From contig NZ_JACDNP010000001.1 in NCBI RefSeq assembly GCF_013839425.1, positions 248,001 through 312,000 of the forward strand: a stretch of 64,000 bases of DNA, written 5' to 3'. The position numbers were made by a program, and so were the translations under genes. Under the pieces are notes generated by a model. It did no database searches and was not told where the DNA came from. It saw only the letters and a program-made list of their open reading frames with translations. The DNA is from Halorhabdus salina (GTDB lineage: Archaea > Halobacteriota > Halobacteria > Halobacteriales > Haloarculaceae). Every line of letters starts with the position of its first letter. The stretch's first letter is position 1. This document shows positions 1-64,000 of this stretch, piece after piece.

Positions 1-1
1 C

Positions 2-118
2 ACGACCGCAAGCCGACAGGTAGCAGCGACCGAATTCTATCCGGCGCGGTGCTACGAGCGAGTCGACACGTGGCAGACGAACGGCTACGAGTTACTCGAC
101 TTCGAAAAAGAACTGTGA
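2..118 (+). CDS. 3' end of an unrecognised protein gene (partial)
   Basis: An open frame enters from the left edge and ends at TGA 116-118, giving a 38-residue C-terminal fragment with haloarchaeal codon use and many Tyr, Arg and Glu residues. It ends four bases before the stop codon of the convergent mutarotase-like gene. The fragment is too short to assign a family. That it is coding is inferred from the frame staying open to the edge and the tight convergent packing. Confidence 0.45.
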   Translation, partial: TTASRQVAATEFYPARCYERVDTWQTNGYELLDFEKEL

Positions 119-122
119 GTTC

Positions 123-1196
123 TCAGGCGTCCCGTTCGACCGTCCCGTCGGGACCGATCCGGCTGACCCGCTCCCCGCCGTCGAACGTCTGTGCCACCAG
201 CGACACTGTGACGGTCTCGCCCGGATCGAGCGAGCGCATCGAGCCGTTCTCCCGCTGGGCGTCCGGATACGAGTGGGCAGGATGAGTCGTCGTCGGTTCT
301 AGCCCAGCCGTGTAGTTGCGTCCCCAGAACGGACTGGCCTCCAGACCGCCATAGGGCTGCCAGTACCACAGCGACTCGAAGTGTTCAGCCGGCCACTGCA
401 GGCCAAAACCAAGGTCTAGCTCGGGATTCGTCACTGCGTACCACCCCTCGTCCAGATCGTGCAGGTACGCCATATCGTTGATCTCGGCGTCGATCGGCGG
501 GAATTGAGAGAGGTCGACCGACTCGCCGTCGACGCCCGGTGCCGCTGGCCACTCGAAGGACGCCTCGCTCTCTAAGCGATGGTTCTCGTTGCCGGGATCG
601 TACTCCTCGACGTAGCCGCCTTCGGCAGGTATATCCAGGTGGGCATCCGGGCCGATCAGCGGTCGCCCGAGCGTGAGATGTTGCTGGTGGGCGTACTCAA
701 CGGGGACATCACCCTCGTTCGTGATCGACTCCTCGATGTCGAGGACGGCTTCGCCGGCCGGGAGCGTGAGTTCCCGCGTGACGGTAAACGGGTAGCGACG
801 AAGCGACGTCGTAAGTTCAAGCGTCACCGCGTCCTCGTCGTCCTGCAGGATCGTCGCGTCCCACTGCAGCAGTGCTGTTTCGCCGTGGTGCTCGTAGCGC
901 CCACCAGGGAATTCGAAGGGGCCGCCCGCCCCAGGAAGGTTGAGTTGCCAGCCGCCGGGATAGTATTCGTTCCAGGACCCCTCGATCGACGGCAGTTCGT
1001 TCGGTGGGGCCGACCAGTCGTGATCGGCATGCCAGAGCACGTCGATGTCGGTCCGCTTGTCCCGGAATTCAACGATATCACCGCCTTTGCCCTGGAGCAC
1101 CATAATCCGGAGATGACGGTTTTCGAGAATCGACGCGTCGATCCCCTGGTACTGATAGGCCGTCGAGATGCGCGGTCGCTTGTTCCAGTCGTCCAT
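123..1196 (-). CDS. Galactose-mutarotase-like (aldose 1-epimerase superfamily) protein
   Basis: A 357-residue protein. The beta-rich sequence with strings of Trp, Tyr and His (for example WYWQPYGG and AHQQHLT) and a C-terminal EPTTTHPAHS stretch resembles the aldose 1-epimerase / galactose mutarotase supersandwich fold. Such enzymes interconvert sugar anomers or act on related sugar derivatives in the cytoplasm. I chose the ATG at 1194-1196 because it starts the first segment that looks like folded protein; the frame upstream is open but is antisense to dihydroorotase. The exact substrate cannot be read from sequence, and a glycoside-binding homologue without epimerase activity is possible. 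Confidence 0.65.
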   Translation of the reverse strand: MDDWNKRPRISTAYQYQGIDASILENRHLRIMVLQGKGGDIVEFRDKRTDIDVLWHADHDWSAPPNELPSIEGSWNEYYPGGWQLNLPGAGGPFEFPGGRYEHHGETALLQWDATILQDDEDAVTLELTTSLRRYPFTVTRELTLPAGEAVLDIEESITNEGDVPVEYAHQQHLTLGRPLIGPDAHLDIPAEGGYVEEYDPGNENHRLESEASFEWPAAPGVDGESVDLSQFPPIDAEINDMAYLHDLDEGWYAVTNPELDLGFGLQWPAEHFESLWYWQPYGGLEASPFWGRNYTAGLEPTTTHPAHSYPDAQRENGSMRSLDPGETVTVSLVAQTFDGGERVSRIGPDGTVERDA

Positions 1197-1298
1197 GCCG
1201 AAAGTCGATGGCGGGTACTGTCTAAGGGTTTGTGGTGAACGCGGGCGACAGTACTGTGACTCCGGGACACTTAGGGTCGCGGGGTGCCCAGTCGAGGC

Positions 1299-2804
1299 AT
1301 GCTCATTCGGAACGCGACGCTGCCCGACGGGCGAACGCGAGACGTCCGTATCGAGGGCGAGCGGATCGCAGCCGTCGCCGAAGATCTGTCCGACCACGAG
1401 GGCCAAACGATCGATGCATCGGGCAAACGCCTCCTTCCCGGGATGGTCGACGCCCACGTCCACTTTCGGGAGCCGGGAGACAGCCACAAGGAGACCTGGA
1501 CCAGTGGGTCCCGAAGTGCCGCCGCCGGGGGCGTAACTACGGTCGTCGACCAGCCGAACACGACGCCGCCGACGATCGACGGCGAAACGTTCGACGAAAA
1601 AGAGTCAATCGCCGGAGACTCCCTGGTCGATTTCGGCCTCAATGGCGGCGTCTTGCCGGCGTGGGGGCCCGAGTCGCTTCTCGACCGACCAGTGTTTGCA
1701 CTCGGTGAGGTGTTCCTCGCGGACTCGACCGGCGAGATGGGGATCGACGAACGAGTGTTCCGGGACGCACTGGCTGTGGCCGAGCGCCGAAACGTGACCG
1801 TGACCGTCCACGCCGAGGATGCCAGCCGGTTCAACCGAGGTGCCCAGGAACGGACCGACGCCGACGCCTGGTCGGCCTACCGGGCGGCCCGCGCCGAGAT
1901 CGAAGCCGTCGAGCGAGTCTGTGAGCTTGCAGCGGAGTTCGACGCCGATCTACACATCGCCCACGCCTCGACCCCGGAAGCGATCGATGCCGCCGGACAA
2001 GCCGGTGTCAGTTGCGAAGTCACGCCGCATCACCTCTTTCTCTCGCGATCGAATCTCAGCGATCTGGAGACCTTCGGCCGGATGAATCCACCGTTGCGCC
2101 GCGAAAAGCGCCGGGAGCGCGTCTACGATCGCGTGCGCAACGGACAGGTCGACATCATCGCGACCGATCACGCGCCACACACTCGCGCCGAGAAAGACGC
2201 AAGCATCTGGGATGCACCCAGTGGCGTTCCAGGCGTCGAGACGGCGCTGCCACTCCTTCTGGAGGAAGCCCGCCGGGACCATCTCACGTACGAACGAATC
2301 CGTGATCTCACAGCCGCGAATCCGGCTGCCCTGTTCGATCTACCCAACAAGGGCCGGATCGCCCCTGGATTCGACGCCGATCTCGTCCTCGTTGCTCCCG
2401 ATGACACTCGGGAGATCCACGGCGAAGCGCTCCACACCAACTGTGACTGGACACCCTTCGAGGGCTGGCAGGCCGTCTTCCCCGAGTTCACGATGGTTCG
2501 GGGCACGATCGTCCACGAGCGTAGCGACGACGGAAAGCAGTTCGACGACCACCAGGGCCGAAACGTGCGGCGGCCACGAGCAGTCGCGGCCGATACCGAA
2601 AGTGACGGCAAGGCCGACGACGAAAGCGAGCGCGAAGACATCGATAACGACCCGAACAACGAAGGGGACGAGGACGACGCGCCCAGGAGCGAACCACCGA
2701 AGGAAGGAGTCGACGCTGAGGCGGCCGATCAAGAGCAACCAGTCGGCGCGGACAATACAGTTGCACGCATCGCGGAGGACAACGAGCGATCGACAAATGA
2801 CTGA
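1299..2804 (+). CDS. pyrC: Dihydroorotase with a long acidic C-terminal tail
   Basis: A 501-residue cyclic amidohydrolase of pyrimidine synthesis, converting carbamoyl-aspartate to dihydroorotate. Metal-site motifs are visible in order: HVHFREPG near residue 54 (HxH), a catalytic-site HAEDASR, HIAHAST, TPHHLF and ATDHAPH. The AllB/PyrC type I layout fits dihydroorotase; allantoinase is a less likely alternative. The ATG at 1299 follows a divergent promoter gap of about 100 bp shared with the mutarotase gene. From about residue 415 onward there is a low-complexity Asp/Glu-rich tail of some 75-80 residues beyond the normal end of the enzyme. The gene overlaps the next small gene by 8 nt, implying co-transcription. 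Confidence 0.88.
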   Translation: MLIRNATLPDGRTRDVRIEGERIAAVAEDLSDHEGQTIDASGKRLLPGMVDAHVHFREPGDSHKETWTSGSRSAAAGGVTTVVDQPNTTPPTIDGETFDEKESIAGDSLVDFGLNGGVLPAWGPESLLDRPVFALGEVFLADSTGEMGIDERVFRDALAVAERRNVTVTVHAEDASRFNRGAQERTDADAWSAYRAARAEIEAVERVCELAAEFDADLHIAHASTPEAIDAAGQAGVSCEVTPHHLFLSRSNLSDLETFGRMNPPLRREKRRERVYDRVRNGQVDIIATDHAPHTRAEKDASIWDAPSGVPGVETALPLLLEEARRDHLTYERIRDLTAANPAALFDLPNKGRIAPGFDADLVLVAPDDTREIHGEALHTNCDWTPFEGWQAVFPEFTMVRGTIVHERSDDGKQFDDHQGRNVRRPRAVAADTESDGKADDESEREDIDNDPNNEGDEDDAPRSEPPKEGVDAEAADQEQPVGADNTVARIAEDNERSTND

Positions 2805-3045
2805 CCACGTCCCGCCGCCATTCATCCCTGACGAGAGCGACGATAGTGCCGATGACACGCCAGACGTCCCCAAGACGACACCGCCAGCCGGCGGCTACGA
2901 TACCGAGCAGCTAACGCTCGAGCTCATGCGCGAAGAAGGCAGTAGCTATGAGCAAGCTGAACGGTTCCTCGCAAAACTACGCTCGGAGCACAGTCTCGGC
3001 CAGGTCCGCACCCTCATCGACCAGTGGATCCTTGATGGGCGGTGA
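2797..3045 (+). CDS. Small acidic protein of unknown function
   Basis: An 82-residue protein whose ATG (2797) overlaps the dihydroorotase stop by 8 nt. The first 35 residues are Asp/Pro-rich and look disordered. The remainder (QLTLELMREEGSSYEQAERF and on) is predicted by eye to be helical with a possible two-helix unit. I do not recognise a family. Base composition and start overlap with pyrC support a real translationally coupled gene; no function can be inferred. Confidence 0.6.
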   Translation: MTDHVPPPFIPDESDDSADDTPDVPKTTPPAGGYDTEQLTLELMREEGSSYEQAERFLAKLRSEHSLGQVRTLIDQWILDGR

Positions 3046-3173
3046 CTGATCGAGCGACCTGAACCAACACCTGCGACAACTGTGGGGAAACGGTCACTGA
3101 CGCAGAACCCACACCTGAGGACTCGATGCCGATGGAGGACACATCAATTATCCTGAGAGAGCCACACAACGAA
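3046..3173. other. Short convergent intergenic gap with a Cys-x2-Cys coding remnant
   Basis: The 128-bp gap between the convergent small acidic gene and the DUF5806-type gene holds an open stretch after TGA 3060-3062 whose plus-strand translation begins T-N-T-C-D-N-C-G-E-T, like half of a small zinc-ribbon protein. It has no start codon before the Cys pair, so it is probably a decayed fragment or chance. Confidence 0.2.
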
Positions 3174-3920
3174 TCAGGCATCGTCGAGCTGGACGGCGTG
3201 ACCACATTCCGGGCATTCGACCTCGTCGTGGCGCAGAGCCGCACTGTGTTCCCGGACCTCCCGCATCACGTCAGATATCTGATCCTCGGCTTCGAGTTCC
3301 TCGTCGACGCTCAACTCGACACCCTCGACTTCCAGCAAGAACTTCGCGACCTCCGTAGTCTCGTACATGATCTCGTCGAGTTCGTCGGCGGTGAAGAAGT
3401 CGCTCATCGCCCCATAGAGGAAGGTCGAACCGGCCATGCGGACTTTTTCTTCGAACGACGCCCGAGCCTGATTGACTGCCTGTGGCGTGTAGGTGTCGGT
3501 CATAAATGGAACCAGTTCGGGCAGGTTCTCGCCGATCTTAGTCATCTCGACGCCGGTCTCGGTTCGAAAGTCCGCACACAGGCGAGCGATGGCCCACTCC
3601 CGGGCGGTAATGTACGTTCGCTCCCGGAGGAAGTCATTTGCGCGTTCATAGGTCCCGCCGTCGATCTTCTGGAAGCGCTCGTAGGAGCGCACGTCCGCCG
3701 GTACGTCCTGGTCGGCTGCCGAGTCGCCCGATTGCCCGGGGTCGTCGGCCGCCTCGTCGAGGCGTCCAGATCCCGTTTCGGTTTCCCCCCGCCCCTCACT
3801 AGATGGGGGTGTCCTGTTCGACTCGTCTACTGATTCGACATCGGCCTGCTCGCGGTCCGTCAATCCATCACGGGGTGAAGACGGGTCCCTCGCTGGCTCG
3901 TCGGCTCGATCGTCGTCCAT
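3174..3920 (-). CDS. DUF5806-type haloarchaeal conserved protein
   Basis: A 248-residue protein. Residues 1-75 are acidic and disordered; the core (ERFQKIDGGTYERANDFL through LLEVEGVELSVDEELEAE) is an all-helical domain that I recall as the haloarchaea-specific DUF5806 family. The C-terminus carries a CPECGH pair, half of a zinc ribbon, which might bind metal on dimerisation. The ATG at 3918-3920 is chosen because it opens the acidic N-terminus typical of the family. No function is known. It is divergent from the UspA gene at 4015. Confidence 0.6.
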   Translation of the reverse strand: MDDDRADEPARDPSSPRDGLTDREQADVESVDESNRTPPSSEGRGETETGSGRLDEAADDPGQSGDSAADQDVPADVRSYERFQKIDGGTYERANDFLRERTYITAREWAIARLCADFRTETGVEMTKIGENLPELVPFMTDTYTPQAVNQARASFEEKVRMAGSTFLYGAMSDFFTADELDEIMYETTEVAKFLLEVEGVELSVDEELEAEDQISDVMREVREHSAALRHDEVECPECGHAVQLDDA

Positions 3921-4014
3921 ACCTGGGGTGTGGCCCGAGCCCGAAAAAACATGTCGCCGCCGTTTCCGGGCCACGGAACGGAGAATTTTTATCCACAACA
4001 GTAATGGAAGGCAT

Positions 4015-4383
4015 ATGAAGATTCTGCTGGGAGTCGGCGGGAGCGAGCACTCCCGGCGGGCGCTCGAGGAAACCGTTGAGCGCGTCCGGGATACCGGTGA
4101 CGAGCTGACCGTAGCCGTCTTTCGCTCCGAAGCAGTTGCGGCACCGCCTACAGATATCGAAGCAGACGTCAACGAAGTGCTCGAAACCCACGACGTAAAC
4201 GCAGAGGTAACGCGCGTCTCGGGTCACCCCGGTGGCGAACTGGTCACGCTGGCCGACCAGGGAGGCTACGACCGGCTGGTCATCGGCGGCGGGACCCGAA
4301 GCCCGCTCGGAAAGATACAGCTGGGTAGCGTCGCCGAGTTCGTCGTACTGAACGCTGAAACCCCGGTGACCCTCATCCGATGA
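4015..4383 (+). CDS. Universal stress protein (UspA family), short
   Basis: A 122-residue single-domain Usp: beta strand MKILLGVGGSEHS at the start, and near the C-terminus the nucleotide-binding G-G-G-T-R-S-P-L-G-K-I-Q-L-G-S-V loop followed by a final strand. This loop is the ATP-binding type signature (G-x2-G-x9-G-S/T). The N-terminal strand has GG-S where many Usps have D-G-S. ATG 4015 follows an AT-rich stretch (gaatttttatcc) that could be box A for a nearly leaderless transcript. It overlaps the GNAT gene by 4 nt (ATGA). Confidence 0.85.
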   Translation: MKILLGVGGSEHSRRALEETVERVRDTGDELTVAVFRSEAVAAPPTDIEADVNEVLETHDVNAEVTRVSGHPGGELVTLADQGGYDRLVIGGGTRSPLGKIQLGSVAEFVVLNAETPVTLIR

Positions 4384-4910
4384 GCGGCGACCGTTCTTAC
4401 CCCACAGAAGTGTCAGGTCCGTTCCCAACGCCACCCCACGCGTTCACCGACGAGGACGGCCGGAACATCGTCGTCCGGGTCGCAGACGACCGCGAGGCAC
4501 TTGTCTCGATGTACGAGGCCTTCGATCCCGAAGATCGCGCACAGGGCATCCCGCCGGTCGGTGAAGGATCGATCCGACGATGGCTCGACCGCGTCTTCGA
4601 GGAGGAGTGTCTGAACGTCATCGCCTGGCACGGCGAGGACGCCGTCGGGCACTCGATGCTCGTCCCGGACGACGAAAACGCCTACGAACTGGCGATCTTC
4701 GTGCTTGGCTCCCACCAGTCGGCCGGAATCGGGACGGAATTGCTCCAGACCCTGCTGGGCCACGGTAAACAGCAAGGGATCGAACGCGTCTGGCTGACGG
4801 TCGAGCGCTGGAACGACCCGGCGATCGGCCTCTACGAGAAGGTTGGCTTCGAGATCCGCAACACCGAGAGTTTCGAGCTGGAGATGGCGATTCGGATCGC
4901 CGATTCCTGA
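4380..4910 (+). CDS. GNAT family N-acetyltransferase
   Basis: A 176-residue acetyl-CoA-dependent acyltransferase of the GCN5 fold. The acetyl-CoA pyrophosphate-binding segment Q-S-A-G-I-G-T-E-L-L is near residue 113 and the C-terminal N-D-P-A-I-G-L-Y-E-K-V-G-F motif is typical. The substrate (small molecule or protein amino group) is not evident. Its start overlaps the stop of the Usp gene (ATGA), so the two are translationally coupled, suggesting a stress-related role by association only. Confidence 0.85.
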   Translation: MSGDRSYPTEVSGPFPTPPHAFTDEDGRNIVVRVADDREALVSMYEAFDPEDRAQGIPPVGEGSIRRWLDRVFEEECLNVIAWHGEDAVGHSMLVPDDENAYELAIFVLGSHQSAGIGTELLQTLLGHGKQQGIERVWLTVERWNDPAIGLYEKVGFEIRNTESFELEMAIRIADS

Positions 4911-4941
4911 CCGATTTTCGAACGCGGCCGGCTACGGTCCG

Positions 4942-5394
4942 TCAGACGGAGAGGACTGGCTGGCTGGCATACGAGAGGACGTACCCGGCGACCCGGCCAA
5001 GCATCGCCCCTGGTTCGTCCATCGCTGATTCACGTGGCACCACGATGAAATCAGCGTCGAGTTCCTCGGCGGCGTCTAAGACAACGCTGACCGGATGGCG
5101 ACTCAATGAACTCGCCGAGTAGCCGGCGGCCGCCGACTGGGAGAGCGTGACGTCATAGCCTTCGTCGCGGACCATCTCCCGGACAGCACCCATAAACGCC
5201 CGGTGTTCGTCGGCGACGCTATCGGGATCGATCGAGCCCGAATCGATGCCACGCGCGATCCCTTCGTCGATGACGTGGAGGACGTGGACATCGGCCCCAT
5301 ACCGATCGGCCACCGCCAGAGCGTTTTCGGCTGCCATCTCGGACGTGTCGGTCCCGTCGACAGGGACAAAGACAGTCTCGATATCGACACTCAT
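4942..5394 (-). CDS. Universal stress protein (UspA family)
   Basis: A 150-residue Usp. It begins with the beta1 strand TVFVPVDGTDTS, in which Asp-Gly is the usual adenine-pocket position, then ENALAVADRYGADVHVLHVID. At the C-terminus the region V-V-P-R-E-S-A-M-D-E-P-G-A-M-L-G-R-V matches the ATP-loop location but lacks the clean G-x2-G-x9-G-S pattern, so it may be a non-ATP-binding type. It is convergent with the GNAT gene and divergent from the next Usp, making three Usp genes within 2 kb. Confidence 0.85.
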   Translation of the reverse strand: MSVDIETVFVPVDGTDTSEMAAENALAVADRYGADVHVLHVIDEGIARGIDSGSIDPDSVADEHRAFMGAVREMVRDEGYDVTLSQSAAAGYSASSLSRHPVSVVLDAAEELDADFIVVPRESAMDEPGAMLGRVAGYVLSYASQPVLSV

Positions 5395-5501
5395 TGAACG
5401 GTACTGTGTCAGGAACCATCAAAAACCCACCGAGCGCTGTCACTGTCGGTTGACGACAACGCCACGCCAGCTTTATCCCGGCAGAGAGATACCTCATCTG
5501 C

Positions 5502-5963
5502 ATGTACGACACGGTCGTGCTCGCGACCGACGGTTCGGCGAGCACTGAACGAGCGGTACGGGTCGGACTCGACCTCGTCAGGCGGTTCGACGGCACCGTC
5601 CACGGACTGTACGTCCTCGATTCGAGTGACGTCGCCGCCGCGCCAGAGAACGTCCGTGCGGATCTACGCGATGCCCTTCGAGACCGCGGAACAGAGGCAC
5701 TCGAGACGATCGCCGAGCGGGCCGATCGTGACGTCGTCACGTCGATCCGCGAGGGGCGACCGGCGAAACAAATCTGTGAGTACGCCGAATCGGTCGAGGC
5801 CGACGTGATCGCAACCGGCACGCGCGGCCGGCACGGCGAGCATGCCTTTTTGCTCGGGAGTGTCGCCGAAGCCGTCGTCCGGCAGTCACCTGTCCCGGTG
5901 TTGACCGTCCGGCAGTTGGAAGCTAACGAACAACCCCAGCGCCCAGCCCAGGGAGCGCAGTAA
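5502..5963 (+). CDS. Universal stress protein (UspA family), ATP-binding type
   Basis: A 153-residue Usp with DTVVLATDGSASTERA at the N-terminus and the complete ATP loop G-T-R-G-R-H-G-E-H-A-F-L-L-G-S-V-A near residue 112. The C-terminal strand VPVLTVR closes the fold. It is two bases upstream of the DHH gene start, so the two probably form an operon. Cytoplasmic, role in stress or metabolite sensing known only at family level. Confidence 0.88.
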   Translation: MYDTVVLATDGSASTERAVRVGLDLVRRFDGTVHGLYVLDSSDVAAAPENVRADLRDALRDRGTEALETIAERADRDVVTSIREGRPAKQICEYAESVEADVIATGTRGRHGEHAFLLGSVAEAVVRQSPVPVLTVRQLEANEQPQRPAQGAQ

Positions 5964-5965
5964 CC

Positions 5966-7033
5966 ATGGACGACTGGCTCATCGACGACGAACGGCTGTC
6001 GATCGAACGGAAATCGATCCTGCCCGGAGAGGGATTCTTTTACCCGGAATCGCTCGAAGAAACCGAGCGTGAACGCGAAGCCGCAGAGCGACTGGCCGAC
6101 GCCGAGACGGTCGTCATCGCCGACACCGACGCTGACGGCCTCGCCTGTGTCGCCCTGCTCGAAGCACAGTTCGACGACGTATCGCTACTCCCGGCCAGCC
6201 CGCACGACCTCGACCGGGCGATCGACTGGGCCGCCGAATACGTCGATCAAGGAACGCGTGTCTTCCTCTGTGATCTCTGTCCGGACGCAGCCGAAGACAT
6301 CGAGGCGCTGCACACACTGGTTGACCGCGCGGATTCAGTCCGGTGGTTCGACCACCACCAGTGGGAGCCTGATCTGGCGGACGCCGTCGAGACTGCCGGC
6401 GTCGAGTTGACGGTCGGGGACTCCGATGAAGTCTGTACGGCCGACGTTGCCCTGGCGGAACTGGCGGATGACTTCGACGAGCGATTCGTCGACCTCGCTG
6501 CCGTGACGCGCGACCACGATCTCTGGATTCGAGACGACCCACGGAGTGACGACCTCGCCGACCTGGCCCACTGGATCGAACCCGACGAATACGTCGACAT
6601 CGTCCGCGAACACGGGGCCGATTTGCCACCCGAGGCTACGGAACTCCTTGCCGAACGGCGCATCGAGAAAGACGCCCTCATCGAGAAGGCCGTCGAACGC
6701 GCCGAGCTACGCGAGGTTGGCCCCTGGACCGTTGGCGTGACTTACGGCCGCTGCTCGCAAAACGAAGTGGCCGAAGCCCTCCGCGAGCAGGGAGCCGACG
6801 CCGCCGTGATCGTCAAGCCGGCCGGTTCCGCGAGCATCCGGGGCACCGAGAACTTCGAGCGCGCCCACGAGGTCGCTGCCCAGGTCAACGGCGGCGGCCA
6901 CCCGAAAGCCGCCGGCTGCAAGCCCGACATTTACGACGACATGCTCGATTACGCCCACCACTGGACGACTCGGGGTGCAGTCGCGAAGCAGGCGATCGTC
7001 GACGCGTTCAAGCGCTTGGACATCGAAGAGTAA
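5966..7033 (+). CDS. DHH family phosphoesterase (RecJ-like / oligonucleotide phosphodiesterase type)
   Basis: A 355-residue cytoplasmic phosphoesterase. Motif I is IADTDADGLA (near residue 50), motif III is FDHHQWE (near 128) and the C-terminal DHHA1 domain has the Q-V-N-G-G-G-H-P-K-A-A-G substrate-binding loop near residue 308. Members cleave short oligonucleotides, cyclic dinucleotides or ssDNA with Mn2+; archaeal relatives include GAN/RecJ and NrnA-like proteins. The start ATG is right after the Usp stop. Its last 70 bp contain a 39-bp sequence repeated downstream at 7148-7186. Confidence 0.85.
   Translation: MDDWLIDDERLSIERKSILPGEGFFYPESLEETEREREAAERLADAETVVIADTDADGLACVALLEAQFDDVSLLPASPHDLDRAIDWAAEYVDQGTRVFLCDLCPDAAEDIEALHTLVDRADSVRWFDHHQWEPDLADAVETAGVELTVGDSDEVCTADVALAELADDFDERFVDLAAVTRDHDLWIRDDPRSDDLADLAHWIEPDEYVDIVREHGADLPPEATELLAERRIEKDALIEKAVERAELREVGPWTVGVTYGRCSQNEVAEALREQGADAAVIVKPAGSASIRGTENFERAHEVAAQVNGGGHPKAAGCKPDIYDDMLDYAHHWTTRGAVAKQAIVDAFKRLDIEE
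6963..7001 (+). repeat. 39-bp direct repeat, copy 1 (inside the DHH gene)
   Basis: This stretch near the end of the DHH gene recurs at 7148-7186 with a single mismatch (t6970 versus a7155). Here it encodes the start of T-R-G-A-V-A-K-Q-A-I-V. The two copies are 185 bp apart. Confidence 0.9.
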
Positions 7034-7147
7034 GGCCGTGAGCGACCGGCGGGAGCGAGCGGGTTTTTGGTCCAGATTTTTGCGCGAGTGGTGGGGAGCG
7101 AGCGGTAAAGCCGCGAGCGAAGCACCCGAGCGGAAAAAGGTGGACTC
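7034..7147. repeat. Intergenic element with GAGCGA(G)CGG units and a T-rich core
   Basis: The gap after the DHH gene contains repeated gagcga(g)cgg-like words flanking a gtttttggtccagattttt core (7062-7080). I recall this kind of purine/GAGCG-rich element with a TTTTTGGTCCAG core as recurring between genes of several haloarchaea, but cannot confirm copy number here. It separates the two copies of the 39-bp DHH repeat and may have mediated the duplication. Confidence 0.45.
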
Positions 7148-7186
7148 GGACGACACGGGGTGCAGTCGCGAAGCAGGCGATCGTCG
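7148..7186 (+). repeat. 39-bp direct repeat, copy 2 (upstream of a membrane-protein gene)
   Basis: Second copy of the DHH-gene fragment, differing by one base from 6963-7001. In the frame of the following membrane-protein gene it reads T-R-G-A-V-A-K-Q-A-I-V directly into a hydrophobic helix, but no ATG, GTG or TTG occurs in this frame between TGA 7039-7041 and GTG 7201. Confidence 0.9.
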
Positions 7187-7200
7187 CGGCGACGCTCGTC

Positions 7201-7548
7201 GTGCTCGGGTCGTCTCCGGCGACGGTGGCCAGCGTCGCCCTCGGGTTCGTGGTCCTGACGGTGAGCGGCGACTACCTGGCGCAGTTCGTCGGCGATTACG
7301 CCGATCACGTCCTCCTGGGCTGTCTGGGTCTCGGCCTGGCCGGGTGGCTCCTTTTCGAGAGCGGAATCTCGCTGGCCGCAAGTTCCTTCGCCGCCCTGGG
7401 TACGTGGCTGCTCGTCGACGGCGTCCAGCACCTCCGGCACGAGATCGGTCGGGAGTCGATCCCGCATCAGTACAGCCACGACGGCGGCGTAGTCACTGGA
7501 CTGGTCCGTGCACTCGGCAGACGGCTCCTCCGGCCGTTCCGCCTATGA
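7201..7548 (+). CDS. Small multi-pass membrane protein
   Basis: A 115-residue protein with about three hydrophobic helices (residues 5-25, 37-55 and 58-75) and a basic C-terminal tail rich in Arg and His. GTG 7201 is the first in-frame start after the upstream stop, yet the frame before it continues as hydrophobic sequence and as the duplicated DHH fragment. The original start may therefore have been lost by the duplication. No family is recognised; it lies convergent with another very small membrane protein. Confidence 0.6.
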   Translation: MLGSSPATVASVALGFVVLTVSGDYLAQFVGDYADHVLLGCLGLGLAGWLLFESGISLAASSFAALGTWLLVDGVQHLRHEIGRESIPHQYSHDGGVVTGLVRALGRRLLRPFRL

Positions 7549-7559
7549 CCGCCGGCCGA

Positions 7560-7736
7560 TCACCCGAGTTCGGCGCTATCCAGGACGAACTCCCAGAGCC
7601 CGGCGAGGACGATCAGTCCAGCTACCGTAGCGCTCTCGACGGGCCCGTACTGCATCGGGTAGACGAACAGGCCGAGAAAGGCGATCGCGCCGACGACACC
7701 GACCAGTCCGGTGAGGATGGTGTCCGATCGATCCAT
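7560..7736 (-). CDS. 58-residue two-helix membrane protein
   Basis: A short frame from ATG 7734-7736 to TGA 7560-7562. It encodes M-D-R-S-D-T followed by two hydrophobic stretches (about residues 7-27 and 37-51) split by a short P-M-Q-Y-G-P-V-E loop, with acidic C-terminal E-L. Codon use matches neighbours and the stop sits 12 bp from the stop of the convergent membrane protein. Function unknown; small two-TM proteins of this size are common and often missed in haloarchaea. Confidence 0.6.
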   Translation of the reverse strand: MDRSDTILTGLVGVVGAIAFLGLFVYPMQYGPVESATVAGLIVLAGLWEFVLDSAELG

Positions 7737-7771
7737 TCCGGCTGGCCCTCACACCGTCGCTCGAAAAAGCG

Positions 7772-8215
7772 TTACTGTCCGACACCGTCGTCGACGACCC
7801 ACTTCTCGCTGTAGCGCTCGCCACAGGCACACGCCGCGTAGGCATGGATCACGTCACCCTCCGCGTAGAGTCCGCCGACCTCGTCGTTTTGGGCCTCGGC
7901 GAACGCGAAGAGAAATCTGACAGTGTGGTCGGCGTCAGGTTCGTCTGTGGCAGCCGGGCAGGTCCCGCCGGTCAGGTCGTCGTCGATTTCGCTGGGGGTG
8001 TCCATCGCGTCCTGTGCCAGGGCCATCGGATCGATGCTCGTTGCCGACTGGAAGGCGCTGCGGCCCTCCGCCCCGGGCAACACGAGGACGACCCCATGCT
8101 CAACGGGCTCTGCATACGATTCGAGTGCTTCAGGGTTCGAAACGGCCGCTTCGTGGAGGAAGACGGCGACGTCATCGGGTCGGTCGCCGGCCAGGAACGC
8201 CTCACGATCGGTCAT
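7772..8215 (-). CDS. DUF5807-type haloarchaeal conserved protein
   Basis: A 147-residue acidic protein starting at ATG 8213-8215 (M-T-D-R-E-A-F-L-A-G). It contains a distinctive EVGGLYAEGDVIHAYA segment followed by a C-A-C-G pair near the C-terminus, and a single C-P mid-sequence, so a metal site is conceivable. I recall this as DUF5807, restricted to haloarchaea. Function is unknown. Confidence 0.55.
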   Translation of the reverse strand: MTDREAFLAGDRPDDVAVFLHEAAVSNPEALESYAEPVEHGVVLVLPGAEGRSAFQSATSIDPMALAQDAMDTPSEIDDDLTGGTCPAATDEPDADHTVRFLFAFAEAQNDEVGGLYAEGDVIHAYAACACGERYSEKWVVDDGVGQ

Positions 8216-8289
8216 ACCGGGGGCGACGGTACAGGGAGGGAAAAACGACACGGAGATGACCGGAACGTCCTGCGCGGACCGTGGAGCTG

Positions 8290-10032
8290 TCAGACGTTGA
8301 TGACGCTGGAGACGACGAACTTCGTGAAGATGGCGATGACCGCGCCGACCCAGGTCAGCACGACGAAGTGCATGTAGCTGTTGAGCTTGTGGCCCCCGTC
8401 AGTCGTCCGGATCATCAGCGCCGACAGCAAGGCATTGAATACGATAACGATGATCAGCAGGAACTCGATGACGGGGATATCGTAGACGGCAGTGTGGACG
8501 AGTGAATTGACCTCGAAGCGGCTTCCGGTGTTGAGATTTAAACTCATTTCAGAGAGGATATTGACGACCTGCAATCCGATAAAGAAGGCGAACGTCGATG
8601 CCGCGGAGATCCCGTAGAGGACGCCGATGAGCGTCGTCGTTTCCTGATCGCGTTGCTGGCGGAGTTGCTGGACCTCGTTCATGTTCTCGCTGATGAGTTC
8701 GCCCAGTTGCTTCGGACTGCCACCCATCTTGCGGCCGACGAGGTACATCTCGCTGAAGGTCTGGATCAGGTAGGATCGACACTCCGCCGTGAAGTGCCCC
8801 CAGGCCTTCGAAGGCTCGATGCGCATGTTCAACCGCTTATAGAGGTTATCGACGTTCTCGGTGAGTGGCCCGAAGTCCTTGGTGCGCAACGATTCGAGGA
8901 CCGTACCGGTCGTCGACTGCTTTGCGCCCTCCGTCGACCCGAGTGCGCGGATAAAGCTGGGATACTCCTCGTCGCGGGCCTTGACCTTCTGTTCTTCACG
9001 ACGGATCACGATACCGGGGATGAGCAGTGGCGTGATCGGCACAGCAGCGTAGAACGGTAGCGGCACGGGATCGAAGATCGGAAGTAGCATGTTCAGCGTG
9101 ATCGGGCTGACGCCTGCTGCCCCACCGAACGTGATAAGTGCAAGTACGACCGTCAGTCCGACGCCGGCGGCAAAACTAATGTTGAGCCGGCGCTCCATCG
9201 GCGACGTGATTTCCTCCGGATGATACCAGACAGGGTCATACGGCGCGAGGGATCGAATCGCGACGAAGAAGCCGGTCTGGACGAAAATAAAGAGGACAAT
9301 GACAGCGCTGACGGTCATCATCGGATTGGTCCCCGTCAGGATCGGAAGGACGACCGCAAACACCAGTGCGAACGTCATCGAGAGAATCATCGACAGGTAG
9401 AGGTCTTTCATAACCTCCAGATTGCCGAGCGCGCCTTCGTAGACGGTTTTGTAATTGTCGATGATCATGTCCTGCTCGGAGAGCAAGTAGTCGTCCAGTC
9501 CCTGCCCTGCCCCAAGCGTGTACCCCAGTCGATCGAAGAAATCCGAGACGGCCTCGCTCGGGACCTCTTTGGCCCGCCGCCTGAGCGCGTCGTCCAAACT
9601 CAAATTCCACGTATCGACCAACTCGACGACCCGGCCCATCTCCGTGGCGAGTTCTCCGTACTCGTCTTCTTCGGCGAGCGCTCGAAAGACCTCCATCCGG
9701 TCGATGTTGGTCGTCGCCAGCACCGTCATGTGCGTAACCAGGAGATGGAACCGATTGTTCAGCGCCTGCCGACGCTGCGAGAGTTGGACTTTCGGATAGA
9801 AGATCGCTGCCCCGAACAACAGGAGTCCAAGCAACGGGAATGGCAAGCTGATCGCCAGCGGGAGCGGTGCCAGAAGTGCAATCCCGAGGGTAACCACGAA
9901 AAACAGAAAGGCCGGCAACAGGATGGCCAGCAGGTATCGCTGAATCGGAATTCCCATCCGACGATAGGAATCCATCAGCGAGGCTATCGTGCCGGAAATC
10001 GTCAGATCGAGTGAAGCTTCTTCGGAGGCCAT
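8290..10032 (-). CDS. arlJ: Archaellum membrane platform protein ArlJ (FlaJ)
   Basis: A 580-residue polytopic membrane protein of the GspF/PilC/TadC superfamily and the core platform of the archaellum motor. Two repeats of the T2SF domain are visible: cytoplasmic helices around residues 90-200 and 370-480 flanked by hydrophobic clusters near 35-75, 210-260, 290-350, 485-510 and 535-575. Haloarchaeal ArlJ proteins are of this length. Its ATG overlaps the arlI stop by one base (TGATG), so the two subunits are translationally coupled. ArlI hydrolyses ATP to assemble and rotate the filament through ArlJ. Confidence 0.95.
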   Translation of the reverse strand: MASEEASLDLTISGTIASLMDSYRRMGIPIQRYLLAILLPAFLFFVVTLGIALLAPLPLAISLPFPLLGLLLFGAAIFYPKVQLSQRRQALNNRFHLLVTHMTVLATTNIDRMEVFRALAEEDEYGELATEMGRVVELVDTWNLSLDDALRRRAKEVPSEAVSDFFDRLGYTLGAGQGLDDYLLSEQDMIIDNYKTVYEGALGNLEVMKDLYLSMILSMTFALVFAVVLPILTGTNPMMTVSAVIVLFIFVQTGFFVAIRSLAPYDPVWYHPEEITSPMERRLNISFAAGVGLTVVLALITFGGAAGVSPITLNMLLPIFDPVPLPFYAAVPITPLLIPGIVIRREEQKVKARDEEYPSFIRALGSTEGAKQSTTGTVLESLRTKDFGPLTENVDNLYKRLNMRIEPSKAWGHFTAECRSYLIQTFSEMYLVGRKMGGSPKQLGELISENMNEVQQLRQQRDQETTTLIGVLYGISAASTFAFFIGLQVVNILSEMSLNLNTGSRFEVNSLVHTAVYDIPVIEFLLIIVIVFNALLSALMIRTTDGGHKLNSYMHFVVLTWVGAVIAIFTKFVVSSVINV

Positions 10033-11702
10033 CAGTCTTGGCGGTGAATGTCGAAAGAAATTCCCTCGACGCCGTCCCGTTGGAAGTTCTCGATCATCTC
10101 GTTGACCTCGTGGTAGCCGAGGATGTTCTCCTGGATCGCCCGCTCGATGAGTCTGGCGCGGAACTTCAGGTCATCGTAGATGTCACGCGTGTCCTCGTAG
10201 CCCAGCAACGTCGCGATCTGTTCTTCGAGGACGAAGGAGTTGTTCATCCCCTGGAAGACGATTTCGTCTTCGACGGGGTCCCAGTAGAAGCTCTGGCGGG
10301 TGACGACCCCGTCCATCTCCTTTGAGTAGCCCTCGATTTCCTGGACTGAGGTCACCCGGCGGAGCACGTCATCGCCCTGCTTGACCCGATTCTGGAACAG
10401 TGCGATATCGGCGACGTCCATGAACGTCTCGGGGACGTTGATCGGTTCGCCGGTGAACCGCTGGATCATCGAAACGATGTCGGCAGCGTGGAAGGTCAGC
10501 ATGACCGGGTGGCCGGTCTGGGCCGCCTGGAACGCCATCCGCCCCTCTTCGCCACGAACCTCGCCCACGATGATGTAGTCAGGACGGGACCGGAGTGCGG
10601 CGGCGACGAGGTCGAACATGTCGACGTCGGTCCCCTCGTCGTCACCTTCCCGAGTGAGGAGTTGCTGCCAGGTGTCGTGCGGTGGCAGCACCTCGGAGGT
10701 GTCCTCGGCGGTGTAGATCTTGTTGTCCCGGGGGATGAACGACATGATGGAGTTCAGCGTCGTCGTCTTCCCCGACGCCGTCTCCCCGACGACGAACACC
10801 GTCTGTTCGTTCTCAAGGGCGAGCCAGAGATACGCCGAGAGTTCCGGGCTAAGGGTGCCCCATTTGGTAATCTGGAAGATTGAGAGGGGGACCTCGGTGC
10901 CTTGCCGGATGGTCATCGAGGGACCCTTCAACGAGACGTCGTCGGAGTAGATGATGTTGATACGCGATCCGTCCGGGAGCGTCGAGTCGATGATCGGGTC
11001 GCTATCGGAGACGGGATCACCGATCCGTTCGCCCATGTTTCGCAGCCACTGCTCGTACTCCTCGGGTTCGCCGAAGTCGACGGTCGTCTTGATGAGACTG
11101 TAGACGGAGTGATCAACGTAACACTCGTGGGGCCCGATGACGTGAATGTCCTCGTTGGCCGGGTCCCGCATCACCGGTTCCAGGGGCCCAAGACCGACAA
11201 TGTCACGGTTGAGCCGGTAGCGGATGTTCTCGTACGTCTCCTCGGAGACTTCGACCTTGCCGATGTTCGCGAGGTCGCTGACGCGACTCAGAACGCCCCC
11301 CTCGTCGCTACTCGTGACAGACGTCGTCTCCTGGAGGAGTTCCTCGATCCGATCGTCGTACTCGGCTTCCTCGCTAGGTGCCGGCTTCATGACGCTCTTT
11401 TCGAGCAGTCGGTTACGGACCGTTTCGAAGACCGTCAACTCGTCGTCCTCGAGTTCGGGTTCGATGGCGTAGTACTTGATGTCCTGCCCGATGTCGCCGT
11501 AGACGTGGGTGTAAATCGGGCCACCGACGGGATAGATCACGTTCGGACGGTTGGTCTCGTACTCGCCGTCGGCCTCCTCGATGAACATTGGGAACTCGCC
11601 GGTGATCTGCTTGAACTTCTGGAGGTGATCACGGAGATGGGGCCGTCTGGCTGCGTGTTGGCGGAGTTCGTCTGACGGTTTCGGTCTGCCGTGATCTGTC
11701 AT
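10032..11702 (-). CDS. arlI: Archaellum motor/assembly ATPase ArlI (FlaI)
   Basis: A 556-residue hexameric secretion ATPase of the GspE/PilT/VirB11 family. The N-terminal domain covers about residues 1-280. The Walker A loop V-V-G-E-T-A-S-G-K-T is near 304-313, the Asp box follows (Y-T-A-E-D-T), Walker B is I-I-V-G-E-V-R-G-E-E near 376-385, and the His box Q-T-G-H-P-V-M-L-T-F-H-A is near 394-405. It powers both filament assembly and rotation, regulated by ArlH. It sits 12 nt after arlH and overlaps arlJ. Confidence 0.96.
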   Translation of the reverse strand: MTDHGRPKPSDELRQHAARRPHLRDHLQKFKQITGEFPMFIEEADGEYETNRPNVIYPVGGPIYTHVYGDIGQDIKYYAIEPELEDDELTVFETVRNRLLEKSVMKPAPSEEAEYDDRIEELLQETTSVTSSDEGGVLSRVSDLANIGKVEVSEETYENIRYRLNRDIVGLGPLEPVMRDPANEDIHVIGPHECYVDHSVYSLIKTTVDFGEPEEYEQWLRNMGERIGDPVSDSDPIIDSTLPDGSRINIIYSDDVSLKGPSMTIRQGTEVPLSIFQITKWGTLSPELSAYLWLALENEQTVFVVGETASGKTTTLNSIMSFIPRDNKIYTAEDTSEVLPPHDTWQQLLTREGDDEGTDVDMFDLVAAALRSRPDYIIVGEVRGEEGRMAFQAAQTGHPVMLTFHAADIVSMIQRFTGEPINVPETFMDVADIALFQNRVKQGDDVLRRVTSVQEIEGYSKEMDGVVTRQSFYWDPVEDEIVFQGMNNSFVLEEQIATLLGYEDTRDIYDDLKFRARLIERAIQENILGYHEVNEMIENFQRDGVEGISFDIHRQD

Positions 11703-11714
11703 AGTGTATTCACC

Positions 11715-12473
11715 TCAGGCCACGCTGCGTGATTCGATGACGATTCCCGTCCCCGAGCGGACGGAGTACCCGATCGTGTCGCCGACCTGTTCGCCCATGC
11801 CGGCAAAGCGCTTGACCGAGATCTGGCGGCGCACATCGTTGCCGACCTCGATCATCTCGAGTTCGATGAACACGTCGGCGATGGCCCGGAACGGACCGAT
11901 CGCGTCTTCGTCCAGCGTCGAGGGGTCGACCGTCAGCATGATGACTTTCCCCTCGGCGATGACGTCTCGGAAAAACGAAATGATCTCGAGGGCGGCCTGG
12001 CGTTCTTCGTTCTGGCGAACCAGTGCCTCGAACTTGGGATCGTTCCGGAGGATGGCGTCGAACGTGTCGATGATGATTACGTCGGTATCCCACATCACTT
12101 CGGCGTCCATCAAGCGTTTGAGCAGGTCCATCCGGTCGCTCTCGTCGTCGTCGCTGAACGTATTCGAATCGCCGATATCAGCGTGCAGGAACAACAAATT
12201 CTCGTCGAGAATGTGTTCGACCATCTCGTAGTCCAGGCTGTGCATCTGATCGAGATAGCTCCCGACCGTCAGCTCCGTCGAGAGCATCGTGACAGTCTGG
12301 CCGGTCTCACAGAGCCCGTAACTGAACCGCTGGCTCATCGCAGACTTCCCGGCCCCGTAGTCCCCTTCGACGAGGACGATGCTTCCGGGGGGGATGCCGC
12401 CGCCCAGTTCCTTGTTGAGTCGATCCCGCTCGTCGAGGCCAAGCGAGTAGAGGTCAGTTGTTGCGATACTCAT
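11715..12473 (-). CDS. arlH: Archaellum ATP-binding regulator ArlH (FlaH)
   Basis: A 252-residue RecA/KaiC-fold protein with Walker [11 protein letters not shown] near residues 34-43 and Walker [10 protein letters not shown] near 132-140. ArlH binds ATP, sits under ArlI and modulates motor switching between assembly and rotation. The ATG overlaps the arlG stop region by 4 nt. The second KaiC-like gene at 20079 is a paralogue, but position between arlG and arlI identifies this one as arlH. Confidence 0.95.
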
Positions 12474-12919
12474 GTGCGAAACTCGAACACCTCCTCGTCT
12501 CCATTGATCGTGAGCTGGACGCGGTGGTCACCGCTGGAGAGGTCCGGCGCGGAAATATCCATCCGGACGACGTTTCCGATCCGCCAGGTCTCCCCATCGA
12601 CGACCGTCACCGTGAAGTCAGTCTGGAACCGGCCGTCGAGGAGGACGTCCATCACTACTGGATCGGGCGGGAGATCCTGAGAACCCGTGTTCTTGACGTA
12701 CAGGGTGATGTTTTCGTTGCCAGACCGATTGTAGACCGTCGCGCCGCTGTCGCTGATGAACTCGATGTCAGTGCGAACGTCGTCACTGACGTCTAACCCG
12801 AGCTCGTCGACGGCTTCGCTGAGTTCGCCGACCGTGTTTGTCAGCACCCCCGCGACGCTCGCCGCGACCAGAATACTCGCGATGAAGATGATCAGATGGG
12901 ACGCAGAGACACTAGCCAC
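12470..12919 (-). CDS. arlG: Archaellum stator component ArlG (FlaG)
   Basis: A 149-residue protein with one N-terminal membrane helix (about residues 8-27) and a beta-rich extracytoplasmic domain containing [11 protein letters not shown]. ArlG and ArlF form the complex tethering the motor to the S-layer. Two Asn-x-Ser/Thr sequons are visible (NRS and NIT). It overlaps arlF by 8 nt and arlH by 4 nt, so these genes are tightly coupled. Confidence 0.93.
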
Positions 12920-13352
12920 GCACGACCACCTCCGTACTGGAAACTCCCGGACCCGAGACGACTTTGACCCGGTCGGGCTGGCTAGTAGCCGAGACGTTGT
13001 ATCGCAACTGCTCGCCCGGCAGCCACAGGTCCGTTCCGGCGTCGCCGTCGACGGACCGCTCGGTGAAACTCGTCTGGTACTCGTTGTCGACGATCAGGTC
13101 CGTCCCCTCGACGGTCAACTCGGACGCACCCGTGTTGTTGACCGTGACGATTAGACTGTTGTTGCCGTCGTCGTACGTCGCGTTGTGGATCGCGATGGCC
13201 GTGTTTTGCTGGGTCAGCAAGTCATCCTCAGCTGCGTTTCGAGCGTCCGTCACCCGCTCGACGGTATTGAACGCTGCAGTGTGGAACATCCCGAAGGCAA
13301 TGAGCGTCGCAGCGAAGATGATCGCCACGGAGGCGCTAACGCTGAAGCCCAT
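12912..13352 (-). CDS. arlF: Archaellum stator component ArlF (FlaF)
   Basis: A 146-residue protein with an N-terminal membrane helix (residues 6-25) and a beta-sandwich domain with LIVTVNNTGASELTVEG; ArlF binds the S-layer and anchors the motor. The start at ATG 13350-13352 is chosen over an upstream ATG because the helix begins immediately after it and a strong Shine-Dalgarno-like GGAGGTGGAG lies a few bases before it. That ribosome-binding site lies inside the 3' end of arlD/E, which overlaps by 17 nt. Confidence 0.92.
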   Translation of the reverse strand: MGFSVSASVAIIFAATLIAFGMFHTAAFNTVERVTDARNAAEDDLLTQQNTAIAIHNATYDDGNNSLIVTVNNTGASELTVEGTDLIVDNEYQTSFTERSVDGDAGTDLWLPGEQLRYNVSATSQPDRVKVVSGPGVSSTEVVVRG

Positions 13353-15120
13353 TTGCTCCACCTCCAGCCATAGTTGGCATCTGTTCGAGGGCGACTGATT
13401 CGGCACCGCCGCCGTTCAACTGACTCACGTAGCGGAGGCTCTTGGTGTGGTGATCGATAGTCAGCGTCGACGGTTCGCTATCCGCCTCAAAGCCCTGAAG
13501 GTACGCCTGGAGCTGATCGGCGACATCCTCGTCGATCCAGTCGATGCGCTCGTAGTAGTGGATCGCCTCGGCCGTGGCTCGAATCCCGACCTCCTCGACG
13601 AGGAACTCCAGCCACTCGACGACGATCAGGTCAGCGAGGAAGCCGTCGGGGAGCTCCGTGAGGTACGGCTTCCCGTCCTCGCCGCTGGCCGACTCCGTGG
13701 CCGATTGGTCGGCCGTTTCGTCCGCCTGACCGCTCGCCTGGGAACCTGCGTCCGCCTTCGGTTCGTCGACAGCCGAGTGAGGATCCGTCTCGGATTCGGC
13801 GTCTGACAGCGTCGCGTCCATCTCGGACGCCTCGTCGGTGACAGCTGTGCCGTCCGCAGTGTCAGAATCTGACTCTGCAGCGTCGGCCATTGGCTCCGCA
13901 GTCTCGGCAGTTGGTTCAGGCGCTTCCTCGGCGGTGTTCGGCTCCGGCTGGGAGTCCGCTGTTGGTTCTTCCTCCTCGTCGATCACCGTATCGAAGAGGT
14001 CATCGTCGGCAAGCGCGTCGTCAGCCGATTCGTCTTCGAGTTCGTCGAACGCATCCGCCGGCTCTTCGTCGTCGGCCGATTCGTCCGCGAGTTCCTCAAA
14101 GGCGTCGCCTGGCTCGTCGTCCTCGGCTTCGGTCGCCTCCGCCTCAGCGGCCATCTCGTCCGGGTCCCCTCGGTCCTCTCCCTCGGCCCATTCGGCGTCG
14201 CCCGCTTCGTACTCGTCTTTCAGTTCTGCAAATGACTTCCCGCCTTCCTCGCCACCATCGCTGTCGTCGCCGCCCGAGTCCGTGTCAAAGTCATCCTCCA
14301 TCTCAAAGTCGTCACCGTCGTCGAAATCTTCGTCGAACTCGTCGTCAAACGCAACGTCGTCACCACCATCGTCGAGGTCGTCGTCCCCGAGAACTTCGCC
14401 GACATCTGTGTCAGCCTCGAGTTCATCGTCGTCCTCGACGAGATCCTCGTCGAAGAACCCCTCTGCATCGGCGTTCGCGATGTCCTCTTCGAGATCCTCG
14501 TCAGCCTGGCCATCGTCGCCGTCGTCGAACAGACCGAACGATTCGTCGCCCGGGCCGCCCAGTCCGCCGGCATCAATGTCGTCGGCGAAGGGATTGACAC
14601 CGCGAGTCACCATCTCGTAAATATCGAGCAATTTTCGGACATTCTCCTCGACGTCATCGACTGTCTCCGAGATCTGCTCGTTCTCGTTGCGGACAGTGTT
14701 GACCGTCGAGGAAAGACTACCGACTTCCGTTTCGAGTTCGTCAAGCCGATGTTCCAGTTCGTCCGTATCGGACCCCCCGTCCATGTCGCCAAACTCGTCG
14801 TCTTCGAACTCTCCAAACTCGTCACCGCCATCGTCGAGACCGCCCAGATCTCCGAAATCGTCGCCACCGCTTTCCTCCGGCATCAGTCCCTCGCCACCGC
14901 CCGAATCGTCCGGTTGTACCTCTTCGTCGTCGGAGAGAATCGAATCGAAGACAGACCTGATGCTCATGCCGACAAACCCCACCGAGAGCAGTGCGACAAC
15001 CAAGGGCTCTGGCGACACTGCACCGGTCGGCCCCAGGAACCACCCGCCGACATCCAACACGGGCTGACCGGCCACCGTCGTTACGGCCGATCCGAGCCAC
15101 AGGGACGAGAGACCACTCAT
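13336..15120 (-). CDS. arlD: Archaellum accessory protein ArlD/E type with ArlC-like coiled coil and long acidic linker
   Basis: A 594-residue protein. Residues 1-62 include a hydrophobic stretch (VVALLSVGFVGMSI near 43-56). A very acidic Gly/Asp segment follows, then a coiled coil D-E-L-E-H-R-L-D-E-L-E-T-E-V ending in KLLDIYEMVTRGVNPF (about 110-175), the ArlC-type element. Next is a roughly 300-residue Asp/Glu/Ser/Ala linker, and the C-terminal ArlD/E domain (YLTELPDGFLADLIVVEWLE to the mid-550s). ArlC/D/E proteins form the cytosolic ring that receives the CheY/CheF signal. ATG 15118-15120 is preferred to the adjoining upstream GTG. It is the first gene of the arl operon and no separate arlCE gene is present. 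Confidence 0.88.
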   Translation of the reverse strand: MSGLSSLWLGSAVTTVAGQPVLDVGGWFLGPTGAVSPEPLVVALLSVGFVGMSIRSVFDSILSDDEEVQPDDSGGGEGLMPEESGGDDFGDLGGLDDGGDEFGEFEDDEFGDMDGGSDTDELEHRLDELETEVGSLSSTVNTVRNENEQISETVDDVEENVRKLLDIYEMVTRGVNPFADDIDAGGLGGPGDESFGLFDDGDDGQADEDLEEDIANADAEGFFDEDLVEDDDELEADTDVGEVLGDDDLDDGGDDVAFDDEFDEDFDDGDDFEMEDDFDTDSGGDDSDGGEEGGKSFAELKDEYEAGDAEWAEGEDRGDPDEMAAEAEATEAEDDEPGDAFEELADESADDEEPADAFDELEDESADDALADDDLFDTVIDEEEEPTADSQPEPNTAEEAPEPTAETAEPMADAAESDSDTADGTAVTDEASEMDATLSDAESETDPHSAVDEPKADAGSQASGQADETADQSATESASGEDGKPYLTELPDGFLADLIVVEWLEFLVEEVGIRATAEAIHYYERIDWIDEDVADQLQAYLQGFEADSEPSTLTIDHHTKSLRYVSQLNGGGAESVALEQMPTMAGGGANGLQR

Positions 15121-15146
15121 CACAACAAAAATAGCCGCTCAAACCC

Positions 15147-15179
15147 TTCAATGTACCGTTTAGAGTATCATATTTGATA
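15147..15179 (-). promoter_or_regulatory. arl operon promoter region with TATC-N6-GATA palindrome
   Basis: A perfect inverted repeat TATC-ATATTT-GATA lies at 15166-15179. On the minus strand it reads TATC-AAATAT-GATA, followed after about 12-14 nt by a weak box-A-like ACATTGAA (15147-15154). That would start transcription close to the arlD/E start codon (leaderless). The same palindrome lies at matching positions before several other motility genes in this window. Confidence 0.55.
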
Positions 15180-15220
15180 ACTGACTGTTCTATTCTCAGA
15201 GACCGGCAAGAAATTAGTGT

Positions 15221-15257
15221 CTGACGCCCCCAACGGGACGTTGTGTGGTGGCGTCAG
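15221..15257. terminator. Nested hairpin between cheD and the arl promoter
   Basis: CTGACGCC (15221-15228) pairs perfectly with GGCGTCAG (15250-15257). Inside, CAACG (15231-15235) pairs with CGTTG (15239-15243) around a GGA loop. The structure is about 83 bp beyond the cheD stop and 40 bp upstream of the arl palindrome, so it could end the cheY-cheC-cheD transcript or be part of a small RNA. No clear U-run follows in either direction. Confidence 0.45.
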
Positions 15258-15339
15258 GGCCCCCGAAATATCGATTCTCGGAACAACCACTGCATTGATG
15301 AGTCATGTCCGAGGACGTGAAAAGATTCAGAGAGGTATC

Positions 15340-15855
15340 TCACAGACGCCGGGAATCCATGTTCGCGCTCTTGACTACGAGGTCGCCACTACTACCCTCG
15401 AACCGGAGCGAGCGGCCGTGATCGCCACCGACGTCCTCGTTGACGACCGGGATATCCATCTCCTCGAGGGTCTCCTTGACGACGTCTGCGTTACGGGCAC
15501 CGATTCCGGACCCATCTTTCGAGAAGTCAAGCATATCGCTGCCGCCGGCGATCTTTGCGATCATATCGGCCCGATCAGCGCCAACGCGCTCCATCTCCGC
15601 GACAAGTGTTTCGACGCCAGTATCGGCGAATTTGGCGGGATTGCCGCCGTCGACTTCGTCGGCTGCGGGCAACATGACGTGAACCAGCCCGGACGCACCG
15701 ACCGCCTCGTCGCGGACGGCGACACCGATACACGACCCCAGGCCGCTGGTCGTCAACACGGCACCGTTCGTCGAGACATCGTACTCAGCGATGCCGACCT
15801 TGATCCGTTCGGTCGTGCTTGCATCCGTCTGTTCCGACCCGTTATATACCTTCAT
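15340..15855 (-). CDS. cheD: Chemoreceptor glutamine deamidase CheD
   Basis: A 171-residue CheD. The catalytic Cys lies in T-S-G-L-G-S-C-I-G-V near residue 43, the His in S-G-L-V-H-V-M-L-P near residue 59, and A-K-I-A-G-G-S-D-M-L marks the conserved core. CheD deamidates Gln on transducers and binds CheC, whose phosphatase activity it stimulates. It overlaps the cheC stop by 4 nt (ATGA), so CheC and CheD are made together. It is the last gene of cheY-cheC-cheD. Confidence 0.94.
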   Translation of the reverse strand: MKVYNGSEQTDASTTERIKVGIAEYDVSTNGAVLTTSGLGSCIGVAVRDEAVGASGLVHVMLPAADEVDGGNPAKFADTGVETLVAEMERVGADRADMIAKIAGGSDMLDFSKDGSGIGARNADVVKETLEEMDIPVVNEDVGGDHGRSLRFEGSSGDLVVKSANMDSRRL

Positions 15856-17078
15856 TGGAACAGTTCATCTGGGTCAGCTTCGGTTTCTTCGGCTCGCTCG
15901 ACCATGAGTTCGTCCAGTGCCTCTCGCAGCTCTTGCTCGTTGGGTAAGGCGTGAATCTCGGCCTCGAACTCGATGTCGTCGGTCTGCATCCGGGAGTCGA
16001 TGATGAAGGCGTGTTCCTGGTGCTGGCCCACCTGTGCAGCCAGGGGATCGAGGATCGCCTGCCCCATGTCGTGGACAAGTCTCGGAGGCGTGTGGTCGAC
16101 GGACGTCTCGAGGACGTTCGCCCAGCCATCGACGAAGCCACTCGTCATGATGTTGCCCAGCTCCTCGATCGCAGCGGTGTGCTGGTCCGTCAATTCGTCG
16201 CTATCGACGTCAGTCGGCATCAACGCCTCGGCGACATTTTTGGCCGACTGCTCGTCGAACAACACCAGAAGGAAGCCACTTGGGAGGCCGGTAAACTCCA
16301 CGACAGTGCCGACGTACTGGGCGTTCCCGATCTGCTTTGGGACATCTTCGATTCGGGCGAAGCTGATCTGGCTTACTTCTGCCTCCGTCTCGATGCCAGT
16401 CATCATCGAGACGTTGTCGGCTGCCTTCTCAGTTCCGCGCTCAGTCATCCGATTGAACACCTGCAACTTATCGATCGGAATGGCGTCGCCCGCGGTGTCG
16501 GCGTGGGTCATCATGAGATCGGTCAGCGAGTCATAGTCGGGCAACATGTAGATGTAAAAATCGACTGACTCTTCGAGCCACTCGATTTGACTCTTGAAGA
16601 CGAACAGCTGGTCGGCACTGTCGTCGTCGCCCTCGACTGTCTTCGAATCGGGAATGACGTCCCGGCCGATACCCTCGATGTACGTCGGTGGCGAGTGATC
16701 GATCGTCGTTTCGAGGTAATCTGCCCAGCCGTCGATAAACCCGCTCATCATGATGTTGCCGATCTCTTTGACGCCGCTTTCAGCCATGTCGGCTGCCGAG
16801 TCTCCCGGGAGCAGTGCGTCAGTCAACGTCTCACTGCATGACTGGTCCATCACGAGCGCAGTCTGGCCGGACAACTCTCCCTCGAAGTCGAACTGGACGC
16901 CGACGAAGTTCCGGTCGTCCAGGTGCTCACCGATGTCGTCTCGATCGACCAGCGTGATCTTCGTCACGTCGACCGCTGCATCGATGCCCGTCATCTGGGC
17001 CATCGATGCGGTCGCTTGCTGGGCACCCTCGTGGGCGAGTTGATTAAACGTCCCGAGCGACTGGATATCGACCTTCAT
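15852..17078 (-). CDS. cheC: CheY-P phosphatase CheC with two CheC modules
   Basis: A 408-residue tandem protein. Each half has a CheC/CheX/FliY-type active motif: E-I-G-N-I-M-M-S-G-F near residue 106 and E-L-G-N-I-M-T-S-G-F near residue 313, both with the Glu-x2-Asn needed for dephosphorylation and both followed by D-H-(S/T)-P-P. Typical CheC is about 200 residues, so this is a duplication-fusion. It removes phosphate from CheY and partners with CheD. It lies 3 nt after cheY. Confidence 0.92.
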   Translation of the reverse strand: MKVDIQSLGTFNQLAHEGAQQATASMAQMTGIDAAVDVTKITLVDRDDIGEHLDDRNFVGVQFDFEGELSGQTALVMDQSCSETLTDALLPGDSAADMAESGVKEIGNIMMSGFIDGWADYLETTIDHSPPTYIEGIGRDVIPDSKTVEGDDDSADQLFVFKSQIEWLEESVDFYIYMLPDYDSLTDLMMTHADTAGDAIPIDKLQVFNRMTERGTEKAADNVSMMTGIETEAEVSQISFARIEDVPKQIGNAQYVGTVVEFTGLPSGFLLVLFDEQSAKNVAEALMPTDVDSDELTDQHTAAIEELGNIMTSGFVDGWANVLETSVDHTPPRLVHDMGQAILDPLAAQVGQHQEHAFIIDSRMQTDDIEFEAEIHALPNEQELREALDELMVERAEETEADPDELFQ

Positions 17079-17081
17079 CGG

Positions 17082-17441
17082 TCAGGAGGGGACAACGTCT
17101 TCGATCGCTTCCATCACGCTCGGTTTCTGGAAGGGTTTGGTGATATACCCGTCAGCACCTGCTTTGACGGCCTCTTTCATTTTCTCTTCCTGACCGACAC
17201 TCGTGCACATGATGACGTTGGCACTAGGGTCTGTGGACTTGATCTCGTCTGTCGCCTCAATGCCATCCCTGATCGGCATGACGATATCCATCATCACGAG
17301 GTCCGGGTTGTTCTCTTTGTAGGCCTCGACGGCTTCGACGCCGTTCTCGACCTCATCGATGATCTGATGATCTTCCTCTAAGATCTCACGTAGCAGGTTC
17401 CGCATGAACTCTGAGTCGTCCGCGATGAGTACTTCAGGCAT
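17082..17441 (-). CDS. cheY: Chemotaxis response regulator CheY
   Basis: A 119-residue single receiver domain. The acid pair is in V-L-I-A-D-D-S-E, the phosphoacceptor Asp is in L-V-M-M-D-I-V-M-P near residue 53, Thr/Ser in M-C-T-S-V-G and Lys in I-T-K-P-F near 104. Phosphorylated by CheA, CheY signals to the archaellum through CheF. ATG 17439-17441 is chosen because the receiver begins directly after it; an in-frame upstream ATG would add an unlikely extension overlapping the promoter. Confidence 0.95.
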   Translation of the reverse strand: MPEVLIADDSEFMRNLLREILEEDHQIIDEVENGVEAVEAYKENNPDLVMMDIVMPIRDGIEATDEIKSTDPSANVIMCTSVGQEEKMKEAVKAGADGYITKPFQKPSVMEAIEDVVPS

Positions 17442-17472
17442 GTCTTCTACCTCGCAGGTTGGCGAATTCAGC

Positions 17473-17507
17473 AAATAAATGCTTCCGTACGATTATCGCG
17501 ATTGATA
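17473..17507 (-). promoter_or_regulatory. cheY promoter with TATC-N6-GATA palindrome
   Basis: On the minus strand TATC-AATCGC-GATA (17494-17507, perfect arms) is followed 14 nt later by box A TTTATTT (17473-17479). Transcription would start near 17450, about 10 nt before the cheY ATG. Spacing and arms match those before the archaellin and small-membrane-protein genes. Confidence 0.65.
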
Positions 17508-17566
17508 GCGTTTTGGATCGTCGAGAGACAGAGCGATACCAGATGTGAGGGCGGGGCGACCGTCGA

Positions 17567-18220
17567 TTACAGTTCGAAGCCGTCTTCATCGACGCGTTCG
17601 AGCAGTTCGCCGATCGAATCATTCGGTCCGAGGTCGTGCGATTTTACGAGGTGAGACAGTCGCTCTGTCGGATAGCTGATCGGGACGTTCGATTCGGTGA
17701 GCAAAATGCCGAGGATTTCTTCGACGGGTGTCTCGCTGTCGATATGCTGGGCGTACCAGAGAATTAGGCTCTCGAAGATCGTCACGACGTCGTTTGACAT
17801 CATCCGGCGCTGGGAAACCCGCCCATCGAACGTCGCCGTCACGTGAAAGCCATATCGGGAGCCGACCGATTCGAAAGAATCGCGCAGCCAGTCTTCGACG
17901 TCCGCTTCCGTGAGTTCGTCGACGCCGGTCTGGCCGGAACTCGTTGGCACCGATTCTGCTTCATCGGCGTCAGTTTGTGTCGACGGGGCCGGCACTGACG
18001 CTTCGGTTTCGTCAGGAGCGTCCGCGACCGGGTCAGGTGACGGCGACGCTGCGGAGCCAGCGGTGCCGATCCCGTCGACGTCACCGATCGGATCGTTGGG
18101 GGAGACGACGTAGCGGCCGTCCTCTATCTCTGCGACGTGCTCGTCATCGGAGATATCCAGCTCTTCCGGTGCGAGCACGCGACCATCGTCCTCGTCGTCA
18201 GGGTCGTCCCCCGTCGCCAT
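17567..18220 (-). CDS. Haloarchaeal protein of the che/arl cluster, unknown function (DUF7500-like)
   Basis: A 217-residue protein. Residues 1-45 (RVLAPEELDISDDEHVAEI and G-R-Y-V-V-S-P) form a short conserved module, followed by an acidic Ser/Thr/Pro-rich linker to about residue 105 and a helical C-terminal domain (E-A-D-V-E-D-W-L-R onward). I think it is the DUF7500 type but am not sure. Its place between archaellin and cheY suggests a motility-associated role by context only. Confidence 0.6.
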   Translation of the reverse strand: MATGDDPDDEDDGRVLAPEELDISDDEHVAEIEDGRYVVSPNDPIGDVDGIGTAGSAASPSPDPVADAPDETEASVPAPSTQTDADEAESVPTSSGQTGVDELTEADVEDWLRDSFESVGSRYGFHVTATFDGRVSQRRMMSNDVVTIFESLILWYAQHIDSETPVEEILGILLTESNVPISYPTERLSHLVKSHDLGPNDSIGELLERVDEDGFEL

Positions 18221-18311
18221 GCGTGTGTGTCAGTGACGAGCGACAATAATTCCGTCGGTGGTGTCGCCACTCGTCGATACGACGGAAAACGAAAAAGAGA
18301 TCAGCGTCGCG

Positions 18312-18932
18312 TTACAGTTCGACGCTTTCCTTGTTCGAGAGTGAGTCCGGCACGACGAGCGTCACCGTCGTCTGACCACCGGAGCGCGTATCGATCTGCG
18401 CTTCGACGGTTTCTCCAGCTCCAATATTTGCTGGATTGTCAGTTTCGGTCATGTTGAACTGCAGAATCGCTCTATCGACAGGGTCGTTCAACGTATCATC
18501 ACTCGATATCGACGTATCGTCCTCGGGACCATCGCGCAAGGCCGTCCAGTTGAATTGACCGTAGGTATCGTTTTCAGCGTCAGGTAATCTTGCGCTCACC
18601 AGCTGAGCACTCCCGTCGTTGGAAACCCACTGAATAGTCGTGTCGTTGAGGTTCACGTCGTTCGATCCGGGGGCCAGTCGAACAGTCATGTTCACGTAAT
18701 CGATCTCACCACCGTCGGTCACATTTCCTGTCGTCCCGACTTCCACCAGTCGATTGGTGACCTGCTCTGCTGCCTGTTCACCGCTCTCTTCGGCACTACT
18801 CTGAAGGAACCCAGCCGTATTGATCAGCACGCCCGCCGCGATCGCCGCGACCAGCACCATCGCGATGAACACGATGAGTGTGCCGATCCCGACCTGGGCT
18901 CGCTCGTCCGGTTTGTCGTTGCGTTCGAACAT
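18312..18932 (-). CDS. Archaellin (archaellum filament protein)
   Basis: A 206-residue class III-signal-peptide protein. The N-terminus [12 protein letters not shown] is followed by the highly conserved hydrophobic filament helix [18 protein letters not shown]. Processing by the prepilin-type peptidase is expected before Gln-13, here after Ala rather than the usual Gly. The remainder is a beta-rich outer domain with six N-x-S/T sequons (NVT, NMT, NDT twice, NWT, NMT), consistent with N-glycosylation. A Shine-Dalgarno-like GGCGGAG precedes the ATG. It is the only archaellin gene in the window and is separated from the arl operon by cheYCD. Confidence 0.95.
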
Positions 18933-18987
18933 TGTATCTCCGCCTGGGCTCTGTTTCCCAGACTCTACCTGAACGATCCTCTTGGAC

Positions 18988-19024
18988 TTACTTAAGAATC
19001 ATCCCCCGATTATCGATGATGAAA
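18988..19024 (-). promoter_or_regulatory. Archaellin promoter with TATC-N6-GATA-type element
   Basis: On the minus strand TTTC-ATCATC-GATA (19011-19024; distal arm one mismatch) is followed 14 nt later by box A CTTAAGTAA (18988-18996). The start site would lie near 18966, leaving a leader of about 34 nt with a ribosome-binding site. The layout matches the cheY and arl promoters. Confidence 0.6.
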
Positions 19025-19144
19025 ACATCGGTCCCAGGGTAACGAACGTGGACTCCACAATCAAAAATGCCAGAAGGGTCCCCGAAAAAGGAGGGATAGC
19101 AGACGTTCGTAGAACCGGCCCAGCTGTCAGTGAACGTCGCTCGA

Positions 19145-19429
19145 TCACGCCTCGTACGTGACGAGACTGTACATCACGAACAGGTACCCAAACGTGGTCA
19201 ATCCGCTGTTGACGAGCAACAGGCCTCGTGTCCCGCTGAATCCAGTCAAGAACGCACTGATCATCGTTGAGGCAGCGCCCGCGACTGCCAGCGCGAACCC
19301 CAGCGACAAGTGAAGCATGGCACGACGCGACGTCTGGACGTACGCCCGCATCGCCATCCCGACCATTGTCAGGCCTGCAACGACGAAGACGAGCGTCAAC
19401 ACCGCATAGAGGAGTTCTATCACTGGCAC
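19145..19429 (-). CDS. Small membrane protein (DUF7521-like), three helices
   Basis: A 94-residue protein made almost wholly of three hydrophobic helices (about 5-27, 39-62 and 68-90), with a short basic loop YVQTSRRA after the first. I recall such proteins as a haloarchaeal family (DUF7521-like) encoded next to winged-helix regulators, as here (gene at 19580-19915). The start is GTG 19427-19429, about 26 nt from box A, implying a leaderless mRNA. It carries the same upstream palindrome as the motility genes, so it may belong to their regulon. Confidence 0.6.
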   Translation of the reverse strand: MPVIELLYAVLTLVFVVAGLTMVGMAMRAYVQTSRRAMLHLSLGFALAVAGAASTMISAFLTGFSGTRGLLLVNSGLTTFGYLFVMYSLVTYEA

Positions 19430-19452
19430 CGACTAGGGGTTGCCGTGGTCAC

Positions 19453-19488
19453 CTATTAAATCATTCCTCGAAAATATCTCCTTTGATA
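19453..19488 (-). promoter_or_regulatory. Promoter of the small membrane protein with TATC-N6-GATA palindrome
   Basis: On the minus strand TATC-AAAGGA-GATA (19475-19488, perfect arms) is followed 14 nt later by box A TTTAATAG (19453-19460). A start about 26 nt downstream falls on GTG 19429, so the transcript would be leaderless and the palindrome would lie at about -45 to -60. Confidence 0.65.
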
Positions 19489-19579
19489 ATCAGGCGATCC
19501 CAGTTAGAGCGGGCGAAGGTGCGTGTACCCACATGATTGTGAGCCCACGGAAAAACAGACCACTTACGCGTACGCACGG

Positions 19580-19915
19580 TCACGATTCGGACAACGTGCG
19601 CCAGGCTTCGTCGAGTTTGTTCGTGACCTCTGACCGTTTCTCGACGTCGATCAGCATCGATTCCTCGAAAGAGACCTCGATAGCGTCGACGTTCCGCCGG
19701 TATACCTTGATACGTCGACGGTCGTCCGAGAGAACGTTGTCGTGAAGTTCGAGCAGATCGTGATCGGTAAGTTCGTCGATCCGTCGGTAGCACGTCGCGA
19801 TCGGAATGTCCAGCTGATCGCTCAGTTCCTGGGCCGATTTCGGTTCCTCGGTCGCGTCCAGAATCTCGGCGCTGTACTTGTTCCCGAGGGTCCGGAGTAA
19901 ATCGACCGATACCAT
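19580..19915 (-). CDS. Winged helix-turn-helix (ArsR-like) transcriptional regulator
   Basis: A 111-residue protein. A wHTH DNA-binding domain occupies about residues 1-85: helix L-L-R-T-L-G-N-K-Y-S-A-E-I-L, then S-A-Q-E-L-S-D-Q-L-D-I-P-I-A-T-C-Y-R-R-I as the recognition HTH, and the wing near D-D-R-R-R-I-K-V-Y-R. The C-terminal helix is acidic and could dimerise. ATG 19913-19915 is chosen because it starts the domain. The gene sits inside the motility island next to the small membrane protein, has a TTATC-T-GATAA element at its own start and is the best local candidate for the regulator of the TATC-N6-GATA sites (inference). Confidence 0.82.
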   Translation of the reverse strand: MVSVDLLRTLGNKYSAEILDATEEPKSAQELSDQLDIPIATCYRRIDELTDHDLLELHDNVLSDDRRRIKVYRRNVDAIEVSFEESMLIDVEKRSEVTNKLDEAWRTLSES

Positions 19916-19917
19916 TG

Positions 19918-19963
19918 TTATCAGATAATGAAGCACAGCGAAGTAAAAGTATCGACGATGAAA
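19918..19963 (-). promoter_or_regulatory. Promoter and possible autoregulatory site of the wHTH gene
   Basis: Box A ACTTTTACTT (minus strand, 19941-19950) lies about 30 nt before the ATG. Between them, immediately before the start codon, is the inverted repeat TTATC-T-GATAA (19918-19928). A TATC-N6-GAAA sequence (19950-19963), as in the archaellin promoter, abuts box A. A site between box A and the start would suit repression. Confidence 0.45.
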
Positions 19964-20078
19964 GCGACGCGAAACCAGCATCCAGTGCTTGATCGAGAGA
20001 CTGGCGTTGACCGAGAAGAGAAGGGTTCAAAAGCCCGTTTTCACGGATAAGAACGAGTTCTCACTCCGTTGAATTGGG

Positions 20079-20804
20079 TCACAGTGGCGACTCGGAGTCG
20101 TTCATCATCGAGAACGCGCTGGCATTGTCGTGGACGTCGATGCCACCCTGGGTTATCTCCATCGGATAGATGTCTGTCTCGATATCCTGCTTGCGCATCT
20201 TCGCAACCCAGACGTACCGGGTGACACCTGACTCTGTCGGCGTCTGGATGAGATAGATATTGCCATCCGTAAGGAAGTTCTCCAGGCCAATATCAGTATC
20301 CGGGAATACCGTGGACTGTTCGTTCGTCAGCAAACTTGTCAGTCCGTTCTGCTTGAGAATATCGGTGAACTTCAGGAGATACGTCCGGTGTTCGCCCTCA
20401 TCGTCGAAGAAGAGCTCGAACATCGCGAGTGAGTCCAACACGAGGCGATCGTACTGGTCTTGCCCGAGGTCTTCGAGAAGGACCTCAAGTGTGTCCGAGA
20501 AATCGTTCTCCTGCAGGAGGCGACGCTTATCGTAGATCTTGATATCGCCTGCTTCGACGTGTTCGGCCCACCGGTCAAAACCGATCGATTCAGCCGCAGC
20601 AGCCAAATCCTCGCGATTTTCCTCGAAGGACAAGAAAATGCCCCGCTCGTCGAACTGCTCGACACCATTGTAGATGAACTGCAAGCCCAGAATGCTCTTG
20701 CCGGCACCGGGCGTCCCGATGACGAGCGTCGTCGAGTTGGTGACGATCCCGCCGTTGAGGATCGAATCGAGCCCTTCAATGCCAGTTTGTGTGAGTTCAA
20801 CCAT
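20079..20804 (-). CDS. KaiC/RAD55-like RecA-superfamily ATPase
   Basis: A 241-residue single KaiC domain. Walker A is V-I-G-T-P-G-A-G-K-S near residues 27-36, a conserved E-E-N-R-E-D follows the second strand and Walker B-like R-L-V-L-D-S-L-A-M is near 117-125. It resembles ArlH and the haloarchaeal taxis-associated RecA-like ATPases. Its place beside cheW and archaellum genes suggests a signalling or motility role, but the target is unknown. ATG 20802-20804 opens the domain (V-E-L-T-Q-T-G-I-E-G-L-D). Confidence 0.8.
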   Translation of the reverse strand: MVELTQTGIEGLDSILNGGIVTNSTTLVIGTPGAGKSILGLQFIYNGVEQFDERGIFLSFEENREDLAAAAESIGFDRWAEHVEAGDIKIYDKRRLLQENDFSDTLEVLLEDLGQDQYDRLVLDSLAMFELFFDDEGEHRTYLLKFTDILKQNGLTSLLTNEQSTVFPDTDIGLENFLTDGNIYLIQTPTESGVTRYVWVAKMRKQDIETDIYPMEITQGGIDVHDNASAFSMMNDSESPL

Positions 20805-20899
20805 CGTAGATAGCCTCGTCGCCGGTTGTTCTGGAATGGTACGCCAGCAAACAAAAAGGCTTCTGCATCGTGCAGGGACTGACAGAGCGGTCCCGGCGG

Positions 20900-21325
20900 T
20901 CACGCCGAGTGAACCGCGACAGGATCGACCCAAATCACAAACCCGTCGTCGCGTTTGACAACTCCGTTGATCGACGCCGCGCCAGCGCCGGCGGGCGATG
21001 GATCGACGTTCTTCTCGTCGACCGCCCGAACCTGATAAACTTCGTCGACAAGCCATCCGGCAGCCTCCTGATCGGCGGTGATTTCCGGATCGAACACGAT
21101 AATACGGCGTTGCTCTCCGGACTCCTGAATGTCGAAGACGACCTTGGGATCGACGATCGAGGTCGTGCGACCACGGAGGTCCATGACCCCTTCGACGTGG
21201 CGTGGCGAATTCGGGACGGCCGTAAGTTCGCCGACGTCGACGATCTCGGTCACGTAGTCGATACTGACACAATAGCGCTCCTCGCCGAGCTTGAACTCCA
21301 GGACTTGGCCGGTCGAATTTGACAT
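20900..21325 (-). CDS. cheW: Chemotaxis coupling protein CheW
   Basis: A 141-residue CheW, an SH3-like double barrel that links transducers to CheA. Recognisable parts are V-L-E-F-K-L-G-E-E-R-Y-C-V-S-I at the N-terminus, the V-M-D-L-R-G-R-T-T-S-I-V-D-P-K loop near residue 47 and the final strand. A strong ribosome-binding site GGGAGGAGATC precedes the ATG on a leader of about 60 nt. It is divergent from cheB with a shared promoter region. Confidence 0.93.
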   Translation of the reverse strand: MSNSTGQVLEFKLGEERYCVSIDYVTEIVDVGELTAVPNSPRHVEGVMDLRGRTTSIVDPKVVFDIQESGEQRRIIVFDPEITADQEAAGWLVDEVYQVRAVDEKNVDPSPAGAGAASINGVVKRDDGFVIWVDPVAVHSA

Positions 21326-21407
21326 CTGTGATCTCCTCCCAGTGGCGGCCGATCCGCGGTGGGGGACGCCACTGGATCGTTTCTGACCAATAGTTCCGCG
21401 AAAATCA

Positions 21408-21464
21408 CCATAAGTGTGTTCATCAGGTTATCAGTGATGATTCCGACGGCGGAGTCTTTATTTG
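21408..21464. promoter_or_regulatory. Divergent cheW/cheB promoter region sharing one TATC-N6-GATT element
   Basis: TATC-AGTGAT-GATT (21429-21442) sits midway between two box A elements: CTTATGG on the minus strand (21408-21414) for cheW and CTTTATTTG on the plus strand (21456-21464) toward cheB. Each core is 14 nt from the element, the spacing seen at other motility promoters. cheB may also have a nearer box A (CTTTAA, 21533-21538). Confidence 0.55.
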
Positions 21465-21501
21465 CTGGGTTGGGCAACACTATCCAAGGAGTGACCCGCC
21501 A

Positions 21502-21555
21502 ATGACCGGACGAGATCGAGCCGCGGTGATCACCTTTAACCGAACTGCCGCGTAG
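21502..21555 (+). CDS. Possible 17-residue leader peptide before cheB
   Basis: ATG 21502 follows an AAGGAG sequence (21486-21491) by 10 nt and is open to TAG 21553-21555, 15 bp before the cheB ATG. It would be translated only if transcription begins at the box A near 21456. This is a weak call based on the ribosome-binding site alone. Confidence 0.2.
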   Translation: MTGRDRAAVITFNRTAA

Positions 21556-21570
21556 GGTACCATACTGAAC

Positions 21571-22644
21571 ATGTCAGCACGGTCATCGCCTCGCGCCGTC
21601 GTCGCGGATGACAGCCACTTCATGCGGAGTGTCATCTCAGACATCCTCGAGGAGGGAGGGGTCGAGGTCGTCGCGACCGCGAAGAACGGCCGCGAGGCAG
21701 TCGAAATCGTGTGCGAGCAGGAACCGGACGTCGTGACGATGGACGTCGAGATGCCGGAAATGAACGGCATCGAGGCAGTCGATCAGATCATGGCCGAGTG
21801 TCCGACACCGGTCCTGATGCTCAGTGCCCATACCGACGAGAATGCCGACGTCACTTTCGAAGCCTTAGAGAAAGGGGCCGTGGACTTCTTCACGAAACCC
21901 GGCGGCGAAGTGTCGATGGAAATGTCCCGGCTGAAAGACCAGCTCGTCGACATGGTACGGACGGTCGCGGACGTCGACCCGATGGCCAGAGCCGCCCGAG
22001 ACAGTCACGGGGCATCAATGGGGTCGGCAACGCCGGCCGCTGGTGCCGAGCAGTATGTCGAAAATCCAACGCTCGTTATCGGTTCCTCGACGGGCGGCCC
22101 GACCGTCGTCGAGCGGGTGCTCTCAGAGTTGCCCGTCGCGGCCAACCTGCGAATCCTCGTCGTCCAACACATGCCCGACGAGTTCACGAGTCGGTTCGCT
22201 AACCGTTTGGATGGTCGCAGTGAGTACACGGTTCGTGAGGCCAGCGACGGCGACCGAATCACTGGCGGTGACGCCCTGGTCGCAGCGGGCGGCTATCACA
22301 TGGAGGTCTCGAATTACACCCATGGTCGACTCCGCGTCTCGCTAACCGAAGACGCGCCGGTCAACAGCGTCCGGCCGTCGGTCGACGTGACCATGGCGAG
22401 TGCGGCAGCCGCGATTGACGATCCACTGGTCGGCGTTATCCTCACCGGGATGGGCGAAGACGGTGCTGACGGCATCCGCGCGATCAAAGACACCGGAGGC
22501 ACGACCCTCGTACAGGACAAGGAGTCTTCAGCAGTCTATGGCATGCCAAAGCGGGCCGTCGAAACCGGCCAAGTAGACGACATCTGCTCGCTAGACTCGA
22601 TCTCGACCCGGATCATCGAGGCAGTCAAACCGGAGGTGCACTAA
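21571..22644 (+). CDS. cheB: Chemotaxis methylesterase/response regulator CheB
   Basis: A 357-residue protein with an N-terminal receiver domain (A-V-V-A-D-D-S-H; phosphoacceptor in V-T-M-D-V-E-M-P) and a C-terminal methylesterase. The esterase triad is visible: Ser in V-I-G-S-S-T-G-G-P-T near residue 172, His in V-V-Q-H-M-P-D-E near 198 and Asp in G-M-G-E-D-G-A-D-G near 294. It removes methyl groups from, and deamidates, transducers during adaptation. It is first in cheB-cheA-cheR, 5 nt before cheA. Confidence 0.96.
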   Translation: MSARSSPRAVVADDSHFMRSVISDILEEGGVEVVATAKNGREAVEIVCEQEPDVVTMDVEMPEMNGIEAVDQIMAECPTPVLMLSAHTDENADVTFEALEKGAVDFFTKPGGEVSMEMSRLKDQLVDMVRTVADVDPMARAARDSHGASMGSATPAAGAEQYVENPTLVIGSSTGGPTVVERVLSELPVAANLRILVVQHMPDEFTSRFANRLDGRSEYTVREASDGDRITGGDALVAAGGYHMEVSNYTHGRLRVSLTEDAPVNSVRPSVDVTMASAAAAIDDPLVGVILTGMGEDGADGIRAIKDTGGTTLVQDKESSAVYGMPKRAVETGQVDDICSLDSISTRIIEAVKPEVH

Positions 22645-22649
22645 TCACA

Positions 22650-24647
22650 ATGGACGATCAATACCTCGACGCCTTCATCCGCGAGAGTGAGGAGGCGATC
22701 ACGCAGTTGAACAACTCGTTGCTCGAACTCGAATCGGACCCCGAAAACCAGGAGGCAATGGAGTCGATTTTCCGGACAGCCCACACGCTGAAGGGCAACT
22801 TCGGCGCGATGGGCTTTGACGATGCCAGTGATCTGGCCCACGCTGTCGAGGATCTACTCGACCAGATGCGCCAGGGCGAGATGGAGGTCACCCCCGAAGT
22901 AATGGATCTCGTGTTCGCCGGCGTCGACGAGATCGAAGCCATCGTCAACGAAATAGAGCAGGACGGCGAGCCGACAGCCGACACGGCCGCGATCGTCGAC
23001 GACATCCGGACAGTCATCGAAGAGGGGGCTGGGGCTGCTGGATCAGGCGGGACCGACGACAGTAGCTCCGACGCCGAGAATCACAGCTCCGAGATGGGTG
23101 ACCAGTCAGCGGACCAGTCCGACGACAGCGACGTAATGGCGATTCTCGATCGGACGGACGTCCCCGAGCCCGACGAGGGTGACGTCTATCACATCGACAT
23201 CGACGTCGGTGACGGGAACATGCAAGGTGTCGACGCCATGTTGGCCGTCGAATCACTGGTCGAGTCCCTGGACGTCCTGGCGACCGATCCCGACCGGGAT
23301 GACGTCGAGAACGGAGCGTTCGAAGATGGGTTCTCAGTGTTCGTCGCTGCTGGCGACGAAGCGACCGTGCGAACCGCAATCGACGACGCAGGTTCGGTCG
23401 AGCGGGCGACGGTCGACCACGTCACGGCAGCAGTCGCCGCTGCTGACACCGGACCCAACGACGACGATGCTGGGACGGCCGCCTCGGCCAGAAATGGAGA
23501 TTCGTCCGTCGACGAGATCAAATCTGTCCGAGTCGACGTCGGCCAACTCGATGACTTGCACGGCCAGGTCGAACAACTGGTCACCAGCCGGATCAAGCTC
23601 CGGCGGGCAACCGAACAGGAGAACGTGGATTCGGCGACCGAGACGCTAAACGAACTCGACAAGATCACGGCGAATCTCCAGAACACGGTCATGGACATGC
23701 GGTTGATCCCGTTGCGAAAGGTCGTCGGGAAGTTCCCGCGGCTGGTCCGTGACCTCTCGCGTGATCTCGGCAAGGAAGTAGAGTTCACCATCGAAGGCGA
23801 AGACATCGAACTCGACCGGACGATCCTGACTGAGATCTCCGATCCGCTGATGCACATTCTCCGGAATGCGGTCGATCACGGGATCGAACCGCCCGGAGAG
23901 CGCGAACACGCGGGCAAACCCCGCGAAGGGCATATCGAACTTCGCGCCCGCCGTGAGCGCGATCACGTCGTCATCACCGTCGAGGACGATGGGGCCGGGC
24001 TAGACGTCGACGCGATCCGCGAGAAAGCCCTCGAAAAGGGGATTCGCTCGGCCGAAGAGATCGAGCGGATGGACGACTCGGCGATCTACGATTTGGTCTT
24101 TCACCCAGGGTTCTCGACGGCCGATGAGGTAACCGACACCTCGGGCCGGGGAGTCGGCATGGACGTTGTCCACGAGACAGTGACCCAACTCGACGGGTCA
24201 GTCAACGTCGAATCGACACCTGGTGACGGGACGTCCGTCTCACTGCGCCTGCCGGTGACGATGGCCATCGTGAAGGTGCTGTTCGTCCAGGTCGGCGAAG
24301 AGCAGTACGGCATCCCGATCAAGAACGTCGACGAGATCACCGCTGCCAGGGAGGCCCGAACGATCAACGGCAGCGAAGTGATCAAACACAACGACGAGAT
24401 CTACCCGATCATCCACCTCGAGGAAGCCTTCGACGTCCCCGGGGAAACGAAAAACGGCGACGGCATGCTGGTTCGCGTCCGGGAATCAGAACGCAAAGTG
24501 GCGTTACGCTGTGACGAGGTCAACAGCCAAGAAGAGGTCGTCGTCAAGCCCCTTGAGGGAATCCTCTCGGGCACACCCGGACTTTCGGGCACGGCCGTCC
24601 TGGGCGACGGGAACATCGTCCACATCCTCGACGTCGTGACGCTGTAG
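22650..24647 (+). CDS. cheA: Chemotaxis histidine kinase CheA
   Basis: A 665-residue kinase with the standard five domains. P1 has phosphoacceptor His in F-R-T-A-H-T-L-K-G-N near residue 46. A P2 response-regulator-binding region follows an acidic linker (about 170-260). P3 is the dimerisation helix pair (about 290-350). P4 has the N box I-L-R-N-A-V-D-H-G-I near 408, G1 E-D-D-G-A-G-L and G2 G-R-G-V-G-M-D. The CheW-like P5 lies from about 540 to the end. It phosphorylates CheY and CheB. Confidence 0.97.
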   Translation: MDDQYLDAFIRESEEAITQLNNSLLELESDPENQEAMESIFRTAHTLKGNFGAMGFDDASDLAHAVEDLLDQMRQGEMEVTPEVMDLVFAGVDEIEAIVNEIEQDGEPTADTAAIVDDIRTVIEEGAGAAGSGGTDDSSSDAENHSSEMGDQSADQSDDSDVMAILDRTDVPEPDEGDVYHIDIDVGDGNMQGVDAMLAVESLVESLDVLATDPDRDDVENGAFEDGFSVFVAAGDEATVRTAIDDAGSVERATVDHVTAAVAAADTGPNDDDAGTAASARNGDSSVDEIKSVRVDVGQLDDLHGQVEQLVTSRIKLRRATEQENVDSATETLNELDKITANLQNTVMDMRLIPLRKVVGKFPRLVRDLSRDLGKEVEFTIEGEDIELDRTILTEISDPLMHILRNAVDHGIEPPGEREHAGKPREGHIELRARRERDHVVITVEDDGAGLDVDAIREKALEKGIRSAEEIERMDDSAIYDLVFHPGFSTADEVTDTSGRGVGMDVVHETVTQLDGSVNVESTPGDGTSVSLRLPVTMAIVKVLFVQVGEEQYGIPIKNVDEITAAREARTINGSEVIKHNDEIYPIIHLEEAFDVPGETKNGDGMLVRVRESERKVALRCDEVNSQEEVVVKPLEGILSGTPGLSGTAVLGDGNIVHILDVVTL

Positions 24648-24699
24648 ACCGGTGACCTCATTACCAACGAGCCATGAGAAAACATAACGTGATAAATCG

Positions 24700-25515
24700 A
24701 TGAGTCGCCGGTCGGGATCACAGCGGGGATTCGAGTCCCTGCTCGCTTACATCGAGTCGGAACTGGCCTTCGAGTCGGACTTTTACAACGACTCCTACAT
24801 GGATCGCCGGATTACCGCCCGCATCCGGCGGACTGACAGTGACGACTACCGAGCCTACGAACGGCTCCTGGAACGCGATTCGGACGAGCAAGCAGCACTG
24901 TTAGACTCACTGTCGATCAACGTCACCGGGTTCTTCCGGAACCCCGACGCCTGGGAGGGTCTGCGGTCGGTTCTCCGAACGCTGACGGCCGACAATCGCC
25001 AGGTGCGTGCTTGGAGTGCGCCCTGTGCGGACGGTCGCGAGCCCTATTCCCTGGCGATGCTCGCCCTCGACGACCCGGAAATCGACGCCCGTCGCCTGGA
25101 TATTCTGGCGACAGACATCAATCCGGACATCCTCGAAGTAGCCCGGGACGGGGTGTACGAGGCCTCACAGACGTCGGATATCGGCGAGGAATTAGCCCCC
25201 TTGACGAACAATCAGCAGTACGTCGACCGTGACGCGGACACCTACTCGGTAAACGACCGTGTGAAGAACATGGTCACCTTCGAGCAACACGACCTCATCA
25301 GAGGTGACCCGAAACGGGACTTCGACCTCCTGTTGTGTCGGAATTTCCTCATTTACATCGACGGCTCGTACAAGGACCCGATCTTCGAGACGATCCGCGG
25401 GTCACTCCGGGGCGGTGGCTATCTGATGATCGGCATGACGGAGACGATTCCGGCCGGCGCGCGCTCGGATTTCGACGCGGTCGACAAACAACACCGAGTC
25501 TACGAACGACGCTGA
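24700..25515 (+). CDS. cheR: Chemotaxis protein methyltransferase CheR
   Basis: A 271-residue SAM-dependent methyltransferase acting on Glu residues of transducers. The small helical N-domain covers about residues 1-75. The catalytic domain contains V-R-A-W-S-A-P-C-A-D-G-R-E-P-Y-S near 101-116 (SAM binding), L-D-I-L-A-T-D-I-N near 138 and F-D-L-L-L-C-R-N-F-L-I-Y near 208. It follows cheA by 52 bp and is immediately followed by the HEAT-repeat gene, 1 nt away. Confidence 0.95.
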   Translation: MSRRSGSQRGFESLLAYIESELAFESDFYNDSYMDRRITARIRRTDSDDYRAYERLLERDSDEQAALLDSLSINVTGFFRNPDAWEGLRSVLRTLTADNRQVRAWSAPCADGREPYSLAMLALDDPEIDARRLDILATDINPDILEVARDGVYEASQTSDIGEELAPLTNNQQYVDRDADTYSVNDRVKNMVTFEQHDLIRGDPKRDFDLLLCRNFLIYIDGSYKDPIFETIRGSLRGGGYLMIGMTETIPAGARSDFDAVDKQHRVYERR

Positions 25516-25516
25516 C

Positions 25517-26746
25517 ATGTCTCTGTTCGATCTGCACCGGGAAGGCAACGTCCAAGAGCTGATCAGACTGCTCCGCGAGAGTGATACCGAGGAAGTCCGT
25601 CAGCGAGCTGCCGAAATGCTGGGCGAATTCGACGAGCATCAAGATCGGCGGGACATCATCAGTGCACTGGTCAGAGCCGCCCAAGAGGACGACTCAGGCG
25701 CGGTGACTGCAGCAGCAGTCGATGCTCTAGAAGAGCTCGGTCAAGAGGCAATCGAGCAACTGATCGAGACGATGGCCGGTGTCGACTTCGGGGGCGAGGA
25801 GGCCGAGTGGGTGCGCGCAAAGGCCTTCGTCCAAGCGCTGGATGCTGGTATTGCAGAGTTGCGAATGGCCGCGGCAAACGGGCTCGGGAAGTTCGGGGAT
25901 GGCGATGCGATCGAACCACTGGTCGGGCGGTTTGATGACGACGATCCACGCGTTCGGGCACGGGCAGCCCGAGCCTGTGGGTCGATCGGTGATCCACGGG
26001 CCTGTAGTCCGCTCGAAACACTACTCGAAGACGAGATCGCAGAGGTTCGTCGCGAGGCGGCCGAGGCCCTCGGCCAGATCGGGAACCGCCAGGCGTTGCA
26101 GGCGTTGCTGGATATGTACGACGATCCGTCCGATCGGGTCCGCCGGGTCGCCGTCAGCTCATTTGGCAACTTCGACAACGCCGCCCCGGTCGACCCGCTG
26201 GTCACGGCGCTGAGTGACGAGTCGGCGATCGTCCGCCGGACTGCGGTGTACGCACTCATCCAGTTGCTGGCGAATGTCCCGACCCAGAAGAGCCACGAGA
26301 TCCGCGAGGAAATCGTCGACAAATTGAGCGAGACCGACGACGAGAGTGTCGTCGTACCCTTAGTCGAGATTATCGAGGAAGGGACCCAGGCGGCCCAGCG
26401 ACGCAACACCGCGTGGCTGCTCGGGCGAGTCATAACGGACCCGGATGAGCGAGCAGTCGACGCGCTGGTCACCGCACTCGAAGACGATGATCAAATGACG
26501 AGCCAGTTCGCCGCGACCAGTCTGGCCGAACTGGATGCAGACGAGCGCGTCGCCGAGCGACTGCTCGATGTCGTGACTGACACGGACCGTCCGACCGACG
26601 CTCGCGCCCAGGCGATTTTCACGCTCGGGAAAGTCGGCGGCGAGGAATCCAGACAGACGCTTGACACACTGCTCGACGACACGGACAACGAAGAGATCCG
26701 CAAGCGGGCGTTCTCGGCCATCTCGAAACTCGGCGGCCGGACGTAA
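25517..26746 (+). CDS. HEAT-repeat (PBS-lyase type) taxis-associated protein
   Basis: A 409-residue all-helical repeat protein, with roughly a dozen units of about 30 residues such as D-P-R-V-R-A-R-A-A-R-A-C-G-S-I-G-D and E-I-A-E-V-R-R-E-A-A-E-A-L-G-Q-I-G. Halobacterium salinarum has a HEAT_PBS protein (OE2401F) in the same place beside cheF; it was found to interact with Che proteins and the two CheF proteins. By position and type this is probably its counterpart. It is likely co-transcribed with cheR. Confidence 0.85.
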   Translation: MSLFDLHREGNVQELIRLLRESDTEEVRQRAAEMLGEFDEHQDRRDIISALVRAAQEDDSGAVTAAAVDALEELGQEAIEQLIETMAGVDFGGEEAEWVRAKAFVQALDAGIAELRMAAANGLGKFGDGDAIEPLVGRFDDDDPRVRARAARACGSIGDPRACSPLETLLEDEIAEVRREAAEALGQIGNRQALQALLDMYDDPSDRVRRVAVSSFGNFDNAAPVDPLVTALSDESAIVRRTAVYALIQLLANVPTQKSHEIREEIVDKLSETDDESVVVPLVEIIEEGTQAAQRRNTAWLLGRVITDPDERAVDALVTALEDDDQMTSQFAATSLAELDADERVAERLLDVVTDTDRPTDARAQAIFTLGKVGGEESRQTLDTLLDDTDNEEIRKRAFSAISKLGGRT

Positions 26747-26813
26747 CGCCGGGAAGGGGCCAAGAAGTTAATACCCCCAACCCCAAAGCTCCCAGACGAG
26801 AGTTCCGACACCG

Positions 26814-27677
26814 ATGAGTGACGGCGAACATACGATCGCTGACACCCGTGGCAAGTTCGTCCAGGTCGTCGAAGACGGGCGAAAACGCAACGACGTCGAG
26901 TGGATCACCGGCCGGATTCTCCTCTCGAATAAGCGACTGGTCATGGCGAGCAACGAGGGGAAGAAGACGATTCCGGTCCCGAAAATCCAGAGTATCAAAA
27001 CGCGACAGAACGTCAACGAAGCGATCGCACAGGTGTCGGGCTACATTTCGATCCAGCACGGCCGGGATGTGTTGTTACTCTCGCCGGCCGACGAGGAGCA
27101 ATTCGCCACCGAACTCTTCCGTGCTCGACTCGATCAAAACGTCATCATGGCGAAACATCCGGCTGTCAAAGGCGGCGTCGTCCAGGATACCGACTGGGAG
27201 AAAGCACGCATCAAGGTCGGCGAAGATGCCGTCGAACTGGCGATTTCGAGCGGGCAATTTCTCGAGATCGAACTCGACGACGTCGGGACGGTAGCCGAAA
27301 CTGAGCGGACCGTTATGGGCAACGAGCGGTCCGTGCTCGAGGCCGAACACGCAATCGATGGCACGAGCGTCAAGACGTACCTCTCGGGAGGAGCCAGTGA
27401 CTGTTCGGTCCTCGCATCGCTCTTGCGGTCCGGTGACCAACACGTCGAGTCCGATATCGATCTCGGCGACGACGAACGCGAAGTCCTGATGGCCCTGTAT
27501 TCGGGCGTCTCCCCGTTCGAAATCCCGGATTTCGTCGGGATGGATGTCGAGGAGATCGAAGCCATTTTCGATGCACTCTCCGAGCGCGGCGTCGTCGAGG
27601 AAGTACGTACTCGCCGTGAAGTCGGCCTCAAACCGCGCGGGCGGTCGATCGCCGGCGACGTGATCGCCGATCAGTAG
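26814..27677 (+). CDS. cheF1: CheF (DUF439) archaeal chemotaxis-archaellum adaptor, first copy
   Basis: A 287-residue archaea-specific protein. The N-terminal part (G-R-I-L-L-S-N-K-R-L-V and K-T-I-P-V-P-K-I) is a PH-like beta domain, and the C-terminus (about 215-287) is a winged-helix-like module, L-G-D-D-E-R-E-V-L-M-A-L-Y-S-G-V. CheF binds phosphorylated CheY and the ArlC/D/E ring. A box A AGTTAATACC near 26765-26774 gives it a separate promoter about 40 nt upstream. It converges on the second cheF gene. Confidence 0.9.
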   Translation: MSDGEHTIADTRGKFVQVVEDGRKRNDVEWITGRILLSNKRLVMASNEGKKTIPVPKIQSIKTRQNVNEAIAQVSGYISIQHGRDVLLLSPADEEQFATELFRARLDQNVIMAKHPAVKGGVVQDTDWEKARIKVGEDAVELAISSGQFLEIELDDVGTVAETERTVMGNERSVLEAEHAIDGTSVKTYLSGGASDCSVLASLLRSGDQHVESDIDLGDDEREVLMALYSGVSPFEIPDFVGMDVEEIEAIFDALSERGVVEEVRTRREVGLKPRGRSIAGDVIADQ

Positions 27678-27740
27678 CGTGCTTCGCTTACGGAGACCCG
27701 ACACTCAGACGGATTATTGTAGGGATGTAGCGGTATCCGT

Positions 27741-27753
27741 CGACCCCGGGTCG
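27741..27753. terminator. Palindrome between the convergent cheF genes
   Basis: CGACCC-C-GGGTCG lies mid-gap between the stop codons of cheF1 and cheF2. With a short loop it could fold on either strand and end both transcripts. No clear T-run follows, so this is a weak call. Confidence 0.25.
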
Positions 27754-27787
27754 GCGTCATCCGGAAATAATCGACGAATGATCCGTA

Positions 27788-28663
27788 TCAGTCGTTGACG
27801 TCATCCAGGTGCTTGTTGACGACGACGCGCCCTTTCGACGTGAGCGTCGGCCCGACGTCCGTCGAAGCGAGCAGTTCCTTCTCTTCTAAGTCGGTGACGA
27901 GCATCGTCACTTCGCTGGCCTCTCGGTCGAGAACGTTTGCCAGCGGAACCCCCTCGATGTCGCCGGCGGAGTAGACCGCGACCAAGAGTTCGATCTCCGG
28001 ATCCGAAAGTTCGACGTCCTTGAGGTCAGCCATGAGATCGCTGTATTCCAGACGGATGTATCGACCAAGCAGCGACAGCTTCCGCGAGGACGGCAGGGCG
28101 GCGACTGTCGTCACCGCTTGCCCGTTTGGAGTGTGTTTGACGGTCAAGGTCGCCCGCTTGGATCCAGCGACGTCACGCGTTTCACGGGAGAATTCCGTAA
28201 CCTGTGACAGTGACACGGTGACGGCGTCGTCCGCACGATTGAATTGTACTGCTTTCGGCCGCAAGGCGAGTTTCGCCGGCGCGTACGTCTGATCAGTGAC
28301 ACGACCTCCGATCTCTGCAGGATGTTTGACCGTTGCCTCAGTCCCGTTCAGCAACGCCTTGTACAGGACCGTCGAAAATTTGTCGATTTTCTCGTCGTCG
28401 GCTTCGATAACCGCGACAAGACGACGGTCTTCCTTCTTGAAGGCGACCGTTACTGTCGAGTCGAAGAAATCTCCCAGGTCGGGAGGTACGTGACCGACCG
28501 CAACGTCGATGACGTCGGCTAGCGGAATCGTCGTCTTCGATTCGTCGGCAGCCAGCACCAGTCGCTTCTGACTCAGGAGGACCCGCCCGGTTGTGGGTTC
28601 GACCCGTGCGGTCTTCTCCGAGTTGAACTTGCCGACGAAATCCGCGATGACTGATTCCGACAT
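27788..28663 (-). CDS. cheF2: CheF (DUF439) archaeal chemotaxis-archaellum adaptor, second copy
   Basis: A 291-residue paralogue of the convergent gene, sharing the G-R-V-L-L-S-Q-K-R-L-V and T-T-I-P-L-A-D-V N-terminal strands and the C-terminal S-D-P-E-I-E-L-L-V-A-V-Y-S-A-G-D-I winged-helix region. Halobacterium likewise has two DUF439 proteins (OE2402F and OE2404R) with partly different roles in motor switching. Its promoter has the GATA half-site found at other motility promoters. Confidence 0.88.
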   Translation of the reverse strand: MSESVIADFVGKFNSEKTARVEPTTGRVLLSQKRLVLAADESKTTIPLADVIDVAVGHVPPDLGDFFDSTVTVAFKKEDRRLVAVIEADDEKIDKFSTVLYKALLNGTEATVKHPAEIGGRVTDQTYAPAKLALRPKAVQFNRADDAVTVSLSQVTEFSRETRDVAGSKRATLTVKHTPNGQAVTTVAALPSSRKLSLLGRYIRLEYSDLMADLKDVELSDPEIELLVAVYSAGDIEGVPLANVLDREASEVTMLVTDLEEKELLASTDVGPTLTSKGRVVVNKHLDDVND

Positions 28664-28700
28664 GTGTACCCGCGGTTGTATGACGTTGGATACGAAGGGC

Positions 28701-28738
28701 CAAGTATTGAGGGTTTCGTGCGAATATCAATCGAAAAA
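28701..28738 (-). promoter_or_regulatory. cheF2 promoter with proximal GATA half-site
   Basis: On the minus strand TTTT-TCGATT-GATA (28725-28738; distal arm degenerate) is followed after 15 nt by box A CAATACTTG (28701-28709). Transcription would start near 28680, about 18 nt before the ATG. Only the box-A-proximal GATA arm is conserved here. Confidence 0.45.
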
Positions 28739-28772
28739 ACGACACGGAGGAGACGTCCGAGGACGTTCGGGC

Positions 28773-29159
28773 TTACTCCTCGTCGCTCAATAGCTCGGCG
28801 ACGTCGCCATCACCGTGCTCGGCGATCCGGACGTTGAGCTGGCGGACCGCGTCGCTGACTTCCCGCCCACGGACAGTGACGCGCTTGCGCTCGCCGTCTC
28901 GTTCGGGATCAAAGCCCGTCCCGCCCTCCATAAGCACCGATTTGAGTTCGGGACCACGAACGTCCTCCCGAAGCGGGCGGCCCGCGTCGTCCGAGCCGCC
29001 GGTCAACGAAAGCGTAAACCCGTCGAGACCGATAGCGCTGCCCGCCACGTCGTCGCCGATCTCGCGTCCCATGAATCGATTGGCAGCCTGTCCATCTACG
29101 TCAACCTGATAGGTGTCGCCGGTGTCCGGGTCGGCCACCGCGACGGTGAAGTCGGCCAT
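28773..29159 (-). CDS. rps6e: 30S ribosomal protein S6e
   Basis: A 128-residue protein matching archaeal S6e: [13 protein letters not shown] at the N-terminus, the F-M-G-R-E-I-G-D loop, [11 protein letters not shown] and an acidic version of the C-terminal segment. The protein is a component of the small ribosomal subunit in archaea and eukaryotes. It is a single gene, convergent with nothing on its right and downstream of the cheF2 promoter region. Confidence 0.92.
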
Positions 29160-29330
29160 ACCCGATCCAAACCGGGCACGCTAAAAAAGCCCGTCGGAAT
29201 GGCGCGCCCGTCGATTCCGGTCGAATGTCGGCAGCTACCCCGTATATCCCGGTCGAAAACAGTCGAGGCGACAGTGCCAACCTACCCACGGATCCAAACG
29301 GCTTTGCCCGAACGTGACTGTCAGGGCACC

Positions 29331-29618
29331 ATGGAACGAACAACCCGCGAGCGGATCGCTGACCGACTCCGGGCGGAGGCGCTGTCGGCAACGGCCATCG
29401 CCGCAGAATTCGACCTCTCGACTGGTGTCGCGGTCGATCACGTCGAACACGTGGCAGCGTCGCTATCCGACAGCGACGAACAGCTACTGGTCGCCCCACC
29501 TGAGTGCCCCGACTGCGGGTTCACTGACTTCGACGACCGCCTGAACGTCCCGAGTCGCTGTCCGGACTGCCACAGCGAGAGCGTCAACCCGCCGGCCTTC
29601 CGGATCGGAGATCAGTAA
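29331..29618 (+). CDS. HTH and zinc-ribbon protein, probable transcription regulator
   Basis: A 95-residue protein. Residues 1-50 form a helix-turn-helix (A-L-S-A-T-A-I-A-A-E-F-D-L-S-T-G-V-A-V-D-H-V), and residues 58-85 a four-Cys zinc ribbon: P-E-C-P-D-C-G-F and S-R-C-P-D-C-H-S. This is the layout of the archaeal COG3357-type regulators. ATG 29331 is selected as the start of the HTH. It overlaps the end of the convergent pabC gene by 7 bp. Confidence 0.8.
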   Translation: MERTTRERIADRLRAEALSATAIAAEFDLSTGVAVDHVEHVAASLSDSDEQLLVAPPECPDCGFTDFDDRLNVPSRCPDCHSESVNPPAFRIGDQ

Positions 29619-30490
29619 CAGGTGCGTTCGACCCGGCGATCGTAGAGTCGTGATAAGAGCTGGGTGACTGGGCCGCTGCCGATCGACTGGCCATCGACGC
29701 GATCGACCGGCCGGAGCTCCCAGGTCGTGTTCGTCAGGAAGGCTTCGTCGGCATTGGCCACCAGTTCGGGCTCGTACCGGCCCTCCTCGATCGGGAGCCC
29801 CTCCGCACGGGCGAGATCGAGGACGAGCGAGCGAGTTACACCGGGGAGAATCGACTGCTCGGTCGTGGGCGTATAGAGGACGCCGTCAGCGACAAAAAAG
29901 AGATTGCTCGTCGCGCCCTCCGTGAGATAGCCGTCGCTATCACAAAGAAGGGCTTCGTCGAGAGCGCTGCCGTCATCCGCTCGATCCTGGAGATCCAGAC
30001 GCGCAAGAATCCCGTTGAGATAGTTGTGCGTCTTGGCTCTCGCGGGGATCGCTGCCGACGAGACGCGCTGGGTATCGACGGTGGCGACAGTGGCTGGCTC
30101 GTCCCAGACGGGTTGCCCGTCGACGCCGCCCCGCGGCAGCGAATCGACGATCACCACGATCGTCGGGTCGACCGCCCGATCCGGCGTCAGTTTGCCGGGC
30201 TGGACGCCCCCCGTGATCGAGAGCTTCACGTAGGCGTCGTCGAGATCGTTGGCCGACAGCGTCGCGTCGATCCGCTCGCGGAGATCCGACCGGGGCGGGA
30301 TCGCCTCGGCAAATCCGAGCGTCTCGACAGTCGCTTCGAGTCGGTCGGCGTGGGCCCCCCAGGCGAAGACCTCGCCGCCGTAGGCCCGGAGCGTCTCGAA
30401 GGCGGCGTCGCCGTACTGGAAGCCCCGATCCCGGACGGAAACCGTCGCTTCGTCGGCGGGGACGAGTCGGCCGTCGACGTGATACTGCAT
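29612..30490 (-). CDS. pabC: Class IV aminotransferase, probable aminodeoxychorismate lyase
   Basis: A 292-residue PLP enzyme of fold IV. Motifs are R-D-R-G-F-Q-Y-G-D-A-A-F-E-T near residues 20-33, the PLP-Lys in R-A-K-T-H-N-Y-L near residue 153, and E-G-A-T-S-N-L-F-F near 192. It would split 4-amino-4-deoxychorismate into 4-aminobenzoate and pyruvate for folate or methanopterin-type cofactors. Branched-chain or D-amino acid aminotransferases share the fold, so the call leans on the pabA and pabB genes upstream in the same direction. ATG 30488-30490 is preferred to the GTG just before it. Confidence 0.82.
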   Translation of the reverse strand: MQYHVDGRLVPADEATVSVRDRGFQYGDAAFETLRAYGGEVFAWGAHADRLEATVETLGFAEAIPPRSDLRERIDATLSANDLDDAYVKLSITGGVQPGKLTPDRAVDPTIVVIVDSLPRGGVDGQPVWDEPATVATVDTQRVSSAAIPARAKTHNYLNGILARLDLQDRADDGSALDEALLCDSDGYLTEGATSNLFFVADGVLYTPTTEQSILPGVTRSLVLDLARAEGLPIEEGRYEPELVANADEAFLTNTTWELRPVDRVDGQSIGSGPVTQLLSRLYDRRVERTCY

Positions 30491-30548
30491 CACGCCGTCG
30501 TTAGGGCGGTCGTGGCTTGTGTGTTGGCGTTCGAGCAGGGGGCTCCCG

Positions 30549-31127
30549 TTACTGGCGCAGTTCCGGATATTCGAGACGTAACTCGCCGTCGAGGGTGTAG
30601 TCGGTGCTGAGGACGCCGCCGCCGGAAAGTTCCATTGTGACGTCGAACGCGACGGTCGTGGCCGCCCCCGAGCGCGGCCGTACGAGCAGTTCGAGCGTGC
30701 TGATCGTCTCGTCAGCCAGGTCGTCGAGATCGGTGATGGCGATGGTCGTCCCCGGCACGCGTTCGGGTGTCGAAAGGGTCAGCTCCGGCGGTGGTGAACT
30801 GTCACCTTCGACCGGCGAGACGACGGCGACCTGTGGGGGCGTTTCCGCCTCAGGCATCCACACCCGGAGTTCGACCGACTCGACGGTCGTCCCCTCGCGG
30901 TGCCAGATCTCGGTCGACATCGGAACGACACCGTCCGCCACCGCGCCGTCGACGCCGAAATGGCCGATCTCGGTCCCATCCTCGCTGAAGTGAATGCTCG
31001 CGTGACCCTTGCCGTCCGAGCGACGGGTCGGGTCCGAGAGCGTCTGCTCGCTCCGTAGTGCGCCACAACCCGCGGTCGCCGTGACGCCGGCGACACCCGC
31101 CGTCGCGAGGAACCGACGCCTACGCAT
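30549..31127 (-). CDS. Tat-exported lipoprotein of unknown function
   Basis: A 192-residue protein starting M-R-R-R-R-F-L-A-T-A-G-V-A-G-V and ending the signal at T-A-T-A-G-C: a twin-arginine signal with a lipobox, typical of haloarchaeal lipoproteins anchored outside the cell. The mature part is beta-rich with no recognised domain. It lies between pabA and pabC on the same strand, though nothing in it suggests folate synthesis. ATG 31125-31127 is chosen because the Tat motif follows directly. Confidence 0.75.
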   Translation of the reverse strand: MRRRRFLATAGVAGVTATAGCGALRSEQTLSDPTRRSDGKGHASIHFSEDGTEIGHFGVDGAVADGVVPMSTEIWHREGTTVESVELRVWMPEAETPPQVAVVSPVEGDSSPPPELTLSTPERVPGTTIAITDLDDLADETISTLELLVRPRSGAATTVAFDVTMELSGGGVLSTDYTLDGELRLEYPELRQ

Positions 31128-31287
31128 GCTTACCCCCAGGTCCACGGAGCGACGAGAGGAACCGAGCTGAACCGCCGGCATCCGAACAAACTGCCGATAG
31201 CTTCGTCATAACAGGCGATGAGACGGAGTGGTCAAAAGCCTGGTTCACGATCAAACGCCGCTTTGAACGGCCAGGTCCGTGAGTGCC

Positions 31288-31899
31288 TCAGCGGACGTAT
31301 CGGTCCAGAAACGCGGCGATCATGGCCTTGCCGTGGTCGGTCAGAATACTCTCGGGATGGAACTGGACACCGACGTGTGGCTTCGATCGATGCCGGACGC
31401 CCATCACGACCGATCGCTCGTCGTCGGTGTGGGCGGTCTCGACGAGACAGTCGGGCACGTCGTCGTGGTCGACAGCCAGGGAGTGATAGCGCCCCACGTC
31501 GAAGCCTTGCGGAAGGTCGGCGAAGATGCCCTCACCGTCGTGGGTGACTGTCGAGGCTTTCCCGTGAACGACGGCCGGTGCGTGGCCGACCGGCGCGCCG
31601 CGGGCAGCACACAGCGCCTGGTGGCCCAGACACACCCCCAGTGTCGGGGTTGACAGTGACTCGAAGATAGGCATCGAGACGCCCGCCGCCTGCGGCGTTC
31701 CCGGTCCGGGCGAGACGACGATCGCCGCCGGATCGAGCTCCCGGATACCCGCGATGTCGATCGCGTCGTTGCGCCGGACGACGACCTGGCCGTCGACGGC
31801 TGGCAGCCACGCGTCAGTCGTCACCACCTCGCCGACGTACTGGACGAGATTGTAGGCGAACGAATCGTAGTTGTCGATGACGAGGATCGGCCCGGTCAC
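31288..31899 (-). CDS. pabA: Glutamine amidotransferase component of aminodeoxychorismate/anthranilate synthase
   Basis: A 203-residue class I glutaminase. The triad is Cys in G-V-C-L-G-H-Q-A near residue 90 and His/Glu in V-Q-F-H-P-E-S near 179-181; the oxyanion loop is V-V-S-P-G-P-G-T-P. It feeds ammonia to the chorismate-binding partner encoded just upstream; the two genes overlap by 4 nt. PabA and TrpG cannot be told apart from sequence alone; the adjoining pabC supports PabA. Confidence 0.85.
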
Positions 31900-33383
31900 G
31901 GGTCAGCCCCCCGGTCCGTTGTCGTCTCCTCGTCCCCCACGACGTCGACCTCGCGGTCCAGCGCGTCGCCGACCGCATTCACCAGCCCGCGGGCCTTATC
32001 GAGCGTTTCGTCGTACTCGCGGTCAGGCACCGAGTCGGCGACGATGCCGGCCCCGACGCGCAGGTGGTACTCCCCGGCGTCCCGGACGAGCGTTCGAATG
32101 ATAATGTTCAGCGTCGCCCGGTCGTCGAACCCGAAGATACCGATACTGCCAGTGTAGGGGCCGCGGCGAGTGGCCTCAACCTCGTCGATGATCGCCATCG
32201 TTCGCGGTTTGGGTGCGCCAGTGATCGTCCCGCCGGGGAACACGGCCCGGACCGCGTCGGCCAGGTCCCGATCCGCCCGGAGGCGGCCCTCGACCAGCGA
32301 GACCAGGTGCATGACTTCCGAGTAGCGGTCGACGCGGCGATACTCGGCGACGTCGACGCTCCCGTACTCACTGACCTTCCCAAGGTCGTTGCGTTCGAGA
32401 TCGACCAGCATGGCGTGTTCGGCGCGTTCTTTCTCGTCTGTGCCCAGGTCGGCTTCCAGTTCCTGATCACGTTCCGTCGTCTCGCCCCGGGGTCGGGTGC
32501 CGGCGATCGGTTCGGTCACCAGCCGCTCACCCTCACGGTGTAAGAGAAGTTCCGGGCTCGCGCTAACGAGATCGGCGTCAGGGAACTCCAGGAGTCCTGA
32601 ATACGGTGCCGGATTGACCTCCCGGAGCGCTCCGAACGTCGTCACTGGGTGGACGGCCGCAGGGGCAGTCAATCGGTGGGAGACGTTCGCCTGGAAGGTA
32701 TCGCCGTCTCTGACGTACGCTTTGACGCGATCGACGCGATCAGTAAACCCGTCGCGACCGCAGTCGCTCTCGAAGCGGACCGGCCCCTCGACGGTCGGTT
32801 CTTCGACCGTCGGGTCGCCATCGCGGGCTCGCCGGGCCAGCGCAAACGCCCGTTCACGACCACGCTCGAACGCGGCGTCGGGATCGTCACCGACGCGTGG
32901 ACAGACCGTCACGTGCAATGTCACCGGTGACTCCGCTGGTTCGCGCCAGGCGACCAGCGCGTCGTAGACCGCGACCTGTATGCGCGGCAGGTTGCGGTCG
33001 CGCTCGGCGTCTGTGGGAAGCTCCTCTATTTCACGGGCGACGTCATAGGAGAGCCAGCCGATCGCCCCACAGGGATACGGGACCGCACAGTCGCCTCGAA
33101 CGAGTGATTCCTCGGCCAGTCGCCCAACCAGTGTCTCGATCGCGTTGCCGTCCGGCCCGACGGTCAGCCACTTGACGGGATCGACGCCGAAGTAACTCCA
33201 GCCCTCGGCGCCGCCGCTGGTTTCGAGGAAACATCCGCCCGGCCCGTCGCGCGCCCGACGATAGGCTACAAACGGGTCTTCGACCGTCGTGCGCACCTCG
33301 ATCGGCACGCGTTCCTGAGGACCAGCGTCGGACGCGAGTGTCCGGAACGTCTCTCGGTCAGTGACCAGCCGCGGCTCAGTCAT
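31896..33383 (-). CDS. pabB: Chorismate-utilising enzyme, aminodeoxychorismate synthase component I (or anthranilate synthase I)
   Basis: A 495-residue TrpE/PabB family enzyme. Diagnostic motifs include F-Q-A-N-V-S-H-R-L near residue 232, P-I-A-G-T-R-P-R-G near 285, D-L-E-R-N-D-L-G near 320, [11 protein letters not shown] near 377 and G-P-Y-T-G-S-I-G near 402. The P-I-A-G-T motif has Ala where classical PabB has the catalytic Lys of P-I-K-G-T, so anthranilate synthase activity is possible. Context with pabA and pabC argues for 4-aminobenzoate synthesis. Confidence 0.8.
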
Positions 33384-33430
33384 CACGAATATTCACGAGG
33401 AGCAACGACTACCGTGTTGCGGTCGATGTA

Positions 33431-33928
33431 CTATTCGCCGGCCCGCTCGATCCACGTGGCGACACGTGACTCGGCGATGCCCGTCTGTTCGGCGATGGTT
33501 TCGGCGTCTGCCGCCGCCAGCTCACCGACCGTCTCGATGTCGGCATCGGCCAGTCGTTCGGCGTAGGCCGGGCCGATGCCCTTGATCGACTGGACGTTTT
33601 CGGTCACGTCTTCGTCGGGCTGAGACGGCGTTTCCCCAGTCTCAGCGGCCGATTCGCTCTCGGACGCAGACGGTTCAGATTGGGCAGCCGATTCCGCCGT
33701 AGTGTCGTCGACGGCGTCCGTGGCTGTATCCTCGTTGGCTTCCGTTGTTGTATCGTCAGCCTTGCTGTCGGTCCCTTTGACCGCGTCCTCGGTCGTCGTG
33801 TCCGGCTCACGTTCGACCGTGACACCGACATCCTGGGCCGTCGATTCGTCACTCGGAATCGACTGGCCGCCCTGATGCTGAGACGTATTCAATCCCAGGG
33901 CAGTCTTGATCCGTTCGATGAGTCCCAT
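33431..33928 (-). CDS. Helix-hairpin-helix protein with acidic linker
   Basis: A 165-residue protein. A short N-terminal helix (G-L-I-E-R-I-K-T-A-L-G-L) is joined by a long Asp/Glu/Thr/Ser-rich linker (about 18-108) to a C-terminal double HhH domain: V-Q-S-I-K-G-I-G-P-A-Y-A-E-R-L-A and V-G-E-L-A-A-A-D-A-E-T-I-A-E-Q-T-G-I. Such domains bind DNA non-specifically or mediate protein contacts. It is 47 bp upstream of pabB on the same strand. No enzyme activity can be inferred. Confidence 0.75.
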   Translation of the reverse strand: MGLIERIKTALGLNTSQHQGGQSIPSDESTAQDVGVTVEREPDTTTEDAVKGTDSKADDTTTEANEDTATDAVDDTTAESAAQSEPSASESESAAETGETPSQPDEDVTENVQSIKGIGPAYAERLADADIETVGELAAADAETIAEQTGIAESRVATWIERAGE

Positions 33929-33978
33929 GTGCGGTGATACGACTGCCAGGACTTAAAGCCGTCCACGTTACGCCCGGG

Positions 33979-34776
33979 CTACAGTTCGCCTCGGAGTGCC
34001 TCGTTCATCGTCTCGACTGGTGCATCCCGGCCAGTCCAGCGCTCGAACGCTTCGACACCCTGATAGAGGAGCATCCACGCCCCGTCGACCGTCGTCGCGC
34101 CGGCCGCCGCCCCATCCCGGAGCAAGCGCGTCTCGATCGGGCTGTAGACCGCATCGAGAACAGCCAGATCGTCGTGGAGGGCGTCGCTCGGAACCGGCGA
34201 TCGATCCTCGTCCATCCCGACGCTGGTGGCGTTAACCAGCACGTCCGCACCAGTCAGTAGGTCACCAAGCGCATCCAGCCCATGGCCGTCAGCGCCGGGA
34301 ACGTCCCCAGCGAGGGCTTTGGCCTTCCGAACGGTGCGATTAGCGATCGAGACGTTCAGTCCTTCATCTGCGAGTCCGAAGGAGATCGCCCGGCCGGCCC
34401 CGCCCGCCCCCACGACCACGGCCGACCCGTCGAGAGTGACGTCGTGTTCGCGAAGCGCCCGGACGGCACCGATCGCATCGGTATTGTGGCCGGTCGGTCG
34501 GTCGCCGGTGAAGTCGATCGTGTTGACCGCCCCGATGCGGGCGGCCAGGTCGTCCGGGTCGACGGCGTCAAGAACAGCCTGCTTGAACGGGATCGTCACG
34601 TTCAGTCCAGCGACGCCCAGTGTCTCGGCCGCCTCGACCGCGTCACTGGCCTCGCCTTCGGCCGGTTCGAACGTGACATACCGGGCGTCGATGTCCAGTT
34701 CCTCATAGGCCGCCTCGTGCATGGGCGGCGACAGGGAGTGTTCGACCGGGTTGCCGATGAGTCCGTAGACGTCCAT
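33979..34776 (-). CDS. aroE: Shikimate dehydrogenase
   Basis: A 265-residue NADP-dependent enzyme reducing 3-dehydroshikimate to shikimate. Visible are [13 protein letters not shown] near residues 8-20 (shikimate Ser pair), the catalytic Lys in N-V-T-I-P-F-K near 64, N-T-D near 100, the Rossmann loop [10 protein letters not shown] near 120 and N-R-T near 144. ATG 34774-34776 opens the domain (D-V-Y-G-L-I-G-N). Downstream pab genes use chorismate, the end product of this pathway. Confidence 0.93.
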
Positions 34777-34897
34777 GCGCCGAGCAACGACGGGGACGGG
34801 CAAAACCGCGACGGTTGGCGGTGACGTAGTACCGTACTCGGCCGTGGCTCGGCTCAATCGTGTGGCTTATTGCCACAGTTGTCCCGACTCCGCAAGA

Positions 34898-34905
34898 CAT
34901 TATTT
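34898..34905 (+). promoter_or_regulatory. Box A for the cation exchanger gene
   Basis: CATTATTT lies 22 nt before GTG 34927. A transcription start about 25 nt after its centre would fall on that codon, favouring a leaderless mRNA and the shorter start for the exchanger. Confidence 0.4.
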
Positions 34906-34926
34906 CCGAGGGTAGTGAGTTCGAGT

Positions 34927-36294
34927 GTGTCTCGTCTACGTCATCCGCTGACTGCGGTCGCCGCGGCGGTGGCATTGTCGCTGCCGTGGGTCATCGTCGA
35001 GGGATCGCGGCTGGCAGCCGGCGCCAGTTGGGTACCAGCCAGTTCGGCCATCAGACTCTCGACGGGCCTCACAGTACTGGTGACTGGTCTGGCGGTCGTC
35101 GGTGCCTCCTTCCTGCTCGCCTGGGGGGCCGAAACCGCCGAGAAGGACGTTCCCCGAGCGTTCGCACTCGCGGTCCTGGCGGTCCTGGCGGTAGCTCCCG
35201 AGTACGCCGTCGACGCGTTGTACGCCTGGCAGGCAGGGGCGGGCGCCGGGACGGCCGCGGGCGCCGACGCCGGCAACCTCGCGATCGCGAACATGACCGG
35301 GGCCAACCGGATCCTCATCGGCCTGGGCTGGTCCGGGATCGCGCTGTTTACCGTCTATCGCGCCTACTCGGTCCGGGACGAGTCCGTCGAGTTCCGGGAC
35401 GGCTTTCTCGCCGATGTCGTGACGCTGGACAGAGCGCTGACGACCGAGATCACGTTCCTCTGGCTGGCGACGTTGTGGGCGTTTCTCGTCCCGCTGGGCG
35501 GCGGCATCGACCTGATCGATACCGTCGTCCTCGTCGGCCTGTACGTGAGTTACATCCTCATCATCATCCGATCGGGAATCGAGACGGAAGACGAACAGAT
35601 CGGCGTCCCCGGCTACTTACAGAGCTACCGGAAACCGAAGCGGATCGCGACCGTTCTCGGGCTGTTCATCTACTCGGGAATCATGATCTTGATCGCCGTC
35701 GAGCCGTTCGCCCACGGCCTGGAAAGTCTCGGACTCCAGTACGGGGTTCCGCGGTTCTTCATGATCCAGTGGATCGCGCCCCTGGCCAGCGAGTCCCCCG
35801 AGTTGATCGTGGTCGTCTACCTGGTCAACAAGGCCCGATCCTCGGCCGGGTTCAACGCCCTGATCTCCTCGAAGCTCAACCAGTGGACGCTTTTGATCGG
35901 GACGCTCGCGATCGTCTACTCGATCGCGGCGGGCGGGCTCGGCGTCCTCGAATTCGACTACAAACAGCAACTCGAAATCTGGATTACGGCCGCCCAATCG
36001 TTCTTCGCGCTGGCGATCCTGGTCAACTTCAACATCAGTCTTCGGGAGGCCGTCGCGTTGCTCGTGTTGTTCGTTTCTCAGGTGTTCGCTGAGTTCATGG
36101 TGTTGAACGTCCTCTCGTTGGCCCATCCCGAAGCAGTCAGCCACCAGATCCTGCTGGGCTACACCGCCGTCTACCTCATCCTCGGACTGGCGATGTTCGT
36201 CCGCCGCCGGCAGGCTGTCAAGGAAATGCTCGGCATGACTGCCGAAGTGGTCCAGACGGCGTTCGGTCGCCGAAGCGACTTCGATCTCGAGTGA
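34927..36294 (+). CDS. Sodium/calcium exchanger family membrane protein
   Basis: About 455 residues with some ten to eleven membrane helices. Two inverted alpha-repeats are visible: A-P-E-Y-A-V-D-A-L-Y in the first half and A-P-L-A-S-E-S-P-E-L-I-V-V-V in the second, each with the ion-coordinating Glu. Together they define the CaCA cation antiporter fold, which exchanges Ca2+ (or other divalent ions) for Na+ or H+. In-frame GTGs at 34915 and 34927 and TTG at 34870 are possible starts; I prefer 34927 from the box A. It overlaps or abuts dtdA. Confidence 0.8.
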   Translation: MSRLRHPLTAVAAAVALSLPWVIVEGSRLAAGASWVPASSAIRLSTGLTVLVTGLAVVGASFLLAWGAETAEKDVPRAFALAVLAVLAVAPEYAVDALYAWQAGAGAGTAAGADAGNLAIANMTGANRILIGLGWSGIALFTVYRAYSVRDESVEFRDGFLADVVTLDRALTTEITFLWLATLWAFLVPLGGGIDLIDTVVLVGLYVSYILIIIRSGIETEDEQIGVPGYLQSYRKPKRIATVLGLFIYSGIMILIAVEPFAHGLESLGLQYGVPRFFMIQWIAPLASESPELIVVVYLVNKARSSAGFNALISSKLNQWTLLIGTLAIVYSIAAGGLGVLEFDYKQQLEIWITAAQSFFALAILVNFNISLREAVALLVLFVSQVFAEFMVLNVLSLAHPEAVSHQILLGYTAVYLILGLAMFVRRRQAVKEMLGMTAEVVQTAFGRRSDFDLE

Positions 36295-37694
36295 GCAAAA
36301 TGACGATCAGTGCAGACGAACCCACGGACGAATCCGACGGACACGTCGCCATCGTCGTCTCGGCCGAAGATCGCGCATCCGAACAGATCTACGAGCAGTT
36401 GCTCGCCGTTACCGACTGGACGACGATGAGTGATGACGAACGAACGTCGGCCGAGGGCAGCGGGGACGTCTACCGGACTGACGGGTTCGAAATGCGGACC
36501 TTCGAAGATTGGCATCTCGAACTCGATGGCGTCGCAGACGTTTTCGACGATCCGGATCTTGTCGTCTTTGCCTCGCGCCACTCGGGGGAGACCGGACCAC
36601 TGCTGACCGCCCACCACACGGGCAACTTCGGGAGTGCGGAGTACGGCGGTGAGGATCGCGCCCTCGCTCGCGCCGCACCCAACGCAGAAAGCCACGTCCT
36701 CGACGCGCTGGCCGAGTACGCACCCGAGGACTACGAAGTGGGGATGGAGTGTACCCACCACGGCCCGACCGACGTGGGCGCGCCTTCGCTGTTCGTCGAG
36801 GTCGGCAGCGGGCCCGACCAGTGGGACGATTCCGATGCCGCCGGTGCTGTCGCGCGAGCAATTCTGGACCTCCGTGGGACGGCCCCCGACGCCCCCCGGG
36901 AAGACGGCGAATCGAGTGCCCGCCGACATCTGGTCGGCTTCGGGGGCAACCACTACACCCCACGGTTCGAGCGCGTCGTCCGCGAGACCGACTGGGCAGT
37001 TGGGCACATCGCTGCCGACTGGGGTCTGGAAGCGTTGGGCGATCCTGCCAAAGCCGACGACGTGCTCGATGCTGCCTTCGAGGAAAGCAACGCTGAATAC
37101 GCGCTGATCGACGGCGAACATCCCGCCGTCGAGGGCGCGATCGATGCCCTCGGCTACACGGTCGTCAGCGAGACCTGGCTCCGGGCCGTCGAGGACGTGC
37201 CGCTGCCGTTCGTCCGATGCGTCGAAAACAGCGTCGAGACCGTCGACGATGGTTTGCGATTCGGAACGCAGGCAATGGGATACGACGGTGAGTTCGAAGT
37301 CGTCGAAATTCCGGGCCATCTGCTGGACGAAGCTCAGGGGATCGACCGCGAGGCGACCCGCAAGGCCGTCGAGGCCGTTGCGCTCGCGTTCACCACCGAA
37401 CAGAGCGCCACACTGGTCGGCGAGCGGGCTGTCGTCGCTGACGGGAATGACCGCGAAGCGTTGATCGACGGACTCGCGGACGTACTCCGCGCGGACTACG
37501 ACGAGGTGATCGTCGAGGCTGCCCACGTCGTCGCGAGGAAGGAAGCCTTCGATCCCACACTCGCCGCGGACGCGGGCGTCCCGGAAGGCCCGAAATTCGG
37601 GACGCTGGCGAACGGCCAGGCCGTCGAAGTCGACGGCGAGACCGTCGAGCCCGAAGCAGTTACCCGGGAGCGAGAAGTGACGTTCCCGGTCTAA
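36291..37694 (+). CDS. dtdA: D-aminoacyl-tRNA deacylase (archaeal DtdA/DTD2 type)
   Basis: A 467-residue protein whose core matches archaeal DTD2: S-R-H-S-G-E-T-G-P-L-L-T-A-H-H-T-G-N-F near residues 95-113, E-C-T-H-H-G-P-T-D near 152-160 and F-G-G-N-H-Y-T-P near 216-223. It hydrolyses D-amino acids wrongly attached to tRNA. The C-terminal third (from about residue 270) is a haloarchaeal extension beyond the usual 270-residue enzyme. GTG 36291 overlaps the exchanger stop (GTGA); ATG 36300 is an equally possible start. Confidence 0.88.
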   Translation: MSKMTISADEPTDESDGHVAIVVSAEDRASEQIYEQLLAVTDWTTMSDDERTSAEGSGDVYRTDGFEMRTFEDWHLELDGVADVFDDPDLVVFASRHSGETGPLLTAHHTGNFGSAEYGGEDRALARAAPNAESHVLDALAEYAPEDYEVGMECTHHGPTDVGAPSLFVEVGSGPDQWDDSDAAGAVARAILDLRGTAPDAPREDGESSARRHLVGFGGNHYTPRFERVVRETDWAVGHIAADWGLEALGDPAKADDVLDAAFEESNAEYALIDGEHPAVEGAIDALGYTVVSETWLRAVEDVPLPFVRCVENSVETVDDGLRFGTQAMGYDGEFEVVEIPGHLLDEAQGIDREATRKAVEAVALAFTTEQSATLVGERAVVADGNDREALIDGLADVLRADYDEVIVEAAHVVARKEAFDPTLAADAGVPEGPKFGTLANGQAVEVDGETVEPEAVTREREVTFPV

Positions 37695-37715
37695 GTGAAC
37701 CTGGGCGAAACTCTC

Positions 37716-38099
37716 TCAAACGTCGACGGCGTGCGCTTTCAGCGTTTCCAGTTCGATTTCTTCAAGAACGGTTTCGTTGGTCGCCTCCAGTACGACCGGC
37801 GGTGCCACGTCAGCCTCGCGGGCCTCCAGCCAGCGACCGACGCACAGACACCAGCGATCTTTCGGGTTCAGTCCGGGAAAATCCAGTTCCGGCCGCGGCG
37901 TGATCAAGTCGTTGCCCTGCTTGCGCGAGAATTCCAGAAAGTCCTGGGTCATCACCGCACAGAGATGATGCTGGCCGCGGTCGCCGGGGACCGCCGTGCA
38001 GTGGCCGTCGCGCTGGTAGCCGGTCGAGAGCGTGCTACTGCACGGTTCGAGTGGCTCGCCCAGCACGTTCAGCTGGGCGTCGGGATCGCTCTGTGACAT
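37716..38099 (-). CDS. DUF2237 family protein
   Basis: A 127-residue protein with the family signature: E-P-C-S near residue 18, T-G-Y-Q-R-D-G-H-C, H-H-L-C-A-V-M-T, G-N-D-L-I-T-P-R-P-E, F-P-G-L-N-P-K-D-R-W-C-L-C and R-W-L-E-A. The many conserved Cys and His residues suggest metal binding, but the function of the family is unknown to me. ATG 38097-38099 starts the conserved part. It follows thiC by 64 bp on the same strand. Confidence 0.82.
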   Translation of the reverse strand: MSQSDPDAQLNVLGEPLEPCSSTLSTGYQRDGHCTAVPGDRGQHHLCAVMTQDFLEFSRKQGNDLITPRPELDFPGLNPKDRWCLCVGRWLEAREADVAPPVVLEATNETVLEEIELETLKAHAVDV

Positions 38100-38163
38100 A
38101 CCGTGGGTTGTCGCGAGGTGCGGGTAACAGTTGGTGTCAAGACTGGTTTTGCCGTGATTTCTG

Positions 38164-39603
38164 TCAGTCGTCACTCGGGACGCCCTCGGCGTGATTACAC
38201 AACGCCTCGGGCACCGTCGGTAGGCCGCTGGTATCGTGAGTGCCCGTCGGCGGCAGATTCACCTCGGCAGCCGAGGACTCGGCGAGGTCGATCTCGGCTG
38301 AAAGGTCGTCCATCGCACCGCTATCTCTGGCATCCTGATCGATCCGCATCGAACAAAACTCCGCGCCGCACATCGAACAGTACCGGGCCTCCTTGTAGTT
38401 GTCCTCCGGCAGGGTCTGGTCGTGGTAGTCCGTTGCCCGATCAGAGTCAAGCGCGAGACGGAATTGCTCGCGCCAGTCGAAGTCATAGCGGGCTTTCGAG
38501 ATGGCGTCGTCCCAATCGCGTGCGCCTGGCTTCCCGGCGGCCACGTCACCTGCGTGGGCGGCGATTCGATACGCTGCGAGGCCATCCCGGACGTCTTCGG
38601 CGTCTGGCAGTCCAAGGTGCTCTTTGGGGGTGACATAACACAGCATCGCCGCACCATGACGAGCGGCCTCGGTCGCGCCGATCGCACTCGTGATGTGGTC
38701 ATAGCCTGGCGCGACATCAGTCACCAGCGGCCCGAGCAGATAGAAGGGAGCCCCATCACAGACGTCCTGCTGGTATTCGACGTGGTCGCCGATTTCGTCC
38801 AGCGGGACGTGGCCCGGCCCCTCGACCATGACTTGCACCCCGTGCTTTTGGGCGCGCTCGGTGAGTTCGCCCAGCGTCTCCAGTTCGGCCAGTTGAGCGT
38901 CGTCGTTGGCGTCCGCGAGTGATCCGGGGCGGAGGCCATCTCCGAGGCTGATCGTCACGTCGTATTCGGCGAGAATCGCACAAATTTCGTCAAAATGCGT
39001 GTAGAGAGGATTCTGCTCGCCGTGGGCCTCCATCCATTCGGCGAGGATCGATCCGCCACGGGAGACAATGCCCGTGATCCGCCCGTCGGTCAGTGGCAGA
39101 TGCTCCCGGAGAATGCCCGCGTGAATGGTCTGGTAGTCCGTGCCCTGTGCAGCCTGCGATTCGATCACGTTGAGGAGGAGTTCGGGCGTCAGCTCTTCTG
39201 GCGTTCCCGCCTGCTTCAGCGCCTCGTAGATCGGCACCGTCCCAAGCGGGACCGGCGAGTGTTCGATCTGACCGGCCCGAAGAGCCGGAATGTCGCCGCC
39301 CGTCGAGAGATCCATCACCGTGTCCGCGCCGTACTCGATCGCCGTGTGGAGCTTCTCCCGCTCGGTCTCGATATCGCTCTCGGGTTCACTATTGCCGATG
39401 TTTGCGTTGATCTTCGTCGAGAAGTCCTTCCCGATGATCATCGGGTCGATCGAGTCGTGCTCGTGGTTGTTCGGGATCACCGCTTCCCCGGCGGCGATCC
39501 TCTCGCGGACGACTGCCGGATCGCGGTTCTCTCGCTTGGCGACCCGTTCCATCGCCGGCGTGATCTCTCCGTCGCGTGCGCGCTGGAGTTGCGTCGCTGT
39601 CAT
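38164..39603 (-). CDS. thiC: Phosphomethylpyrimidine synthase ThiC
   Basis: A 479-residue radical-SAM-like enzyme converting aminoimidazole ribotide to hydroxymethylpyrimidine phosphate for thiamine. Key parts: K-I-N-A-N-I-G-N-S near residue 65, M-D-L-S-T-G-G-D near 97, V-S-R-G-G near 182, E-G-P-G-H-V-P near 263 and the C-terminal 4Fe-4S motif C-S-M-C-G-A-E-F-C (C-x2-C-x4-C) near 411-419. ATG 39601-39603 is about 28 nt from a clear box A, so the mRNA is probably leaderless. Confidence 0.95.
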
Positions 39604-39627
39604 CACTCCAGCCGATGTACCACTAGA

Positions 39628-39635
39628 TTATATAA
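39628..39635 (-). promoter_or_regulatory. Box A of thiC
   Basis: TTATATAA, preceded on the minus strand by ATCACCAAG, lies about 25-30 nt upstream of the thiC start. Transcription would begin essentially at the start codon, leaving no room for a leader riboswitch. Confidence 0.65.
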
Positions 39636-39701
39636 CTTGGTGATTATAGACGACACGAGCTGGGGCTGGTCGCGGAGAGAGACTGAAAACGTCGCAGGCA
39701 G

Positions 39702-40280
39702 TCAGTCGCCAGTGTCGTACTTGTAGGTCGCCTCGTCAGGGTCGATGCCGAAGTCCTCGGCCGATTCTTCGGGTTCGTCGTCACCTTCCTCCGCAGCGGC
39801 AGCCTTGAAGGCATCCCGGAAGCGTTGTGGCATCGAGAACGACTCGACCTCGAGGATCATCGGGACGGCGTCAGGTTCCAGGGAACCGCGTTTGGTGTCC
39901 AGCCGATCCTGTAAGACAGCGGGGAGGTCCGCTTCGTCGATGGCTTCGAAGCCGAACTGGGCGAGATAGTTGGGTTCGCCTGAGAGCGTATAGACGATCT
40001 CGAAGCCCTGATCAGTGGCTTCCTGGAGGAGTCGTTCGACGACGTGGGCACCGACGCCCTGGCCGCGCCACGCCTCAAGGACGCCGATGCTCGTCAGTTC
40101 ACAGACGTCGCCCTCGTCCTTGTGGATGCGGATGCGCCCAAATCCGGCACGTTCGTCGCTCCGTTCATCGACCGCGATGACGTAGTCCCGCGATCGAAAG
40201 GCCGTCTCGTCGAGTGCCATCGCCTCGATTTGGTCGAGCAGCCAGACCTCGTCGCGGTTGCGCGCGTCCCGGACGTACAT
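39702..40280 (-). CDS. GNAT family N-acetyltransferase with acidic C-terminal extension
   Basis: A 192-residue protein. The acetyl-CoA loop L-E-A-W-R-G-Q-G-V-G-A-H-V-V near residues 70-83 and Y-L-A-Q-F-G-F-E-A-I near 106-115 show a GCN5 fold. The last 40 residues are acidic and end in E-A-T-Y-K-Y-D-T-G-D, which is not part of the fold. ATG 40278-40280 is preferred to an ATG five codons upstream because it starts the conserved region. Substrate unknown. Confidence 0.83.
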   Translation of the reverse strand: MYVRDARNRDEVWLLDQIEAMALDETAFRSRDYVIAVDERSDERAGFGRIRIHKDEGDVCELTSIGVLEAWRGQGVGAHVVERLLQEATDQGFEIVYTLSGEPNYLAQFGFEAIDEADLPAVLQDRLDTKRGSLEPDAVPMILEVESFSMPQRFRDAFKAAAAEEGDDEPEESAEDFGIDPDEATYKYDTGD

Positions 40281-40397
40281 ACTTCGAGGTAGCACCCCCC
40301 AGGGAAAAGTATTTGCTGGCGAAGATGGGGGAATCCCGAGCAGACACGTCTCGCGGCCGACGGCCTCGCCGAGCGATCGACCGATCGCTGGCCTCGC

Positions 40398-40706
40398 TCA
40401 GAAGCCGCTGCCGTCGCCGCCCTCCAGCCGGTCGACGACCTCGCGGATGTCTGCTGACTCCTCGATTGACTCTTTGACCTTCTCACGCCGGCGGACTTCG
40501 GCGGCACTGGCGTTGTAGGCCCGGACGTACTCGGCCCGGGAGTGTTCCTCGAAGGCGTGCCGGATGGCGAAGTACCCGTCAGGCAGAACCGTCCCGCAGA
40601 CCGCACACTCGATGCGCTCGTGGCTGGTCGACTGATGGACGATCAAGTCCTCGACCCGATCGAAGGACTCGCCACAGCCTTCGAGCGCACATTCCCAGCG
40701 TGGCAT
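40398..40706 (-). CDS. Small double C2H2-type zinc-finger protein (DUF7565-like)
   Basis: A 102-residue protein. Two zinc fingers are visible: C-A-L-E-G-C-G-E-S-F with His pair V-H-Q-S-T-S-H, and I-E-C-A-V-C-G-T with R-H-A-F-E-E-H. The remainder is a charged helix. This two-finger layout occurs in haloarchaeal small proteins; DNA or RNA binding is plausible but not shown. ATG 40704-40706 is chosen because the first finger starts within a few residues. Confidence 0.7.
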   Translation of the reverse strand: MPRWECALEGCGESFDRVEDLIVHQSTSHERIECAVCGTVLPDGYFAIRHAFEEHSRAEYVRAYNASAAEVRRREKVKESIEESADIREVVDRLEGGDGSGF

Positions 40707-40768
40707 ACCCCAGGTTACGCCCCACCAGGGGTAAAAACCCACCCATCGCCGACCGCGAACCAGAACGG

Positions 40769-40777
40769 CTTTTGTTG
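40769..40777 (+). promoter_or_regulatory. Box-A-like T-rich element before the PHP gene
   Basis: CTTTTGTTG lies 20-29 nt upstream of GTG 40798, the expected distance for a leaderless haloarchaeal mRNA, and supports that GTG as the start. Confidence 0.4.
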
Positions 40778-40797
40778 CCACCGGAATAGGCCCGGGC

Positions 40798-41553
40798 GTG
40801 ACAGCGACGGTGGTCGACCTCCACGTGAAGGTGCTCGACGAGTCGGTCGTCGAGCGTGCCAAGCGACGCGGGCTGGACGCGATCGTCTACGCCCCGCACT
40901 TCCAGCGTCTGCCGGACGTACGAGCGACCGCCGAGCGATTTTCCGACGACGAATTACTCGTCGTCCCCGCACGGGAGGTGTTTACCGGCTCGTGGCGCAG
41001 TCGCCGGCACGTCCTCGCGATCGGACTGGCGGAACCGGTACCCGATTTCATCACGCTCGAGGCCGCGATAGACGAATTCGACCGCCAGAACGCCGCCGTG
41101 CTGGTTCCCCATCCGACGTTCCTGTCTGTCAGTCTCAGTCCCACCCAGATCGACCGCTATCGGGACACGATCGACGCGGTTGAGACGTACAATCCGAAAC
41201 ACTGGCCCCATCACAACCGCCGTGCGCGACGGATTGCCAGCGAACAGGACTTGCCTGCCTTCGCCTCGTCGTATGCCCACCTCCAGGGAACGGTCGGTGA
41301 AGCGTGGGTCGAATTCGATCGAGAGATCGACGACGAGACAGATCTCATCGACGCGCTCAGGGACGGGGCTGCCCGTGAGATCCGCCATCGATCGGGATTC
41401 GTTCACCAGGGCCGGTGTGCACAGGAATTCGCCCACCTCGGCTGGGAAAACTCCGGGAAGAAGATCGATCGCATCCTGCTTTCGGGCCGGGAGGCGACCC
41501 ATCCACATCAGCCGGCCTACGACGGACGGTTCGACGACGCGAGCGTCTATTGA
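40798..41553 (+). CDS. PHP-domain protein with altered metal ligands
   Basis: A 251-residue PHP-fold protein. The usual first motif H-x-H is here D-L-H-V-K; later ligand regions are V-V-P-A-R-E-V-F-T (Glu), V-L-V-P-H-P-T-F (His), E-T-Y-N-P-K-H and S-S-Y-A-H-L, where D-A-H is usual. Part of the trinuclear metal site is therefore kept and part replaced. PHP proteins are phosphoesterases; activity here is uncertain. An archaeal RNase P-like or regulatory role is not supported by anything visible. It ends 26 bp from a convergent gene. Confidence 0.72.
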   Translation: MTATVVDLHVKVLDESVVERAKRRGLDAIVYAPHFQRLPDVRATAERFSDDELLVVPAREVFTGSWRSRRHVLAIGLAEPVPDFITLEAAIDEFDRQNAAVLVPHPTFLSVSLSPTQIDRYRDTIDAVETYNPKHWPHHNRRARRIASEQDLPAFASSYAHLQGTVGEAWVEFDREIDDETDLIDALRDGAAREIRHRSGFVHQGRCAQEFAHLGWENSGKKIDRILLSGREATHPHQPAYDGRFDDASVY

Positions 41554-41579
41554 GGGCGTCCGGCCGCGGGATCGACGCC

Positions 41580-42068
41580 TCAGGCGATCCCCATCGCCTG
41601 CAGGCCCTGCCCGAAGGCCCGCTGTGGGACCTGGTAGATGATCGCGGCAGCCACGACGAGTTCGAAGCCAGTCACCGCCAGCATCATCGGTGTCGAGTAT
41701 TTGCTATCGACTCGCACGCCGATCGGGACGTCGAACTCCCGATCGAACAGCGGATAGAGCAATGCGAGGCCACGACGGGTCCCAAGCATATCCAGTGCGT
41801 AGTGGGAGAGCACGCCGATCCAGACGTACTGGAGGTTGCCGAAGTACAGCGGATAGGCCCCCACGATCCCGAGCACGAGGAGATTATGGAGCGTCTTGCG
41901 GTGGGTCCCAAAGGCGGTGTCGACATCCGGGAACAGCGCGCCCAGGACCATCGGGACCGAGACCGCCGCGATCATCACGAACGTCTCGACGTCACCGGAC
42001 GGTTCCAACAAATACCCGATTCCGACGCTCAACAGCAGGGCATTGAGAACGTGGCCGCGCTTGTTCAT
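41580..42068 (-). CDS. Membrane-bound metal-dependent hydrolase (YdjM/DUF457 type)
   Basis: A 162-residue protein with about four membrane helices. The family motif is present: M-N-K-R-G-H at the start, then G-A-L-F-P-D-V-D near residue 47, H-R-K-T-L-H-N near 58 and S-H-Y-A-L-D-M near 89, giving the His and Asp residues of a metal site within the membrane. ATG 42066-42068 opens the first of these. Substrate unknown; homologues have been linked loosely to envelope stress. Confidence 0.78.
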   Translation of the reverse strand: MNKRGHVLNALLLSVGIGYLLEPSGDVETFVMIAAVSVPMVLGALFPDVDTAFGTHRKTLHNLLVLGIVGAYPLYFGNLQYVWIGVLSHYALDMLGTRRGLALLYPLFDREFDVPIGVRVDSKYSTPMMLAVTGFELVVAAAIIYQVPQRAFGQGLQAMGIA

Positions 42069-42147
42069 CGCCCGATCAAACGACGGGTACCACTGAAAGG
42101 GTTTCCCACTCGAATCGGTGGCCGCTCCCGACCGCTCGGACAGCGAC

Positions 42148-42663
42148 TCACGGCGCGCCGCGTTCGACGGCCGCTTCGAGGTCTTCGAAGGCCTGCTCGG
42201 CGATCTGTCGCTTGATCGCCGTTCGGGACCCGTCGAACTCGTAGCGTCGGACACGCGTCGAGGAGTTCCCGCTGCCCCACGGCGCGGCGTAGGCGATGCC
42301 AACGAAAACTGTCCCGACTGGCTTCTCGTCAGAGCCGCCCGACGGCCCGGCGATGCCCGTCGTCGAGACGCCCCACGTCGTTCCCGCCCGATCACGGACG
42401 CCCTGGGCCATCTGGCGGGCGACCGGGTCGCTGACCGCTCCCGCTTCGTCGAGGGATTCGCGACTGACGGCGAGTTCCTCACGTTTGGCGTCGTAGGAGT
42501 ACGTCACCAGCGAGCGATCGAAATAGTCCGAAGAGCCGGGAACGTCCGTCAGCAACGAGCCGATCAATCCGCCGGTACAGGATTCGGCGACGGCGACTGT
42601 GGCTTCCCGGTCGCGGAGTGCGTCGCCGACGCGTTCCGCAATCGGAGGGATATCTTCGGTCAT
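42148..42663 (-). CDS. CinA-family nicotinamide-nucleotide amidohydrolase
   Basis: A 171-residue stand-alone CinA C-terminal (PncC) domain. V-A-E-S-C-T-G-G-L-I-G-S near residues 24-35 is the signature, followed by G-A-V-S-D-P-V-A, and S-T-T-G-I-A-G-P-S-G-G near 105-115. It deamidates nicotinamide mononucleotide to nicotinate mononucleotide in pyridine-nucleotide recycling. ATG 42661-42663 starts the domain. It is divergent from the aminotransferase gene about 100 bp away. Confidence 0.87.
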   Translation of the reverse strand: MTEDIPPIAERVGDALRDREATVAVAESCTGGLIGSLLTDVPGSSDYFDRSLVTYSYDAKREELAVSRESLDEAGAVSDPVARQMAQGVRDRAGTTWGVSTTGIAGPSGGSDEKPVGTVFVGIAYAAPWGSGNSSTRVRRYEFDGSRTAIKRQIAEQAFEDLEAAVERGAP

Positions 42664-42762
42664 GTGGGAGTATGCGTCAGCCCAGACCAAAAGCCCCAGG
42701 TCCCGGACAAAGTGACGACTACGAACGGAAAGACAAACCTGCCGGGACCGTCCAGCACGACC

Positions 42763-43878
42763 ATGGACTACGAGACGCCGCAGTTCTATCGCGTCATGCA
42801 GTATGCGGCCAAGGCCGACCGGGACGTCGTCGACATGGTTTCGGGGAGCCCCGACTGGGGCCCGCCGCCGGCGCTGCGTGACGGACTTCGCGCCTTCGCC
42901 GACCTCGACGCCGAGGCCTACGGCTACCCGCCCAGCCCCGGCATCGAACCGCTCCGAGACGCGATCGCACAGCGCCGCGACGTGCCCAAAGAAGCCGTCC
43001 TGGTCACGAACGGGGCTGGCGAGGCCAATCACCTTGCGACGGCAACGGCCCTGGACGAACGCGATGGCGACGAAGTGCTGGTGACCGACCCGGTCTATCC
43101 GTACTACGCCGGCCGAGCGAGCGTCCTGGGAGCGACACCACGGTTCGTGCCGACCGACGAGGACGGCCACCTCGACCCGGCCACGGTCCGAGAAGCGGCC
43201 AGTGCTGACACCGCGGCGATCGTCGTCACGACGCCCAACAACCCCACCGGGGCGGTCTATTCGGCCGAAACGATGGCCGAACTCGTCTCGATCGCCGAGG
43301 ACAACGACGCCATCCTCATCAGCGACGAGGTGTACGACCACTTCGATTACTCGGGCCGGTTCGCCAGCGCGCTGGACGTGGACTCACCGGCTCGCATCGT
43401 CACGAACTCCTTCTCGAAGACGCTCTCGGTGACCGGGTTGCGGATCGGTTATTCCGTAATTGCCGACGAGCAACTCCGGGAACGGGCACAAACGCGTCAC
43501 ATGCTGACGAACGTCGCGGTGAGTCGACCGGCACAGTACGCCGTGGCACACGCCCTCGAGCACACGACGACAGCGTGGTACGCCGATAACCGCCGGCGCG
43601 TCCGGGAGCGAATCGAACGGTTCACCGACACGCTCGACGCGATCGGTGCCGAGTACATCGATCCCGAGGGTGCTTTCTACGTCATGGCCAGGATCGACGG
43701 CCTCGATGGCTCGATCGAATCTGCCTTCGAACTCATCGACGAGGGTGGCGTCTCGGCGATGCCGGGTTCGGCCTTCGGCGAGACGAAGGCCGACTGGCTG
43801 CGGTTCTCGCTGTTGACACCACGGATCGAGCAAGCGTGTCGTCGTCTGGCGTCGTTCGTCGAGACGGCCGAGGACTGA
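42763..43878 (+). CDS. Class I/II pyridoxal-phosphate aminotransferase
   Basis: A 371-residue fold-I aminotransferase. G-Y-P-P-S-P-G near residue 52, T-N-G-A-G-E-A-N near 82 (phosphate loop), P-N-N-P-T-G near 160, D-E-V-Y near 188, the PLP-binding S-F-S-K-T near 218 and G-L-R-I-G-Y near 227 are present. It transfers amino groups between amino acids and 2-oxo acids; aspartate, tyrosine or alanine types cannot be distinguished. ATG 42763 lies in CCATGG and starts the protein at a typical position. Confidence 0.88.
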   Translation: MDYETPQFYRVMQYAAKADRDVVDMVSGSPDWGPPPALRDGLRAFADLDAEAYGYPPSPGIEPLRDAIAQRRDVPKEAVLVTNGAGEANHLATATALDERDGDEVLVTDPVYPYYAGRASVLGATPRFVPTDEDGHLDPATVREAASADTAAIVVTTPNNPTGAVYSAETMAELVSIAEDNDAILISDEVYDHFDYSGRFASALDVDSPARIVTNSFSKTLSVTGLRIGYSVIADEQLRERAQTRHMLTNVAVSRPAQYAVAHALEHTTTAWYADNRRRVRERIERFTDTLDAIGAEYIDPEGAFYVMARIDGLDGSIESAFELIDEGGVSAMPGSAFGETKADWLRFSLLTPRIEQACRRLASFVETAED

Positions 43879-43895
43879 GCGAGGAGGGTCGAAAT

Positions 43896-44933
43896 CTACG
43901 CGCCGTCGAGTGCGGCCGCCAGGTCGTCGAACTGCCGGCGGTAGTATGCCTCTGCGCGCGATCGAGCGAGCGACCCCTCACCGTCGTAGAGATCGTCGAA
44001 CCCACCCATTCGCCAGAGTAGCGTCGAAAACTGATAGAGGGGTTTGGTCCCCGCATACCTCTCGCCGGGATCGAATTCGCGCTCGGATCGATACCCGTCA
44101 TACAGGCACTCGCGTAACTGCTCACACTCCTCGCGGTCACGGAAGACCGAATCGATAAAGAGGAACTCCACCTGCGCGAGATTGTACATCGGATCGCCCG
44201 CGAGTGTTTGCTCCCAGTCGAGGACAGCCGAGATTGCCGAATCCTCGCCCGGCTCGAACAGGAGATTGCCCGGCCGGAAGTCGTCGTGAACCAGTCGAGG
44301 CACGTCCTGACGGGGCACCGTCGAGAGACGGGCTGTCAGTCGCTCTCTGGCGGTATCCTGTAAGTCTTCGAAGGTTGTCCCGGCCAGCCAATCGATGTGG
44401 CCACGCGTCAAGTCGGCAAAGTACTCCCGCCAGTCACTCGAGAGATCACGCACGAACAACCGACCATCACGGAGTGCAAGCCGGCCGTATCCCTCGAATG
44501 CGATCGTCGAGTGGAGATTGCCAAGAATCTGTCCGACTTCTTTCATGAGGTCGCTCCGCTGGTCGAGCGCGAGGCGTTCGAAGCGTTCGTCGAGATTCGT
44601 CCCGTGCATCCGTTCGGTCACGAAGTACGGCGGCACGTCTCGTTCCGGGTCCTCCTTGAAGACGAGAATTCCCGGCAATGGCACCTCGGTCCGCTCGGCG
44701 ATGAACTCGTGTAAGAACGGCTCGACGGCAAACGTCGAGCCCGTCTCCGGGGCGAATTTGACGACGACCTCGTACTCGGTGCCCTCGTACTGCAACGTCA
44801 CCCGGTAGACGGCAGCGCGCGTCCCGCCGGTGAGTTCCTGAAAGGAGAACGTCTCATACTCCGGTCCGGATTCCTCGAGTACGGCTTCGATCGCATCGGC
44901 AGACGTAGACACGGTTGTCCGAACACTCGGCAC
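43896..44933 (-). CDS. Aminoglycoside-phosphotransferase-like kinase (APH fold)
   Basis: A 345-residue small-molecule kinase. The N-lobe has V-V-V-K-F-A-P with the ATP-binding Lys near residue 60; the catalytic loop is L-V-H-D-D-F-R-P-G-N-L-L-F near 215 and the metal-binding Asp follows in V-L-D-W-E-Q near 239. Haloarchaea have many such APH/choline-kinase-like genes with unknown substrates, so antibiotic resistance should not be assumed. The start is GTG 44931-44933. It is divergent from the helicase gene. Confidence 0.82.
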   Translation of the reverse strand: MPSVRTTVSTSADAIEAVLEESGPEYETFSFQELTGGTRAAVYRVTLQYEGTEYEVVVKFAPETGSTFAVEPFLHEFIAERTEVPLPGILVFKEDPERDVPPYFVTERMHGTNLDERFERLALDQRSDLMKEVGQILGNLHSTIAFEGYGRLALRDGRLFVRDLSSDWREYFADLTRGHIDWLAGTTFEDLQDTARERLTARLSTVPRQDVPRLVHDDFRPGNLLFEPGEDSAISAVLDWEQTLAGDPMYNLAQVEFLFIDSVFRDREECEQLRECLYDGYRSEREFDPGERYAGTKPLYQFSTLLWRMGGFDDLYDGEGSLARSRAEAYYRRQFDDLAAALDGA

Positions 44934-44961
44934 ATCGCGTAATATCCCTGTCGGACTCTAT

Positions 44962-44980
44962 CAATAATGGAGTATTATTG
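44962..44980. promoter_or_regulatory. AT-rich inverted repeat in the divergent APH/helicase gap
   Basis: CAATAAT (44962-44968) and ATTATTG (44974-44980) are perfect inverted arms around GGAGT. It lies 29 bp from the APH start and 57 bp from the helicase start, suitable for an operator or overlapping box A elements for both genes. Confidence 0.4.
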
Positions 44981-44996
44981 GCATCATCGACAGCCA

Positions 44997-45026
44997 AACC
45001 CGTGGGTTCAAATCCGCCTGGGCCAC
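44997..45026 (+). other. tRNA 3'-end-like fragment
   Basis: The gap before the helicase gene contains GGTTCAAATCC (45004-45014), a perfect T-loop/B-box word, followed by GCCTGGGCCA like a 3' acceptor stem. The T-stem does not pair fully and no 5' half is present, so this is not a working tRNA gene. It could be a degraded attachment-site remnant or chance. Confidence 0.3.
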
Positions 45027-45036
45027 AGTACCGTCG

Positions 45037-47469
45037 ATGCCACGGGCCGCGGATTCCGGCCAGCCAGACTGGACACACTACTTCGGCTTTCCGGACGCCT
45101 ACGACGATCAGGCCGACGCGATCGAGTCGGCACTGCAGGCCGGCCGGTCGCAGGGCTTTCTGGCGATGGAAGGGCCCTGCGGGACTGGCAAGACCATGGC
45201 CGCACTGACCGCGGGTGCGACCCTGATTCGAGAGGGAGACTACGAACGACTACTGGTCGTCACGCCAGTCAAACAGCAGCGCCGCCAGTTCGTCGAGGAC
45301 CTCCGGCGACTGAATGCGGGACTCGAGGACCCCCTTGCCGGTCTCGCGCTCGTCGGCAAGCGCGACCTCTGTCCGTACGGTCGCGAGGATGTCTTCCCGC
45401 AAGACGCAAGCGTCCAAGAGCGGTGTGAGGACCTGCGTGAGAACACGGCTGAATTAGTCGAAAGCGACGGCCAAAGCGACGACAGACCGGTTGGCCACGC
45501 AGCCGTCAGCCCCCGTATCGAGGACATCTGGTGGGATCCACAGGTCGCCAGTGATCTGGCGAAGGCGGCCCGAACGGGCGGGATCGGCCAGCAGGCTGTC
45601 GCGGGCGCGCTCTCGACGGCTGGAAGCGAATCGCCGTACCGTCGGACTCAACCGACCGCTCCCGACGACATTGGCGGCGAGGATCCGCCGCTGTACTGCC
45701 CGTTCGAGGCCGACTGGTTCGCCCGGAACAAGGGCTCACCGATCGGCTTCGACGCTGGCGAGGGACACGTCCTCACGGCCGATGAGTATCTCCCGGGGAC
45801 GGTCGAACGCGGAACCTGCCCCCACCGCGCGATGGGCGTCCTGGTGGAGGCAGCCGACGTCGTGATCGGCAACTACAACCACCTCTTCGATCCCGGCTCG
45901 CGCCCGCTAATCGAGTCGATTCTCGACGAGGGAACCTTCGTGGTCGTCGACGAGGCCCATCGGCTGGAAGGGCGCGTCCGAGACCTGCTGTCGGATCGAC
46001 TCGGCCGCCAAACCATCGTCCAGGCGCGCAACGACTGCCATCAGTTGCTGACCTGGGCCCGCCAAAGCCAGGATCACAAACGCGAGGTGCGAGCCCATCT
46101 CGGTGATCACGATGTCCCACTGGACGTGGTAGAGCGGGCCCGGGACTTCTACGACGATCTGCTGGGCTGGCTGGACGACCGCATTGGGACGTACCTCGAC
46201 GAAACAGTCGGGCGAAATTGGCGGGCTGAGGATGCGGTCCTGCCCGAGCAGAGCCTGGAGATCCCACTCCGTGACCCCGACGAACCCGAACCCGACGAAC
46301 TCACGCGGTGGGCCGAAGGAGCAGGCTACGACGGCGGACTCTGGCGAAAACTCGATACGGTCGGCCTGGCAGTCGAAGACGCGACCGAGGAACTCGGCCT
46401 CTCTCGGACGCCGGTCACCGCGGCAACCGGCGTGATCGCGAGACGGTGGTGGGAGGCCGATCACGCGAGGGCCTTCCGGGAAATCGAACTCGAACACGCG
46501 CCACGGGACGACCAGCGAATCGATGGCTGGCGCGGGACCTACACCGCCGGGCTGACGCTGTTCGACTGCCTGCCGGCCGAGCCACTGGCCCGGACGTTCG
46601 ACGGCGTGGGCGGCGGCGTGTTGATGAGCGCGACCCTGGAACCACTCGACGTGTTCACCCGCGTCGCGGGGCTTGACTCGTTGGCCGACGGCGACGACGG
46701 AGACGGCCGGGCGGAACACGACGAGGGGCGACCCGTCCTGACCCGCTCGTATGGCCTCTCGTTCCCGCCCGAGAACCGGGCGAGCTGGATCGTCGACGCG
46801 ACGCCCTTCACGGCGCGCAATCGCGGTGACCCCGCGAGCATGGAACCGCTGGGGGATGAATGGAACGCCACGCGGGACGAGTACGCTCACGTCCTCCGGG
46901 CGATCGCGCGCAATCCTGGGAACGTCCTCATTGCGATGCCCAACTACCGGGAGGCGACCTGGGCCGGCGCGTACCTCGAGGAAGCCGTCGAGAAACCAAT
47001 CCTCGTCGACGAGTCCTCGAGTAACGAGGCGACAGAGTCGCTGAAGCGTGACTTTTTCGCTGGCGAGGGGACGGTTCTGGTTACCAGTACCCGGGGCACG
47101 CTCACAGAAGGCGTCGATTACGACGGCGAGAAGCTCCAGGCGGCCGCGGTCGTCGGGGTGCCACTGGTGAACATCGGCTCCCCGCGCGTCCGGGCCGTCC
47201 AGCGAGCCTACGGGGACGTCTTCGGCGAGGACCACGCCTTCGAATACGCGCTGACGATCCCGGCCGTCAGACGCGCCCGGCAGGCGATCGGCCGGGTGAT
47301 TCGCGGCGCTGACGAGGTCGGGGTTCGAGCGCTGGTCGGCGCACGATATACGCCCGACGCGCGTCACTCGGTCTACGGGTATCTCTCGCCCGCCGAGCGC
47401 AAGGAGTTCGTGACAATGGGTCCCGAGTTCCTCCCCGACCAGATCGAGCGGTTTTGGACGAACGACTGA
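45037..47469 (+). CDS. ATP-dependent DNA helicase of the XPD/Rad3/DinG family
   Basis: An 810-residue superfamily 2 helicase. Walker A is G-P-C-G-T-G-K-T near residues 46-53 and the DEAH box V-V-D-E-A-H is near 303-308. Four Cys residues between them (D-L-C-P-Y, E-R-C-E-D, L-Y-C-P-F and G-T-C-P-H) fit the iron-sulphur cluster of the family. Helicase motif V/VI is near the C-terminus (T-R-G-T-L-T-E-G-V-D-Y and R-A-R-Q-A-I-G-R-V-I-R-G). It unwinds DNA 5' to 3' in repair. Haloarchaea keep several Rad3 paralogues; this long type could be DinG-like. Confidence 0.88.
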   Translation: MPRAADSGQPDWTHYFGFPDAYDDQADAIESALQAGRSQGFLAMEGPCGTGKTMAALTAGATLIREGDYERLLVVTPVKQQRRQFVEDLRRLNAGLEDPLAGLALVGKRDLCPYGREDVFPQDASVQERCEDLRENTAELVESDGQSDDRPVGHAAVSPRIEDIWWDPQVASDLAKAARTGGIGQQAVAGALSTAGSESPYRRTQPTAPDDIGGEDPPLYCPFEADWFARNKGSPIGFDAGEGHVLTADEYLPGTVERGTCPHRAMGVLVEAADVVIGNYNHLFDPGSRPLIESILDEGTFVVVDEAHRLEGRVRDLLSDRLGRQTIVQARNDCHQLLTWARQSQDHKREVRAHLGDHDVPLDVVERARDFYDDLLGWLDDRIGTYLDETVGRNWRAEDAVLPEQSLEIPLRDPDEPEPDELTRWAEGAGYDGGLWRKLDTVGLAVEDATEELGLSRTPVTAATGVIARRWWEADHARAFREIELEHAPRDDQRIDGWRGTYTAGLTLFDCLPAEPLARTFDGVGGGVLMSATLEPLDVFTRVAGLDSLADGDDGDGRAEHDEGRPVLTRSYGLSFPPENRASWIVDATPFTARNRGDPASMEPLGDEWNATRDEYAHVLRAIARNPGNVLIAMPNYREATWAGAYLEEAVEKPILVDESSSNEATESLKRDFFAGEGTVLVTSTRGTLTEGVDYDGEKLQAAAVVGVPLVNIGSPRVRAVQRAYGDVFGEDHAFEYALTIPAVRRARQAIGRVIRGADEVGVRALVGARYTPDARHSVYGYLSPAERKEFVTMGPEFLPDQIERFWTND

Positions 47470-47900
47470 CCCGTCGACCCAATCACAGACAACAGTGACC
47501 CAAGACGGCACTGTCCGCAAGTGTCGTTCAAGCCGTGTGCCACCGTTCTCAATTGGGGGTGCCACCGTTTCAAAATACCCCTCTCGCTAGCGCGTCAGCC
47601 ACTAGGCTGAAAAATAATTGTAATTATAAATCAAGTTTATTCTCGGACAGGTTCGACATGATGCACAGGCCGGGCTATATGAGTGCCCCGAACGTGTTCG
47701 GAGTCAGTTGTTTCCTCGAATAGATTGAAGATATTGTCGTGATGGGGATACGTTACCGCTCGCCCGGTCGGGAACATCGCAGAGCGCTCGGTGCCAGAAC
47801 GACGAGTCGAGCGACGACGATCGCTTCTGGACGACGAGCGACCGACGTGGTCGACGGCGGTAACGCTGCTCGCGAATCCCCAACTGCAACGTGATCAATC
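47470..47900. other. 431-bp intergenic region before hcp: repeats, AT-rich promoter, no certain gene
   Basis: It holds a direct repeat GTGCCACCGTT (47537-47547 and 47559-47569, 22 bp apart) and a hairpin TCAGCC-ACTA-GGCTGA (47595-47610) that may end helicase transcription. An AT-rich box A TAATTATAAAT (47621-47631) follows. A tiny frame M-M-H-R-P-G-Y (ATG 47658, 21 codons, stop 47721-47723) begins about 30 nt after that box A. The 47724-47900 stretch has no clear feature. hcp has no obvious box A close to its ATG, so a long leader from the upstream promoter is possible. Confidence 0.4.
47537..47569 (+). repeat. Two 11-bp direct repeats upstream of hcp
   Basis: GTGCCACCGTT occurs at 47537-47547 and 47559-47569, a period of 22 bp, about two turns of the helix. 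Such spacing suits a regulator bound to one DNA face. It lies about 50 bp upstream of the AT-rich box A region. Confidence 0.5.
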
Positions 47901-49598
47901 ATGAGTATGTACTGCTATCAGTGTCAGGAGACGGTCGAGAACGAAGCGTGTACGGACGTCGGCGTCTGTGGGAAAGACGCCGAGACGGCGAATCTCCAGG
48001 ACCTGCTCGTCTGGGAGCTCAAGGGACTGGCCGCCCTCGGCGAAATGGCCCGCGAGAAAGGTATCGTCGACGAGGACGTCCAGGTATTCATCGTCGAGAG
48101 TCTCTTCTCGACGATCACGAACGTCAATTTCGACCCGGAGTGGTTCGAGAAACAAATCAACAACGGGCTCGACCTCCGGCGTGACCTGCGAGAACGCCTC
48201 GAAGCAGAAGTCGGCCCTATCGAGGACGCTGCTCTCCCCGAGGCCGCCACATGGGACGCCGAGGAAACGGCAGCATTCTACGAGAAAGCGACCGAAGTCG
48301 GCGTCCGATCGACCGACAACGAGGACGTCCGATCGCTCCGGGAGCTGTTGACCTACGGCATCAAGGGGATCGCCGCTTACGCCGATCACGCCCACGTCTT
48401 GGGTGAGCAAAAGGACGAGGTCAACGCGTTCGTCCAGCGCGGCCTCGCTGCGACGCTAGACGACGAATTGAGCGTCGACGAGTTGATCGAACTCGTCGTC
48501 GAGTGTGGCGAGATCAGCGTCGCGGTCATGGAAACCCTAGACGAGGCCCACACCAGCACCTACGGTCACCCCGAGCCGACCGAGGTCGACATCGGAACCC
48601 GTGACCGGCCGGGGATTCTCGTTAGCGGTCACGATCTGAAGGACCTCGAAGAACTGCTCGAACAGACCGAAGGCGAGGGCGTCGACGTCTACACCCACGG
48701 CGAAATGCTCCCGGCCCACGCCTATCCCGCCTTCGAGGAGTACGATCACTTCGTCGGCAACTACGGCAACGCCTGGTGGCAACAACACGAGGAGTTCGAG
48801 GCGTTCAACGGCCCGGTTCTGATGACTACCAACTGTCTGACCCCGCCAAAGGACTCCTACGCCGAGCGAACCTACACGACCGGCGTCGTCCGTTATCCCG
48901 GCCTGCCACACGTCGCGGACCGCTCCGAGGGCGAGTCCAAGGACTTCTCGGCACTACTCGAGCACGCCAAGGAGACCGAACCGCCCGAGGAGATCGAGTC
49001 CGGGACGGTCACCAACGGGTTCGCTCACGACGCCGTGCTCGACCGAGCCGAGGACGTCATCGAGGCCATCGAGGCCGGTGACGTGCGCGGGTTCGTCGTC
49101 ATGGGCGGCTGTGACGGTCGCCATCCCGAACGGGACTACTACACCGAGATGGCCAAATCGCTGCCCGAGGACGTCATCATCTTGACGGCCGGGTGTGCGA
49201 AGTACCGCTACAACAAGCTAGATCTGGGCGATATCGGCGGTATCCCACGCGTCCTCGACGCCGGCCAGTGCAACGATTCGTACTCGCTTTTGAAGATCGC
49301 GATGGAGCTCACCGAGGCCCTCGATGTCGAGGACGTCAACGACCTGCCGATCGCCTACGACATCGCGTGGTACGAGCAGAAAGCCGTGACTGTCCTACTG
49401 GCGTTGCTCAGTCAGGGTGTCGAGGGGATCCGACTCGGGCCGACCCTGCCTGCCTTCCTCTCGGAGAACGTCATCGACGTGCTGGTCGAGGAATTCGACA
49501 TCAAGCCGATCGACTCCGTCGAGGCCGACCGCGAAGCCATCCTCGCGGAACTCGAATCGAGTCCCCTGATCGACGCCAGTGCTGTTGCTGCAGACTGA
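47901..49598 (+). CDS. hcp: Hydroxylamine reductase / hybrid-cluster protein Hcp
   Basis: A 565-residue protein. The N-terminal cluster motif C-Y-Q-C-x8-C-T-D-V-G-V-C (C-x2-C-x8-C-x5-C) is the [4Fe-4S] class found in anaerobes rather than the [2Fe-2S] class of enterobacteria. Later ligands of the hybrid Fe-S-O cluster appear around T-N-C-L-T-P-P, G-G-C-D-G-R, A-G-C-A-K-Y and D-A-G-Q-C-N-D. The enzyme reduces hydroxylamine and nitric oxide in nitrosative stress under low oxygen. It is a single gene with a long upstream region. Confidence 0.93.
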   Translation: MSMYCYQCQETVENEACTDVGVCGKDAETANLQDLLVWELKGLAALGEMAREKGIVDEDVQVFIVESLFSTITNVNFDPEWFEKQINNGLDLRRDLRERLEAEVGPIEDAALPEAATWDAEETAAFYEKATEVGVRSTDNEDVRSLRELLTYGIKGIAAYADHAHVLGEQKDEVNAFVQRGLAATLDDELSVDELIELVVECGEISVAVMETLDEAHTSTYGHPEPTEVDIGTRDRPGILVSGHDLKDLEELLEQTEGEGVDVYTHGEMLPAHAYPAFEEYDHFVGNYGNAWWQQHEEFEAFNGPVLMTTNCLTPPKDSYAERTYTTGVVRYPGLPHVADRSEGESKDFSALLEHAKETEPPEEIESGTVTNGFAHDAVLDRAEDVIEAIEAGDVRGFVVMGGCDGRHPERDYYTEMAKSLPEDVIILTAGCAKYRYNKLDLGDIGGIPRVLDAGQCNDSYSLLKIAMELTEALDVEDVNDLPIAYDIAWYEQKAVTVLLALLSQGVEGIRLGPTLPAFLSENVIDVLVEEFDIKPIDSVEADREAILAELESSPLIDASAVAAD

Positions 49599-49703
49599 TC
49601 GAAGAGTCCGTTCGGCCTCGAAAGCGGCGGTTCGACCACGCACAGAGAACCCATCACACGATAGTACCGACGGGTTCTCAAGCCCAGGCTGGAAAAGACG
49701 GGC

Positions 49704-50741
49704 ATGAACGACATCGACGTCAAGGCCGTCGAGGAAATCGACGAATCTGCCGTGCCGGCAGGGATCGAAGGGCCCGAATACGTCCTCTATGGTGGCAAAG
49801 GTGGGGTCGGCAAGACGACGATGGCAGCGGCGACAGCCCTCGCCAGCGCCCGCGACGACACCGCGACGCTCGTCATCTCGACCGATCCCGCCCACTCGCT
49901 GTCGGACACCCTGGAAACGGACATTCCAGCCGAACCCGGACGGATCCGCGAGGATATCCCACTCTATGCGGCCGAGATCGATCCCGAGGCCGCGCTGGGC
50001 GACGATCCGCTCGGAATCGAAGGCGGCGGACTCGGCGGCCTCGGACAGCTGCTGGGCGAAGACGTCACTGACCCGTTCACGAACGCGATGCCCGGCACCG
50101 ACGAAGCCGCGGCGATCCGCCTCCTGATCCGGTATCTCGACGACGAACGCTTCGACCGCGTGGTGGTCGACACCGCGCCGACGGGCCACACGCTCCGCCT
50201 GCTCGAACTCCCGGAAGTCATGGACTCGATGGTTGGCAAATTCCTGTCGTTCCGCGAGCGGTTGAGCGGGATGATGGGCACCATCACCGGCATGTTCGGC
50301 GACGCCGACGAGGAGGACATCGAGGAGGGTCTCGACGATCTTCGCGTGCTTCGAGAGCGGATCGAACGCCTCCGTGCGATCCTTCAGGATCCTGCAAAGA
50401 CCGACTTCCGGGTCGTCATGGTGCCCGAGGAGTTGAGCGTCATGGAGTCCGAGCGATTGCTCGATCGCCTCGCCACCTTCGACATCCCCGTCGAGACGGT
50501 CGTCGTCAATCGCGTTATGGAGGATCTGGCCGACGTGGCCGATATTGATGCCGACTGGTACGTCTCGCCGAACCACGAGGACTGTGAGTTCTGCCAGCGC
50601 CGCTGGTCGGTCCAGCAGACGGCACTCGAACGATCACAGGACGTTTTCCGGGGCCACGACGTGCGCCGGGTGCCACTGTTTGCTGACGAAGTCCGGGGCG
50701 AGCAGTTGCTCCGAATCGTCGCTGCGTGTCTGGAGGAGTAG
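49704..50741 (+). CDS. ArsA/Get3 family ATPase
   Basis: A 345-residue deviant-Walker P-loop ATPase. The P-loop G-G-K-G-G-V-G-K-T-T is near residues 31-40, switch I D-P-A-H-S near 62 and switch II D-T-A-P-T-G-H-T near 154. A C-E-F-C pair near residue 294 could bind zinc at the dimer interface as in Get3. The family comprises arsenite-pump ATPases and tail-anchored-protein targeting factors; no ars membrane pump is nearby, so a Get3-like role is more likely. The adjacent gene arrangement gives no further clue. Confidence 0.86.
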   Translation: MNDIDVKAVEEIDESAVPAGIEGPEYVLYGGKGGVGKTTMAAATALASARDDTATLVISTDPAHSLSDTLETDIPAEPGRIREDIPLYAAEIDPEAALGDDPLGIEGGGLGGLGQLLGEDVTDPFTNAMPGTDEAAAIRLLIRYLDDERFDRVVVDTAPTGHTLRLLELPEVMDSMVGKFLSFRERLSGMMGTITGMFGDADEEDIEEGLDDLRVLRERIERLRAILQDPAKTDFRVVMVPEELSVMESERLLDRLATFDIPVETVVVNRVMEDLADVADIDADWYVSPNHEDCEFCQRRWSVQQTALERSQDVFRGHDVRRVPLFADEVRGEQLLRIVAACLEE

Positions 50742-50765
50742 CCCAACTGTAGGTTTCTGAAGACA

Positions 50766-52085
50766 CTACTCCTCGATCACGAACGCACGCAGATCGTTGA
50801 CGTTCGTTCCCGTCGGCCCCGTTTCGATCACTGCTTCGCTGTCTTCAAGGACAGGAAGCGCATCGTTCTCCACCAGTGCTGCCCGGCCACGCTGAGGGTT
50901 GTCAAGCGTCTCGCCATCGACGATCGCGCCGGCGATTTCGGTGCCACCGTCCTCGCCGTCGGTATCGACGCTGGCACAGACGATCCGCTCCGGTTGCTCG
51001 ACGGCCACCCGGAGCGCGAACTCCAGATTCGGGCCGCCGTCGCCGTTGCCCGTGACAGTGACCGTCGTCTCGCCACCCGAGAGGAGGACCGCGGGCGGTT
51101 CGACGGGGGTGCCGGTCGCCGCACATTCCTCGGCGATCGCCAGCTGGGAGAGAGCAGCCTCGGTCGCCTCCCCGCGGACACGAGAGGAGAGCACGAGCGG
51201 ATCGTAGCCCGCGTCCGCGGCGACCTCCCGTGCAGCCGACAGCGCCGTCCAGGTGTCGGCGAGGACGTGATTGGTGACGTGGGCGAGCGTCTCTGGAGTG
51301 GCCGGCGTTTCCTCGCGCTGGCCAGCGGCCCCCGCCGCAAGATGGTCACGGACCGTCTCGGGGACCGAAACGTCGTAGCGATCCAGGATGTCGAGGGCGT
51401 CAGCGTAGGTCGTCTCGTCGGGTGCAGTCGGCCCGCTGGCGATCACCCCGGGGTCACCACCAATGACGTCCGAGAAGAGGAGGCCCACGACAGTCGCCGG
51501 GGCGGCCGCCCTGGCCAGGCCACCGCCCTTGATGGCCGAGCAGTGCTTGCGAACGGCATTGATCTCACGAATCGAGGCACCGCTCTCGATAAGTTCCTCG
51601 GTAGTCTCCTGAAGATCGACCAGCGTGATGTCACCGGTAGGGAGCGCGAGCAGTGCGCTGCCGCCGCCCGTGATCGGCGCGAGGACGAGCGTTCCCTCGC
51701 CGAGATCGCGCGCTCGCTGGAAGACACGACGAGCACCGTCCAGACTGTCTTCGTCCGGGATCGGATGACTCCCTGCCGTCGTCTCGACGATATCGGTCGC
51801 GACTGGCTTCGTCGAGACGATGAGGCCCCGGTCGAGATACCCCTCGAGTGTTCGTTCGAGTTCGCGACCGACCAGGTCGGCGGCTTTGCCGCCGCCCAGC
51901 ACGATCACCGAGTCATAGGCCGTGAGGTCATAGTCCGTATCGGCGACGGTGAGCACGTCGCCCTCGACCGAGAGCGACTCACGCAGGACGCACTGGGGTG
52001 TCGCCGCCTCGATGCCGGCCTCGATGCAATCGAGTGCGACATCGTGGGCCGGCGTCGCCGCCAGCCGATCGCGATCGCCGATCAT
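50766..52085 (-). CDS. Glycerate 2-kinase (GckA/DUF4147 type)
   Basis: A 439-residue kinase of the MOFRL/GckA family, phosphorylating D-glycerate at O-2. V-I-V-L-G-G-G-K-A-A near residues 58-66 is the N-terminal signature; I-T-G-G-G-S-A-L-L near 137-145 and L-L-S-G-G-E-T-T-V-T-V near 333-343 define the two domains, and V-D-T-D-G-E-D-G near 376-383 closes the site. ATG 52083-52085 overlaps the stop of the upstream SDR gene (ATGA), implying co-translation. Confidence 0.88.
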   Translation of the reverse strand: MIGDRDRLAATPAHDVALDCIEAGIEAATPQCVLRESLSVEGDVLTVADTDYDLTAYDSVIVLGGGKAADLVGRELERTLEGYLDRGLIVSTKPVATDIVETTAGSHPIPDEDSLDGARRVFQRARDLGEGTLVLAPITGGGSALLALPTGDITLVDLQETTEELIESGASIREINAVRKHCSAIKGGGLARAAAPATVVGLLFSDVIGGDPGVIASGPTAPDETTYADALDILDRYDVSVPETVRDHLAAGAAGQREETPATPETLAHVTNHVLADTWTALSAAREVAADAGYDPLVLSSRVRGEATEAALSQLAIAEECAATGTPVEPPAVLLSGGETTVTVTGNGDGGPNLEFALRVAVEQPERIVCASVDTDGEDGGTEIAGAIVDGETLDNPQRGRAALVENDALPVLEDSEAVIETGPTGTNVNDLRAFVIEE

Positions 52086-52918
52086 CGTCGGAGGCTCATC
52101 GCCTTCCGTGAAAGCCGGAAGGCGGCGTCGCGCCACCGATCGGGAAGATGACGCAACGCCAGGATCAACTTCGCGCCGCGACCGATCGCGTAGCGTGGGT
52201 CCGGGTCAGTCATCGCTGCGGCGTCGAAGATGACAGTCGCGACATCTTCGGGCGGGATGCCGAACAGGCCGTCGTACTCGATCGCCCGACGATCGTCCTG
52301 GCCCGCATAGACCGCCTCGTAGGCACCGGATTCCTCGAGACGGTCGCGGGTGGCATCAGTCGTGTCGGCAAAGTCCGTCTCCACGACACCCGGTTCGACC
52401 AGCACGACGTCGATCCCGTGTGGATCGACCTCGGCGCGCAGCGCGTCGCTCATCGCTTCCAGGGCGAATTTCGAGGCCGAATAGACGCCCATCCCCGGCG
52501 TCGTGATCCGACCGTACAGGCTGGAGATGTTGACGATCGTTCCCTCCCCTTGCTCGCGCATGTGGGGTAGAACTGCCCGGGTCAAGCGGTGTGGGCCGTA
52601 GACGTTCACATCGAACTGCTCGTCGACCACGTCTGTCGGCACGTCCTCGACGGGGCCAAACTGTCCGTACCCGGCGTTGTTGACCAGGCAGTCGATCCGT
52701 CCCTGCTCGTCGATGATTCGGTCGACAACACGCTCGACCGCGCGGGCGTTCGTCACGTCCAGGCTGGCTGTTTCGGCGCCAGCCTCGGCGAGGTCGGCGA
52801 TGTCGTCAGTGTCGCGAGCAGTTGCGTAGACCGTCCAGTCTTCGTCGAGAAACCGTTCGGCAGTAGCCCGGCCGATGCCGGACGAACAACCGGTGATGAG
52901 TACAATACGATCGTCCAT
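52082..52918 (-). CDS. Short-chain dehydrogenase/reductase (classical SDR)
   Basis: A 278-residue NAD(P)-dependent oxidoreductase. Cofactor loop T-G-C-S-S-G-I-G near residues 9-16, N-N-A-G near 85, the Ser of I-S-S-L near 133 and catalytic Y-S-A-S-K near 147-151 are complete, so it should be active. The substrate is not evident. A Shine-Dalgarno-like GGAGG lies just before the ATG. It is co-oriented and overlapping with glycerate kinase, which hints at hydroxy-acid or sugar-derivative metabolism. Confidence 0.88.
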   Translation of the reverse strand: MDDRIVLITGCSSGIGRATAERFLDEDWTVYATARDTDDIADLAEAGAETASLDVTNARAVERVVDRIIDEQGRIDCLVNNAGYGQFGPVEDVPTDVVDEQFDVNVYGPHRLTRAVLPHMREQGEGTIVNISSLYGRITTPGMGVYSASKFALEAMSDALRAEVDPHGIDVVLVEPGVVETDFADTTDATRDRLEESGAYEAVYAGQDDRRAIEYDGLFGIPPEDVATVIFDAAAMTDPDPRYAIGRGAKLILALRHLPDRWRDAAFRLSRKAMSLRR

Positions 52919-52972
52919 ACCTCCTGGCTCGGCCGCCGCCGATTTAAGCCCTGGCGGTCGGTTGCCGAACCG

Positions 52973-53782
52973 CTACCCGTCGAGGCACTCGCGCTTGTGC
53001 CGGTCGGCCGCCCGGTCGGCGAGTCGCATTGGCTCTGGGAGCTTGTATCCAGCAGCACACTGGGCCACGATGCTGGCAGTCGTCACCGCGCTCACGCGAT
53101 GGCCGGGACTGACGTACAACGGATTGATCGACGTTGTTCCCGAATCGTACTGGCGCGTCTGGACAGCGTGGCCGATGACGGTGCCCGTCTCGGCGGTCTC
53201 GACGCGGTCGTCGGCCTCGATAGGGATGCGCTCGCCCTCAGGCATGCGGTCGGGTATCGGTTCGGTTGGCGTTCCACAGAGGAGGTTCTTCGCGACACCG
53301 ATCGCCGGAACGTCGACGACCACGCCGATATGGGTCGCCAGCCCGGCCTCCCGGAAGTGAATGCAGCCGCTGCCGTCGACGACGAGCAAGTCGGGTTCGA
53401 TGGCGAGATTCGAGAGCGCTGCGAGGATGGCCCCGCCTTCGCGGAAACTCAACAGACCAGGGATGTACGGGATTTCAGTGTCGACGACGGCGTGGGCGCG
53501 CTCGACGACGTCGCCGTTCTGCAGGGCGACGACGGCACTCAACGCACGATCGCCGTCATCGAGAAACGCCTGATCGACGCCCGCAACGATCGGTCCGTCA
53601 CCCGTGAGTCGTTGCTGGGTGTCGTCCGTCAGGTCGACAGCGGAACCGAATCGGATCGTCGCCGGATCGAAGTCGAAATCATCGTCGAAAACGGCGGCGT
53701 CGGCAATGTCACGCTGGAGGGACTCCATCGCCTCGCGGGACAGCGACGGATCGGGAACGAATTCGGAGCGGACGGGCTCCAT
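52973..53782 (-). CDS. nfi: Endonuclease V
   Basis: A 269-residue deoxyinosine-specific nuclease that cuts the second phosphodiester bond 3' of deaminated bases. Metal-binding residues are recognisable: V-A-G-V-D-Q-A-F near residues 66-73, E-I-P-Y-I-P-G-L-L-S-F-R-E near 103-115 and L-V-V-D-G-S-G-C-I-H near 133-142, with the conserved Lys in I-G-V-A-K-N-L-L near 165. The N-terminal 60 residues are longer than in bacterial Nfi. It is 3 nt after the rhomboid gene on the same strand. Confidence 0.9.
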   Translation of the reverse strand: MEPVRSEFVPDPSLSREAMESLQRDIADAAVFDDDFDFDPATIRFGSAVDLTDDTQQRLTGDGPIVAGVDQAFLDDGDRALSAVVALQNGDVVERAHAVVDTEIPYIPGLLSFREGGAILAALSNLAIEPDLLVVDGSGCIHFREAGLATHIGVVVDVPAIGVAKNLLCGTPTEPIPDRMPEGERIPIEADDRVETAETGTVIGHAVQTRQYDSGTTSINPLYVSPGHRVSAVTTASIVAQCAAGYKLPEPMRLADRAADRHKRECLDG

Positions 53783-53785
53783 CGC

Positions 53786-54760
53786 TCAGAACGGGCCGCG
53801 ACGACGGCCTGGGCCACCAGGCCCGCCGGGGCCGCCCGGGCCGCCGCCGAACTGCAACTGGTTGGGGACCCGGATCTGGCTCCGGACGCGCTGGCCGTAG
53901 GCCAGGCCGATCGCCAGCCCCACGAGGTGGGCCACGTTGGCGACGCCGCCACCGCCGGTACCGAAGATGCCGAGGACGTTGATCGCGACCAGACCGATCG
54001 TCAGTACCCAGATCGGCACCGGGAAGATGAAGTACAGGTACACCCGGAGGTCAGGGTTCAACACGGTCAGGACGCCCATGATCGCCAGGGCAGCACCCGA
54101 CGCACCGAGTACGCCGCTCGCGTCGCTCTGGAAGAGCATGATCGCGATCTGACCGAGACCAGCCAGGACGCCACTTCCCAAGAAGAGCAGCGTGAAATCC
54201 CTGGATCCGATGTACTGCTCGACCAGTCGGCCGAAGAAGAAGATCACGATCCCATTGACGACGATATGACTGACGCCGCCATGGGCAAAGATCGAGGTGA
54301 CCCACGTCCAGACGTATTCGGGATGCCCAGGCTGGAGCGTGAAAATACTCCGATAGAGGTCAAACATCTCTGGCGTCGTGGTGTAGACCCCACCGCTGGG
54401 CGCAACCCTAAACTCGACGAAAAACGCCTTGAACAGTTCCTGAGCGAAGAACGTGACAGCCATCAAGATCAGGAACACGTAGGTCATGTTCCCTCGGAAG
54501 TACCCGAGGACGCCACCCGGCCCGGTGTCGGGCTTCAGGCGGTTCAACGTGCTCGTCGATGAGCTGGTAGTAGAACCGCTGCCAGTCGTCACGCTCTCAT
54601 CGAACCCGCTATCGAAGACGCCATCGGGGTCACCCCAATCGTCCAACCCCGGACAATCGTGATTCTCGGGCAGGCGATGTTCCGAACAAAAAGTCCCACC
54701 GCAGTGTTTGCAGTGATACGGCATGTTCGTCTGTGTGCCACAGACGTCACAGGTCGTCAT
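53786..54760 (-). CDS. AN1 zinc finger fused to rhomboid intramembrane protease
   Basis: A 324-residue protein. An N-terminal AN1-type zinc finger (C-D-V-C-G ... Y-H-C-K-H-C ... F-C-S-E-H-R ... N-H-D-C, residues 4-36) and a Ser/Thr-rich linker precede six membrane helices (about 95-290). The rhomboid catalytic Ser is in L-G-A-S-G-A near residue 214 and the His in A-H-L-V-G-L near 275; upstream H-x-V-x-N is V-S-H-I-V-V-N-G. The C-terminus is a Gly/Pro repeat. Rhomboids cut substrate helices within the membrane; the AN1 finger faces the cytosol. Confidence 0.88.
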   Translation of the reverse strand: MTTCDVCGTQTNMPYHCKHCGGTFCSEHRLPENHDCPGLDDWGDPDGVFDSGFDESVTTGSGSTTSSSTSTLNRLKPDTGPGGVLGYFRGNMTYVFLILMAVTFFAQELFKAFFVEFRVAPSGGVYTTTPEMFDLYRSIFTLQPGHPEYVWTWVTSIFAHGGVSHIVVNGIVIFFFGRLVEQYIGSRDFTLLFLGSGVLAGLGQIAIMLFQSDASGVLGASGAALAIMGVLTVLNPDLRVYLYFIFPVPIWVLTIGLVAINVLGIFGTGGGGVANVAHLVGLAIGLAYGQRVRSQIRVPNQLQFGGGPGGPGGPGGPGRRRGPF

Positions 54761-54864
54761 TGCCGACCCGTAACGGACCCTCGGGCAAAGAGATTGTGCT
54801 TGCCGGGACCGAACTCGCGCAGGCCGGACCGCTGGCCCGGAGTTGTCTCATCCCGACGGAGAGG

Positions 54865-54870
54865 TTTTTG
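54865..54870 (+). promoter_or_regulatory. T-rich box A of the DUF5788-type gene
   Basis: TTTTTG lies about 25-30 nt before GTG 54895, supporting a leaderless transcript and that start codon over longer in-frame alternatives inside the divergent rhomboid gene. Confidence 0.35.
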
Positions 54871-54894
54871 TCACTTGCACCCGGCAGTATAGGT

Positions 54895-55350
54895 GTGCAA
54901 GCATACGAGCGCAAGCAACTCCTCGAACGGGTCGAACGCGAGGGGGCCACGGTCGGGGCTGAGATTCCAGAGACCATCGAAATCGACGAGGTGTCCCTGG
55001 ATTTGCAGGCGTTCGTCTTCGAGACGAGACAGCAGGACTCGATCCCCTCGACGCACCGCGAGCGCGTCGAAGACGTCAAGACGAAACTCAGACGCGAGCG
55101 GGTGGCTCGCAAGGAACGGCTCGAATCCGCCGAGATATCCCGGGAGACCGGCGAGCAACTCGTCGAGTCGATCATCGGCATCGACCGAGCATTGCACGCC
55201 CTGGATGACCTCGACTCGGCCGATCTCGAACAGGAACGGGCGGCCGCCGAAATGGGCGATCGGAAGCGCTGGGTGCGGTTCCTACAGCAAGCGCTCGGCC
55301 AGGACGACACCAACGATCGACGAGCGCAGAACGGAGGCGTCGGCCCGTGA
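54895..55350 (+). CDS. DUF5788-type haloarchaeal conserved protein
   Basis: A 151-residue, strongly charged helical protein beginning GTG 54895 with Q-A-Y-E-R-K-Q-L-L-E-R-V. Segments P-E-T-I-E-I-D-E-V-S-L-D-L-Q-A-F-V-F-E and I-I-G-I-D-R-A-L-H-A-L match what I recall of DUF5788, restricted to haloarchaea. A coiled-coil stretch covers about residues 60-105. It overlaps polX by 4 nt (GTGA), so a role alongside DNA repair is possible by context only. Confidence 0.65.
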   Translation: MQAYERKQLLERVEREGATVGAEIPETIEIDEVSLDLQAFVFETRQQDSIPSTHRERVEDVKTKLRRERVARKERLESAEISRETGEQLVESIIGIDRALHALDDLDSADLEQERAAAEMGDRKRWVRFLQQALGQDDTNDRRAQNGGVGP

Positions 55351-57083
55351 GCGGGAACGAATCGATCGCCGATCTGCTCGAAGCCTTCGCCGATTTCCTT
55401 GACGCCAAAGACGTCGAGTACAAGCCCCGGGCCTACCGCCGAGCGGCCGAAAACATAGCAGACTATCCGGGGGACATCGCGACGCTCGCCGAGGACGGAG
55501 CAGATGCCGTCACGGAGATCGAGGGCGTCGGTGACGCCATCGCCAGCAAGGTCGTCGAGTACGTCGAAACCGGGACAATCGAGGAACTGGACGAACTCCG
55601 CGAAGAACTCCCCGTCGACATGGACGCCCTGACGAGCGTCGAAGGGGTCGGTCCCAAGACCGTCGGGTCGCTCCATGAAGCACTTGGAATCGAAACGCTC
55701 GATGACCTCGAAGCGGCAGCCGAGGCCAGCGAGATTCAGGATGTGTCGGGCTTTGGCGCGAAAACCGAACAGAACATCCTGGCGGGGATCGACTTCGCCC
55801 GGCAAGCCCACGAGCGCCAGTTGCTGGGCGAGGCGCGACCGCGCGGAGAAGCCCTAAAGAGATATCTGGAACGCGTCGACGCCGTCGAGGCGTGTGAACT
55901 CGCCGGCTCACTGCGGCGCTGGAAAGCCACCATCGGCGACGTCGACGTACTCGTCGGGAGTGACGACGCCCAGACGGTCGTCGACGCCTTCACCGACTGG
56001 GACGGGGCCGACCGAATCATCGAAGCCGGCACCCAGAAAGCCAGCGTCAGAACCGACGGCGTCCGGATCGACCTCCGGGTCGTCGCCCCCGCCGAGTTCG
56101 GCGCAGCACTACAGTATTTCACCGGGAGCAAGGACCACAACGTTGCACTCCGCAACCGGGCGATCGAGCGCGACCTGAAGATGAACGAGTACGGCGTCTT
56201 CGACGTGGCTGGCGTCGAGGACGACGACCAGCGGGCGGGCGACCGGATCGCCGGCGAGACCGAACCATCGATGTACGGGGCGCTGGAGCTGCCCTGGATC
56301 GCCCCGGAACTACGCGAGAACCGCGGCGAGGTCCACGCGGCAGCCGAGAACTCCCTTCCGGACCTCGTCGAAACCGAGGCCGTCCGTGGTGACCTCCACG
56401 TCCACACGAACTTGTCGGACGGCAACGAGACGATCGAGGGGATGGTCGAGGCGGCCGCCGAGCGAGGCGACGAGTACGTCGCGATCACCGACCACGCGAC
56501 CGGGCCGGGGATGGTCGGGGGGGTTGGCGTCGAGGACGAACAACTCCGCGAGCAACTCACCGAAGTACGGGCGCTCGACGAAAGTCGCGAGGACATCACT
56601 GTCTTTGCGGGCGTGGAAGCAAACATCACAACCGACGGCAGTGTGTCGGTGGCCGACGAGCTGCTCGCCGAGTTGGACCTCGTCGTCGCCTCACCCCACG
56701 CCGGGCTGGATGGCGACGGGACAGACCGACTGATCACCGCCGCCGAACACCCCCACGTCGATGTCATCGGCCACCCGACCGGACGGTATCTGAACCGTCG
56801 ACCGGGACTGGATCTCGACGTCGAGCGCCTCGCAACCGTCGCCGCCGGCCACGACACGGCCTTGGAGGTCAACGCCAACCCGCAGCGGCTCGATCTGGGC
56901 GGGAGCGCGGTCAAACAGGCCATCGACGCCGGGGCGACCATCGCCGTCAACACCGACGCTCACCGGCCGGCAAGCTACGAGTACGTTCGGTTCGGCGTTC
57001 ACACGGCACGCCGTGGCTGGGCCGAAGCGGCCGACGTGCTCAATACCTGGCCGATTGAGGACGTCAAATCGTTCCTGTCCTGA
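55347..57083 (+). CDS. polX: Family X DNA polymerase with PHP exonuclease domain (PolX)
   Basis: A 578-residue repair polymerase. The N-terminal 8-kDa-like and HhH regions span about 1-150 (E-G-V-G-D-A-I-A-S-K and E-G-V-G-P-K-T). The nucleotidyltransferase motif is A-G-S-L-R-R near 188 with I-G-D-V-D-V-L-V near 197 and R-I-D-L-R-V near 237. The C-terminal PHP domain starts with G-D-L-H-V-H-T-N-L-S-D-G near 349, with further ligands A-I-T-D-H, N-A-N-P and N-T-D-A-H. It fills gaps and proofreads in base excision repair. GTG 55347 is coupled to the previous gene. Confidence 0.92.
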   Translation: MSGNESIADLLEAFADFLDAKDVEYKPRAYRRAAENIADYPGDIATLAEDGADAVTEIEGVGDAIASKVVEYVETGTIEELDELREELPVDMDALTSVEGVGPKTVGSLHEALGIETLDDLEAAAEASEIQDVSGFGAKTEQNILAGIDFARQAHERQLLGEARPRGEALKRYLERVDAVEACELAGSLRRWKATIGDVDVLVGSDDAQTVVDAFTDWDGADRIIEAGTQKASVRTDGVRIDLRVVAPAEFGAALQYFTGSKDHNVALRNRAIERDLKMNEYGVFDVAGVEDDDQRAGDRIAGETEPSMYGALELPWIAPELRENRGEVHAAAENSLPDLVETEAVRGDLHVHTNLSDGNETIEGMVEAAAERGDEYVAITDHATGPGMVGGVGVEDEQLREQLTEVRALDESREDITVFAGVEANITTDGSVSVADELLAELDLVVASPHAGLDGDGTDRLITAAEHPHVDVIGHPTGRYLNRRPGLDLDVERLATVAAGHDTALEVNANPQRLDLGGSAVKQAIDAGATIAVNTDAHRPASYEYVRFGVHTARRGWAEAADVLNTWPIEDVKSFLS

Positions 57084-57505
57084 AAGTGAACGCAGTTTAC
57101 CGACGGTTGCGAGAGTGTCTGACAGGCAAATACATAAGTTCAATATACATCTAAAATTCCTTAGTGTTTTCCAGGTCAAGTGTGAGAGATTTTTTCGACC
57201 AGTAACGAGAGAAACACACCAGTATCCCTGCAATCTAGGAAAATAGCGCCACTACTACGATTTTAGTTGGACCACCGGTACCAGATCGAGTGATCGACCG
57301 GTTCCGACCGTCTCCCGGCCATAAACCTATCCCGGTAGCAGAAACCCCAGCATTCACGCCCATTTAACGCACATTCGAAACAGAATTGGACGAATAATCG
57401 TCGAGTCCGTTCAGTCTCAACAAATCAATCCGGAATGATAGAATTCTGTATGAGACGGCAATTGTATCAATTTAGGTACCTTCGAGAGAGTTCTATTTCG
57501 GTCGC
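57084..57505. other. 422-bp AT-rich convergent intergenic region with a hairpin, no gene seen
   Basis: Between the convergent polX and membrane-protein genes lies a stretch visibly richer in A and T than its surroundings. I see no open frame or tRNA. A hairpin ACCGGT-acca-GATC-GAGT-GATC-g-ACCGGT (57274-57302) is its only clear structure; it could be a bidirectional terminator or part of a small RNA. The rest might be decayed foreign DNA. Confidence 0.4.
57274..57302. terminator. Two-stem hairpin in the polX convergent gap
   Basis: ACCGGT (57274-57279) pairs with ACCGGT (57297-57302), and inside it GATC (57284-57287) pairs with GATC (57292-57295) around GAGT. It sits about 190 bp beyond the polX stop. 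No U-run directly follows, so termination is a guess. Confidence 0.35.
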
Positions 57506-57928
57506 TCACCACTCAGCATCCAGTTTCTCGACGACGAACTCGCGGACAAGATCGGCCCCACGGTAGAACGACAGCCAGACGGCGACGGCGAAAACGAGAC
57601 CCGCAACGAGCGTATCGAGCACCGTCGTGAGGAGGCCCTGCCAGCCCACAATGAACGAAAGGGTGGCATCGAGGACAACGGTCCCGAAAAACAGCGGGAC
57701 GTAGTAGACGACGATGCGAACGAGTGGCTGTTCGCGCGCCCACTGGTCCCAGTTTTTGACGACGAGGACGTAGAGGACGGCCGATGAAACGAGGAACAAG
57801 ACCAGTGTGATCAGCATATCCTGGCGGAGAGTACTGACTGAAATCATCGAGCCGGCAGTGAACGCGGTGAGAATACCCAAGCTGATCGCCCAGATCACTG
57901 CTTTCCCTCGACTGAAGGCCTCACTCAT
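57506..57928 (-). CDS. Four-helix membrane protein of unknown function
   Basis: A 140-residue protein with hydrophobic segments at about 10-30, 38-58, 72-95 and 100-120, and a charged C-terminus (R-E-F-V-V-E-K-L-D-A-E-W). No family is recognised. It follows the ABC transporter operon on the same strand with a gap of about 120 bp, so it could be read through from it, but nothing ties it to transport. Confidence 0.65.
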   Translation of the reverse strand: MSEAFSRGKAVIWAISLGILTAFTAGSMISVSTLRQDMLITLVLFLVSSAVLYVLVVKNWDQWAREQPLVRIVVYYVPLFFGTVVLDATLSFIVGWQGLLTTVLDTLVAGLVFAVAVWLSFYRGADLVREFVVEKLDAEW

Positions 57929-58052
57929 GAGTTAATCGTTGGACCAGCCACCTCAAAACGTTGCCGTTCGCCGGATCCGGACCGGTGGCTGTCGGGGTGA
58001 AAAATGGAAAACGAGTGGTGGACAACCGGACTGCGGGGTTCGCTGAGGGACC

Positions 58053-58970
58053 TTAGGTCGCGATCCCTTCGGCGAACTGTTCGGCGAACAAGACGTAGAT
58101 AACGATCGTCGGCAGTGCCGCCAGGAATGCGGCTGCCATCCGCAGCGGGAAGTTGACCCCGCTCAGGTCTGCACCGATCCCCGAGAGGATCAACGTGATC
58201 GTCGCCGCCTGGTCGGAAGAGCTCCCGATCAGAGTCAGCGAGAACAGGAACTCGTTCCAGATCTGTGTGAACTGGTAGATCAACACGACGCCGATCATCG
58301 GCTTCGACAGCGGCAGGACGATGCGGGTGTAGATCTTCGTGATGCTCGCCCCGTCGACCTTCGCCGCCTCGACCAGTTCCTTCGAGATCGTCTTGTAATA
58401 CGATCGGAACAGGAGGAAACAGATCGGGATCCCGTAGGCGACGTGGGTGATCGTCAACTCTGCCAGCGATCCCCAGCGGTCGCTCGCCGGGAGGATCGTG
58501 ATACCCTCGATGATCAACCCTTCCGTGAGCGGGAGCATGTTGGTCCAGAAGTCGCTCAGCGGGACAAGGATCGCTTGGTAGGGTAGGAAGATACCGAAGA
58601 CGAACAACAACACGACCGGCATCTGGCGACGCCAGTCGACCAGGGTCAGCCCGTAGGCGGCCGTACTCCCGAGGATCACGTCAAGCAGCGTCGCGGGGAT
58701 CGCCATCGCGAAGCTGTTGACGAACCCACGACTCAACTGATCGAACGCTTGCCCCCAGTTTGCCAGCGTGAAGTTATCGAGAGTCGGCGGGAGGAACGGC
58801 GTCGTCGCGGCTCCACCCGCTTTCAGCGACGTGACCAGTCCCGTGTAGATCGGCGAGACGAAGAATGCCACGAAGGCCAGGATCAGGAAGTACAGCCCGA
58901 GCCGGCGGTAGCTGATCTCCGGCAACAGGCGAGCGACGCCGTCAGGTTCGGATGTGGTTGCTTGACTCAT
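58053..58970 (-). CDS. Sugar ABC transporter permease, MalG/UgpE type
   Basis: A 305-residue inner-membrane permease with about six helices. The cytoplasmic EAA loop is present: L-V-E-A-A-K-V-D-G-A-S near residues 196-206, which docks onto the ATPase. This type belongs to the carbohydrate uptake CUT1 family. It lies 2 nt after its partner permease, and the whole set (ATPase, binding protein, two permeases) reads in one direction. Confidence 0.92.
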   Translation of the reverse strand: MSQATTSEPDGVARLLPEISYRRLGLYFLILAFVAFFVSPIYTGLVTSLKAGGAATTPFLPPTLDNFTLANWGQAFDQLSRGFVNSFAMAIPATLLDVILGSTAAYGLTLVDWRRQMPVVLLFVFGIFLPYQAILVPLSDFWTNMLPLTEGLIIEGITILPASDRWGSLAELTITHVAYGIPICFLLFRSYYKTISKELVEAAKVDGASITKIYTRIVLPLSKPMIGVVLIYQFTQIWNEFLFSLTLIGSSSDQAATITLILSGIGADLSGVNFPLRMAAAFLAALPTIVIYVLFAEQFAEGIAT

Positions 58971-58972
58971 TG

Positions 58973-59938
58973 TTACAGGGCCCTCGCTCTGTACTGGTAG
59001 TAGAGGTACGGCGCGACCACGGCCAGTCCCATCGCCAGCAGGATGGTCGCGATCGCGGCGGCATACGCCCAGTTCTGGAGATTAAAGGCCTCGCGGACCA
59101 TCAGCGTCGCGAGCACGTCAGTCCCCTTGGGAGGCCGATACGTCCCGAACATCGCATAGAGGAACGTGAAGATCTTCAACGCGAAGATCATCAACACGAC
59201 GGCCGCGCTTACGGACGCCGATTTCAACTGCGGGATGATGACCCGCCAGTAGGTCTTGATGATACTCGCGCCGTCGACCTTTGCGGCCTCGAACTGGTCG
59301 TTGGGAATCGACTGCAAGCCGGCCAGGAAGACGACCATGCAGTAGCCGCTGAACTGCCAGATCAGTGCGAATATGATCGCACCCAACACCAGTTCCGGGT
59401 TCCCGATCCAGTTGTAGGGACCGAGACCAAACAGACCAAGAACAGTGTTAACGAGGCCGTTCTGGAAGTTGTACATCCAGAGCCAGAACTGTGCCGTCAC
59501 GACGAACGATAGTGCAAACGGCAACAGGTAGATCGTCTGGACCGTGTTCTTCTGGCGGATATCGCTATCGATGAGGATCGCAAGGAAAATCCCCAAAATG
59601 AGCGTGATGGTCGTAAAGGCGACCAGCAGGACGAACGTGTTCCTGCCGGTCGAAAACACGGCCGGGTCCGCCAGCGCCTGGGCGTACATCTCGAAGTCGA
59701 GGTTGCTGTAGTCCGGCGGTTGCAGGAACCCCTCGTAGTCGGTCAACGAGATGAGGAAGTTCCAGATGATCCCGCCATAGACAGCAAGGCCCATCAGTAG
59801 GAACGGAATGAGCCAGAACGGCGAAGATCGAACGAAGTCACTCTTCCAAAACCGCCGTAAGCGTTCGCGCCTGTCGGTTCCAGTAGCGTGGCCACCGCTA
59901 GCACCGGGTCCAGCTACCGTGTCTTGTGAACCTGCCAT
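58973..59938 (-). CDS. Sugar ABC transporter permease, MalF/UgpA type
   Basis: A 321-residue permease. After a polar N-terminus of about 45 residues there are about six helices, with the EAA loop F-E-A-A-K-V-D-G-A-S near residues 219-228. It pairs with the MalG-type permease to form the channel of a CUT1-family importer. It follows the binding-protein gene by about 30 bp. Confidence 0.92.
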   Translation of the reverse strand: MAGSQDTVAGPGASGGHATGTDRRERLRRFWKSDFVRSSPFWLIPFLLMGLAVYGGIIWNFLISLTDYEGFLQPPDYSNLDFEMYAQALADPAVFSTGRNTFVLLVAFTTITLILGIFLAILIDSDIRQKNTVQTIYLLPFALSFVVTAQFWLWMYNFQNGLVNTVLGLFGLGPYNWIGNPELVLGAIIFALIWQFSGYCMVVFLAGLQSIPNDQFEAAKVDGASIIKTYWRVIIPQLKSASVSAAVVLMIFALKIFTFLYAMFGTYRPPKGTDVLATLMVREAFNLQNWAYAAAIATILLAMGLAVVAPYLYYQYRARAL

Positions 59939-59968
59939 AATTGAAATGAGTATATCGGACTCGTCGCT

Positions 59969-61327
59969 TTACTGGGAGACGGCGTCCATCAGGCCGGTCG
60001 CCGCCGCTTCGATGTCGTACGGACCACTGAAGTTGTTCCCGATGGCGGTCTTGCAGGCACTCAGCGCCTCGGGCGAAACAGCCAGTCCGTGGGCGATCGT
60101 CGGCGGGAACTGGTCGTAGTTCGCCAGGTGGTCGGCGGTCATCTCGAGGAACGGCGTCAGGCGACTGGTATCGATGTCGGTCCGGAGCGGGACCGTTCCC
60201 TTCCGGTTACCGAACTCGACTTGGGCGTCTTTGGTGCCCAGGAACTTCGCCCACATCTTCTGCTTGACTGGGGTGTTCGTGTCCCGGGCGAACGTGAACG
60301 CGTCGATGTGGATCATGTACATCTCCTCGGTGCCGGGGTACTCCATCCAGTCCCAGTCGGTCTCGTACTCGACGCCACTATCCTCGGCGCGGTACATGCC
60401 GTACGCCCAGTTACCCTGCTGAATCGTTGCGGCATTCCCGTCCATCATCTTCTGGTTGCCTTCAGTGAAGCTAATGGTCGCGGCGTCTTCATTGATGTAA
60501 TTTGACAACATCTCCTGGGTGGTCTCGAGGGCCTCGACGAGCAGTGCCTTGTCGCCGTCGCCATCGATGTAGTCCATGTATGCGTCGTAACCGTGCATCC
60601 CCAGGAAGTTCTGGAAGACGAGTTGCAGCGTCGTCCACGGACCCGACATCGCGTGAGCCATCGGGACCGCGTCGGTCTCGCTGGCGATCGTCTCGAACGC
60701 GTCGAGCAGCGCACTCGGGCTGTCAACTGAATCCGGATCGATGCCCGCGTCTTCGAAGACGTGGACGTTGTAGAACAGGTTGTTCATCCGGTGGGAACCC
60801 AGCGGCATCGAGCGAAACTCGTCATTGAGTTTGGACTCCGTTACCGCCCTGGAATTCATCGAGTCCGTGTAGCCGTTCTCCTCCCAGACGTCGGTGATGT
60901 TGGCCAGCAATCCACCGTACTGAGTGATGTTCTGCCCGGGCCAGGCCTGCCAGGACGCCGGCGGATCTCGGTTGGCGAGTCGTCGCGCGACGACGGAGTC
61001 GAGGTTGACGTTCCCCGTCCCACCGATTGGCCGGAAGTTGGTCGCCAGATCCGGGTACTCCTCTTTGAACATCGAGGTCAACTTCTCGACGGCCGCCGCA
61101 CCGTCCCCGCCAGTCCAGGCGTGGAGGACTTCGAGTTCGGTACCGTTCGGTGTTGGTTCCGCCTCGGTAGTGTCCCCGGATCCGTTACCTGGCGTGTCTT
61201 CCGGCTCCTCGGTCGTCGTGTCGCCACCGCCACAACCGGCCAACCCAACCATGGCAAGCCCGGCTGATGCTCCGAGAACTCTCCGACGGGAAACGGTGTC
61301 GCTACCGATACTGGTATCTTCTGTCAT
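59969..61327 (-). CDS. Sugar ABC transporter substrate-binding lipoprotein
   Basis: A 452-residue extracellular binding protein. The Tat signal S-R-R-R-V-L-G-A-S-A-G-L and lipobox V-G-L-A-G-C near residue 32 lead to an acidic Thr/Glu linker (about 35-60) typical of haloarchaeal lipoproteins. The mature domain begins L-E-V-L-H-A-W-T-G-G-D-G, the start of the CUT1 (family 1) solute-binding fold. Many Trp, Tyr and Asp residues fit sugar binding; the sugar itself is not evident. Box A at 61351-61360 gives a nearly leaderless start. Confidence 0.92.
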   Translation of the reverse strand: MTEDTSIGSDTVSRRRVLGASAGLAMVGLAGCGGGDTTTEEPEDTPGNGSGDTTEAEPTPNGTELEVLHAWTGGDGAAAVEKLTSMFKEEYPDLATNFRPIGGTGNVNLDSVVARRLANRDPPASWQAWPGQNITQYGGLLANITDVWEENGYTDSMNSRAVTESKLNDEFRSMPLGSHRMNNLFYNVHVFEDAGIDPDSVDSPSALLDAFETIASETDAVPMAHAMSGPWTTLQLVFQNFLGMHGYDAYMDYIDGDGDKALLVEALETTQEMLSNYINEDAATISFTEGNQKMMDGNAATIQQGNWAYGMYRAEDSGVEYETDWDWMEYPGTEEMYMIHIDAFTFARDTNTPVKQKMWAKFLGTKDAQVEFGNRKGTVPLRTDIDTSRLTPFLEMTADHLANYDQFPPTIAHGLAVSPEALSACKTAIGNNFSGPYDIEAAATGLMDAVSQ

Positions 61328-61350
61328 ACACTTCTGTGTTCAATGTACTC

Positions 61351-61360
61351 CTATTTAGTA
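61351..61360 (-). promoter_or_regulatory. Box A of the binding-protein gene
   Basis: TACTAAATAG on the minus strand is centred about 28 nt before the ATG of the binding-protein gene, so the transcript would begin at or next to the start codon. This implies that binding protein and permeases can be expressed apart from the ATPase gene upstream. Confidence 0.5.
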
Positions 61361-61446
61361 ATTGTGGTAGAATTTTTATGTTGAATCGTGAGCCCAGAGA
61401 CTCACAGACGGCAAAACAACTGACCCGACCACGCGACTCGACCGAT

Positions 61447-62607
61447 TCAGGCCGGTTGTGCGCCTTTGAGCGGCCGATCGCCTTCGATCTCCCCGAGACT
61501 CCGGTTGTGCAACGATTCGCCCGTTTCGGCGTCGAACAGGTGAATCGCGCTCTCCGGCAGCCCGATCCCGATCGATTCGAGTTCGTCGACGTTTCGCATC
61601 CCGCTGATTGTCGAGGTCAACGCGGATTCAGTTCGCTCCTGTTCTTCGAAGGCGAGGTGGACTGTATTCTCGTCGCCCATCGGTTCGACAACGTCGACAG
61701 TGGCGGGATACTCGTGTCTGCTCTCCGCCGCGTCGAGGATTTCGATGTCCTCGGGTCGAATGCCAAAGACCAGCTCGTCGTGACCCTCAATGTTTGCTAG
61801 CACCTCGTCGCTGAGCGGATACTCGAAGTATTCGCCGACGAGCCGCCCATCTTCGAGCGTGACATCCAGGAAGTTCATCGACGGGTCCCCGATGAATCCG
61901 GCGACGAACTGGTTGTTGGGCCGGTGATAGCACTCCAGTGGTGTCCCGACCTGCTGGAGTTCCCCGTCGTTGAGGACGGCAATCCGATCGGACATGGTCA
62001 TCGCCTCCGTCTGGTCGTGGGTCACGTAGATCGTCGTCGTGTCGAGATCCTCCTGAAGGTGCTGCAACTCCGTCCGCATCTCCGAGCGGAGCTTTGCGTC
62101 CAGATTCGCCAGCGGTTCGTCCAGCAGGAACGCCTCCGGTTCGCGGACGATCGCCCGGCCAAGCGCGACACGCTGTTGTTGCCCACCGGAGAGTTCGCCG
62201 GGCTTCCGGTCGAGGAGATCGTAGATACCCAGCATCTCCGCCGCGTCCTCGACGCGTTCGCGGATCTCTTCTTTCGAGAGTTCCGTTGCCTCTTCGAGCC
62301 CGAAGGACATGTTCCCGCGGACTGTCATGTGTGGGTAAAGAGCGTACGACTGGAACACCATCGCCACGTCCCGTTCCTGGGGCGAGAGGTTCGTGATCAG
62401 TTTGTCATCCAGACTGATCGTGCCCTCAGTAGGCATTTCGAGTCCGGCGACCATCCGAAGGGTCGTCGACTTGCCACATCCTGACGGACCGACCAAGACG
62501 AGGAACTCACCGTCTCGAATATTGAGATCGAGATCGTCGACTGCGATAATCTCGCCGCTCTTATCCTGGAATTTTTTGGTCACTCCGTCGAGTATTACGT
62601 TCGCCAT
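61447..62607 (-). CDS. Sugar ABC transporter ATP-binding protein (UgpC/MsmK/MalK type)
   Basis: A 386-residue ATPase. Walker A G-P-S-G-C-G-K-S-T near residues 39-47, signature L-S-G-G-Q-Q-Q-R near 137-144, Walker B F-L-L-D-E-P-L-A-N-L-D near 157-167 and the switch His in V-T-H-D-Q-T-E-A are complete. The C-terminal 130 residues form the OB-fold TOBE domain (V-F-G-I-R-P-E-D-I) found in CUT1 ATPases that can serve several importers. It has its own promoter and is the first gene of the transporter set. Confidence 0.94.
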   Translation of the reverse strand: MANVILDGVTKKFQDKSGEIIAVDDLDLNIRDGEFLVLVGPSGCGKSTTLRMVAGLEMPTEGTISLDDKLITNLSPQERDVAMVFQSYALYPHMTVRGNMSFGLEEATELSKEEIRERVEDAAEMLGIYDLLDRKPGELSGGQQQRVALGRAIVREPEAFLLDEPLANLDAKLRSEMRTELQHLQEDLDTTTIYVTHDQTEAMTMSDRIAVLNDGELQQVGTPLECYHRPNNQFVAGFIGDPSMNFLDVTLEDGRLVGEYFEYPLSDEVLANIEGHDELVFGIRPEDIEILDAAESRHEYPATVDVVEPMGDENTVHLAFEEQERTESALTSTISGMRNVDELESIGIGLPESAIHLFDAETGESLHNRSLGEIEGDRPLKGAQPA

Positions 62608-62630
62608 GTTCGATTGTGCGGTATTCTGGT

Positions 62631-62640
62631 ATAAATAATT
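62631..62640 (-). promoter_or_regulatory. Box A of the ABC ATPase gene
   Basis: AATTATTTAT on the minus strand lies 24-33 nt before the ATG at 62605-62607, the usual distance for a leaderless haloarchaeal transcript. Confidence 0.6.
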
Positions 62641-62718
62641 TTCTCTGTCGAACGATCAGGACCGCACACGAAGTCGAAAGTACGGTGAGACGGGCAAGAT
62701 ATTCCGGGAGTAGCTCAC

Positions 62719-64000
62719 TCAGTCCGCTGACTGTTCCCCGACGTAGAGGTCACCCTCGCTATCGGTGTCGAACTCCTCGAGGGCGTCGTGGAGCGGGCGC
62801 GCGTATTGGGTGAGGTCTTCAGCGCGTTCGGACACGGAAGTGAGTTCCGAGGCCTGTTCTTCAGCCGCGCCGGCGACGATGCCGGATTCCGCGAGCGTTT
62901 CCTCACTGAGGGTCGCGACCTCGCCAATCCGGGCCGCAATCTCGTTGAGGCGGTTGACCTGTTCGTGCACGTCCTGCTCAGTTTCTTCGGAGGCAAACTG
63001 CTCGAAGGTGTCGGCCAGATCGTCGATCTCCTCCGAGACTTCCTGGAGGCGCTCTTTTTGTTCGTCGGCGTCATCGGCGATCCGCTGGACAGAGTCGGCA
63101 ACGTGGCCGCTTGCGACTCGAACACTGTCGGAGCTGGCTTGCAGGACTTCACCGGTCTCCTCGACCCGGACGGCGAACTGTTTCAGTTGTTCAGTGGTCC
63201 GCTCTAGTTCCGCGACCATCTCGTTGAACGAAGTTGCGATCTGATCCATCGCTTCGTTCTCACCATCCGGATCGAGACGCTGGGTCAGATCCCCGTCCGC
63301 ACAGTGCCGCATAGTGTCTGAGTATTTCTCGGCCTTCTGCTGGAGGTATTCGTTCATCCGCATCGCCTCTGCTCGGGAGACTTCGGCCTCTTTGCGGGCC
63401 CGTTCGGCCTCCTTTATCTGCTGTTGGAGAGACGAGCGCATGTTCTCGAATCCATCGTACAGTTCACCGATCGCGTCGATTCGGGCGGTCCTCGCTGTCG
63501 TTTCGAGATCACCATCGCGAAGCTTGCCTGCCCACTGCCGTAGGCGGTTGAGATCTCGTGTCGTGTTGTACCCGATAGCGGCCCCCAGGACACCGACGAG
63601 GATGACACCACCGAGCGTGGCAAGCCGCCCCCATCGTGAGATGGCCCAGACGAACCCGTAGACGCTCGATCGAGGCTCGTGGACAAGCACAGTCCAGTTC
63701 AGCGGGACATTCGTGACGCTGATCGGGGCATACCCGACAGTGTATTCCTCGTCGATGACAGCCGTTTCAGCTGCCATGTCGGGAATCACACCGGCCGCAC
63801 GATCGGTGCCCCGCAACGTCGCTGCAAGTGTGACCGGCTGCATCGCCTCGTTGTCGCCGTACTGGCCGAGGACCTGCTCACTGTCGGCAGCCACCTGTAC
63901 AACACCGTCGTCGTTGACAACTTGCGTGAAACGAGCATCGCTGTTCGTATCGATCGACGACGCCAGGTCAGCAACGGAGTACTCCATGACGAGATACCGG
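62719..64000 (-). CDS. Transducer-like protein with Cache-type sensor and HAMP, lacking the signalling tip (5' end outside the window)
   Basis: At least 426 residues; the frame stays open to the right edge, so the N-terminus is missing. The visible part begins in a Cache-type extracytoplasmic sensor (S-D-A-R-F-T-Q-V-V-N-D-D-G), then a membrane helix G-V-I-L-V-G-V-L-G-A-A-I near residue 130, a HAMP domain (N-T-T-R-D-L-N-R-L-R), a coiled coil and a second HAMP-like segment (C-A-D-G-D-L-T-Q-R-L-D). A transducer C-terminal end follows (L-S-E-E-T-L-A-E-S and A-G-A-A-E-E-Q-A). The central hairpin with its highly conserved tip (N-A-x-I-E-A-A-R-A-G) is absent. It lies upstream of the sugar ABC genes on the same strand. 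Confidence 0.78.
   Translation of the reverse strand, partial: RYLVMEYSVADLASSIDTNSDARFTQVVNDDGVVQVAADSEQVLGQYGDNEAMQPVTLAATLRGTDRAAGVIPDMAAETAVIDEEYTVGYAPISVTNVPLNWTVLVHEPRSSVYGFVWAISRWGRLATLGGVILVGVLGAAIGYNTTRDLNRLRQWAGKLRDGDLETTARTARIDAIGELYDGFENMRSSLQQQIKEAERARKEAEVSRAEAMRMNEYLQQKAEKYSDTMRHCADGDLTQRLDPDGENEAMDQIATSFNEMVAELERTTEQLKQFAVRVEETGEVLQASSDSVRVASGHVADSVQRIADDADEQKERLQEVSEEIDDLADTFEQFASEETEQDVHEQVNRLNEIAARIGEVATLSEETLAESGIVAGAAEEQASELTSVSERAEDLTQYARPLHDALEEFDTDSEGDLYVGEQSAD

Follow-up and report, generated by a model that had tools for sequence, protein, structure and literature searches.

The winged-helix gene within the archaellum/chemotaxis island of the window (the whole 64,000-nt stretch of DNA analysed, which belongs to a 2.86-Mb haloarchaeal genome) is, by sequence comparison, an ortholog of csmR, and two predicted CsmR sites, O1 and O2, occupy its promoter. 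Negative autoregulation of csmR is the best explanation of this layout, with a probability of roughly 0.68 on comparative grounds. In the proposed mechanism, CsmR would bind TATCA-N4-TGATA. At archaellum, chemotaxis and several transducer promoters the operator lies upstream, and the TATA box mostly begins 15 nt beyond it. At the csmR promoter, O1 adjoins the TATA box and occupies the position of the TFB recognition element, and the second half-site, O2, lies at the ATG and presumed transcription start. CsmR bound there would block TFB/TBP and RNA polymerase, less CsmR would be made, and the outcome would be a negative feedback loop setting CsmR dosage.

The regulator, its motif and its target set are already in print (PMC13286277). 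New, as far as literature searches go, are the conserved pair of sites in the csmR promoter, the shifted TATA distance and the absence of this layout in the Haloferax clade. The self-control layout is not mentioned in the main text of the CsmR paper, whose figures or supplements could show a csmR ChIP peak (PMC13286277).

The winged-helix gene of the island is a csmR ortholog

In Haloferax volcanii, CsmR (hvo_1209) is described as a 13-kDa winged-helix protein that is encoded upstream of arlA1/arlA2 and is required for motility (PMC13286277, 2026). The corresponding gene of the window and its upstream neighbours are as follows.

19580..19915, minus strand: csmR ortholog, a 111-aa winged-helix regulator (Pfam HTH_20, conserved start, Haloferax orthologs)
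20079..21325, minus strand: cheW (20900-21325) and then a KaiC-family gene (end at 20079, without a fixed start), the upstream neighbours of csmR

The 111-aa protein matched Pfam HTH_20 with an E value of 3.2e-12, above the family cut-off. The full open reading frame covers 19580-19981 on the minus strand. The ATG was assigned at 19915 because the ATG of the orthologs sits 27 nt ahead of the LG-N-K-Y codons; the farther-out in-frame ATGs (longer start at 19981) vary among csmR orthologs and are not conserved. Identity to Haloferax CsmR orthologs was 58-59%, the sequence of H. volcanii itself not being among those compared. An ortholog was present in 233 of the 293 genomes of the order at E<=1e-15. 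In a Haloferax-type genome (G216), the 59%-identical copy lies directly ahead of two archaellin genes, and its protein is 98-100% identical to that of twelve named Haloferax loci; this placement of csmR directly upstream of two archaellins (G216/L065) is the arrangement stated for hvo_1209. The PIAT-YRR segment of the recognition helix was invariant or nearly so among 19 and 34 aligned orthologs. With 111 aa, an HTH_20 domain and a location inside the arl/che island, the window protein answers to the description of CsmR as a small winged-helix protein (~13 kDa) encoded at archaellum genes. Searches of its own genome returned seven homolog matches at E<=0.001, csmR counted in, the others being distant. 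The first-pass annotation had picked out this gene as a candidate motility regulator, and the proposal is borne out by its orthology to the regulator published for H. volcanii (PMC13286277).

The AlphaFold2 monomer model (mean pLDDT 84) consists of four helices, strands and a C-terminal helix. Its best fold match among the matches listed was Phr of P. furiosus (2P4W; Foldseek E 1.4e-4, TMq 0.68; VIA-align Z 12.3, rmsd 6.3, 107 aligned), a match that the CsmR paper reports as well (PMC13286277). The other fold matches listed were largely of the ArsR type, with MarR and similar proteins. CsmR was filed under Lrp/AsnC by its paper (PMC13286277); for the window protein, no Lrp/AsnC family was found among the Pfam matches at E<=0.01 and no Lrp/AsnC chain among the 50 fold matches listed. 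A sequence profile search of solved structures gave 0 matches at E<=0.01.

By Pfam content, the island comprises T2SSF/T2SSE-type arlJ and arlI, arlH, arlCE, cheD, cheC, cheY, archaellin, cheW (CheW match of the product, E 2.3e-27) and the KaiC-family gene (KaiC PF06745, E 8.7e-48), and its divergent part comprises cheB, cheA, cheR, HEAT and two CheF genes. Two further small genes were observed. At 19145-19429 a small DUF7521 membrane-like protein is encoded, with a CsmR-type operator and a leaderless-looking GTG start, and this gene accompanies csmR in many families. The DUF7500 protein encoded at 17567-18220 often accompanies cheY/archaellin genes in haloarchaeal islands.

CsmR-type operators precede archaellum and chemotaxis genes

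ChIP-seq of H. volcanii CsmR yielded the motif TATCA(N4)TGATA, present in 50 of 65 peaks (PMC13286277). The TATC-N6-GATA arms noted earlier in the window are this same motif, TATCA-N4-TGATA. The suggestion that one protein recognises these arms agrees with the H. volcanii data, and the target set matches as well (PMC13286277). Besides O1 at csmR, five predicted operators were located in the island.

15166..15179, minus strand: predicted operator, exact TATCA-N4-TGATA, upstream of arlCE (13336-15123)
17494..17507, minus strand: predicted operator in front of cheY (17082-17441), followed at the typical spacing by a TATA box
19011..19024, minus strand: predicted operator with 2 mismatches, in front of the archaellin gene (18312-18932)
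19475..19488, minus strand: predicted operator in front of the DUF7521 gene (which starts at 19429), followed at the typical spacing by a TATA box
21429..21442, no strand assigned: predicted operator separating the divergent genes cheW (minus, 20900-21325) and cheB (plus, 21571-22644), flanked by TATA-like boxes on both sides

Most window operators differ from the consensus by one or two bases. All three exact TATC-N6-GATA sites of the window fall within the island (0.16 expected). TATCA-N4-TGATA with up to two mismatches occurs at 12 places of the window against 6.2 expected, the two-mismatch sites alone not being beyond chance. In 80 named haloarchaeal loci (1.51 Mb; kept of 199 relatives found, the record of H. 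volcanii itself not among them, and related loci not being independent samples), 102 exact sites were found against 0 expected and 203 one-mismatch sites against 5.5 expected. The enrichment in these loci is confined to spacer 4, each of the other spacers between 0 and 8 giving one exact site at most. The motif precedes arlCE in 51 loci, archaellins in 42, cheY in 37, DUF7521 in 31, cheW in 27, csmR in 26 and cheB in 22; these labels come from tblastn with the window proteins and are approximate, as are the assigned start codons and hence the distances.

Exact sites numbered 78 in 22 csmR-carrying genomes picked from several families and 12 in 15 csmR-less genomes (p=2.5e-4), whereas the mirrored motif used as control occurred 15 and 18 times, respectively. 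The csmR-less set, chosen regardless of archaellum gene content, consisted of 13 complete genomes without a match and two with weak hits only. The spacer-4 motif tracks the presence of csmR across genomes.

The genome to which the window belongs has TATC-N6-GATA at 36 places. Among 11 such loci outside the island whose gene context was inspected, four precede transducer genes (MCPsignal domain) and seven are without a clear motility gene. In the Haloferax-type genome G216, the motif lies ahead of two transducer genes and one KaiC-family gene. One operator, TATCAGACCTGATA/TATCAGGTCTGATA (L092 5586-5599, own genome C20), precedes a soluble transducer gene and recurs, with exact sites also in G002, G006, G025 and G216; it is perhaps an ancient CsmR target. 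A further exact operator, TATCATCTTTGATA (L091 4659-4672, own genome C12:32658), is intergenic, about 400 nt ahead of the gene for a 1031-aa surface-like protein, and lacks a TATA box at the typical spacing.

The distance from operator to TATA box was compared among the 80 named loci. The box starts 15 nt after the operator in 35/38 cases at cheY, 21/22 at cheB, 28/32 at DUF7521 and 22/33 at cheW. At archaellin promoters the box is at +15 in 23/51, with 21 lacking a box by the pattern used; at arlCE it is at +15 in 17/83, with 61 lacking a box and many assigned arlCE starts being wrong. At the csmR promoter, the TATA box starts at +2/+3 after the operator in 15 of the 29 assigned sites. Some of the other csmR-assigned sites, in Halonotius and relatives, stand roughly 70 nt upstream and may belong to the divergent gene.

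The csmR promoter carries two conserved sites

The elements of the csmR promoter in the window are given below.

19950..19963, minus strand: O1, TTTCATCGTCGATA, predicted CsmR-type operator with 2 mismatches (TATC-N6-GAAA), touching the TATA box and over the BRE position
19943..19950, minus strand: ACTTTTAC, the TATA-like box of csmR, some 28 nt ahead of the ATG
19917..19923, minus strand: O2 half-site TGATAAC, directly ahead of the start codon; right arm of the inverted repeat below
19918..19928, no strand assigned: inverted repeat TTATC-T-GATAA, TTATCTGATAA, two bases ahead of the ATG

The distance between TATA box and ATG suggests a leaderless csmR transcript. The TATC-N6-GAAA described beside box A is indeed present at 19950-19963 and is directly followed by the TATA-like ACTTTTAC. 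Taken alone, this window sequence is at chance level; the csmR sites rise above chance because they are conserved at a fixed place in relatives. O1 in the one-mismatch form TATCA-N4-CGATA, touching the TATA box, was found in 16 of the 80 named loci (Haloarcula 10, Halomicroarcula 2, Halomicrobium and three further archaea), and its CGATA part coincides with the BRE. The two-mismatch form is kept in 7/7 own-genus genomes, source genome included.

O2 is more widespread. GATAA, mostly as TGATAAC or CGATAAC, stands just ahead of the ATG in 45/80 csmR promoters and the inverse in seven more, and in either orientation O2 spans 20 of the 29 genus labels. The resulting 52/80 compares with 26/1713 other ORFs of the same loci (last 11 nt), the inverse being scored as TTATC, CTATCA or ATATCA by a criterion widened after inspection of the alignment. 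Among other ORFs with a TATA-like box at leaderless distance, the same half-site occurs in 3/130. The initial count, over the last 14 nt, was 49/80 against 34/1713, five Haloferax loci scoring there through a differently placed GATAA. In Halonotius, Halohasta and Natronocalculus, O2 is inverted (TATCA) at the identical place, and in Halomicrococcus and Halegenticoccus it is a full operator with one mismatch. In the window, the left arm of O2 is poor at operator spacing.

None of the 22 Haloferax, Halogeometricum, Halobellus and Salinigranum loci searched has O2 (0/22), and this Haloferax clade lacks O1 as well. Outside it, 6/58 loci are without O2 by the criterion used. The 22 loci of the clade (L095-L116) have a conserved box of their own, approximately AACCaaCACATTcACa, about 50 to 35 nt ahead of the csmR ATG, with no obvious TATA box; it may be bound by a different factor to which control of csmR has passed.

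The inverted repeat before the start codon, which the first-pass annotation had treated as an operator, is present at 19918-19928; as a palindrome it did not hold up as the conserved unit, its left arm TTATC occurring in 3/7 and GATAAC in 7/7 own-genus genomes. TTATC-N-GATAA occurs once in the window (0 in 100 shuffles) and three times in the 2.86-Mb genome. Among the aligned csmR promoters, the exact 1-nt-spacer palindrome was found in the source genome, two own-genus relatives and six Halorientalis loci (6/6). The palindrome as such is probably incidental, the conserved unit being the half-site TGATAAC; given the Halorientalis loci, it may have a lineage-specific role. A second genomic TTATCTGATAAC-N-ATG (L002) was rejected as a start-site parallel, as it lies inside a 581-aa ORF that begins elsewhere. 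An origin of O2 as stop codons of the upstream gene was also rejected, as that gene, of the KaiC family, stops some 160 nt away, at 20079.

Site positions point to self-repression

Archaeal activators typically bind upstream, next to BRE/TATA, and repressors over BRE/TATA or the start site (PMC4158304, PMC5512572). TrmBL1, Tgr and H. salinarum TrmB are described as doing both, activating from upstream of BRE/TATA and repressing from downstream (PMC4158304, PMC5512572). From the positions of O1 and O2, self-repression would therefore be predicted; were CsmR to repress everywhere, self-repression would follow too. The position of the sites had earlier been read as suited to autorepression, and comparative genomics lends support to that reading. 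Binding of CsmR at the csmR promoter is judged quite probable from these sequence data, and repression of csmR by CsmR is judged probable.

Activation at the target genes, the other half of the earlier proposal, has fared less evenly. The sites do lie upstream of the TATA box; the sign is unproven, as deletion of csmR in H. volcanii raises expression of the bound targets and yet leaves the cells non-motile (PMC13286277). The authors ascribe this rise in part to derepression and in part to network effects, and propose positive regulation from the site position (PMC13286277).

Against self-control of csmR stands Haloferax, the sole clade with experiments, where O1 and O2 are absent and csmR transcript levels are reported to be stable (PMC13286277). 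In the window, moreover, O1 has two mismatches and would be at chance level by sequence alone, and its CGATA part overlaps the BRE. A rival reading is that both sites are ordinary promoter parts to which CsmR does not bind, CGATA being a BRE variant and TGATAAC an AT-rich start-site element. The weakness of O1 in the window speaks for it, as does the retention of CGATA/CGGTA before the TATA box in genera that have no TATCA left arm, Halosimplex and Salinibaculum among them. It is an unlikely reading: the left arm recurs at exact spacing in 16 loci, GATAA/TTATC ahead of an ATG is rare elsewhere (26/1713 ORFs; 3/130 leaderless-like), and O2 flips orientation at the identical place in some genera.

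If the sites are bound by a protein, another winged-helix regulator with a similar half-site could be the one that occupies O2 (and O1), giving cross-control and not self-control. The genome does encode further distant homologs (the seven matches at E<=0.001, csmR included), and TrmBL1/Tgr of Thermococcales use a similar arm in TATCAC-N5-GTGATA (PMC4158304, PMC5512572). The tracking of csmR by the spacer-4 motif and the nearly invariant PIAT-YRR segment of CsmR make this very unlikely. The least probable reading is that CsmR binds its own promoter and activates it, a positive feedback that would make motility a bistable switch. Overexpression in H. volcanii, which locks cells in the motile rod state (PMC13286277), would fit. 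O1, however, gives TFB/TBP no space ahead of the box and O2 lies over the start, and both placements are repressor positions in the archaea studied (PMC4158304, PMC5512572). Negative autoregulation is the reading we prefer.

A broader scheme, to which we would give slightly less than an even chance, is that CsmR action is position-coded. At motility genes the operator would act from a position 15 nt ahead of the TATA box, and at csmR the same operator would repress from the BRE/start site; self-repression would be widespread in Halobacteria and lost in the Haloferax clade, whose model species would then have a rewired circuit. If so, the rewiring would help to explain the paradoxical-looking deletion data. 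The fixed operator-TATA distance at targets against the shifted one at csmR offers a direct test of position setting the sign. Because Haloferax is without O1 and O2, Haloarcula, for example, with the genetically tractable Haloarcula hispanica, would be suited to a study of the feedback loop.

Comparison with known regulators

TrmBL1, Tgr and VNG1451C are larger proteins with a sugar-binding domain. The window protein scored 16.5 bits against Pfam TrmB, below the cut-off of 25.6, and is not assigned to that family. It resembles TrmBL1/Tgr of Thermococcales and VNG1451C of Halobacterium in being a winged-helix protein with an inverted-repeat operator, and in theirs the side of BRE/TATA on which the operator lies is described as deciding the sign. 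Their operators, TATCAC-N5-GTGATA or TACT-N7-8-GAGTA, differ from the CsmR motif. Autoregulation has been proposed for Tgr (PMC4158304, PMC5512572).

EarA of Methanococcus and Pyrococcus is likewise a winged-helix archaellum regulator, described as acting upstream of the BRE. Unlike CsmR with its spaced palindrome, EarA uses four 6-bp sites (PMC4158304, PMC5512572). By the statement of the CsmR paper, CsmR and EarA have no sequence or structural similarity; EarA is absent from Haloferax, where central control of archaellum genes had been open (PMC13286277, June 2026). The heat-shock regulator Phr, the best fold match noted above, differs in its 19% identity, its greater length and its targets.

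The closest counterpart is CsmR of H. volcanii, with which the window system shares operator arms and spacing, archaellin/arl/che targets and location at archaellin genes (PMC13286277). Transducer genes carry the motif in both the H. volcanii CsmR system and the genome of the window. Unlike hvo_1209 as described, csmR of the window lies between the KaiC-family gene and the DUF7521 gene and not directly before archaellins, and unlike the 22 loci of the Haloferax clade, it has O1 and O2 in its promoter.
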